Assembly: GCF_013044125.1 (NCBI RefSeq)
Contig: NZ_JABEVC010000135.1
Coordinates: 1-38,840 of the forward strand
DNA: 38,840 bases
Direction: 5' to 3'
Origin: Acidocella sp.
GTDB lineage: Bacteria > Pseudomonadota > Alphaproteobacteria > Acetobacterales > Acetobacteraceae
The notes beneath the pieces were generated by a model that did not search any database, was not told the DNA's origin, and saw only the letters and a list, made by a program, of their open reading frames with translations. Below, piece by piece: positions 1 to 38,840 of this stretch; the stretch's first letter is position 1; each line of letters opens with the position of its first letter. A program made the translations under genes and the position numbers.

Positions 1-2
1 CC

Positions 3-269
3 ACAGTACCCGAGCAGCACTTGCTCGGCTGGCTTACCGCGCATCTCGCTGGCGGGGTGGCCTCCCCGGCGCTTTATCTCGGTTACGGGCAGCAGGACCG
101 CTTCGCGCCCGGACACCGGCTGCTGGCGGCGCATCTTCCCCCGGAGCGGGTCGTAGCCCTCCCGGGCGGGCATGACTGGCCGACCTGGGTGGCGCTCTGG
201 CGCGATCTGCTCGCCCGGTCCCCCTTCGGCCCGCGCACGGGCGATGCTGGACGCTGCGCGGCACCGTGA
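3..269 (+). CDS. alpha/beta-hydrolase-like protein, C-terminal part (5' end outside window)
   Basis: Frame is open to the window edge; 'LYLGYGQQDRFAPGHRLLAAHLPPERVVALPGGHDWPTWVALWRDLL' resembles the acid/His end of alpha/beta hydrolases (G-x-D...GGHDW). Confidence 0.6.
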   Translation, partial: TVPEQHLLGWLTAHLAGGVASPALYLGYGQQDRFAPGHRLLAAHLPPERVVALPGGHDWPTWVALWRDLLARSPFGPRTGDAGRCAAP

Positions 270-293
270 ATATAGTGGCGGGTACGGAGACTG

Positions 294-1553
294 ATGGGTA
301 CGGCAAACATGGGCACCGATGACGTCGCGCTTGCCATCCCCGGCACCGCCGAGACAGCCCATGCGGCTGCCTTGCCCAACGATACCGCCTACGAACGCCT
401 CTACCCTTACTATGCCGAGCTTTGCGCGCTCTCCGAATTTCGCAAGAAACCCGGCTTCGGCGCAACGCTCAGCAGCGGCATGGGCGGGCATTCGCTGCTT
501 TACCTGAACGGTGTGCGGCTCGACCGCGCGGCCGGCTATCCGGTGCTTAGGCTCTGCGCACCGGATGAAGCGCCAGGCGAACACGGTGCGGGCATCAGCG
601 TGAATTCCCATTACAAAAACGCCAACTGGGTGGCGGCGGAGGGCCGCGCGTTCCTGATGCGGGGCGCGCTGGAGGCAGGCGAACCTCTGACGCGCGAGGC
701 CTATGCCCGCACCCAGGAGCGGGCCAAGGCGATGGGTGTGTTGGACGGCGTGGAATTTCACGCGCATTTCTTCCGCGATAAGCCGGCCGGCATGTCCGAT
801 CACGACTACATGTACGAAATATCGGTGGTGACGGATTACGGCGTCCGGTTCGGCCGCGATGTATTCGGCGCGCGGGTGCCGCTCGACCGCGCACGCATGC
901 AGGCTGTGATTGATTATCTCAACGCGCTCAATCAACCTTACCGGGATGGGCTGTGTCAGTACAACTGGAAGCTCTTCAATGATAACTGCTCGCATGTCGG
1001 GCATAACGCGCTGGCGGCGGCTGGTGTCTGGGCGCCCTGGCCGACAGGGCGTTTTTTTGCTCTTGCCGCTTTCAAATTTCCCGTGCCGAAGAACGAGTTT
1101 GTTGATCTGATGCTGCGCGCGCACGATTTGCCGCTGGAGAATGCGCGCGCGCTGTACAAGGACAGGCATGCCCGCGCTGCGTTGCTGCACTGGGGCGTAT
1201 TGCCGGCGGGACCGGGAGCGCTGGCTGTGGCCGGGCGGGCGATTGCCCGCAACGATGTTTATGATGTTGAGCGCCTGCGCCTGATTTTTTACGACAATCC
1301 CTTCTGGGGCCCGTACCGTTTCCGGTTCAGGCGCATTTTCGCAGACCCGCGCTATACGGATTTGCACGCGAATCTGCGCCATTTCGCGGCGCGCTATGCG
1401 GCGGCCGCGCGCCGGGGGGGAGGGCATTCCCCGGCAGGCGCTGCGCAGAAATTGTTTTACGCCCGGTATAGAGAACATATCGCCAGCGAGGCGCTCAGGC
1501 TCGAAGCCATGCTCGCCCGCCTGCGCGACGAGCCGCCAAAGGCCATGCCGTGA
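294..1553 (+). CDS. uncharacterised protein within pigment cluster, NDNCSH motif (DUF4105-like by inspection)
   Basis: 419-aa ORF tightly packed between neighbours (stop overlaps next start); 'YNWKLFNDNCSHVGHNALAAAGVW' resembles the NNC-type motif of DUF4105 proteins. Confidence 0.7.
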   Translation: MGTANMGTDDVALAIPGTAETAHAAALPNDTAYERLYPYYAELCALSEFRKKPGFGATLSSGMGGHSLLYLNGVRLDRAAGYPVLRLCAPDEAPGEHGAGISVNSHYKNANWVAAEGRAFLMRGALEAGEPLTREAYARTQERAKAMGVLDGVEFHAHFFRDKPAGMSDHDYMYEISVVTDYGVRFGRDVFGARVPLDRARMQAVIDYLNALNQPYRDGLCQYNWKLFNDNCSHVGHNALAAAGVWAPWPTGRFFALAAFKFPVPKNEFVDLMLRAHDLPLENARALYKDRHARAALLHWGVLPAGPGALAVAGRAIARNDVYDVERLRLIFYDNPFWGPYRFRFRRIFADPRYTDLHANLRHFAARYAAAARRGGGHSPAGAAQKLFYARYREHIASEALRLEAMLARLRDEPPKAMP

Positions 1554-2743
1554 GCCCGTTGGTAATGAGCGCGTTTTCCGTGACGACCTGCCTGGGTGCC
1601 GGGCGCGCGGCGACGCTGGCCGCGTTGCGCGAGGGGCGCGGCGGCCTCGCGCCCTGCCGTTTCGATGAGTTGCCCATCGATGCCTATACGGGTGAGGCAG
1701 AAGGGCTGGATGCGCACCCGCTTACAGGTGAATGGGCAGGGTTCGATTGCCGCAACAACCGGCTGGCGGCGCTCACCTTGGGGCAGGATGGCTTTTTGGA
1801 GGCCGTGGCAGCGGCAAAATCGCGCCATGGCGCGGCACGCATCGGCGTGTTCGTGGGCACCAGCACATCAGGCATATTGGAGACGGAAGTAGCCTACCGT
1901 CATCGTGATCCCGCAAGCGGCGTACTGCCGGCCGGTTTCGATTATGCGCGCAGGCATAATACCTATGCGCTGGGGCGCTTTGTGCGGGAATATCTTGGCC
2001 TTGGCGGCCCGGCTTTCGCGGTTTCCACCGCCTGTGCCGCCACCTCGAAAGTTTTTGCCAGCGCCGCGCGGATGATCGCCACCGGCGTCTGCGATGCCGC
2101 CGTCATCGGTGGCGCGGACACGCTTTGCGCCACCACGCTGTTTGGCTTCCATGCGCTCGGCGTGATGGCGCAGGGGCCATGCCGGCCTTTTGATGCCACG
2201 CGCGGCGGCATTTCAATCGGCGAGGGGAGCGGGTTCGTGTTGCTGGAACGCCCGCGCCCGGAACATGGGGCGGATGATGTGCTGCTGCTGGGCACGGGCG
2301 AGAGCTCCGATGCGCATCACATGTCCTCGCCGCACCCGCAGGGCGATGGCGCGCGCGCGGCGATGGCGCAGGCGCTGGCGGCGGCGCGGCTCCAGCCTGG
2401 GGATATCGACTATATCAACCTGCACGGCACCGCGACGCTGGTGGGCGATGCGGCGGAAGACCGTGCCGTGTCCGCCCTGTTTGGTAACAGGGTTCCCTGC
2501 AATTCGAGCAAGGGCTTCACCGGCCATACGCTGGGCGCCTCCGGCGTGGTGGGGGCGGTGTTCGGCGCGCTTGCCATCCAGAACGGCTTTCTGCCGGGCA
2601 GCCCGCACACCCGGATGCTCGATCCCGCCTTTACCAGCCTTTATGTCCGCACCGGGCGGGAGGCGCGCATCAGCCGGGTGCTCTGTAATGCCTTCGGTTT
2701 CGGTGGCGTGAACTGTAGCCTGATTCTTGGGCGGGCGGTATGA
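1550..2743 (+). CDS. beta-ketoacyl-ACP synthase (FabF/APE-type)
   Basis: KS motifs: 'AVSTACAATSK' (Cys), 'NLHGTATLVGDAAE' (His), 'NSSKGFTGHTLGASG' (His); GTG start overlapping upstream TGA. Confidence 0.9.
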   Translation: MSPLVMSAFSVTTCLGAGRAATLAALREGRGGLAPCRFDELPIDAYTGEAEGLDAHPLTGEWAGFDCRNNRLAALTLGQDGFLEAVAAAKSRHGAARIGVFVGTSTSGILETEVAYRHRDPASGVLPAGFDYARRHNTYALGRFVREYLGLGGPAFAVSTACAATSKVFASAARMIATGVCDAAVIGGADTLCATTLFGFHALGVMAQGPCRPFDATRGGISIGEGSGFVLLERPRPEHGADDVLLLGTGESSDAHHMSSPHPQGDGARAAMAQALAAARLQPGDIDYINLHGTATLVGDAAEDRAVSALFGNRVPCNSSKGFTGHTLGASGVVGAVFGALAIQNGFLPGSPHTRMLDPAFTSLYVRTGREARISRVLCNAFGFGGVNCSLILGRAV

Positions 2744-3564
2744 TGCGTGTCTACCTGGAAGGGATCGGCCTGTTCGGCCCTGGGCTGCAAGGCTGGGCGG
2801 CGGGCCGGGAGGTTCTGGCCGGCCGCCAGGCGTATGAGCCGGTTGCGGCCCCGCTGCCGCCGGTGGAGATGCTGCCCGCCAATGAACGCCGCCGGGCGCC
2901 TAAAATCGTCAAGATAGCTCTGGCCGCCGGTGCCGAGGCCTTTGCCGCCGCCGGGCGCGACCCGGCCGCGGTGGCAACGGTTTTTGCCTCTTCCGGCGGC
3001 GATGGCGATACGATCCATGAGATTCTTTCCACGCTGGCCTCACCGCAGCGTGAGCCTTCCCCCACGCGGTTCCATAACTCGGTGCATAATGCGGCGGCCG
3101 GCTATTGGAGCATCGCCAGCGGCGCCAAGGCGGCCACGTCCAGCCTGTGCTGCCATGACGGCAGCTTCGCCGCCGGATTGCTGGAGGCGGCTGTGCAGGC
3201 GGTGGAATCAGCAGAGGCGGTGGCGCTGATCGCCTATGACGTTCCTTATCCAGCGCCTTTGTCGGAGGCGCGGCCTATCGGTGCTGCATTCGGTGTTGCA
3301 TTGTTGCTGTCGCCGCTCCCCTCGGCGGCCGGTTTCGCACGGCTCGCTTTGGCCATGAGGCTGGGCGCGCCGGAATACAGCCGGGGCGCTTCACCCGCGC
3401 TGGAGGCCTTGCGCCGGAACACCCCGGCGGCGCGTTGCCTGCCGCTGCTGGCGATGTTGGCGGGCAGCGGCGGGGGAGAGGTTATGTTGGAGTATCTGCC
3501 GGACCTGGCGCTGGAGGTCGCTGTCACCCCGCGCCCGGCATCCGGTTGGGAGGATGTGGCGTGA
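2740..3564 (+). CDS. beta-ketoacyl synthase-like / chain-length-factor-like protein
   Basis: N-terminal KS-like domain ('FASSGGDGDTIHEIL...RFHNSVHNAAAGYWSIASG...'), overlapping the KS stop; typical APE-cluster position. Confidence 0.75.
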   Translation: MMRVYLEGIGLFGPGLQGWAAGREVLAGRQAYEPVAAPLPPVEMLPANERRRAPKIVKIALAAGAEAFAAAGRDPAAVATVFASSGGDGDTIHEILSTLASPQREPSPTRFHNSVHNAAAGYWSIASGAKAATSSLCCHDGSFAAGLLEAAVQAVESAEAVALIAYDVPYPAPLSEARPIGAAFGVALLLSPLPSAAGFARLALAMRLGAPEYSRGASPALEALRRNTPAARCLPLLAMLAGSGGGEVMLEYLPDLALEVAVTPRPASGWEDVA

Positions 3565-4001
3565 GCGTTCTGGGCCGCGATAAGATTCTGGGGATGATCC
3601 CCCATGCCGGCGCTATGTGCCTGCTCGACGAGGTGCTGTCCTGGGACAAGGATTCGGTGCGTTGCCTTTCGCGCCGCTACCGGCAGGCGGATAATCCGCT
3701 TCGCCGCGCGGATGGCACGCTGGGTGCGGCCTGCGGCATCGAGATCGCGGCGCAGACGATGGCCGTGCACGGGCGGCTGACCGCGGGACAGGGCGGTGCG
3801 CCGCGGCCGGGCTATCTGGTGAGCTTGCGCGACGTGCGGCTTCAGGACGCGCTGCTGGACGGTGCGGCCGGGCCGCTCGTCATCGGCGCCCAGCTGTTGC
3901 AGGGTGATGGTTCGGGCGCCACCTATGAGTTTGCCATCACGGCGGAGGGTCGAACATGGCTCACCGGGCGGGCGACCGTCTTGTTCGGGGCGGTGCGATG
4001 A
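3561..4001 (+). CDS. 3-hydroxyacyl-ACP dehydratase-like hotdog protein (ApeP/FabZ-type)
   Basis: GTG start at 3561 in frame with ORF 3435..4001; 'ILGMIPHAGAMCLLDEVLSWDKDSVRCLSRRY' is hotdog dehydratase-like; overlaps both neighbours. Confidence 0.8.
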   Translation: MSVLGRDKILGMIPHAGAMCLLDEVLSWDKDSVRCLSRRYRQADNPLRRADGTLGAACGIEIAAQTMAVHGRLTAGQGGAPRPGYLVSLRDVRLQDALLDGAAGPLVIGAQLLQGDGSGATYEFAITAEGRTWLTGRATVLFGAVR

Positions 4002-4717
4002 GCCGCGCGCTGGTTACCGGGGGCAGCGGCACGATCGGCGCCGCCATCGCCGCTGTCCTCGCCGCTGCGGGGCATCATGTCTATGTTCACGCCCATCGCC
4101 AGCCCGAGCGCGCCCAGGAGGTGGCGGCTGGGATCGTTGGCCGGGGCGGGACGGCCGAGGCTGTGCGCTTTGATATCACCGATGCCGCACAGACGCAGCT
4201 TGCCCTGGCGCATCTGCTGGAGGCCGGGCCGATCCAGATTCTTGTGAACAATGCCGGTATCCATGACGACGCGGTGATGCCGGGAATGCGCCACGAGCAA
4301 TGGGCGCGCGTCATCGATGTCTCGCTCAATGGCTTCTTCAACGTCACCCAGCCGCTGTTGATGCCGATGATCCGCTCGCGCTGGGGGCGGATTATCAATA
4401 TCTCCTCCGTGGCGGCGGTGATGGGCAATCGCGGCCAGGCCAATTACGCGGCCGCCAAGGCTGGGTTGCACGGGGCGGCGCGCACGCTGGCGCTTGAGCT
4501 TGCCAGCCGGGGTATCACGGTGAACACGGTGGCGCCGGGTATTATTGAATCTCCAGAGACCGCAAAGGTTTTCCCCAAAGAGGCGATTGCCCGTATGGTC
4601 CCGATGAACCGTGCGGGCCGGCCGGAAGAGGTGGCGGATCTCGTCGCCTTCCTGGCCTCCAGCCGCGCGGGCTATATCTCGGGTCAGCTTATCTCCATCA
4701 ATGGCGGCATGGCCTGA
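3998..4717 (+). CDS. 3-oxoacyl-ACP reductase (FabG-like SDR)
   Basis: 'ALVTGGSGTIGAAIA', 'NNAG', 'NYAAAKAG', C-terminal 'ISGQLISINGGMA'; ATG at 3998. Confidence 0.9.
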   Translation: MSRALVTGGSGTIGAAIAAVLAAAGHHVYVHAHRQPERAQEVAAGIVGRGGTAEAVRFDITDAAQTQLALAHLLEAGPIQILVNNAGIHDDAVMPGMRHEQWARVIDVSLNGFFNVTQPLLMPMIRSRWGRIINISSVAAVMGNRGQANYAAAKAGLHGAARTLALELASRGITVNTVAPGIIESPETAKVFPKEAIARMVPMNRAGRPEEVADLVAFLASSRAGYISGQLISINGGMA

Positions 4718-5453
4718 ACCGGCGGCGCAGCAGACTGCCCAGCAGCCGCATGTGCATGGCGGTGAGACGAAGATTGTCCCGCCCGTAGCGGAAATGCGAG
4801 ACGCCGCCTTCCGCCGCGCGGAAATAGCGCACCTGCGCCGGGCGGTTGCGCACCGGCACGCCCCGCCAGCACAGCCGCACCAGCGCTTCGGTGTCAAAAT
4901 CATAACCCCGCATATGCCTGCTCGCCTCCATCTCGGCACGCAGCGGCGCCAGCGGATAGACGCGCAGGCCAAACAGCGCATCACCGATATCGGCCTGCGT
5001 CTCAAGCCGCGCCAGCACGTTTGAGAGCCGACGCCCCAACACGCGCAGGCGTGGCGCCGTGGCATCGAACACCGGCAGGCCAAGGATCATCGCCGCAGGG
5101 TTTTGTTGCGATTCTTCTATGAAGCCGGGAATCTCGGCGGCGGGATGCTGGCCATCGGCATCCATCACCAGCACATGCGTGAAGCCTTGGGCCTGGGCTG
5201 CGCGCAGCCCCGTGAGCACTGCCGCCCCCTTGCCGCCATTGCGCATCCGGTGGATGAGCCACAGGCCCGGTTCTTCCCGCGCCAAGGCGGCCAGGGGGGC
5301 ATCGCTGCCATCGGTACTGGCGTCGATAACGGCGAGAACCGGCCGCCAGCAGCGCAACGCTCCGGTGATGGTCTCCAGCAGCTTGGGGCCGGTATTGTAG
5401 CTGGGGATGAGGACGATATGGGTCGATGAGACGATTTGTGCCGGGGGCTGCAT
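4698..5453 (-). CDS. family 2 glycosyltransferase
   Basis: 'HIVLIPSYNTGPKLLETI...AVIDASTDGSDAPL...GGKGAAVLTGL...VLVMDADGQHP' GT2 motifs; ATG at 5453 on minus strand. Confidence 0.88.
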   Translation of the reverse strand: MQPPAQIVSSTHIVLIPSYNTGPKLLETITGALRCWRPVLAVIDASTDGSDAPLAALAREEPGLWLIHRMRNGGKGAAVLTGLRAAQAQGFTHVLVMDADGQHPAAEIPGFIEESQQNPAAMILGLPVFDATAPRLRVLGRRLSNVLARLETQADIGDALFGLRVYPLAPLRAEMEASRHMRGYDFDTEALVRLCWRGVPVRNRPAQVRYFRAAEGGVSHFRYGRDNLRLTAMHMRLLGSLLRRRFRPCRH

Positions 5454-5463
5454 GGCAAACCCT

Positions 5464-6837
5464 TTACGGGCGGGCTTCGCCCGGTGTGCCGGCCGCCACG
5501 CCGCGCGGCTGGCCGGTGAGGCGGAAACGCAGATGCGAGAGTTTGGTGATGTAATATAGCATCTGGAACAGTTGAAGGCGCCGCCGGACCCGCCAGCCAT
5601 CGAAAATCCCGCCGGCGAGCAGCGAGAGCACGGCCTCTTCCACGCGAAATATGTTGCGTGGCGACATGAACAGGTTGCGCATCGCAGGTTCGCGGATGCG
5701 GTAGATGAACCAGGTGAAGGAGCCAGCCGCCTTGCGGACGGCGGTGTCATAGCGTTTGAGCGCGCGTGCGGCGCGGGCCGGCCGGCGCAGGCAGGTTTCC
5801 ACTGCATCGGCGGCCCAGAAACCGCTGAGCATGGCGAGGTACACGCCGGTGGAAAACACCGGGTCGATAAAGGCGCAGGCATCACCGGCCATGAGGAAGT
5901 GCCGCCCGCTCGTGGTGCTGGAGAGGTAGGAGTAATTGCCCGTGGCGCTCACCTCGCCCACCAGTTCGGCGTCTTGCAGGCGGCTGGCGATCTCGGGGCT
6001 GGAGGCGATGATGCCTCGGAAAAAGCTGGCCAGATCGGTATCTCGCGTCTTGAGAAATTCGGCGGGGCAGACGGCGCCGATGCTGGTCGTGCCGTCGGCG
6101 AGGGGAATGAACCAGAACCAGCCATGGTCGAACCAGACGATGCTGATGTTGCCTTGAGCCTTGCCGGGCAGGCGCCGCGCGCCGGTGAAATGGCCAAAAA
6201 TGGCGGCGCTGTTGTTGCGCGGGTTGCGTGTCTTGGTGCCGAGCTGAGAGGCCAGCAGCGTGTCGCGCCCTGTGGCGTCCACGATGAAATCTGCACGCCA
6301 TTCATGTTGCGCGCCGGTTTCATCGCGGGCGGTGACGCGCGGGTTTTCATCCGCCGGGAATTCAACCGCCGTGACACGGCAGGATTCGATAATTTGCACG
6401 CCCTTGGCGGCGGCATTTTTCAGCAGGATATGGTCGAAGACCGAACGGCGCACCTGAAACGCATAGGGGAAGCGCTTGTCCCATGCGTTCGCAAAATCGT
6501 AGTGCACGGTTTTGCCGTGGAAGGGGGAAACGAATTCGATGCCGTGCTTGTGCATCGCGCTCGTCTCGATCTGGTCGCGTATGCCCAGCCTGTCCAGCAG
6601 TGGCAGGTTATGCGGCAGTAGCGATTCGCCAATATGGAAGCGTGGATGCCGGTCTTTCTCCAGCAGTACGACACGGTGTCCGCGCTCGGCGAGCAACGCC
6701 GCGGCAGTGGACCCCGCAGGGCCGCCGCCGATGACCAGCACATCACAATTGGGCGGTGTGGGTGTTGCTTCGATCTGCCGATGTTCCCTCACGCGCCGAA
6801 TGCTCCCTACTTGCCGCCCTATCCACCGCAGAATCAT
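5464..6837 (-). CDS. FAD-dependent oxidoreductase, flavin-dependent halogenase-like
   Basis: 'DVLVIGGGPAGSTAAALLAERGHRVVLLEKD', 'GESLLPHNLPLL', 'GWFWFIPL' (WxWxIP), 'LMAGDACAFIDPVFSTGVYLAM'. Confidence 0.85.
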   Translation of the reverse strand: MILRWIGRQVGSIRRVREHRQIEATPTPPNCDVLVIGGGPAGSTAAALLAERGHRVVLLEKDRHPRFHIGESLLPHNLPLLDRLGIRDQIETSAMHKHGIEFVSPFHGKTVHYDFANAWDKRFPYAFQVRRSVFDHILLKNAAAKGVQIIESCRVTAVEFPADENPRVTARDETGAQHEWRADFIVDATGRDTLLASQLGTKTRNPRNNSAAIFGHFTGARRLPGKAQGNISIVWFDHGWFWFIPLADGTTSIGAVCPAEFLKTRDTDLASFFRGIIASSPEIASRLQDAELVGEVSATGNYSYLSSTTSGRHFLMAGDACAFIDPVFSTGVYLAMLSGFWAADAVETCLRRPARAARALKRYDTAVRKAAGSFTWFIYRIREPAMRNLFMSPRNIFRVEEAVLSLLAGGIFDGWRVRRRLQLFQMLYYITKLSHLRFRLTGQPRGVAAGTPGEARP

Positions 6838-6916
6838 TCAGCCGCACTAAGCCACAGCTCCACAGTTTTGGCCAGCAGGGCACTGCGGGAAATCGTTTCC
6901 GGCTTGCTGCCCGGAT

Positions 6917-7882
6917 TCACGGCTCAGGCAAATGGCAGGCTTCGATTTCCAGCAGAAGGTCAGCCCGGCAAATATCGCCCTGCAAATGAATGCGCTGGCT
7001 ATCTGGGCCAAAGAGCGCTGTGACGGCGCGATCGACCGTCTCGCGGCAGGAGGGATCGCGCAGGTAGGTCTTTACCGCCCAGTCGCCGGGTCCGCCAGCG
7101 CAGCCGGCCACTTTGGTCAATGCGTGCAGATTCGCCATCGTTTCCGCGAGCTGGGCCTCTACATCGCCGCGATGGCGTGTTTCGTGCCCCACTATGCTGG
7201 CTGTCCCCGAGATGAACAGGCTTTGCGCCCCAGCGGGGCCATGCCTGCAAGCGCGTGAAAAGCTCGGGCTGGTGGGGCCGTAGATGGGCGGATAAGCATA
7301 GGCGCTAGTCTGGCGCGGGTTTTCGATGGCTTCAGCCGCCGTGCGCGCGGCGAGAAAGTAGATGACGGATACTCCATGATGTCCTCCCACGCCACTCGCG
7401 GCAGGCGGCACAGGCTGCCGCAGCCTGGCAGTGAAGGCATTCTGGCGCCCGGTATTGAACCGCCGGTAGCGCTCCATCCCTTGTTCATCTTCGGTGATCG
7501 CGGTGAGGTAATTCCAGAACCGGATTGGTTCCCTGAACCCGGCCTGGTCCAGGAAATCAAAAATATAAAGATAAGCGCGTTCAACGGTCTGCTCGAGGGG
7601 GATGGTTCCAGCCTCGTCCAGAACGAGCGCGCCAAACGCTGTCTCCGCGCTGCAGGACCCGCTAACGGGGCCAATTTGAGTATGGGTTGCCGGTGTGCTG
7701 GCTGTCCAGACCTCAAATATTTTGTCGCCGGCTACGGCGGGTTGAAGCGGAGCCGCGATAAAAGGGCAGGCGGGATGCAACCCCGCGGGCCGCGCCGCGC
7801 CGTAACCGGCCACGCCAAGAATATGGTGCGCGCTCTCGGGTGAGAGAAGGTGTGCAAGATCACGCTCGTAATGAACTCTCAA
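6917..7882 (-). CDS. chorismatase / pteridine-dependent deoxygenase-like (XanB2/FkbO/Hyg5 family), putative hydroxybenzoate synthase
   Basis: 'ERAYLYIFDFLDQAGFREPIRFWNYLTAITEDEQGMERYRRFNTGRQNAF' and 'LFISGTASIVGHETRHRGDVEAQLAETMANL'. Conserved homology begins at LRVHYERD; TTG at 7882 is the likely start rather than the ORF start at 8296. Confidence 0.82.
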   Translation of the reverse strand: MRVHYERDLAHLLSPESAHHILGVAGYGAARPAGLHPACPFIAAPLQPAVAGDKIFEVWTASTPATHTQIGPVSGSCSAETAFGALVLDEAGTIPLEQTVERAYLYIFDFLDQAGFREPIRFWNYLTAITEDEQGMERYRRFNTGRQNAFTARLRQPVPPAASGVGGHHGVSVIYFLAARTAAEAIENPRQTSAYAYPPIYGPTSPSFSRACRHGPAGAQSLFISGTASIVGHETRHRGDVEAQLAETMANLHALTKVAGCAGGPGDWAVKTYLRDPSCRETVDRAVTALFGPDSQRIHLQGDICRADLLLEIEACHLPEP

Positions 7883-8072
7883 TGGAGCACCTGCTTCGTT
7901 TGGCGAGCCAGCTGAAATGGCAAGGCTGAATTTTCCTTGGTTTTCATTTGCACAAAACGGCTGTGAGCAAAAGGGCGGCGGGAGTTGGCGCGGGGCGCAG
8001 GTGCCCCTATATGCTGAGTGCCAGGGCGGGAAGCACGCTCGGCATCGTCGTACAGCGCATGGGAGCAGCAGC

Positions 8073-8924
8073 ATGACCACACACCCCGCACTTGAGCCTG
8101 GCCGCGTCGCCGTTGTGACCGGCGCGGCAAGCGGCATTGGCCGTGCCGCGGCTTTACGCTTTGCCGCATTGGGGCTGAAGGTCTGCCTGGTGGATCTGGC
8201 CTCCGGCGCGCTGGAGGCAGCGTGCGCGGCGGCGGCGGCGGCAAGCCCGCTGGGAGCCCCCGGTGTTATGGCCGCGCCAGCTGACGTTAGCAGCATTGCG
8301 CAGGTGGAGGCCCTGGCGGAGGCCGTCTACGCCCGTTTTGGCGAGGTTGCGGTGCTGATGAACAACGCCGCCACCGGCGCATTTGGCGGGCCGTGGGATC
8401 GCCTCGAGGTCTGGCGCCAGGTTCTGGAGGTCAATCTGTTCGGCGTTATCAACGGCGTGCAGGTTTTCACCCCGCGGATGCTCGCCCAAGGCAACGCCTG
8501 CGCCATCATCAATACCGGCTCCAAGCAGGGCATTACCTGTCCGCCGGGCAATACGGCCTATAACATGAGCAAGGCCGGGGTAAAGGTGCTGACGGAGGCG
8601 CTTGCCCATGGCCTGCGAAACGAGTCCGGCGCGAACATCACGGCTCATCTGCTCATTCCCGGTTCAACCTTCACGGGGATGACTGCCGGTAACCTCAAGG
8701 AAAAACCCTCGGGCGCCTGGAGCGCCGATCAGGTGGTGGATATGCTGCTCGCCGGCCTGGACGCCGGGGATTTTTATATTCTTTGCCCGGATAACGAGGT
8801 GACGCGCGAGACCGATAACAAGCGGATTCTCTGGGCGGCGCAGGACATCATCAACAACCGCCCCGCGCTGTCGCGCTGGCATGCCGATTACAGGGAAGAT
8901 TTCGCCGCCTTCCTGCGCGCGTAG
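8073..8924 (+). CDS. short-chain dehydrogenase/reductase
   Basis: 'VAVVTGAASGIGRAAALRFAALG', 'NNAA', 'YNMSKAG'; ATG at 8073. Confidence 0.88.
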   Translation: MTTHPALEPGRVAVVTGAASGIGRAAALRFAALGLKVCLVDLASGALEAACAAAAAASPLGAPGVMAAPADVSSIAQVEALAEAVYARFGEVAVLMNNAATGAFGGPWDRLEVWRQVLEVNLFGVINGVQVFTPRMLAQGNACAIINTGSKQGITCPPGNTAYNMSKAGVKVLTEALAHGLRNESGANITAHLLIPGSTFTGMTAGNLKEKPSGAWSADQVVDMLLAGLDAGDFYILCPDNEVTRETDNKRILWAAQDIINNRPALSRWHADYREDFAAFLRA

Positions 8925-8933
8925 CGTTGGGGG

Positions 8934-9983
8934 TTATGTACTTTCCCGCGCCGCGAGTTCCAGCCCGACGTTGACGCGCCGCGCCGCCGGGCTGCCGCCC
9001 GAGATTCGCGCCAGCAGCATTTCCGCCGCGGTATGGCCCATGAGCTTGCGTGGTGAGATGATCGTGGTGAGGGCCGGGGTGACCAATGAGCTGACCGGCA
9101 GGCCATTGAAGCCCGCGATGGCGATGCGTCCGGGAATTGCGATACCGTCCCGCTGGGCACGCAAGATGGCGCCCACCGCCATTTCATCATTGGCGAAAAA
9201 CAGCGCATCCAGCTCCGGGTTGGTTTTCAGGATATCTCCAAGCGCGTTCCAGCCAAGTTGCTGGCTGCCGCCTCCCGGATAATCAAACAGCATATCGCAC
9301 GCGTTTTTGCTTTCCAGCAGGCGCCTGTGCATGCCATCGTAGCGCTGCCTTGCGCGGTAGTCATCGCGCAGCCTTGTGCCCACGAAGCCGATTTTCCGGT
9401 ACCCGCGCGCGAGCAAATGCTCTGCCATCTCCATGCCGGCGCGAAAATGCGAGAGGCCGACATTCATGTCGATGCAGCGCGCCCCGTACTCCATCATCTC
9501 CACCACCGGCAGCCCGGCATTTTTGAGGATGGTGTTGGTGCGCGGCAGATGCCGCAGGCCCGCGATCATCACCCCGGGCGGTGCCCAGCCGAGCAGCGCC
9601 GAGACCAGCTCGGCTTCCCGCTCCAGGTTATAGTCGGTGGTGCCCAGCAACAACTGGTAACCGTGCGCCGTCAGCGTTTCCTGCACGCCTTCAATCACCT
9701 CGATAAAGACGACATTCGAGAGAGACGGAACGATGACCGGGATAACCTTGGTTTTGGCGGAGGCGAGGGCGCCGGCCATGCGGTTGGGCACATAGCCGAG
9801 TTGATCAACCGCCGTGCGAATACGGCTGCGAAGCGTCTCCGAGACGCTGTCCGGGTTATTCAGCGCGCGCGACACCGTGATAGGCGCAACCCGCGCAAGG
9901 GCCGCGACATCCGCCAGTGTGACCGAGCCATGGCTGGCGCGGCGGCTATCGGTGTTCGTGGTTTCAGGCGGGGCTTTATCCAA
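8934..9983 (-). CDS. LacI-family transcriptional regulator
   Basis: N-terminal HTH 'VTLADVAALARVAPITVSRALNNPDSVSETLRSRIRTAVDQLGYVPNRMAGAL' plus periplasmic-binding-like core. Confidence 0.95.
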   Translation of the reverse strand: MDKAPPETTNTDSRRASHGSVTLADVAALARVAPITVSRALNNPDSVSETLRSRIRTAVDQLGYVPNRMAGALASAKTKVIPVIVPSLSNVVFIEVIEGVQETLTAHGYQLLLGTTDYNLEREAELVSALLGWAPPGVMIAGLRHLPRTNTILKNAGLPVVEMMEYGARCIDMNVGLSHFRAGMEMAEHLLARGYRKIGFVGTRLRDDYRARQRYDGMHRRLLESKNACDMLFDYPGGGSQQLGWNALGDILKTNPELDALFFANDEMAVGAILRAQRDGIAIPGRIAIAGFNGLPVSSLVTPALTTIISPRKLMGHTAAEMLLARISGGSPAARRVNVGLELAAREST

Positions 9984-10070
9984 AATGCCTTGTCTTTCTA
10001 TGGCCTTGGGCGATTCTACGCATGTTTACTTCCTCTTGCTGGTCTCGTCCAGGGGAGAGAAAAAGAAAAA

Positions 10071-10084
10071 TGGTAGCGCTATCA
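10071..10084. promoter_or_regulatory. candidate LacI-family operator TGGTAGCGCTATCA
   Basis: Near-palindrome between divergent lacI-family gene and ABC operon; exact 14-mer repeats at 19819-19832. Confidence 0.75.
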
Positions 10085-10224
10085 AAAATCATGGTTGCGC
10101 TGTCATTCGGGGTCATGTATAACATGCAAGCGGCCTGACAAATGAGAATCGAGGTTCGCGTAGGGAACGATAATTGGTGGAAATTTCAAAGAATTTGCCT
10201 CGGGAAGCCGTCGTGCAGGATTTG

Positions 10225-11739
10225 ATGAGCCGCACCCCCGGCCTGCTGGCTGCAACCGGGATTGATAAGCGCTTCGGAGCCAACAGCGTCTTGCGCAATG
10301 TCTCCTTGGCGCTGGCGCCGGGCGAGGTGCATACCTTGATGGGCGAGAACGGAGCTGGAAAATCCACGCTTTTCCGTATTCTCGCCGGAATTCACCAGCC
10401 CGATGCCGGGCAGATCAACTTGGACGGCGCCACGCTCGACCTGCGCAACCCCAGCGCGGCTTATGGTCACGGCATCTATCTGGTTCCCCAGGAGCCGGCA
10501 TTGCTGAAGGAACTGAGCGTCGCGGAAAACATGTTCCTCGGGATGCTCCCCACGCGCGGCCGGTTCCCTTCCCGCATCGACTGGAAAACCATCCGCGGCC
10601 AGGCGCAGGACTCGCTCTCGGCGCTCGGGCTGGATGTGGATGTGCGTGATGATGCCAAGCACCTGAGCATTGCCCAGCAGCAGCTTGTGGAGTGCGCCAA
10701 GGCGCTGTTGCGCGGCTGCCGGATTATTTTGTTCGATGAGCCGACATCCCCGCTCACCGGCCGTGAGGTGGGAATTTTATTTAGCATCATGCGCCGGTTG
10801 CGCGGGCAGGGCTGCACGCTTGGCTTCATCAGCCATCGTATGGACGAGGTGAGCGAGATAAGCGACCGCGTAAGCGTCCTGCGCGATGGCGCGGTAACTG
10901 ATGAGGTGGGCCGCGACGGGTTCGACCGCGCTCGCCTGGTCCGCGCCATGGTGGGACGTGAGGTGATTTTTGATCGCAGGCGGGTTCGCCGGGAGGCTGA
11001 GGGTGAGCCGGTGCTGAGTGTGCGCGGCCTGGCGCACGCGCCGGTGTTCTCGGGGGTGGATTTTGATGTCCGGCCCGGTGAGATCCTGGGTTTTTCCGGG
11101 TTGATCGGCTCCGGCCGTACAGAAATCGCCGAGGCGGTGTGCGGCTTGCGCGCGAAGTCAGCGGGCAGCGTAACCTTGGCCGGCCAGGACATCTCCGCCT
11201 CATCAATTGGCGATATTATCGAGGCCGGGCTGGTGTATGTGCCTGAAGACCGCGCGCGCCATGGGGTGATTCTTCCCATGTCGATCCGTGATAACGCAAC
11301 CGCCGGGCAGATCGGCCGGTTGCAGCGCAAAGGCGGCATCCTCAACCGCGGACGTGAAGTCGCGATCGCCACAGATACGATGCGCCGCTACCAGGTGCGC
11401 GCGCGCGGGATTGATCAGCCGGTCGGCCAGCTTTCCGGCGGCAACCAGCAGAAGGTCGTGTTCGGCAAATGGATGAGCACGAACCCGAAGGTTGCCATTC
11501 TCGACGAGCCGACGCGCGGCGTGGACGTTGGCGCGAAAGATGAGATTTACCGCTTGATCGAGGAATTGTCGGCGCAGGGTATGGCGATTGTCGTCATCTC
11601 CTCGGAGTTGGAAGAGTTGATCGTGCTATGCGACAGGGTGATTGCGATTTACGGCGGAAAAATCGCGGCCGAATTAAAGGGGGCGGATGTGACCGCCGCA
11701 CGTGTCGGCGCCGCTTTCCTTGGCGTGGAGGCGCATTGA
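10225..11739 (+). CDS. sugar ABC transporter ATP-binding protein (RbsA/LsrA-like, two NBDs)
   Basis: 'LMGENGAGKSTLFRILAG', 'ILFDEPTSPL', second domain 'LSGGNQQKVVFGKW', 'AILDEPTRGVDVGAK'. ATG at 10225 preferred over TTG at 10174. Confidence 0.92.
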   Translation: MSRTPGLLAATGIDKRFGANSVLRNVSLALAPGEVHTLMGENGAGKSTLFRILAGIHQPDAGQINLDGATLDLRNPSAAYGHGIYLVPQEPALLKELSVAENMFLGMLPTRGRFPSRIDWKTIRGQAQDSLSALGLDVDVRDDAKHLSIAQQQLVECAKALLRGCRIILFDEPTSPLTGREVGILFSIMRRLRGQGCTLGFISHRMDEVSEISDRVSVLRDGAVTDEVGRDGFDRARLVRAMVGREVIFDRRRVRREAEGEPVLSVRGLAHAPVFSGVDFDVRPGEILGFSGLIGSGRTEIAEAVCGLRAKSAGSVTLAGQDISASSIGDIIEAGLVYVPEDRARHGVILPMSIRDNATAGQIGRLQRKGGILNRGREVAIATDTMRRYQVRARGIDQPVGQLSGGNQQKVVFGKWMSTNPKVAILDEPTRGVDVGAKDEIYRLIEELSAQGMAIVVISSELEELIVLCDRVIAIYGGKIAAELKGADVTAARVGAAFLGVEAH

Positions 11740-11740
11740 G

Positions 11741-12742
11741 ATGAGCAGCACCGCCACAGCCGTATCGGATCCCAGCCGCCGTAAAAAATCCAGGCCGCGC
11801 CGCAGGGAGCTCCGTGAAGTCACGCTTCTGGTGGCGATATTTGCAGTGGTGCTCGGCGTCGGAGTGCTACGGCCAAGCTTTATGTCCTTCAGCAATATCG
11901 AATTCATGGTCCTCAGCTCCGTTGTGCTCGGGCTGGTCGGCATCAGCCAGACCTTCGTTATCATAACGCGCGGGATTGATCTTTCAGTCTCCGCCGTTCT
12001 GGGGTTGAGCGCGATGGTTTTCGGGCTGCTCTCCACCACATCCAGTATGCCGCTCTGGCAGGCTTTGCCGCTTTGCCTGGCCATGGGTGCGGTGCTTGGC
12101 TGTTTCAACGGTTTTTTGGTCGCTTGGTTGAAAATTCCGCCGATTATCGCAACGTTGGGGACTTACAGCCTGTATGGCGGGCTGACATTTATCTATTCCA
12201 ACGGGCTGCAGGTGGACCAGGTCTCGCCAAATTTCGCGGCGTTTGGCAATGATAATCTCATCCCCGGGCTGCCGGTGCCAACGCCGGTGCTTGCTCTTGC
12301 CGCTGTGGCCGCTGCTGCCTGGTTCGTCCTGAACCACATGAAATTTGGCCGCAATATTCTGGCAATCGGCAACAATGCCGCCGCAGCCTATAACGCCGGT
12401 ATTTCCGTGCGCCGCACGCTGCTGGCTGTGTATACCATCTCCGGCGCGCTGGCGGCTTTTGCCGGGCTCGTGTTCGTGGCCTATACCGGGTCAGCCACAG
12501 CCACAACCGGCACGGGCGACCATGTCGAGCTGCAATCCATCGCGATCGCGCTGATCGGCGGCACGGCGATCGCGGGCGGGCGGGGCAATCTTGCCGGCAC
12601 AGTAATCGGCAGTGTGTTCCTGAGCGTTGTCATCACCGCGCTGGTGTTTCTGCAAGTTCCCGCGATCTGGTATTCGGCGGGTGAGGGGTTGATGATCCTC
12701 GCCGCCGTTACCCTTGGCGCAAGACGGAGTGTGAATCCATGA
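11741..12742 (+). CDS. sugar ABC transporter permease (RbsC/LsrC-like)
   Basis: Hydrophobic; 'VIITRGIDLSVSAVLGLSAM' and 'IALIGGTAIAGGRGNLAGTVIG' signatures; ATG at 11741. Confidence 0.9.
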   Translation: MSSTATAVSDPSRRKKSRPRRRELREVTLLVAIFAVVLGVGVLRPSFMSFSNIEFMVLSSVVLGLVGISQTFVIITRGIDLSVSAVLGLSAMVFGLLSTTSSMPLWQALPLCLAMGAVLGCFNGFLVAWLKIPPIIATLGTYSLYGGLTFIYSNGLQVDQVSPNFAAFGNDNLIPGLPVPTPVLALAAVAAAAWFVLNHMKFGRNILAIGNNAAAAYNAGISVRRTLLAVYTISGALAAFAGLVFVAYTGSATATTGTGDHVELQSIAIALIGGTAIAGGRGNLAGTVIGSVFLSVVITALVFLQVPAIWYSAGEGLMILAAVTLGARRSVNP

Positions 12743-13755
12743 GATATCTATTTCCCAGCCAACCATGGGACCGTGCGCTGGTCGCGATCTTGGTGGCGCT
12801 GTTCTCAGGGTTCTGCATTCTCACACCTGGTTTTTATAATGGCTTTCACGGTACCCTCGCGATCACCGAAGAGTTTCTGCCGTTCGGCTTTGTGGCTTTA
12901 GGACTTTCGGTAGTTATTTTAACCGGCGGCATTGACCTTTCAGTTGGTTCCATCTCGGGGCTTGCGGCTGTCATCATGGCTATCCTCATTAAATCCTACG
13001 GCTTGAATACCTGGCTTGCGGTGTTGGTGGCTGTTGGCGCCGGCGGCGGCCTTGGGTGGTTGAACGGGCAGATTATCACCCGCCTGCGCGTGGAACCGCT
13101 GATTGCGACATTGTCCACGAATTTCATCTATTCCAGCATTGCGATCGCGCTTGCCGGCGCATCGCCGCCTTACGGCTTCGGCCACGCATTCGGTGAACTT
13201 GGAACCGGCGCCATAGCGGGCTGGGTGCCCGTGCAGTTAGTGATATTTATCGTCCTGGCCATCGGGTTTTCGGTGCTGATTACCCGCACCGGATATGGCC
13301 GGCGGTTGGTGATGATCGGCTATAACCGGGATGCGGCGCATTATGCTGGTGTTTCAGTTGCCTCGGTTGAGCGGCGTGCCTATTGCATCAGCGGCGTGAT
13401 GGCAGCTTTCGCGGGTATTGTTCTCGCATCGTATTACGATGCTGTCCGTGCCGATATGGGCGATATCCTGCTGCTGACTTCGATCACCATGGTCGTGCTG
13501 GGTGGCATTAGTATATTCGGCGGCGAAGGCGGGATTCTCGGCGTAACTCTCGCGGTGATGATCCTTGGTGTTCTTCGCCAAGGGATGCTAATCGCCGGGT
13601 TTTCAGACATGGTGACCACAATGCTGATCGGCGCGATTCTGCTCTCATCCATCGCCATAAAAAATCTATTCTCCAGCCGGGGTTTTGATTTTGGCTCTAT
13701 AATCCGGCGCCTTTCCTTTTTGCGCCCGCCGGAGCGCATGACCTCAAGATCCTAG
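12739..13755 (+). CDS. sugar ABC transporter permease (second, LsrD-like)
   Basis: 'VVILTGGIDLSVGSISGLAAV', 'LGGISIFGGEGGILG'; overlaps preceding gene by 4 nt. Confidence 0.9.
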   Translation: MRYLFPSQPWDRALVAILVALFSGFCILTPGFYNGFHGTLAITEEFLPFGFVALGLSVVILTGGIDLSVGSISGLAAVIMAILIKSYGLNTWLAVLVAVGAGGGLGWLNGQIITRLRVEPLIATLSTNFIYSSIAIALAGASPPYGFGHAFGELGTGAIAGWVPVQLVIFIVLAIGFSVLITRTGYGRRLVMIGYNRDAAHYAGVSVASVERRAYCISGVMAAFAGIVLASYYDAVRADMGDILLLTSITMVVLGGISIFGGEGGILGVTLAVMILGVLRQGMLIAGFSDMVTTMLIGAILLSSIAIKNLFSSRGFDFGSIIRRLSFLRPPERMTSRS

Positions 13756-13812
13756 AACAAAACACCGGATTACGTGCCTGCGACGATAACAAAAAACTCA
13801 TGTAGGGATATT

Positions 13813-14808
13813 ATGAAGTCACTTATCAAAATGTTATTGGTTTCCGCCAGCCTGGGTGCCATGGCAACGGCCGCTCATGCACAGACCTCGATTGACACAT
13901 CGAAGACCATCAAAGTTGCGATGGTTCCGAAGCTGATCGGGCTTTCGGTCTTTAAGGCCAATGAACAAGGGGCGATCGAAGCCGCGAAATCGCTCAACAT
14001 CAATTTTCTCTACACCGGCCCGGTGACAGCATCCGCGCAAGGCCAGGTTGATATCATCAACAGCCTCGTTGCACGGAAGTTTGATGCGATCACGGTGACG
14101 TCGAACAATCCGACGGAGCTTGCGCCATCGCTGAAACGGGCGATGGCTCAAGGTATCGCTGTGGTGAGCTATGATTCCGATGTTTCGCCCGATGCGCGGG
14201 ATTTCTTCATTCAAAATACCGCCTATCCGGCGATGGGCAAGGCGTTGGTAGATTCGGTTGAAGCCTATGCCGGTCCGAACGCGCAAGTCGCCATTTTGTC
14301 CTCAACGCCAGATGCGGCTATTCAAAATGCATGGCTGGGTGCGGTAAAAACCTATATGGCAGCAACCTATCCAAATATGAAAATCGTGACGACGCAATAT
14401 GGTCAGTCAAGCCCGTCGCTGTCGCTGTCCGCAGGTTTGAATATTCTGCATGCCTATCCGCAGGTAACCGCGATTATCGCGCCGGATGGCGCAGCGGAAG
14501 TGGGCGCCGCCGCGGCGATTGAAAAACTTGGCCTTCAGGGTAAGGTTTTTGCAACCGGCGCGAGCGATCCGAACTCGATCCGCCAATACGTCAAAGATGG
14601 CGTCATCAAGGCCAGCCCGCTTTGGGATGAGGTGGGAGAAGGTAAGCTGGTTATGTATGTGGCGCGTCTCGCCGCGAATCATGCACTGAAATCAGACGAC
14701 ACCTTTACCGTGCCAGGGCTTGGCACCTATACTGTCAATAACAAGGTGATCATCTTTAGCAAGCCACTTGTTTTTACCGCTGAAAATATCGATAAATACA
14801 ACTTTTAA
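13813..14808 (+). CDS. sugar/LsrB-RhaS-like periplasmic substrate-binding protein
   Basis: Signal peptide 'MKSLIKMLLVSASLGAMATAAHA' then 'IKVAMVPKLIGLSVFKANEQGAIEAAKSL'. Confidence 0.9.
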   Translation: MKSLIKMLLVSASLGAMATAAHAQTSIDTSKTIKVAMVPKLIGLSVFKANEQGAIEAAKSLNINFLYTGPVTASAQGQVDIINSLVARKFDAITVTSNNPTELAPSLKRAMAQGIAVVSYDSDVSPDARDFFIQNTAYPAMGKALVDSVEAYAGPNAQVAILSSTPDAAIQNAWLGAVKTYMAATYPNMKIVTTQYGQSSPSLSLSAGLNILHAYPQVTAIIAPDGAAEVGAAAAIEKLGLQGKVFATGASDPNSIRQYVKDGVIKASPLWDEVGEGKLVMYVARLAANHALKSDDTFTVPGLGTYTVNNKVIIFSKPLVFTAENIDKYNF

Positions 14809-14821
14809 AACCATCGCGGCA

Positions 14822-14849
14822 ATCCGCCGGTTGGAGAAGGCCGGCGGAT
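14822..14849. repeat. perfect 9-bp inverted repeat (hairpin) in the binding-protein/epimerase intergenic gap
   Basis: ATCCGCCGG-TTGGAGAAGG-CCGGCGGAT. Confidence 0.7.
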
Positions 14850-14877
14850 AAGACCTACATACCATGGAGAGCAGTGA

Positions 14878-15765
14878 ATGAAACGGATAGTATTTACAGG
14901 CGGCAGCGGCAAGGCGGGAAAGCACGCAGTGCAGCATCTCGTGGAGCACGGTTACCGCGTGCTGAATATCGACACTAAACCGCTTGATAATCCGCAAGTC
15001 CGTACCTTAATCACGGATCTCACCGATCAGGGCCAGGTATTCAATGCGCTGTCGAGCTATACCGGCTTGCATGAATTCGATGCATCGCTGCGGCCTGAAC
15101 CAATTGATGCGGTCGTTCATTTTGCTGCGATTCCGCGCATCATGATCACGCCCGATAACGAGGTGTTCCGCATCAACACGCTCAGCACCTATAACGTTAT
15201 CGAAGCTGCGGTAAAGCTTGGTATCAAAAAAATCATCATTGCCTCTAGCGAGACGATTTACGGGCTGGTATTCGCCAACGAACCGCGCGACCCTGTTTAT
15301 TTTCCTCTGGATGAGGAATACCCGGTTGATCCGATGGATAGCTACGCGCTCTCCAAACTTTGTAACGAGAATACTGCCAAGGCTTTTGCGCTGCGCTCCG
15401 GCATTGATATATATTCAATCCGTATCGGCAATGTAATTGAACCACATGAGTATGCGAACTTCCCCAAATTCTTCGCCGATCCTGGTTTCCGGAAGCGGAT
15501 TGCGTGGAGCTATATTGACGCCCGTGACCTAGGGGAGATCACCCGGCTTGGGATCGAGAAGAACGGTTTGGGCTTCCAGGTGTTCAACGGCGTCAGTGGC
15601 GATACTTCGTCCGACCTTCCAACGGCTGAGTTGCTTCGCCGCTTCTATCCGAACGCGCCGGTGCGCGGCACGCTCGGAGAATTTGAAACACTGCTCTCCA
15701 ACCGGAAAACATGCGATGTCCTCGGATTCAAACAAGCTCATTTCTGGCGCGACTATGTCAAATAA
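14878..15765 (+). CDS. NAD-dependent epimerase/dehydratase family protein
   Basis: 'IVFTGGSGKAGKHAVQHLVEHGY', 'ASSETIYG', 'YALSKLCNE' (YxxxK). Confidence 0.88.
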   Translation: MKRIVFTGGSGKAGKHAVQHLVEHGYRVLNIDTKPLDNPQVRTLITDLTDQGQVFNALSSYTGLHEFDASLRPEPIDAVVHFAAIPRIMITPDNEVFRINTLSTYNVIEAAVKLGIKKIIIASSETIYGLVFANEPRDPVYFPLDEEYPVDPMDSYALSKLCNENTAKAFALRSGIDIYSIRIGNVIEPHEYANFPKFFADPGFRKRIAWSYIDARDLGEITRLGIEKNGLGFQVFNGVSGDTSSDLPTAELLRRFYPNAPVRGTLGEFETLLSNRKTCDVLGFKQAHFWRDYVK

Positions 15766-16669
15766 CCCGAATACCCCAGAGCGGATCGGTTTCATCGGCG
15801 TAGGGCTGATGGGCCATGGCATGGCGAAGAATATTCTTGAAGCCGGTTATCATCTTACAGTTCTGGCAAATCGTAACCGCGTGCCGGTCGATGATTTGCT
15901 GGCGCGTGGCGCCGCGGAGGCAAGTTCCGCGAAGGCGTTGGCGGAAGTGGTCGACATCGTCTTTCTTTGTGTCACGGGTAGTCCGCAGGTCATTTCCATT
16001 ATCAATGGCGAAAATGGCTTGGCGGCGGCAGGAAAAAAGCTGTTGATCGTTGATTGTTCGACCTCCGATCCGTCCATTACGACGGCGCTGGCGGGGGAAC
16101 TCGCAGGCCGGGAGATCACGCTAATCGACGCACCGCTCAGCCGGACACCGAAAGATGCTTGGGCCGGTACGCTCGATGTGATGATTGGCGGGGCGGATAA
16201 GGATGTCGCCAGGGTAAAGCCGATTATCGAGTCGTTTTCACAACGGATGGTCCACACCGGCCCAACCGGAACCGGCCACACGATGAAACTGCTGAATAAT
16301 TTCATATCTTTGGGCTATGGCGCGCTCTATTCGGAAGCGTTGATGCTAGGCGCCAAAGCTGGATTGCGCGCGGATATATTCGATCAGGTGATTCGGGGCG
16401 GCCGAATGGACTGCCCATTCTATCAGACATTTTTCAAATATGTGATAGAACGTGATCGTGATGCGCATAAATTCACGCTCAATAATGCGCTGAAGGATCT
16501 TACCTACCTCTCTGCCTTCGCCATCAACGCGGGTGCCGCGAATCCTGTTTCCGCCGCGGTGCGCAATTCCTATGCGCTTGCCATAGGTGCGGGGCGGGGC
16601 GATGATTATGTGCCAATGCTCTCGGATATTGTTGCCGCTCTCAACGGCATCAATCCGCAACCAAGCTGA
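15755..16669 (+). CDS. beta-hydroxyacid dehydrogenase (3-hydroxyisobutyrate dehydrogenase family)
   Basis: 'IGFIGVGLMGHGMAKNILEAGY', 'GPTGTGHTMKLLNNFISLG'; ATG at 15755 overlaps upstream stop. Confidence 0.9.
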   Translation: MSNNPNTPERIGFIGVGLMGHGMAKNILEAGYHLTVLANRNRVPVDDLLARGAAEASSAKALAEVVDIVFLCVTGSPQVISIINGENGLAAAGKKLLIVDCSTSDPSITTALAGELAGREITLIDAPLSRTPKDAWAGTLDVMIGGADKDVARVKPIIESFSQRMVHTGPTGTGHTMKLLNNFISLGYGALYSEALMLGAKAGLRADIFDQVIRGGRMDCPFYQTFFKYVIERDRDAHKFTLNNALKDLTYLSAFAINAGAANPVSAAVRNSYALAIGAGRGDDYVPMLSDIVAALNGINPQPS

Positions 16670-16700
16670 GAGACAGTCAAACTCTGCATGTATTCTTATA

Positions 16701-16729
16701 AACACGGCCTGTTCACAACAGGCCGTGTT
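16701..16729. terminator. bidirectional rho-independent terminator candidate
   Basis: AACACGGCCTGTT-CAC-AACAGGCCGTGTT, perfect 13-bp stem followed by TTCG, between convergent genes. Confidence 0.8.
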
Positions 16730-16733
16730 TTCG

Positions 16734-18002
16734 TCAGTGCATCATCGCCAGTGCGTGCATGAAGAAATCCCGGCCGCCGAAATTGCCTGATTTCAGCGCA
16801 AGCAACATGTCCGTATTGTTTCCGCCCAAGCTGCGCAACACAGGTACGCCGGGGGCAATTTCCGGGCCAAGCTGAAAGGCTGATATCCCCAAGCGGTTTA
16901 TCACCGCGCCAGAGGTCTCGCCACCGCCAACGACCAGGCGCTTTACACCGCGCGCGACGAGACCGGCGGCAATGGCAGCCATTGCTTGTTCAATCGCATG
17001 GCCGGCGCGCTCGCGGCCGTAGCGTTCCTGCAGCCGCGCCACCTCTTCTGGCGAACCGCTGCTGGCGATAAGTACCGGGCCAGCGGCCAGGCGCGCCGCC
17101 GCCCATTCCAGGCCATCTGAGATTTCCTCCGGATTATCCATCAATTTCTCAGTCCGCAGGCGCAAAACTGGTAAAAACCGTGCAGCGGCATCAATCTGTT
17201 CCAGAGTGGCTTTTGAACAGCTTCCCACCAGGCAGGCCGCAAAACCACCAACTGGCGTGCCTGCATCCGCCAGCTTCGCGGTGCTGTTCACCGCAAGCGC
17301 GCGTGCAAGCCCCAGGCCCAGCCCGGATGCACCAACGGAAAGTTTCTGGCCGATGGCGGCGGCGCCGATCGCCAGCAGGTCGCTCTCCCTGATGGCATCA
17401 ATAATCGCGATGCCGCGATGCTGTTTGGCGAGTTCACGCTGGCGCGCCAGAATTGCTTCCGGCCCGCGTGCAACAACCTCCACGTCGATTAGCCCTATTT
17501 GCGCATTACCGCACTGGCGCTGCAGAACGCGCACGAGGTTGGAGTCCCGCATCGGGTTTAGCGGATGATCTTTCAACGGGCTTTCGTTCAACGGGACGCC
17601 ATTTACGAATAAATGGCCCTGGTAAACGGTGCGGCCTGTTTCAGGAAATGCTGGCGTGACAAGCAGGCTTTCTGCGCCGTCATCAGCCTGCAACGCCAAG
17701 GTTACCGGCCCGATATTGCCCGCATCTGTTGAATCGAATGTGGAACATATTTTGAACATCACATGCCCCGCGCCCTGGCTCCGCAGCCAGCGCGCCGCGG
17801 CACGTGAACTGGCAACTGCATCTGCGGCCACGATAGACCGGCTTTTCAGTGAAACGACGACAGCATCGACATCCTCCAGAGGCAATCCTGCCTCAGGAAC
17901 GCCAATCGTCTGAACAGTTCGCAGGCCGTTGCGTGTCAGCGTGTTCGCAAGGTCGGAGGCGCCCGTGTAATCATCAGCGATGCAGCCAAGACGAAGGCTC
18001 AT
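16734..18002 (-). CDS. otnK: DUF1537-family kinase, probable 3-oxo-tetronate kinase
   Basis: 'LGCIADDYTGASDLANTLTRNGLRTVQTIGVP' N-term and 'RLVVGGGETSGAVINRLGI...APGVPVLRSLGGNNTDMLLALKSGNFGGRDFFMHAL' C-term. Confidence 0.9.
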   Translation of the reverse strand: MSLRLGCIADDYTGASDLANTLTRNGLRTVQTIGVPEAGLPLEDVDAVVVSLKSRSIVAADAVASSRAAARWLRSQGAGHVMFKICSTFDSTDAGNIGPVTLALQADDGAESLLVTPAFPETGRTVYQGHLFVNGVPLNESPLKDHPLNPMRDSNLVRVLQRQCGNAQIGLIDVEVVARGPEAILARQRELAKQHRGIAIIDAIRESDLLAIGAAAIGQKLSVGASGLGLGLARALAVNSTAKLADAGTPVGGFAACLVGSCSKATLEQIDAAARFLPVLRLRTEKLMDNPEEISDGLEWAAARLAAGPVLIASSGSPEEVARLQERYGRERAGHAIEQAMAAIAAGLVARGVKRLVVGGGETSGAVINRLGISAFQLGPEIAPGVPVLRSLGGNNTDMLLALKSGNFGGRDFFMHALAMMH

Positions 18003-18781
18003 TGCTTTGCTCCGGCATCATGCAACCACCCGAGACCTGCAAGCGTTCCGCCGCGCGGATTATACTCACACCCGATGAAGCCGCTATAATTCAGGTTTTC
18101 CAGATGCCGGAAAATATGGCCGTCGTTCAGTTCGCCGGTATCGGGCTCATTGCGCAGCGGCACACTGGCCACCTGCACATGGCCGATCATTGGCATCAGC
18201 CGGGCCAACGCAGCCGAGACATCTCCATGCATAATCTGACGATGGAAAATATCGAATTGCAACCGCAGGGTCCTTAATCCCAGCTGTTGAATCAGCGCCT
18301 CGGCATAGGGGTAATCATTGAGGAAATATCCCGGCATGCTGCGTGCGTTGATCGGCTCCAGCAACAGCTCAATGCCGTGCTCCGCCAGTTGTTCCGCCGC
18401 GTAGGTTACCGCCGTCTCGTAGCTTGCAGCCGCCTCGAGGTTATCGCGGTTCGCAATGCCCGCCATAAGGTGCAGCCGCTTCGCCCCGGTTGCCTGGGCG
18501 TACACCAAGGCTGTTTGCACACTCGCTTTCAACTCTTCCAGCCGGCCGGGCAGGGCGGCTATCCCGCGTTCACCTGCCGCCCAATCGCCCGGCGGCATAT
18601 TGAACAGCGCCTGCGTCAGCCTATGGCGCTGCAGGCGAGCCGCAATCGCTTCCGGCGGGTGATCATAAGGGAAGAGATATTCCACCGCCTGGAACCCGGC
18701 ATCGGCCGCCGCGCCAAAGCGGTCCAGAAACGGCCATTCGGTGAACATCATCGAGATATTGGCTGCAAATTTTAACATCAA
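17999..18781 (-). CDS. otnI: hydroxypyruvate isomerase-like TIM barrel, probable 2-oxo-tetronate isomerase
   Basis: 'FAANISMMFTEWPFLDRFGAAADAGFQAVEYLFPYD', 'LLLEPINARSMPGYFL'; overlaps otnK and ltnD-like genes. Confidence 0.88.
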   Translation of the reverse strand: MMLKFAANISMMFTEWPFLDRFGAAADAGFQAVEYLFPYDHPPEAIAARLQRHRLTQALFNMPPGDWAAGERGIAALPGRLEELKASVQTALVYAQATGAKRLHLMAGIANRDNLEAAASYETAVTYAAEQLAEHGIELLLEPINARSMPGYFLNDYPYAEALIQQLGLRTLRLQFDIFHRQIMHGDVSAALARLMPMIGHVQVASVPLRNEPDTGELNDGHIFRHLENLNYSGFIGCEYNPRGGTLAGLGWLHDAGAKQ

Positions 18782-19707
18782 TTATCATTTTCCGGCAGTT
18801 TTACACCGCCCAGGCGGGCATAAACACGCGCGACGGAGGCATCGTCATCGCGGCCCAGGCCCATGCCTGAGGCGGCGAGAAACATCTGTAGCGCACTGGC
18901 TGCGACAGGAACCGGAAATTTTGCGTCTCTCGCCATGTCCTGAATGATGCCAAGATCTTTCACGAAAATATCCACCGCACTGTGCGGGGTATAATCTCCG
19001 GCCAGAACATGCGGCATGCGGTTTTCAAACATCCAGGAATTTCCAGCGGATGCGGTAATCACCTCATACACCTTCCCAAGATCCAGCCCCTGCCGCGCGG
19101 CGAAGGCCATCGCCTCGCTGGCGGCGGCGATATGCACCCCGGCCAGAAGCTGGTTGATCATTTTGAACGCAGCCCCCAGCCCCGCCTCGCTGCCCAGCTC
19201 ATAAACCTTCGCAGCCATCGCTGAGAGTGCAGGCTGGGCCTTGGAAAATGCTTCAGGGGAACCGGAGGCGAGAATGGTCAACGCGCCATCGCGTGCGCGG
19301 ATGGCGCCGCCGCTAATCGGTGCGTCCAGGTAATGCCGGCCGGTTGCCTCCAGCCGCGCCGCGAACTGCCGCGCGATTTCTGGCGCCATGGTGGCGGCGG
19401 AGATGAACACGCCGCCTTTGGGCAATGTTTCCGCAACGCCTGCGTCGCCAAACAGAATCGCCTCGGTCTGCGCGGCATTCACCACCACCGAGACGACAAT
19501 TTCAGCGCCCGCGGCCGCTTGTGCCGGGCTGTCCGCACCGCGTCCGCCCTCTGCCTGCAAGCGCTCGACGGCTTCACGCGCGACATCGAACCCCGCCACC
19601 GCAAAACCCGCGCGGCTCAGCGACTGCGCCATGCCAAAGCCCATGGAGCCCAGTCCGATGACCGCAACAGTCGCGGTATTTGGTATATTGATGGTTTGAG
19701 TGCTCAT
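18778..19707 (-). CDS. ltnD: L-threonate dehydrogenase-like beta-hydroxyacid dehydrogenase
   Basis: 'VAVIGLGSMGFGMAQSLSRAGF', 'LDAPISGGAIRARDG', position in otn cluster. Confidence 0.85.
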   Translation of the reverse strand: MSTQTINIPNTATVAVIGLGSMGFGMAQSLSRAGFAVAGFDVAREAVERLQAEGGRGADSPAQAAAGAEIVVSVVVNAAQTEAILFGDAGVAETLPKGGVFISAATMAPEIARQFAARLEATGRHYLDAPISGGAIRARDGALTILASGSPEAFSKAQPALSAMAAKVYELGSEAGLGAAFKMINQLLAGVHIAAASEAMAFAARQGLDLGKVYEVITASAGNSWMFENRMPHVLAGDYTPHSAVDIFVKDLGIIQDMARDAKFPVPVAASALQMFLAASGMGLGRDDDASVARVYARLGGVKLPENDN

Positions 19708-19818
19708 TTACATCTTCCAACGAGCCAGGCTGGCGCCGTGGCATAGCGGTTTCTTTTGGTACTCTGGCACGTGATGATCTCCCAAAACGCGGCATTCACC
19801 GCTGGCGCTGCGTGTAAA

Positions 19819-19832
19819 TGGTAGCGCTATCA
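19819..19832. promoter_or_regulatory. candidate LacI-family operator TGGTAGCGCTATCA
   Basis: Exact copy of 10071-10084 in the ltnD/otnC divergent intergenic region. Confidence 0.75.
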
Positions 19833-19870
19833 TATTTCTAGGTCATTTTGCGGCGCTTGCCAAGAGCTAA

Positions 19871-19884
19871 TGGGAGCGCTACCA
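19871..19884. promoter_or_regulatory. candidate LacI-family operator TGGGAGCGCTACCA
   Basis: Second operator-like site, 52 bp centre-to-centre from the first; one mismatch from a perfect TGGTAGCGCTACCA palindrome. Confidence 0.7.
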
Positions 19885-19922
19885 ATTCAATGTTTACAAT
19901 GGCCAAAAGGAAGTGAAGCACG

Positions 19923-20576
19923 ATGAATGAATCGGCCCTGCGCGAGCAGATCTGCCGTTTTGGCGCCTCTCTGTTTGCGCGTGGGCTTACGCCAGGCGCA
20001 TCGGGCAACATCTCTGTGCGGCTGGAGGGTGGCGGCTGGCTGGTTACGCCCACCAATGCCTCTTTGGGGGTTCTGGACCCGGCGCGGCTCTCCGTGCTCG
20101 ATGCTGCGGGCCGGTTGCTCTCAGGTGACCCGCCAACCAAGGAAATCCCGCTGCACGCTGCGATTTATGAAAGCCGCAAGGCCGCCGCGGTGGTGCATCT
20201 GCATTCAACCCATGCCGTCGCGGTCTCCATGCTGCCGGAAATCAACCCGGCCAACGCGCTGCCCCCGCTCACCCCTTATTATGTGATGCGCTGCGGCTGC
20301 ACCGCCCTGGTGGCGTATCATCGCCCGGGAGACCCGGCGGTAGGAGACGCCATTCGCGGCCTCGGCGGCCGTTATTCCTGCGTTCTGCTGGCCAATCATG
20401 GTTCGGTGCTCGCGGGTGAAACTCTGGAGGCGGCTGTTTTCGCGGCGGAGGAACTGGAGGAGACGGCGAAGCTCTATCTGTTGCTGCGCGGCGCCGCTCC
20501 GCGCGTGCTGGATTCGGCTCAACTCAACGATCTGGTGGATCATTTCAATTTATCTCCAGAGCTGCGCCGGATGTGA
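19923..20576 (+). CDS. otnC: class II aldolase-family, probable 3-oxo-tetronate 4-phosphate decarboxylase
   Basis: 'LTPGASGNISVRL', 'VVHLHSTHAVAVSML', 'LLANHGSVLAGETLEAAVFAAEELEETAKLYLLL'. Confidence 0.88.
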   Translation: MNESALREQICRFGASLFARGLTPGASGNISVRLEGGGWLVTPTNASLGVLDPARLSVLDAAGRLLSGDPPTKEIPLHAAIYESRKAAAVVHLHSTHAVAVSMLPEINPANALPPLTPYYVMRCGCTALVAYHRPGDPAVGDAIRGLGGRYSCVLLANHGSVLAGETLEAAVFAAEELEETAKLYLLLRGAAPRVLDSAQLNDLVDHFNLSPELRRM

Positions 20577-20629
20577 CGCGCTTCGGGTGCCCCAAAAGCC
20601 CGCCTGCCACGAAATCGGCCAGTCTGTTT

Positions 20630-20647
20630 CCGCGAATTGATTCGCGG
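20630..20647. repeat. hairpin CCGCGAA-TTGA-TTCGCGG
   Basis: Perfect 7-bp stem between otnC and glycerate kinase; no clear T-tract. Confidence 0.5.
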
Positions 20648-20714
20648 GCCGTGCCGGGCCACATTCCCCATATTCTGGCCCTGCCGATCCGCAGCGAATT
20701 TGGAGCATGACGTA

Positions 20715-22049
20715 ATGACCGAGCCTGACCTGTTGCGGCGTATGTTCGATGCCGCTGTGTGTGCCGCGGCGCCGGATCTGGCGGTGCCACCGCATTTGCC
20801 CGCTCCGCCGCGCGGCCGCACGGTCGTGATCGGCGCGGGCAAAGCCGCCGCCGCCATGGCGCGCGCGGTGGAATTGAACTGGCCGGCGGGTCATCCCATC
20901 AGCGGGTTGGCCGTCACCCGCTATGGCCACGGCGTTGGCCCACTGGCGCGCATTGAGGTGGTGGAGGCGGCTCATCCGGTACCTGATGCCGCCGGGCAGG
21001 ACGCTGCCCAGCGCATCCTGACGATGGTGCAAGGGCTGGAGCCGGAGGATTTGGTGCTGTGTTTGATTTCCGGCGGCGGGTCTTCGCTGCTTTCACTACC
21101 CGCTCCAGGCGTCACCCTGGCCGACAAGCAGGAGATCAACCGCGCGTTGCTGCGCAGCGGGGCGAATATTCATGAGATGAATTGCGTTCGCAAGCATCTT
21201 TCCGCCATCAAGGGCGGCCGCCTGGCCGCCGCTGCCGCTCCGGCTCAACTGGTGACGCTGCTGATTTCCGATGTGCCGGGCGACGACCCTTCGGTAATCG
21301 CTTCAGGCCCCACCGTGCCGGACGCCACGACCCAGGCCGAGGCCAAGGCGATTCTGGCGCGCTACCAAATTGCGCTGGCGCCGCATGTGCGCGCGCTGCT
21401 GGATGACCCGTCCGCCGAGACGCCCAAGCCCGGTAATCCGGCCTTCGCCCACACGCAAACGCACATCATCGCCGCCCCGCAGGCCTCGCTGGAGGCCGCC
21501 GCTGCCATCGCGCGGGCCGCGGGGGTCACGCCATTGATACTGGGCGATGCCCTGGAAGGTGAGGCCGCAGAGGTAGGCCGGGTGATGGCGGGGATCGCCA
21601 GGCAGGTGGCGCTGCACCGGCAGCCCGCGCCGCCGCCTTGCGTCCTGCTCTCGGGCGGCGAGACCACCGTCACCGTGCGCGGCCAGGGGCGCGGCGGGCG
21701 GAATGTGGAGTTTTTGCTCTCCCTCGCCATCGCCCTTGGCGGGCAGCCCGGCATTTGGGCCATCGCGGGCGACACGGACGGCGTGGACGGCGCCGAGGAA
21801 GTCGCGGGGGCGATCGTCACGCCGGATACGCTGGCCCGCGCGGCCGCCCTTGGCATGAATCCTCGCGCCAGCCTGGATGACAATAACGGCCACGGATTTT
21901 TCGCGGCGCTGGATGATCAGGTGATCACCGGCCCGACACTCACCAATGTCAACGATTTTCGCGCCATCCTTATCACCGCCGCCAGCACGGAGGGCAATAT
22001 TGGCCACCCGGCGGCCATGCAGGCTGATTTAAGGAAGGACTCACCATGA
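20715..22049 (+). CDS. glycerate 2-kinase / hydroxypyruvate reductase-annotated MOFRL protein (GckA/TtuD-like)
   Basis: 'VVIGAGKAAAAMARAVE', 'LCLISGGGSSLLSLPAPGVTLADKQEINRALLRSGANIHEMNCVRKHLSAIKGGRLA', 'LSGGETTVTVRGQGRGGRNVEFLLSLA', 'GDTDGVDG'. Confidence 0.93.
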   Translation: MTEPDLLRRMFDAAVCAAAPDLAVPPHLPAPPRGRTVVIGAGKAAAAMARAVELNWPAGHPISGLAVTRYGHGVGPLARIEVVEAAHPVPDAAGQDAAQRILTMVQGLEPEDLVLCLISGGGSSLLSLPAPGVTLADKQEINRALLRSGANIHEMNCVRKHLSAIKGGRLAAAAAPAQLVTLLISDVPGDDPSVIASGPTVPDATTQAEAKAILARYQIALAPHVRALLDDPSAETPKPGNPAFAHTQTHIIAAPQASLEAAAAIARAAGVTPLILGDALEGEAAEVGRVMAGIARQVALHRQPAPPPCVLLSGGETTVTVRGQGRGGRNVEFLLSLAIALGGQPGIWAIAGDTDGVDGAEEVAGAIVTPDTLARAAALGMNPRASLDDNNGHGFFAALDDQVITGPTLTNVNDFRAILITAASTEGNIGHPAAMQADLRKDSP

Positions 22050-22153
22050 CCGGCGGCATTCAGGCGCTCACCGCCTGGCTTCCGTTCGGGTCGCCGGGCT
22101 CCACCGCTCCGCTCAAGCTTGCGGTTGTTCGGCGCCTGCGACATGTTGCCTGA
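22046..22153 (+). CDS. candidate 35-aa small ORF coupled to glycerate kinase stop
   Basis: ATGA overlap with upstream stop; purine-rich AGGAAGGA upstream; translates to MTGGIQALTAWLPFGSPGSTAPLKLAVVRRLRHVA. Confidence 0.3.
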   Translation: MTGGIQALTAWLPFGSPGSTAPLKLAVVRRLRHVA

Positions 22154-22198
22154 CTGCCCATAAAACAATGCCCAAGAACCAAAAATAAGGAGGCTTTT

Positions 22199-23818
22199 AT
22201 GTTCGCACAATTACTCACGCCCATTGAAGGCAGCCTTGGGGACTCGTTCCTCATCGCGGTCCTGCCGGTTGTCGCCGTGCTGCTGCTGCTGGGCGTCTTT
22301 CGCCGCCCTGCCTGGCAGGCGGCGCTGGCCGGGCTGCTCACCGGCCTTGCCGTCGCGATCATGGCCTGGCAAATGCCCGTGCACCTCGCCCTCAACGCCG
22401 TGGCAAATGGCGCGGTATTCGCCGCCTGGCCGGTGATGTGGATCGTGGTCAACGCGCTGTTGCTCTATAACGTAGCGGTCAAATCCGGGCGTTTCGAGGC
22501 CTTCCGCAAATGGGTGATCGAACATTTGCCGAACGACCGCCGGGTTGTGCTGGTTGTCATCGGCTTCTGCTTCGGTGCCCTGCTCGAAGGCATTGCCGGT
22601 TTTGGCACGCCGGTCGCCATTACCAGTTCGCTGCTGATCATGGTTGGTTTTCCCGCCCTTGATGCGCTGGTGTTCGTGCTCATCTTCAACACCGCCCCGG
22701 TCGCGTTCGGCGCGCTTGGCGTTCCTGTCACCGTGCTGGGCGCGGTGACGAGCCTGCCCGCGAGCACGTTGGGTGCCATGGTCGGGCGCCAGCTGCCGCT
22801 GATGGCGCTGATCCTGCCGTTTTACGTAATGGCGGTATACGGCGGATGGCGTTCGCTCAAGGCGCTCTGGCCCTTGCTGCTGGTTGCCGGGAGCAGTTTC
22901 GCGGCCGCGCAGTTCGTAACCTCCAATTATATCGACTACCCGCTTACCGATGTTTTGTCCTCGCTCGGCTCTCTCGTCATCACGCTGCTGTTCCTGCGCG
23001 TCTGGCGTCCCGCTCCGGATGCCGCTTTCGCGGTCTCGGAAACCAAGCTGCAAGACGCTGAACGCACGGAAATGAACATTGCCCCCTGGCAGGGCTGGAT
23101 TCCCTGGGTCGTGGTCTCGGCCATCGTCATCGCCTGGACATTTTACGGCGTGGCAGCGCTTGGCCAGCAGGCGATTCACTGGCCCGGTCTGGACAAGGCA
23201 ATCTCCATCACGTTGTACCATGGCAAACCCTATGCGGCTGTCTGGGTTTTCCAGCCGCTTGGCACCGGCACGGCGATTTTGCTGTCAGCCGTAATCACCG
23301 CGTTGATGTTCAGCCTGAGCCCCCGCGCGTTCCTGGGCTGCATAAAGCAGACGGTCAAACAGGTCTGGATCGCGGTTGTCACCGTGATGCTGATCGTTGG
23401 TCTGGCCTACTTGATGAATTATTCAGGTCTGGCTTACACGCTGGGGGCTGGCGTGGCGGCAACCGGAAGGCTGTTTGTGCTGCTCTCGCCCTTTCTGGGC
23501 TGGATTGCCGTGATGCTTTCGGGCAGTGATACCTCAGGTAACGCTCTGTTCGGCAATCTGCAGGTGGTCGCGGCCCAGCAGCTTCATCTCAACCCGGTGC
23601 TTTTTGCCGCCACCAACTCATCCGGCGGTGTCATGGGCAAGATGATCTCGCCGCAGAACATCGCCACCGGCGTCTCCGTCACCAACCTCAAGGGCCAGGA
23701 AGGCCAGGTATTCGCGCGCACTTTCGTGCACTCGGTCATCCTCACGCTAATGCTCAGCGGCCTGGTGGTGGTGGAGCAGTTCGTCATTCCGTGGATCATT
23801 CCCGCGATAGGAGGTTGA
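22199..23818 (+). CDS. L-lactate/glycolate permease (LldP/GlcA family)
   Basis: 'GALLEGIAGFGTPVAITSSLLIMVGFPALDALVFVLIFNTAPVAFGALGVPVTVLG', 'GSDTSGNALFGNLQVVAAQQL'; AAGGAGG SD. Confidence 0.94.
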   Translation: MFAQLLTPIEGSLGDSFLIAVLPVVAVLLLLGVFRRPAWQAALAGLLTGLAVAIMAWQMPVHLALNAVANGAVFAAWPVMWIVVNALLLYNVAVKSGRFEAFRKWVIEHLPNDRRVVLVVIGFCFGALLEGIAGFGTPVAITSSLLIMVGFPALDALVFVLIFNTAPVAFGALGVPVTVLGAVTSLPASTLGAMVGRQLPLMALILPFYVMAVYGGWRSLKALWPLLLVAGSSFAAAQFVTSNYIDYPLTDVLSSLGSLVITLLFLRVWRPAPDAAFAVSETKLQDAERTEMNIAPWQGWIPWVVVSAIVIAWTFYGVAALGQQAIHWPGLDKAISITLYHGKPYAAVWVFQPLGTGTAILLSAVITALMFSLSPRAFLGCIKQTVKQVWIAVVTVMLIVGLAYLMNYSGLAYTLGAGVAATGRLFVLLSPFLGWIAVMLSGSDTSGNALFGNLQVVAAQQLHLNPVLFAATNSSGGVMGKMISPQNIATGVSVTNLKGQEGQVFARTFVHSVILTLMLSGLVVVEQFVIPWIIPAIGG

Positions 23819-23819
23819 C

Positions 23820-25310
23820 ATGATTTTGATGCCCCCACCCGATCAGGCCGTGCTCGCCCGCCGCACGCAGATCGTCGCCGATTTGCGGCAGATCGTGCCC
23901 GGCGACGGGGTGATCGACACCGAGCATGAACGCCGTGCCTTTGAATGCGATGGGCTCACAGCCTACCGCCAATTGCCGATGGTGGTGGTGCTCCCTAGCA
24001 CCACCGCGCAGATTGTCGGCGTGCTGCGCTATTGCACCGCGCATAATGTTAAGGTGGTTCCCCGCGGGGCGGGCACTTCGCTCTCCGGCGGGGCGTTGCC
24101 GCTGGAGGACGGCGTTCTCCTGGGGCTAGGAAAATTCAAGCGTATCCTGGAAATTGATACGGCCAACCGCTGCGTGGTGGTGCAACCCGGCGTCACCAAT
24201 CTGGGCATAACCCACGCGGTGCAGGGGTTGGGCCTGTACTATGCGCCGGACCCCTCCAGCCAGATCGCCTGCACCATCGGCGGCAATGTGGCGGAGAATT
24301 CCGGCGGTGTGCACTGCCTTAAATATGGGCTGACCACCAATAATGTCATCGGCATAGAAATGGTAACGATGGACGGCGAAATCCTGCGCCTCGGCGGCAA
24401 GCATTTTGACTCCGGCGGGTTAGATCTCCTCGGCGTGATGGTCGGCTCCGAGGGGCTGCTCGGCGTGGTCACCGAAGTCACCGTGCGGGTGCTGCCCCCC
24501 CCTCCGGGCGCGCGCGCGTTGATGATCGGCTTCCCAACGGTTGAAGGTTCGGCCGATTGCGTGGCGGACATCATCGCCGCCGGAATCATTCCCGGCGGCA
24601 TGGAGATCATGGACAGGCTGGCGGTCGAAGCCGCCGAGGCGTTTGTCCATGCCGGTTATCCGCTTGAGGCCGCGGCCTTGCTGATTGTTGAACTTGATGG
24701 CGTGGCGGTTGAAGTTGACCATCTGGTGGCGCTGGTCGAGGAAATCGCGCAGCGCCACGGCGCCACCTCATGCCGCGCCAGCCAGTCGGAGGCCGAGCGG
24801 CTGCTGTTCTGGGCCGGGCGCAAGGCGGCCTTCCCGGCGGTGGGGCGGCTCTCGCCGGATTATTATTGCATGGACGGTACAATCCCCCGGCGGCGCATCG
24901 GCTATGTGCTGGCGCGCATCACCCAGATGGAGCAGGTCTATGGGCTGCGCGTCGCCAATGTGTTCCATGCCGGCGATGGCAATCTGCACCCCTTGATTCT
25001 CTACAACGCCAACATTCCCGGCGAGTTGGAGCGCGCCGAGGAATTCGGCAACGATATCCTGCGGCTCTGCGTTGAGGTCGGCGGCGTGCTGACGGGTGAG
25101 CATGGCGTGGGCATCGAAAAGCGCGACCTGATGGGCACGATGTTCAACGAGACCGATCTCGGGCAGCAGCAGCGCTTGAAATGCGCGTTTGACCCTGCCA
25201 GCCTGCTCAACCCCGGCAAGGTGTTTCCGCAGCTTTGCAACTGTGCCGAGCTGGGGCGCGTGCATGTGCATGGCGGCCAGACGCGCTTCCCCGAACTACC
25301 CCGCTTTTGA
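23820..25310 (+). CDS. glcD: glycolate oxidase subunit GlcD
   Basis: FAD_binding_4: 'VVPRGAGTSLSGGALPLEDGVLLGL', 'GGNVAENSGGVHCLKYGLTTNNV', 'HAGDGNLHPLILY', 'GGVLTGEHGVGIEKR'. Confidence 0.94.
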   Translation: MILMPPPDQAVLARRTQIVADLRQIVPGDGVIDTEHERRAFECDGLTAYRQLPMVVVLPSTTAQIVGVLRYCTAHNVKVVPRGAGTSLSGGALPLEDGVLLGLGKFKRILEIDTANRCVVVQPGVTNLGITHAVQGLGLYYAPDPSSQIACTIGGNVAENSGGVHCLKYGLTTNNVIGIEMVTMDGEILRLGGKHFDSGGLDLLGVMVGSEGLLGVVTEVTVRVLPPPPGARALMIGFPTVEGSADCVADIIAAGIIPGGMEIMDRLAVEAAEAFVHAGYPLEAAALLIVELDGVAVEVDHLVALVEEIAQRHGATSCRASQSEAERLLFWAGRKAAFPAVGRLSPDYYCMDGTIPRRRIGYVLARITQMEQVYGLRVANVFHAGDGNLHPLILYNANIPGELERAEEFGNDILRLCVEVGGVLTGEHGVGIEKRDLMGTMFNETDLGQQQRLKCAFDPASLLNPGKVFPQLCNCAELGRVHVHGGQTRFPELPRF

Positions 25311-25323
25311 AAAGTATTCGCCA

Positions 25324-26541
25324 ATGCCGAGATTCACCCCACAGAATGCCGCCGAGGCCGCTGAAATAATCGCCAGGGCCGCCGCCGGAAATCAACCGCT
25401 TGAAATTATCGCGGGCGCCAGCAAGCGCGCTTTGGGCCGCCCCGTGGCAAGCAATGATGTTCTCGATATCTCGGCATTGCGCGGGATCATCAGCTACGAA
25501 CCCGCCGAACTGGTGCTGAGCGTGCATGCCGCCACCCCGATGTCCGAGATCGAGGCGGCATTGAGCGAACACCAGCAGATGCTCGCGTTCGAGCCGCCGG
25601 ATTGGCGGGGGCTGCTGGGCAGCGGCGGCGAGCCCACCTTGGGGGGCGTCGTTGCCTGCAACCAGTCTGGCCCGCGCCGGGTCCGCGCCGGCGCCGCCCG
25701 GGACTATTTCCTGGGCTTCTCGGCCATCAACGGCTGGGGCGAATCCTGGAAGGCCGGGGGCAAGGTGGTGAAGAACGTCACCGGCTATGACATGTCAAAA
25801 CTACAGGCCGGCGCTTTTGGCACATTATCGGTGTTGACTGAGATCACCCTGAAGGTGATGCCAAAACCGCAGACCGCCACCACAATCCTGCTGCCAAGCC
25901 TGGCCGGCGAGGTGGCCATTGCGTTGCTCTCCCAGGCGCTGAACACCCCCTACGAGATCTCCGGCGCCGCCCATCTGCCGGCCGTGGTGGCGCGGCGCTC
26001 GGGCGTGGCGGCGGCCGCGCAAGGCGGCGCGGTCACGGCATTGCGCCTGGAGGGGCATGCCCCCTCGGTCGCGTTCAGGGTTGAAGCGGCCGAGGTATTG
26101 CTGGGCCGCGGCGAGCGGCTCGATGCCGCGCAGAGCGCTCAATTCTGGCGCGAGGTGGGGGAGGTGAGCCCGCTGCTGCCTGCCGAGGGGCGCGTGATCT
26201 GGCGGCTCTGTCCCACACCTTCGGCGGCGCCCGAGGTCCTGCAGGGCATCAGCGGCGCTTTCGCGTCGGCGGAGGCGTATTATGATTGGGGCGGCGGGCT
26301 GATCTGGCTGTCGCTGGATGCGGCGGCGGCTGGCCCGGATGCCGGCGCGGCGGCGGTGCGGGGCGCCATGGCGCGCGCGGGCGGCCACGCCACGCTGATT
26401 GCCGCCCCGGCGGCGCTACGCACGGCCGTGCCGGTTTTCACGCCACTGCCAGGCCCCCTGGAAGCGCTCGCCCGGCGGGTCAAGCAGAGCTTCGACCTGC
26501 GCGGCATTCTCAACCCTGGCCGCATTCAGGAAGGGCACTAA
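25324..26541 (+). CDS. glcE: glycolate oxidase FAD-binding subunit GlcE
   Basis: 'ALGRPVASNDVLDISALRGIISYEPAELVLSVHAATPMSEIEAALSEHQQMLAFEPPDW'; ATG at 25324; between glcD and glcF. Confidence 0.92.
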   Translation: MPRFTPQNAAEAAEIIARAAAGNQPLEIIAGASKRALGRPVASNDVLDISALRGIISYEPAELVLSVHAATPMSEIEAALSEHQQMLAFEPPDWRGLLGSGGEPTLGGVVACNQSGPRRVRAGAARDYFLGFSAINGWGESWKAGGKVVKNVTGYDMSKLQAGAFGTLSVLTEITLKVMPKPQTATTILLPSLAGEVAIALLSQALNTPYEISGAAHLPAVVARRSGVAAAAQGGAVTALRLEGHAPSVAFRVEAAEVLLGRGERLDAAQSAQFWREVGEVSPLLPAEGRVIWRLCPTPSAAPEVLQGISGAFASAEAYYDWGGGLIWLSLDAAAAGPDAGAAAVRGAMARAGGHATLIAAPAALRTAVPVFTPLPGPLEALARRVKQSFDLRGILNPGRIQEGH

Positions 26542-26546
26542 CCCCC

Positions 26547-27827
26547 ATGCAAACCAATTTTACCGCGGCGCAGCTGGCCAACCCGGACATCGCCGCCTCC
26601 GAGCAAATTCTGCGTAGTTGCGTGCATTGCGGCTTCTGCACCGCCACCTGTCCCACATACGCCCTGCTGGGTGATGAGCTCGATAGCCCCCGTGGCCGGA
26701 TTTATCTGATCAAGGACATGCTGGAGAATGACCGCCCCGCCACCGCGGAGGTGGTGAAGCATGTGGACCGCTGCCTCTCTTGCCTCTCATGCATGACCAC
26801 ATGCCCCTCGGGCGTGAATTATATGCACCTGGTTGACCATGCCCGCCACCATATCGAGGAGACCTATCGCAGACCCTGGGCTGATCGCGCGCTCCGCCGC
26901 GTGCTGGGGGCTGTGCTGCCGAGTCCGGCCCGTTTCCGCCTGGCGCTGCGGGCCGCCGCGCTGGGTAAGCCGTTCTCGCGGTATATGCCCGCGCGGTTGA
27001 GGGCGATGCTGGCGCTGGCCCCGGCGCGCCTGCCCGCGCCATCGCCGGTCAGCCGTCCGCAGATATTTCCTGCAACTGGGCCTCGTGTGCGCCGTGTCGC
27101 CATGCTGGCCGGCTGCGCGCAACAGGTGCTGGCGCCGCAAATCAACGAGGCCACGGTCCGGCTGCTCACACGCCATGGTTGCGAAGTGGTGGTGGCGAAC
27201 GGGGCGGGCTGTTGCGGCGCGCTCACGCATCATCTCGGCCAGGACGGGCATGCTGCGGCCCGGGCCAATATTCTCGCCTGGCAACGCGAAATTGAAAGCG
27301 GCGGTTTGGACGCCATCGTGATGAACGCTTCGGGCTGCGGCACAATGGTGAAGGATTACGGCTTCATGTTCCGTAACGATCCGCAACTGGCCGCGCCCGC
27401 CGCCCAGGTTTCAGCCCTGGCGCAAGACATTACAGAGCTGATGGCCCGGATTGGCTTGCGCCAGCCCGTGCAGACGAGCGGCCAGCGGGTTGCCTACCAT
27501 AGCGCCTGCTCCCTGCAGCACGGCCAGAAAATAACCAACGAGCCGAAACAGTTGCTTAAACAGGCGGGGTTCACGGTGCTCGATGTGCCGGAAGGCCATT
27601 TATGCTGCGGCTCAGCGGGTAGCTATAATCTGCTGCAACCAGAAATCGCCGGACAACTGCGTGAGCGCAAGGTGATGAATATCAAAAGCACGGCGCCAGA
27701 TCTAATCGCCGCAGGCAATATCGGCTGCCTGACGCAGATCGCCACAGGCACGCAACTGCCGGTGGTGCATACGGTGGAATTGCTGGACTGGGCCACCGGC
27801 GGGCCCAAGCCGGCCGCGCTGGGGTAA
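26547..27827 (+). CDS. glcF: glycolate oxidase iron-sulfur subunit GlcF
   Basis: Two CxxCxxCxxxCP-type motifs ('CVHCGFCTATCPTYALLGDELDSPRGRIYLIK', 'CLSCLSCMTTCPSGVNY'); two CCG-type domains. Confidence 0.95.
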   Translation: MQTNFTAAQLANPDIAASEQILRSCVHCGFCTATCPTYALLGDELDSPRGRIYLIKDMLENDRPATAEVVKHVDRCLSCLSCMTTCPSGVNYMHLVDHARHHIEETYRRPWADRALRRVLGAVLPSPARFRLALRAAALGKPFSRYMPARLRAMLALAPARLPAPSPVSRPQIFPATGPRVRRVAMLAGCAQQVLAPQINEATVRLLTRHGCEVVVANGAGCCGALTHHLGQDGHAAARANILAWQREIESGGLDAIVMNASGCGTMVKDYGFMFRNDPQLAAPAAQVSALAQDITELMARIGLRQPVQTSGQRVAYHSACSLQHGQKITNEPKQLLKQAGFTVLDVPEGHLCCGSAGSYNLLQPEIAGQLRERKVMNIKSTAPDLIAAGNIGCLTQIATGTQLPVVHTVELLDWATGGPKPAALG

Positions 27828-28006
27828 CAGACTCCCTCTCGATACAAGGCAGGGGTGGCGGGACGAAGGGGGCGAAGGTTCCAGCGGCGTGGAAAGCCGT
27901 TGAAAATCTCCCGGAGGGGCTGCGCGCCAAAGGAGAAACTGACGCCACAGGTCATCCTGTATGGCCGCAGGCATCTGTCATGCAATTCCTGGGAAGCCGG
28001 ATTGCC

Positions 28007-28020
28007 TTGATTCAGATCAA
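28007..28020. promoter_or_regulatory. perfect FNR/Anr/FixK-type site TTGAT-TCAG-ATCAA
   Basis: Exact TTGATN4ATCAA consensus about 70 bp upstream of the ubiT start. Confidence 0.85.
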
Positions 28021-28089
28021 AGACATTCTTTCCATCTTCAGGTCAGTGTCCCGCGCTTGATCGCCAGTTGATGGCACAAACAGGACTGC

Positions 28090-28761
28090 ATGAGTATGGA
28101 TGAAAGTCGACTTCCCGTTCCTCTGGCGCGTGTGGCGTTGCGTGTGATACCTGAAACTGTGTTAAATCGCCTGACGTATCTTTTGATACGCAGGATGCAG
28201 AAGATTCATCCAGGCTTGTTTCAGAATCTTGCCCGCCTGGATGCGGCCACCGTCTGCATAGAACCCTCTGATCTGCCGTACCGCTTTGTTTTGAAGTTTG
28301 GCCAAGGCCCAACATCCTTAAGAACAGCGGCCCGCGCGGGATGTTCCTGCGATGCTGCGGTCAAAGGAAAATTGGAATCATTGCTCAATTTGCTCGAGGG
28401 CCGCATTGACAGCGACATGATGTTTTTCTCACGTGAGATCATCATCACCGGCGATACCGCCGTTGTCGTCGCCTTGCGTAATACGCTTGACCGTGAAGAA
28501 ATCCGCCTTCTGGACGATATTTCCGCCATGTGCGGGCCGGTTTCAAATCCCGCGCGCAAGGTGATTGTCAGGGTCAATAAATTCATGGAACATATCAAAA
28601 CATCCATGAAAAATGCGCATGAGCGGCGGCATTCGCGTGATGCCAATGAGGCCGCCGCGAAGCTTGAATGTGCCAGACTCCAGGAAGAGATTAAGGCACT
28701 TAAATTCCGGCTCGCGAAATTCGAAGTGCGCGGGAAAAGAATGGATGCATCCGCCCTATGA
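28090..28761 (+). CDS. ubiT: O2-independent ubiquinone biosynthesis accessory factor UbiT (SCP2 domain)
   Basis: SCP2-like 'LPYRFVLKFGQGPTSLRTAARAGCSCDAAVKGKLESLLNLLEGRIDSDMMFFSREIIITGDTAVVVALRNTLD', directly upstream of ubiU/ubiV. Confidence 0.88.
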   Translation: MSMDESRLPVPLARVALRVIPETVLNRLTYLLIRRMQKIHPGLFQNLARLDAATVCIEPSDLPYRFVLKFGQGPTSLRTAARAGCSCDAAVKGKLESLLNLLEGRIDSDMMFFSREIIITGDTAVVVALRNTLDREEIRLLDDISAMCGPVSNPARKVIVRVNKFMEHIKTSMKNAHERRHSRDANEAAAKLECARLQEEIKALKFRLAKFEVRGKRMDASAL

Positions 28762-29753
28762 GATCTTCGTATCTTGAACTTGTCTGCCCCGCGGGAACCC
28801 CTGCGGCCTTGCACGCAGCTGTCGCCGCCGGCGCGGATACCGTCTATTGCGGGTTCCGTGATTGCACGAACGCGCGCAATTATCCGGGGCTCAACTTTGA
28901 TATGGATGAGATGACAGCCGGCGTCGCCTATGCGCATGAGCATGGGTGCAAGGTTCTTGTCACCATCAACACATTTCCACGCGCCGGTCAGGAAAAATCC
29001 TGGCATCAGGCCGTCGACAACGCTGCCATGGCTGGCGCGGACGCAATTATTCTGGCTGATATCGGACTGCTGGATTACGCCACACGCCGGCATCCGGGCC
29101 TGCGGCGGCATCTTTCCGTCCAGGCATCCGCCGCAAACGCCTTGTCGATCCTTTTCTATCGCGAGCATTTTGATATCAAGCGCGTCGTGCTGCCGCGAGT
29201 CTTATCGATTGAGGATGTCGCATCCCTGATTCAGCAGACAGAAATGGAGACCGAGGTGTTTGCCTTTGGCAGCGTCGGTCCCATGTCGGAAGGCCGCTGT
29301 TTTCTTTCATCCTACATGACAGGTCTCTCACCGACTCATGAAGGCGTCTGCGCGCCGGCAAGTCATGTCGTGTATCAGGATGATAATCACTGCATCAAAT
29401 CCTGCCTCGGCAGTGTCACGCTGAATAAATTTTCAAAGGATGAACCCGCCGCCTACCCCACGCCGTGCAAAGGGCGCTATGAGGCAAATGGCCGTACCTC
29501 TTATTTGTTCGAGGAACCGATTGGCTTGAATGCGGTCGATATTCTTCCTCAACTCAAGGCGGCCGGCGTCACGGCTCTGAAAATCGAAGGGCGGCAGCGC
29601 AGCCGTGCCTATGTTTCAAAAGTTGTAGGCACTTTCCGCAAAGCGCTTGATGATCTGGCCGCGGGTACGCAAATACACGCCTCTGGTGATCTGAAAACAA
29701 TGGCAGAGGGTGGCCGTGAGACATCTGGCGCCTACAAGAAAGGCTGGCGCTAG
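28758..29753 (+). CDS. ubiU: O2-independent ubiquinone hydroxylase subunit UbiU (U32 family)
   Basis: 'ELVCPAGTPAALHAAVAAGADTVYCGFRDCTNARNYPGLNF', 'EGRCFLSSYMTG...EGVCAP...', 'PCKGRYEANGRTSYLFEEPIGLN', 'ALKIEGRQRSRAYVSKV'; retained Cys residues. Confidence 0.94.
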   Translation: MRSSYLELVCPAGTPAALHAAVAAGADTVYCGFRDCTNARNYPGLNFDMDEMTAGVAYAHEHGCKVLVTINTFPRAGQEKSWHQAVDNAAMAGADAIILADIGLLDYATRRHPGLRRHLSVQASAANALSILFYREHFDIKRVVLPRVLSIEDVASLIQQTEMETEVFAFGSVGPMSEGRCFLSSYMTGLSPTHEGVCAPASHVVYQDDNHCIKSCLGSVTLNKFSKDEPAAYPTPCKGRYEANGRTSYLFEEPIGLNAVDILPQLKAAGVTALKIEGRQRSRAYVSKVVGTFRKALDDLAAGTQIHASGDLKTMAEGGRETSGAYKKGWR

Positions 29754-29755
29754 CC

Positions 29756-30685
29756 ATGATCGAAAATCAAACTACGCAGAATTTGCCAGCGGGGAAAATT
29801 ACCATCGGTCCACTTTTTTTTCACTGGACCGCGGAAAAACGCCGCGATTTTTATTTCCGTATCGCTGATGAAGCCGCCATCGACTGCGTCTATCTCGGTG
29901 AGGTTGTCTGTTCGAAACGGGAGATATTTTTCAAGGAGTTTCTTCCCGTCGTTTCGGAGAGACTTCAAAGGGCCGGCAAGGAAGTTATCGTCTCCACACT
30001 GGCACTCGTCACATCAAAACGCGAGATGAGCACGGTTTCAGCTTACGCCGATGCGGGCTTCATGGTCGAAGCCAATGACGTTGCCAGCCTGCAGGCATTG
30101 CATGGAAGGCCCCATGTCATCGGCCCTTTCATCAATGTGTTCAATGAAAGCACGCGTGACTACGTTATAAAGAACAACGCCACGCGCATTGTTCTGCCGG
30201 TTGAAATGGCCGCAGATTCAATTGGCCGGTTGGCGGGTGGCGGCGAGGCCGCCGAAATCGAAGTCATGGTTTTTGGGCGCCAGCCACTCTCCGTCGCCAT
30301 GCGCTGTTATCATGCCCGCGCGCATGAGCTTAACAAGGATAGCTGTCAATTTGTTTGCGGCTTGGATCAGGACGGGTTGCAGACAAATACCGTCGATCAG
30401 CAACCAATCTTGGCGGTCAATGGCACGCAGACAATGTCCCACGGCTATGTCGTGCTTCTGCAGGAGTTGGCCAAACTTCAGAACATGGGCGTAAGCCATT
30501 TCCGCCTCTCTCCCCAGGATGTGGATATGGCGCGGGTTTCCCACTTGTACCGTAATGTTTTGGACCGGAAGTGCGATCCAGCGGAAGCTTTGGAAACGCT
30601 GAAGGCCATTACAGATACCGTACCCTTTATAAATGGCTTCTGGCATGGCTCCGAAGGGTTTGCCTGGGTCGAAAACCGTGCATAG
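29756..30685 (+). CDS. ubiV: O2-independent ubiquinone hydroxylase subunit UbiV (U32 family)
   Basis: 'ITIGPLFFHWTAEKRRDFYFRIADEAAIDCVYLGEVVCSKRE', 'RCYHARAHELNKDSCQFVCGLDQDGL' Cys cluster; follows ubiU by 2 nt. Confidence 0.94.
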   Translation: MIENQTTQNLPAGKITIGPLFFHWTAEKRRDFYFRIADEAAIDCVYLGEVVCSKREIFFKEFLPVVSERLQRAGKEVIVSTLALVTSKREMSTVSAYADAGFMVEANDVASLQALHGRPHVIGPFINVFNESTRDYVIKNNATRIVLPVEMAADSIGRLAGGGEAAEIEVMVFGRQPLSVAMRCYHARAHELNKDSCQFVCGLDQDGLQTNTVDQQPILAVNGTQTMSHGYVVLLQELAKLQNMGVSHFRLSPQDVDMARVSHLYRNVLDRKCDPAEALETLKAITDTVPFINGFWHGSEGFAWVENRA

Positions 30686-30695
30686 GATAAAGAAT

Positions 30696-31844
30696 ATGGC
30701 TTCTAATCGAGGAATTTCATGGAAGACTTTTACGGGAGATTCCGGAACTGAAGAGCATTTCATTTCGATTCAGGCGCCTGAAGATCTCAGTTTCAAGGAA
30801 CAGGTCGCCTTCGTCAACGCAAATTATTGTGACATGCAAAGGCAGCTTTCCCTTTCGCCAGACACCGCGGTATTTCGCAGGATATTTCTGAGCGACGTAT
30901 TGAACCAGGCGAGCTTCATCAGAGAAAGCGACCTTCTCGACGATATGGTCGCCATCTCAATCGTACAGCAACCGCCGCTCCAAGGATCAAAAATCGCGCT
31001 GCTGGCCTATCATGTTAAAGCCCTGCAGCCGTTCACAAAGCGCCGCCTTTCCTCAAAGCACCTGCTGGTCGAAAAAGATGGGCAACGTCATCTTTGGAGC
31101 ACACGTCTTTGTACTTGTGATCACGAGACATCAAACTCCTCTGAGAAACAGACAAAGGCGATTTTTGATGATTTGTCAGCCGTACTCGCCGAGCAGAAAG
31201 CGAACCTGGCGGATCACTGCGTACGGACATGGATTTATATGAAGGACGTCGATGTCTTTTATAAAGGCATGGTCGATAGCCGGCGAGACATATTCTCCAA
31301 ACATGGCTTAACGGCCAATACGCATTACATCGCCAGCACTGGAATTCAAGGCGCCTGTTCCCATAGGTTTGATCTTGTCTCCATGGATGCCTACTCAAAT
31401 CTTGACCTTGTGTCAGGTCAGATATCCTATCTCAACGACTTCGACTATCTATGCCCGACAAAGGATTATAATGTAACCTTTGAACGCGGCACAACGGTCT
31501 CTTACAAAGAGAGACGGCATCATTATATTTCAGGAACGGCCAGCATCGATAAGCAAGGAGATGTTGTGCATCCTGGAGATGTATTGCTCCAGTTGGACCG
31601 TGCTCTGGAAAATACCGATGCCTTGCTTAAATCCGGGGCGGCAACGCTCGATGATATGATGTATCTGCTGGTCTATCTGCGCGATATTGCCGATTTCCAG
31701 GGCGTCAACCGGGTTCTGCGCGCGCGCTTTCCAGATCTGCCAATTTTTATTGTTCAGGGGGCTGTTTGCCGCCCGGCTTGGCTCATCGAAATTGAGGGGG
31801 TCGCGATTACAAAAAATCATAATCCTTTGCTGCCATCCTTTTAA
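30696..31844 (+). CDS. double YjgF/Rid-fold protein, distantly chorismatase (XanB2/FkbO)-like
   Basis: C-term 'HHYISGTASIDKQGDVVHPGDVLLQLDRALENTDALLKSGAATLDDMMYLLVYLRDIADFQGVNRVLRARF' is YjgF/Rid-like; shares the (F/Y)ISGTASI motif and layout with the chorismatase at 6917-7882. ATG at 30696. Confidence 0.75.
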   Translation: MASNRGISWKTFTGDSGTEEHFISIQAPEDLSFKEQVAFVNANYCDMQRQLSLSPDTAVFRRIFLSDVLNQASFIRESDLLDDMVAISIVQQPPLQGSKIALLAYHVKALQPFTKRRLSSKHLLVEKDGQRHLWSTRLCTCDHETSNSSEKQTKAIFDDLSAVLAEQKANLADHCVRTWIYMKDVDVFYKGMVDSRRDIFSKHGLTANTHYIASTGIQGACSHRFDLVSMDAYSNLDLVSGQISYLNDFDYLCPTKDYNVTFERGTTVSYKERRHHYISGTASIDKQGDVVHPGDVLLQLDRALENTDALLKSGAATLDDMMYLLVYLRDIADFQGVNRVLRARFPDLPIFIVQGAVCRPAWLIEIEGVAITKNHNPLLPSF

Positions 31845-31868
31845 TCGGCCAGAAACAAGGTCCCGAAA

Positions 31869-32555
31869 ATGTCAGACGATGCTCCTTTCCTCATGCTTGA
31901 CGAAGCTGCCATAAAAGCTGCCGAACTCCGGCGCGATCCTTACGATTATACCTTTATTGAAAATGCCATCAGCACCGATCATAAGGCGGAGGTTCTTGCC
32001 GACGTGCCGGTTATTCCGGATCGGGGCAGTTATGCACTTGCGAATTTGCGATACGGACAGAAATTCGGGAACTGCATGCAGGATCTTCTGAGCCCTCGTT
32101 TCCGGCGTCTGGTTGAGCAGAAGTTTGATATCGATTTAAGCAACAAGCCCGCCAGCATCGTGATGATGGGAAATACAACCGGGCACTACAATGAGGGATA
32201 TGCACATCCTGATTCGAAACATAAAATCATAACGGTTTTGCTTGGTTTTACTGCAGAATGGCCGCATGAGCGTGGCCGGCTGCGGGTGCTGCGCAGCAAC
32301 GACCGCGATGATTACGCGTTCGAATTTGCCCCAGAATTTGGAAAAATGCTGATGTTCCGCGTCTGCGATCATTCCTGGCACGGATTCCTGCCGCAAAAAG
32401 GCAATAGAATGAGCGTACAACTTTGTTATGTCGATTCAGAATGGTATGTGCATCGTGAAAATATCCGCCATGGTCTGAGCAGCTTCGCTAAATCCATTCC
32501 CGTCGTTCGTCAGATAATTGACTGGATGCCTCGTTCTTTTGGCAATAAGGGCTGA
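31869..32555 (+). CDS. 2OG-Fe(II) oxygenase superfamily-like protein
   Basis: 'YAHPDSKHKIITVLLGF' (HxD) ... 'CDHSWHGFLPQKGNRMSVQLCYV' (distal His, Arg). Confidence 0.75.
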   Translation: MSDDAPFLMLDEAAIKAAELRRDPYDYTFIENAISTDHKAEVLADVPVIPDRGSYALANLRYGQKFGNCMQDLLSPRFRRLVEQKFDIDLSNKPASIVMMGNTTGHYNEGYAHPDSKHKIITVLLGFTAEWPHERGRLRVLRSNDRDDYAFEFAPEFGKMLMFRVCDHSWHGFLPQKGNRMSVQLCYVDSEWYVHRENIRHGLSSFAKSIPVVRQIIDWMPRSFGNKG

Positions 32556-32560
32556 TCTCT

Positions 32561-33232
32561 ATGGCTTATCCCCGTATTCCCACCCTGGATACCATCGTCG
32601 ATCATTTTATCTGCTCGCTGCGTGCCGCACAGCGTAAAGAAGATCATTATCTGCGCTGGGGCCTTACGCATGTATTGCCAGAGTCCCTTTGTACGGCGAT
32701 CCTCGTTCTTCCCATCGTGCCTCCAATGCTGGGCAGCACGGATGGAACACGCAATTCCTACAATGCGAAGCGTACGTTCATTACGCCGGAGCTGCGCGAG
32801 AAATTTCCTGTTTGCAAGCAGTTAACCGAGGCGCTGCAGCATCCCGATGTGGCGCATCAGTTTCAGGAAACATGCGATATTGACGCAAGGGGCACATTTC
32901 TGCGTGTTGAATACATGCAGGATACCGATGGAATGTGGCTGGAGCCGCATCGTGATGTTCCGGAGAAAATATTTTCAATGGTCGTATATCTCTGCACCGG
33001 GCCGGACGCCAAGGATTGGGGCACGGATATATATGACGATCAGAAGAAATGGGTGGGGCGATCATCCGCGGGTTTTAACACGGCAACCATTTTCAAGGCG
33101 GGTCCCAATACCTGGCATGGATTCGAGAAGCGCCCGATCAACGGTGTGCGCCGCTTGATGGAGGTAAATTATGTTAGAGGCTGGAGCGACCGCGAGCAAC
33201 TCGCATTTCCAGACCGGCCGATCTTGCTGTGA
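32561..33232 (+). CDS. 2OG-Fe(II) oxygenase superfamily-like protein (diverged tandem paralog)
   Basis: 'LEPHRDVPEKIFSMVVYLCTG' (HxD) ... 'PNTWHGFEKRPINGVRRLMEVNYV' (distal His, Arg). Confidence 0.75.
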   Translation: MAYPRIPTLDTIVDHFICSLRAAQRKEDHYLRWGLTHVLPESLCTAILVLPIVPPMLGSTDGTRNSYNAKRTFITPELREKFPVCKQLTEALQHPDVAHQFQETCDIDARGTFLRVEYMQDTDGMWLEPHRDVPEKIFSMVVYLCTGPDAKDWGTDIYDDQKKWVGRSSAGFNTATIFKAGPNTWHGFEKRPINGVRRLMEVNYVRGWSDREQLAFPDRPILL

Positions 33233-33265
33233 TTTTTTGTAGGTTGTAACGCCCCGTGACCTTGT

Positions 33266-33295
33266 GCAGAGTAAACGGATAATCGTTTATTCTGC
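33266..33295 (+). terminator. candidate terminator hairpin after the ubi-type operon
   Basis: GCAGAGTAAACG-GATAAT-CGTTTATTCTGC, 12-bp stem with one G-U; followed by CCTAGTTTTGAG. Confidence 0.55.
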
Positions 33296-33465
33296 CTAGT
33301 TTTGAGGGGAGCAACGCGGTGGTGGAATAGAACCGTGCCTCCGTTCTGTGCCCCATAACTTTCACTGAAAACCCAGGTTCACATCTGGGCGAAAATCAGC
33401 ACCGTGGGACGGCGAGTGCCTCGCACGCCGCATCTCAGCATAAAAATTTCACCCGGTTCACCTGC

Positions 33466-34818
33466 CTACTCGCGGGGGAAAGTCTCAGCGAACCAACTTA
33501 TGAAAGCGTCTGCCGGCATGGGCCAATTGATCAGATACCCTTCGGCAAAATCGCAATTCCAGGCTTGAAGCATCTCCTGTACCGCGAATGTTTCCACTCC
33601 TTCTGCGACCACTTGTATGTCCATCTCATGGGCCATGTGGATCATTGATCTCACCAGTGCCTGGTACCGGAGATTATCGGGCAAAAACTTTATGACGCGC
33701 CTGTCTATTTTAAGAAAATTGGCTGGAATATTCGCCAGCGTCCGGAAACTATCTTTACCGGTCGCAAAATCGTCAATTGAAACATTCACGCCCATTGCAC
33801 GCAGTTCCAGAAGCCGGCTGCGTGCGATCGATGGATTTGCAAAGCTGCGCCGCTCGGAAAATTCAAGTTCCAAAAATTCCGGATTGAATTTGTGAAGTTC
33901 CAACAAGGCAGTGATTCGGCCTGCGAAATCATCCTCCTCAAGATTTTTTGTTGAAATTTTTACGCAAATTTTCACTTTATGATTGTCCGCATGCCATTTC
34001 GCTGCCTGGCTGATTGCGTAGGACAGTACCCAAAATGTCAGATCGCGGATTAACCCGGTTGCCTCGATCAATGGGATAAATTCGTCAGGCGTGATACGCC
34101 CTAACACTGGGTGATGCCAGCGCAGCAATGCCTCCACAGCATCGGCCTTACCGGTACGAAGCGTTACACGCGCTTGGTAGGCGAGTTTGAACTCGCCCGG
34201 CGTGGTCATCGCATTGCTGACGTCGGAGATTAAAGTAAAGGCGCGGCGGTGGTCATTGGCGTGGTCATAGTTGCATTCAGCCCAGCCGGTGGGGGAAGCT
34301 GCCGCAGTCTGTCCCGCCAGATAAGTCGCCTGCAACAGATCCTCTGCCGCGATCGGGCTCTTCATAAGGTCGCACACGCCAATTCCGGCTGCAATGGAAA
34401 TTGGGATGCCCCTGCAAATCAGTGGTTTGGCCAAAGCGTCGTTCAGCAAGGGCCATACAGAGTTCGCTTCGCCGGCAGTCCCAGACCTGTAAATGAAGCC
34501 GATACTCCAAAAGCCAACATGGAAAAAAGACTGATTTTTATGGATGAACAGCAGATCAGCAAGCCGGATGTTCAAAAGGTCATCGGCAAATTTATAGCCG
34601 AAAGTCCTGATGATGTCGTCATAGTGATTGGTATCGGCAATATTGATGACAACGAGAAAAATATGCCCCTCGGGAAGCTTCTCCATTTGCGCGGACACGA
34701 TTTCCCGCAACAGCGATGCGCGCTCAAAAAGTACTTTTGGATTGTCAAGATCAGAACGGACGACATTTTCGTCGCCTAAACCCCCCCCTTGGCGATCGCT
34801 TTGGATTGAGTCTGACAT
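33466..34818 (-). CDS. degenerate GGDEF-EAL domain protein
   Basis: EAL: 'VEALLRWHHPVLGRITPDEFIPLIEATG', 'LELEFSER', 'VSIDDFATGKDSFRTL', 'LKIDRRVI', 'QVVAEGVET'; GGDEF-like N-terminus lacks the signature loop. Confidence 0.9.
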   Translation of the reverse strand: MSDSIQSDRQGGGLGDENVVRSDLDNPKVLFERASLLREIVSAQMEKLPEGHIFLVVINIADTNHYDDIIRTFGYKFADDLLNIRLADLLFIHKNQSFFHVGFWSIGFIYRSGTAGEANSVWPLLNDALAKPLICRGIPISIAAGIGVCDLMKSPIAAEDLLQATYLAGQTAAASPTGWAECNYDHANDHRRAFTLISDVSNAMTTPGEFKLAYQARVTLRTGKADAVEALLRWHHPVLGRITPDEFIPLIEATGLIRDLTFWVLSYAISQAAKWHADNHKVKICVKISTKNLEEDDFAGRITALLELHKFNPEFLELEFSERRSFANPSIARSRLLELRAMGVNVSIDDFATGKDSFRTLANIPANFLKIDRRVIKFLPDNLRYQALVRSMIHMAHEMDIQVVAEGVETFAVQEMLQAWNCDFAEGYLINWPMPADAFISWFAETFPRE

Positions 34819-34977
34819 ATTCACCCCCCTGTCGTCGACCAAGAACAGCGTCGTGAGAATCTCTCTTTAATTGAAAACAACAATAATTAAGTCAACCTAT
34901 AATTGACAAAAAACTAAAAAACAACCAACGTATTTCACGTCTGGTAACGTGATTGTGAAGATAAAGTGATCAAATGT

Positions 34978-35196
34978 TTACGGTTGACACGATCGTGATG
35001 GGCATTTCTCGCCGGATACCGGCACCTCTTCCGAGGCTGCCCTCCAAGGTTCCCATGCGCGTACATTATGAAGCCGGGCATTAAACTGCACTTCGCGCGT
35101 CACTGCGTCACGGTGTTCGACCAGCGCTCGCGGATTATCCAACAAAACCTCCGCTGGCATCCCGCCAAGCCGTAAAAATGCCTCCCATCCCAGCAA
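34978..35196 (-). pseudogene. IS21-family IstA-like transposase remnant
   Basis: 'EAFLRLGGMPAEVLLDNPRALVEHRDAVTREVQFNARLH' resembles the rve-domain segment of IS21-type transposases; truncated both sides. Confidence 0.6.
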
Positions 35197-35217
35197 GTCA
35201 GTCGGTCTGTGTCTCTC

Positions 35218-35448
35218 TCAGGGATGGGCGGATAGATCATGCCCCACCGCCGCAGGACCATATCCGCGGCTCTGGTCCCGGGAGATGATCTCTATAGCCT
35301 GGTAAGCCATGAGCCAGGCTTCAACACTGGCGACTTCCCGGTTTCGCACAACAATCGCGAGCACAACGCATTTCTGATCGCTTCGAGTATTCAGTCTGGT
35401 TGGCCCAAGTATCTCAGCTGATGCTTTCCGGCCGCTTAACGGGCACAT
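35218..35448 (-). pseudogene. possible ISL3-like transposase remnant
   Basis: 'ASVEAWLMAYQAIEIISRDQSRGYGPAAV' resembles the 'LAxWLRxHPGVEIIxRDRSxxYAxGA' segment of ISL3 transposases. Confidence 0.4.
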
Positions 35449-35604
35449 GTTGTTTTCGCGGTGGCGCAGCTGGCGGCCTGCGCCCTACCTGTTCAGCACA
35501 GGCTGGCGCGGTCTATGCTGGCGCGCGTATGTTCCGGCGCCCATGATAACAACTGCATCCCCGCCGCTGATCAACCTGTCGCGGGTCTCACTCAGGAAAA
35601 GCCA

Positions 35605-36645
35605 ATGGAAACGATCTTCAGCCCGAACCATCGATTGCACGAGAGCCCCGGTGAGCTGCTGCACGACGGTTATGTACCCGCCTTCGAGAAGCCCGAGCGC
35701 GCCGAACTGGTACTCGCGCGCGTCAAAGAGACCGGTCTCGGCCCTGTCAGCCCCGAGGCACACTATGAATTGGATAGTATCCTGCGCGTGCACGATGCGG
35801 GCCTGGTCGCCTTGTTGCAGAGCGCCGCGGCGGAATGGCGCGCGCTTAACCGCCCGGGTTGCGCCATCCCCTTTACCTGGGCCACGCGCGGCATGCGGCA
35901 GGACCGTATCCCCACCGGCCTTGATGGCCGCCTATCCTATTATGGGTTCGACGCCGGCACCCCTATCACCCCAACCAGCTGGCAGGCGATCAAATCCTCG
36001 GTGGACGTCGCGCTCACCGCGACCGCGCGCATCACCAACGGCGCCCGGTCTGTCTTTGGCCTTTGCCGCCCGCCGGGCCACCACGCCGGTTCAGACCATT
36101 ACGGCGGCTATTGCTTTCTCAACAACGCCGCTATCGCGGCCCAACATTTTTTGGATGGCGGGGCATCTCGCGTAGCAATCCTTGATGTCGATTATCACCA
36201 CGGCAACGGCACGCAGCAGATCTTCTATGGCCGTAATGACGTGCTGGTCGTCAACATTCATGCCGGCCCGGACCATGAATATCCCTTCCGCCTCGGTTGG
36301 GCCGATGAGACCGGCGCACAGGCGGGCGAGGGGTTCAATCTGAATCTACCGCTTCCGGCGGGGACAAATTGGCAAGGCTGGTCGCAAGCGCTGGAGACGG
36401 GGCTCCGGCGGATCGCCGTCTTTGGCGCCGATGTGCTCGTGGTCTCGCTCGGCGTCGATACCTACAAAGGCGACCCGATCTCGCAATTCCGGCTGGAGCA
36501 TGATGATTTCACCCGCATGGGCGCCCGTATCGCGAGTCTGGGAAAACCCACAGTGTTCCTGATGGAAGGCGGCTACGCCGTGGCGGAGATCGGCATTAAC
36601 GCCGTTAACGTCCTCACCGGATTTGAGGGGGCAGCCCGGTTGTAG
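35605..36645 (+). CDS. acetylpolyamine amidohydrolase (class II histone deacetylase family)
   Basis: 'LCRPPGHHAGSDHYGGYCFLNNAAIAAQ', 'AILDVDYHHGNGTQQIFY', 'VSLGVDTYKGDPIS', 'FLMEGGYAVAEIGINAVNVLTGF'; ATG at 35605. Confidence 0.92.
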   Translation: METIFSPNHRLHESPGELLHDGYVPAFEKPERAELVLARVKETGLGPVSPEAHYELDSILRVHDAGLVALLQSAAAEWRALNRPGCAIPFTWATRGMRQDRIPTGLDGRLSYYGFDAGTPITPTSWQAIKSSVDVALTATARITNGARSVFGLCRPPGHHAGSDHYGGYCFLNNAAIAAQHFLDGGASRVAILDVDYHHGNGTQQIFYGRNDVLVVNIHAGPDHEYPFRLGWADETGAQAGEGFNLNLPLPAGTNWQGWSQALETGLRRIAVFGADVLVVSLGVDTYKGDPISQFRLEHDDFTRMGARIASLGKPTVFLMEGGYAVAEIGINAVNVLTGFEGAARL

Positions 36646-36661
36646 AGCATGGGCGTGTGAT

Positions 36662-36679
36662 GCGCTCCACATGGAGCGC
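36662..36679. terminator. hairpin between convergent genes (weak terminator candidate)
   Basis: GCGCTCC-ACAT-GGAGCGC perfect 7-bp stem; no clear T-tract. Confidence 0.4.
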
Positions 36680-36691
36680 GCCGCAATGGCC

Positions 36692-37618
36692 TCAGCCGCG
36701 CAGAACGCGCTTGATGCCATCCAGCGCGAGAAACCCCATGGCATCGCGCGCCTCCACTGTAGCGCTGCCGATATGCGGCAGCAGCACGGCATTTTCCAGT
36801 TCAAGATACCCGGGATGAAGATTGGGCTCATTGTTGTAAACATCCAGGCCCGCCGCCAGAACATGGCCTGAGCGCAGCGCCGCGATCAGCGCATCATCAT
36901 CCACCGCGCTTCCCCGTCCGGTGTTCACCACCACGGCGCCAGGTTTGAGCATGCCGATCCGCCCGGCATTCAACCAGTACATGGTGTCCGCTCCACCTGG
37001 TGCATTGATCGACAGGAAATCAATCGCGCCTAAAAAGCTGGCGTCATCCTCATGGTAGTGGGCCCCAAGCTCCAACTCCGGTGGCAGCCGGTTGCGGTTG
37101 CGGTAATGTATTGCCATCCCCAAACCTCGGGCCATGCCCGCCAGCTCCCGCCCGATGCGCCCCATGCCAAAAATGCCGAGCACTTTGCCCGCAACCCCGT
37201 GCCCCAGATGAAACGTGGGCGAGATCCCCGGCCATTTTCCCGCGCGCAACAGGCGCTCACCCTCGCCGGCGCGGCGGGCCGCCATGAGCATCAAGGTCAG
37301 CGCCAGTTCCGCCGTGGCGGTGTTGAGCACATCGGGCGTATTGCAAATTTCAATTCCTCGCGCGGCTGCGGCGGCGAGGTCTATATGTTCCTGCCCGACA
37401 CTGTAGGTCGCGATCACTTTTATGCTGGCAGGCAGCTGGGCGATCAACACGGCGTCAAACTTATCGGCCGGGGTGCATAAAATCGCATTCACGCCGGTAA
37501 GATTTTCCAGCAGTACCGCCGGGTCAAAAACTCCTTCGAGATCAAGCTGCCGCACCTCGTGTTCGCGTGCCGCGCGAGTCGCCACGGCTGGGGGCGTTTT
37601 GCGGGTGATCAGCAGCAT
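36692..37618 (-). CDS. D-2-hydroxyacid dehydrogenase (glyoxylate/hydroxypyruvate reductase-like)
   Basis: 'GKVLGIFGMGRIGRELAGMARGLGM', 'VVVNTGRGSAVDDDALIAALRSGHVLAAGLDVYNNEP', 'LLPHIGSAT'. Confidence 0.92.
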   Translation of the reverse strand: MLLITRKTPPAVATRAAREHEVRQLDLEGVFDPAVLLENLTGVNAILCTPADKFDAVLIAQLPASIKVIATYSVGQEHIDLAAAAARGIEICNTPDVLNTATAELALTLMLMAARRAGEGERLLRAGKWPGISPTFHLGHGVAGKVLGIFGMGRIGRELAGMARGLGMAIHYRNRNRLPPELELGAHYHEDDASFLGAIDFLSINAPGGADTMYWLNAGRIGMLKPGAVVVNTGRGSAVDDDALIAALRSGHVLAAGLDVYNNEPNLHPGYLELENAVLLPHIGSATVEARDAMGFLALDGIKRVLRG

Positions 37619-37718
37619 TTTTTACCTCCCTGTTGGTGAAATCACCATAAACGCGTTCATTCGCAGGGCCAAGCGCAGCGGTTTTTGCTGGTACTACAGA
37701 GGAGAGGGAGGTTGACGG

Positions 37719-38465
37719 TCAGGCGATTGCGCGTGCGTGCGTGTCAGCCAAAGTGGAGAGGGTGCGGGAGGTGGCATCAGGCTGGATATCCTGGCGGTGG
37801 TCGATCACCATGTAGCCGCGGCCCCAGTTCGTTTCAATGAAATCCTCAACACCCATGGCCTGGAGCTTTTTGCGGATTTTGCAAATGAAGACATCGATGA
37901 TTTTCGGGTTCGGTTCGTCCAGCCCGCCGTAGAGATGGTCCAGAATAGCCTCCTTGCTCAGCACGACGCCTTTGCGCAATGCCAGAATTTCAGCGATCTG
38001 GTACTCCTTTTTGGTCAGGGTAACGGGCTTGCCTTTCGCGTAGATTTTTTTCGCGTTCATGTTGATTTCAACAGAGCCGATGCGCAGCGCGTTTTCCTGG
38101 AAGCCACGGCTGCGGCGAATGAGATTCTGCACCTTCATGAAGATTTCCTCATGCGAAAGGGCGTCGACAATCAGATCATCCGCTCCGGCCTGGAGCACGC
38201 GCAGGCGGGCTGCCTCGTTCATGGTGCGGGCGACCGCCACGATCGGTGCGCGCAGCCGCGCTAGGCGGAGTTTACGCACGATATCCAGATCGCCCAGCCG
38301 CTCCTCCGACAGGCGGAGCAGAACCGCGTCGTAATCGTAAAACTTGATCAGATCGAGGGCTTCCTCGGGGTCGTTGGTTTCATCGACGATGGCGAGACGT
38401 GAGCGCAAGAATGCGGTTAAAAGATCTTTTTTATTGGAGATAGTCTCAAAAGATAGGATTTTCAT
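37719..38465 (-). CDS. CtrA-like OmpR-family regulator with degenerate receiver domain
   Basis: DNA-binding domain 'VTLTKKEYQIAEILALRKGVVLSKEAILDHLYGGLDEPNPKIIDVFICKIRKKLQAMGVEDFIETNWGRGYMV' closely resembles CtrA; ATG at 38465 with AGGAGGT-like SD. Confidence 0.9.
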   Translation of the reverse strand: MKILSFETISNKKDLLTAFLRSRLAIVDETNDPEEALDLIKFYDYDAVLLRLSEERLGDLDIVRKLRLARLRAPIVAVARTMNEAARLRVLQAGADDLIVDALSHEEIFMKVQNLIRRSRGFQENALRIGSVEINMNAKKIYAKGKPVTLTKKEYQIAEILALRKGVVLSKEAILDHLYGGLDEPNPKIIDVFICKIRKKLQAMGVEDFIETNWGRGYMVIDHRQDIQPDATSRTLSTLADTHARAIA

Positions 38466-38714
38466 GTAAACCTCCAGGTCATTGAGGCAATTGTACAACT
38501 ACAGGAAGTATTGGTCAATAAATTTGTTTAACCTTCGCGTGAAACGTGTTAAAATTAAGAATTTATAAATAAAATCGGCCAATGCGGAGTCGTGACGCGA
38601 TGCCGGGGAGTATTCGGAGGTTGAAGAAATGGCGAATATACGCCGTTTTTTGAGAAAACCTCGAAACCGGGAGCGGATCCCGGCGCGGCGGATTTTGTGG
38701 GAGGCGGACACGAA

Positions 38715-38739
38715 AACAGCGCCCTTGAGGGGCGCCGTT
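38715..38739 (-). terminator. rho-independent terminator for minus-strand gene at 38776
   Basis: On minus strand: AACGGCGCCC-CTCAA-GGGCGCTGTT followed by TTCG. Confidence 0.65.
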
Positions 38740-38775
38740 TAGTGGCTTCAGGCTGTTTTCCGCTGGGGGGTTAAA

Positions 38776-38840
38776 TTATTTTGATTTTAGCAGGTCGCGG
38801 ATTTCACCCAGCAGGTTTTCGGTCGGCGTGGGGATGGGCG
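38776..38840 (-). CDS. mscL: probable large-conductance mechanosensitive channel MscL, C-terminus only
   Basis: Minus-strand reading frame to the window edge ends ...PIPTPTENLLGEIRDLLKSK*, resembling the MscL C-terminal 'LLxEIRDLLK' tail. Confidence 0.6.
   Translation of the reverse strand, partial: PIPTPTENLLGEIRDLLKSK

Follow-up and report, generated by a model that had tools for sequence, protein, structure and literature searches.

In the Acidocella sp. contig NZ_JABEVC010000135.1 (38,840 nucleotides analysed, referred to here as the window), the genes ubiT, ubiU and ubiV of O2-independent ubiquinone synthesis are followed by three further genes, and the question is whether all six form one system, as an earlier note on this DNA had proposed, or whether a known operon has been joined by something else. 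The six open reading frames lie on the + strand at 28090-33232 (Table 1), with a 4-nt overlap between ubiT and ubiU and gaps of 2 nt (ubiU-ubiV), 10 nt (ubiV-rid2), 24 nt (rid2-ogA, the largest) and 5 nt (ogA-ogB); rid2 is our working name for the 382-aa two-domain Rid gene, and ogA and ogB for the two 2OG-Fe(II)-oxygenase-like genes. The coordinates confirm the description of tightly packed same-strand genes with a perfect FNR site, centred 76 nt before ubiT, and a downstream hairpin. The sister genome L032 shares this FNR site, and relatives have equivalent ones; a single site is weak evidence by itself, and its weight comes from this recurrence.

Table 1. Features of the ubiT-ogB locus (positions in the window)
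Feature	Position	Strand	Description
FNR-type site	28007..28020	.	TTGATTCAGATCAA, palindromic; perfect match; 69 nt 5' of ubiT start
ubiT	28090..28761	+	SCP2-domain accessory factor, O2-independent ubiquinone synthesis; NF047962 71 bits (cut-off 47)
ubiU	28758..29753	+	U32 Fe-S hydroxylase subunit; NF047963 497 bits (cut-off 440)
ubiV	29756..30685	+	U32 Fe-S hydroxylase subunit; NF047965 352 bits (cut-off 275)
rid2	30696..31844	+	Chorismatase-like two-domain Rid protein, 382 aa; Pfam/NCBIfam matches, predicted fold, aligned residues
ogA	31869..32555	+	2OG-Fe(II) oxygenase-type; HxD H113/D115, H171, R180; PF13640 30.9 bits
ogB	32561..33232	+	2OG-Fe(II) oxygenase-type; HxD H130/D132, H186, R198; PF13640 21.0 bits
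Terminator-like hairpin 3' of ogB	33266..33295	+	13-bp stem, 4-nt loop, then short T run; CTAGTTTTGA

FNR-controlled ubiTUV has already been published (PMC11707229, PMC10470549), with an FNR site upstream in 87% of ubiTUV sets (PMC11707229), and in E. coli FNR activates UbiUV between 0.1% O2 and anoxia (PMC10470549). UbiT, UbiU and UbiV of the window all exceed the NCBIfam equivalog cut-offs, and the genes are adjacent, ubiV following ubiU; these scores, together with the perfect box and the boxes in relatives, uphold the identification of an FNR-boxed ubiTUV operon. By its genes, their order and the FNR site, ubiTUV in the window is a predicted O2-independent ubiquinone operon. The description of UbiU and UbiV as Fe-S proteins held for UbiV, which keeps the cluster motif CXnCX12CX3C (C52, C184, C197, C201), but in part only for UbiU: of the four cluster cysteines of the E. 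coli protein (C169, C176, C193, C232; PMC6747719), three have equivalents at the exact spacing (C181, C198, C237), and Gly174 occupies the C169 position. Full four-ligand cluster binding is therefore not assumed, and the name UbiU is used because the equivalog score is above the cut-off. Glycine at this position is common to many Acetobacteraceae relatives; as the loss of the first cysteine is independent of rid2 presence, no link between the two is claimed.

The product of rid2 has a C-terminal Ribonuc_L-PSP domain and weak chorismatase matches (Pfam/NCBIfam), which lie below the curated scores (43 vs 325 bits for TIGR04444; 12.5 vs 27 bits for PF21168), and it is therefore labelled chorismatase-like and not a family member. 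For the predicted structure (pLDDT 85.6), the top seven Foldseek matches are all chorismatases (TM 0.68-0.73 by target length), the nearest solved structures being 4bps, 5a3k and 5ag3; only chorismatases match the predicted fold over its full length (E 3e-18, TM 0.71 by target length), and identity to the solved ones is 17-19%. In the alignment, G280, C358 and E365, invariant in 27 relatives, correspond to G240, C327 and E334 of Hyg5; the roles of Hyg5 Glu-334 and of the CH-II Gly and Cys have been described (PMC7170507). The predicted two-domain fold and the conserved equivalents of the catalytic Glu, Gly and Cys bear out the earlier reading of a chorismatase-like double-Rid protein, and the residues, compared with Hyg5 and not with XanB2, point to a candidate enzyme of the 3-HB-forming Hyg5 type. 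A second, closer chorismatase is encoded within the window at 6917-7882.

Alternatively, rid2 could be a tandem Rid protein clearing reactive enamine or imine intermediates of PLP enzymes anaerobically, and its placement next to pdxST could reflect PLP protection. The Ribonuc_L-PSP domain, the conserved Arg359, which aligns with the RidA arginine, and the adjacency of pdxST on three plasmids agree with such a role; however, the pdxST neighbourhood is confined to one branch, rid2 has two domains where the RidA criterion is a single one, and single-domain Rid proteins match just one of them (RidA only the second), the full-length matches being those to chorismatases. The motifs FxRxT, SGTAS and CRxxxLxE are also chorismatase-type, and we consider the Rid function distinctly improbable.

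Of the remaining two proteins, ogA exceeds the curated score of PF13640 (2OG-FeII_Oxy_3; 27 bits) and ogB is under it. The HxD...H metal triad and the 2OG-binding Arg are at least 97% conserved in relatives of both, in agreement with the proposal of two intact, putative 2OG-oxygenase-type proteins, and the predicted fold of ogA is nearest to PasI and PolD, then to PHD2.

The main survey covered 299 genomes of the same order as the window genome. rid2 was found in 17 and an ogA ortholog in 18, with an overlap of 17, so that every rid2 genome has ogA, even where the two are on separate contigs or widely spaced (G172, G214, G265, G279); ubiV is present in 16 of the 17. As the genomes are mutually related, the Fisher p-values (8e-27 for rid2/ogA and 3e-19 for rid2/ubiV, not corrected for kinship) overstate independence. 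Among a further 32 rid2 genomes, 30 have ogA and 24 have ubiV. A second anaerobic marker, nrdD (8 of the 17 rid2 genomes), was rejected as a proxy for anaerobic life, as it tracks rid2 less well than ubiV does. rid2, ogA and ogB are inherited together and keep their catalytic residues. The three genes might still be mere passengers of anaerobic islands, sharing FNR control but no joint function: the plasmid and island settings contain several unrelated anaerobic genes, and the ogA-ogB pair also stands behind nrdDG, without rid2. We find this improbable, since hitch-hiking does not explain why rid2 is always accompanied by ogA in the sampled Acetobacteraceae even at a distance, and nrdD follows rid2 poorly.

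The neighbourhood survey, set beforehand as a refutation test, found the linkage recurring in many genomes. The idea of one six-part system did not survive it: the trio is separate and mobile, has predicted FNR promoters of its own, and adjoins ubiTUV in a minority of loci, at least four separate changes of the rid2-ubiTUV linkage being placed on the rid2 tree. In the promoters of the stand-alone module, the FNR box is perfect in 13 of 30 and has at most one mismatch in 21 of 30 (chance expectation ~0.005 per promoter; background 2e-5 per position); rid2-ogA-ogB thus carries FNR boxes of its own. A distant ogA'/ogB' pair adjoins hemN, also with an FNR box. Acidiphilium and Acidithiobacillus plasmids carry ubiTUV-rid2-pdxST with nrdDG, and in pACMV3 ogA-ogB lies beside a second rid2 copy annotated as two fragments. 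The plasmids, the patchy spread, the repeated linkage changes and the GC contrast (52% vs 62% upstream) indicate that the trio is most likely mobile. In Elusimicrobia rid2 occurs without ogA and in Bacteroidales without an og neighbour, and the trio is therefore not one obligate pathway there. Apart from ogA/ogB, ubiTUV and genes of anaerobic life, no neighbour family recurred across contexts (ORFs in high-GC loci were picked by GC-frame score). Beta-propeller and c-type cytochrome proteins are found repeatedly as neighbours, but they belong to different families; a CxxCH-bearing protein near the Acidiphilium loci had no Pfam match.

The earlier note had further suggested that rid2 supplies the quinone head group. 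In bacteria that lack UbiC it would then be a XanB2-like, O2-independent source of 4-hydroxybenzoate (4-HB), and ogA and ogB would tailor the ring or tail at low O2 in that pathway. 4-HB is the precursor in the O2-independent pathway (PMC6747719) and is made by XanB2 (PMC5069965); rid2 is strongly tied to ubiV, its linkage to ubiTUV arose repeatedly, and UbiC is missing from all 17 rid2 genomes and a canonical chorismatase from 15 of them. However, UbiC is absent from 38 of the 40 genomes tested, whether rid2 is present or not, and was rejected as a discriminator; a canonical chorismatase, found in 3 of the 40, was rejected as a general UbiC substitute. At least eight ubiTUV genomes lack rid2, UbiC and a canonical chorismatase alike, so another 4-HB source must exist in them if they make ubiquinone. 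Moreover, the window genome has its second, closer chorismatase, one genome (G113) holds the trio without ubiV, relatives of rid2 are also found in Bacteroidales and Elusimicrobia, for which ubiquinone synthesis is not known, and the rid2 residues favour the 3-HB-forming type. Head-group supply is thus rather unlikely; a role of the trio in ubiquinone itself is possible.

Our preferred explanation, which we give an even chance of being right, is that rid2-ogA-ogB is a horizontally moving, FNR-controlled low-oxygen module, joined to ubiTUV here and several times elsewhere, with a chorismatase-type rid2 and micro-oxic ogA and ogB. The FNR-switched, mobile trio would have been joined to the ubiTUV operon in the window genome; rid2, as a chorismatase-type lyase, would convert chorismate or a close relative to a hydroxybenzoate-like product without O2, and ogA and ogB may be O2-dependent enzymes of tailoring or protein modification, working at micro-oxic levels at which FNR has already become active. 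The control of O2-requiring enzymes by an anaerobic activator is a tension that speaks against this explanation. We lean slightly towards a separate aromatic or redox compound of low-O2 life over the supply of the ubiquinone head group. More specifically, the locus could belong to an undescribed chorismate-derived low-oxygen pathway, FNR-switched and plasmid-spread, that yields a new aromatic product or a quinone modification under micro-oxic to anoxic conditions, which we rate as possible but short of probable.

Genes travelling with ubiTUV are leads to gaps in O2-independent ubiquinone synthesis, namely the oxygen donor of UbiUV, still open in PMC10470549, and the 4-HB source in UbiC-less bacteria, not identified here. 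Should the trio prove to have no bearing on ubiquinone, its chorismatase-like enzyme, inherited together with a pair of 2OG oxygenases and placed under an activator that senses O2, would still add something new to the known means of life at low oxygen. Cultured Acidiphilium, Azospirillum and Sulfuriferula carry the trio, which makes it open to test.

FNR-boxed ubiTUV is known, and the attached trio is, as far as could be found, undescribed in the literature; searches on plasmid islands, FNR-controlled 2OG oxygenases and PDB 9ei6/9blq returned nothing relevant. Four known systems can be compared with the locus. First, the UbiTUV pathway (PMC6747719, PMC11707229, PMC10470549) has the same gene order and strand, an FNR box before the first gene and the UbiV cysteine motif, whereas the window operon continues into rid2-ogA-ogB and its UbiU has Gly for the first of the four cluster cysteines. 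Second, the chorismatases FkbO, Hyg5 and XanB2 (PDB 4bps, 5a3k, 5ag3) resemble the predicted two-domain fold of rid2 over its full length, Hyg5 Glu334, Cys327 and Gly240 being kept and the motifs FxRxT and RTWxY being common with FkbO; however, rid2 is ~40 residues longer, has low identity and lies far under the curated score, and its neighbours are anaerobic genes instead of polyketide clusters. Third, the nucleoside-antibiotic 2OG-Fe(II) oxygenases PolD and PasI and the PHD2-type hydroxylases (PDB 9blq, 9ei6/9ei7) are alike in predicted fold and in the HxD...H...R site, but identity is ~20% to PolD/PasI and 10-16% to PHD2, and the genes described here are paired and predicted to be under FNR. 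Finally, the Acidiphilium/Acidithiobacillus plasmid islands, such as pACRY03 and pACMV3, likewise have rid2 directly after ubiV and an FNR box before ubiT, but there pdxST follows rid2, and ogA-ogB is located elsewhere.

Re-reading of the sequence bore out the description in the earlier note of a six-gene operon, ubiT-ubiU-ubiV-rid2-ogA-ogB, with its spacing, an FNR-type site and a hairpin; UbiT, UbiU and UbiV pass the curated equivalog cut-offs. Its last three genes, encoding a two-domain chorismatase-like Rid protein (rid2) and two 2OG-Fe(II) oxygenase-type proteins (ogA and ogB), form a trio shown by computation to be co-inherited, FNR-boxed and mobile, with intact active sites. As the GC content is 52% in the operon and 62% upstream, the operon was probably acquired through transfer. 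By automated genome grouping, the family of this genome also includes Acidiphilium-type genomes. The EAL-domain gene directly past the operon lies within the same low-GC stretch (51% to ~35400) and perhaps belongs to the transferred segment.

Coordinates of features in the window and at related loci
Location	Coordinates	Strand	Feature	Remarks
window	6917-7882	-	second chorismatase	PF21168 1e-29; TIGR04444 194 bits; Hyg5 E 2e-40
window	28007-28020		FNR box	
window	28758-29753		ubiU	
window	30696-31844	+	rid2	
window	31869-32555		ogA	
window	32561-33232		ogB	
window	33266-33295		hairpin	
window	33466-34842	-	EAL-domain protein	
L067 (pACMV3)	18203-19214		extra rid2 copy	annotated as two fragments
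L066	1381-2748		CxxCH-motif protein	
L053	8415-9905		CxxCH-motif protein	
L069	3253-4620		CxxCH-motif protein	

In the rid2 protein (382 aa), the C-terminal domain is of the Rid type (Ribonuc_L-PSP), and resemblance to chorismatases is weak. Full-length structural matches of its AlphaFold2 model (pLDDT 85.6) are chorismatases (E 3e-18 to 8e-16, TM 0.68-0.73 by target length, 17-19% identity), followed by single Rid domains. In a profile alignment, G240, C327 and E334 of Hyg5 correspond to G280, C358 and E365 of rid2, invariant across 27 relatives, whereas FkbO has alanine at the positions of G280 and C358. Hyg5 requires Glu-334, and glycine and cysteine at the corresponding sites mark the 3-hydroxybenzoate-forming type (PMC7170507). 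Since rid2 falls far below the curated chorismatase score, it is named chorismatase-like. Both ogA and ogB are assigned to the 2OG-Fe(II) oxygenase superfamily and retain HxD, the distal His and Arg; the closest folds to the ogA model (pLDDT 83) are PasI and PolD, with PHD2 next.

A sample of 299 genomes from the order includes 17 with full-length rid2, 18 with an ogA ortholog (E < 1e-80) and 25 with ubiV. All 17 rid2 genomes carry ogA, in several of them (G172, G214, G265, G279) on a separate contig or more than 100 kb away; inside genera g1, g28 and g32 presence is variable, with both genes mostly changing together. Sixteen carry ubiV, G113 being the exception. Fisher tests ignoring kinship gave 8e-27 for rid2-ogA and 3e-19 for rid2-ubiV. 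In a second collection of 32 rid2 genomes, sharing some species with the order sample and containing some incomplete MAGs, ogA was found in 30 and ubiV in 24; the two genomes lacking ogA are those of L034 and the Elusimicrobia locus L044. The trio is rare across the phylum sample (2/399 genomes, counting the window's own).

FNR sites were sought within 250 bp at 30 rid2 or ogA promoters without preceding ubiTUV. Perfect TTGATNNNNATCAA was present in 13, and a site with at most one mismatch in 21, against ~0.005 perfect sites expected per promoter from the background of the same loci (binomial p 6e-23, near-copy loci included); no box was found at L044 or on Bacteroidales plasmids. In G172 and G214, nrdD-nrdG are followed by ogA-ogB, with the box preceding ogA. 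A distant pair of the same type, ogA'/ogB' (~33% and 42% identity), has perfect boxes in G000, G110, G157 and G269, and in G172, where the box precedes hemN and ogA'/ogB'; in G211 the pair lies close to hemN and an FNR-type regulator. From these boxes, 2OG pairs of this general kind appear to belong to the FNR regulon in these bacteria.

The ogA'/ogB' pair was also seen in further genomes and at L093, L078, L079, L094, L095 and L098, and is FNR-boxed in several genomes. It is adjoined by hemN in two genomes, and electron-transfer-flavoprotein-like genes adjoin ogB' at L091 and L097.

Most commonly, ogA and ogB adjoin rid2. Among the 33 named loci, 8 have ubiTUV genes within their fetched flanks, as do several rid2 loci of Acidiphilium-like genomes, and the order varies: ubiTUV-rid2-ogA-ogB (window), rid2-ogA-ogB-ubiTUV (L057), ogA-rid2 divergent from ubiTUV (L046), and ubiTUV-rid2-pdxST with divergent ogA-ogB (L060). 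On the maximum-likelihood tree of 47 rid2 proteins, ubiTUV proximity requires five changes, and at least four (gains and losses pooled) are forced by well supported branches. Three plasmids carry ubiTUV-rid2-pdxST, with nrdDG close behind in two and on the opposite side in the third; UbiTUV, PdxST and NrdDG stand in for O2-using steps in the synthesis of ubiquinone, PLP and deoxynucleotides, respectively. The Acidiphilium multivorum plasmid pACMV3 has an extra, apparently broken rid2 copy adjoining ogA-ogB; the one following ubiV is intact. Acidophile loci repeatedly have, near rid2 or ubiTUV, a protein that bears a CxxCH motif in its N-terminal part and adjoins a small c-type cytochrome; those of L066, L053 and L069 have no Pfam match.

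The rid2 protein would act on chorismate or a near relative with no need for O2, and ogA and ogB may use O2 under micro-oxic conditions, in which FNR is already an active regulator: UbiUV appears in E. coli at 0.1% O2 (PMC10470549). A product feeding ubiquinone would agree with the tighter tie of rid2 to ubiV (16/17) than to nrdD (8/17), and with rid2 being the sole recognisable hydroxybenzoate-forming enzyme in 15 of the 17 rid2 genomes. However, rid2 and UbiC are both missing from eight genomes with ubiTUV, and the window genome also encodes a second chorismatase, a closer one, with SGTAS and CRADLLLE motifs; among 40 related genomes tested, only 3 have a chorismatase of this kind, although most lack UbiC. 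Moreover, rid2 homologs (~40% identity) occur in Parabacteroides, Phocaeicola and Bacteroides, which are not known to synthesize ubiquinone. On these three grounds, a distinct low-O2 product is considered slightly more likely.

In Parabacteroides, the homolog has genes for a porin, an imelysin and a di-haem oxidoreductase as neighbours. Loci holding relatives from Bacteroidales and other phyla are L065, L070, L072, L073, L071 and L068; at some of them the neighbouring genes encode one of these three proteins, a c-type cytochrome or a beta-propeller protein.

Four cysteines of E. coli UbiU, Cys169 among them, have been reported to be strictly conserved and to bind the [4Fe-4S] cluster (PMC6747719). 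The window UbiU has Gly174 at the Cys169 position and keeps the remaining three cysteines with exact spacing. The change is common to many Acetobacteraceae UbiU, with or without rid2; other relatives retain Cys, and the L119 protein has Ser. Judged from sequence, an iron site could lie open in natural UbiU forms with three of these cysteines.

No description of the rid2-ogA-ogB trio was found in the searched literature, subscription papers and preprints lying outside the search; FNR-controlled ubiTUV is already published and common (PMC11707229).
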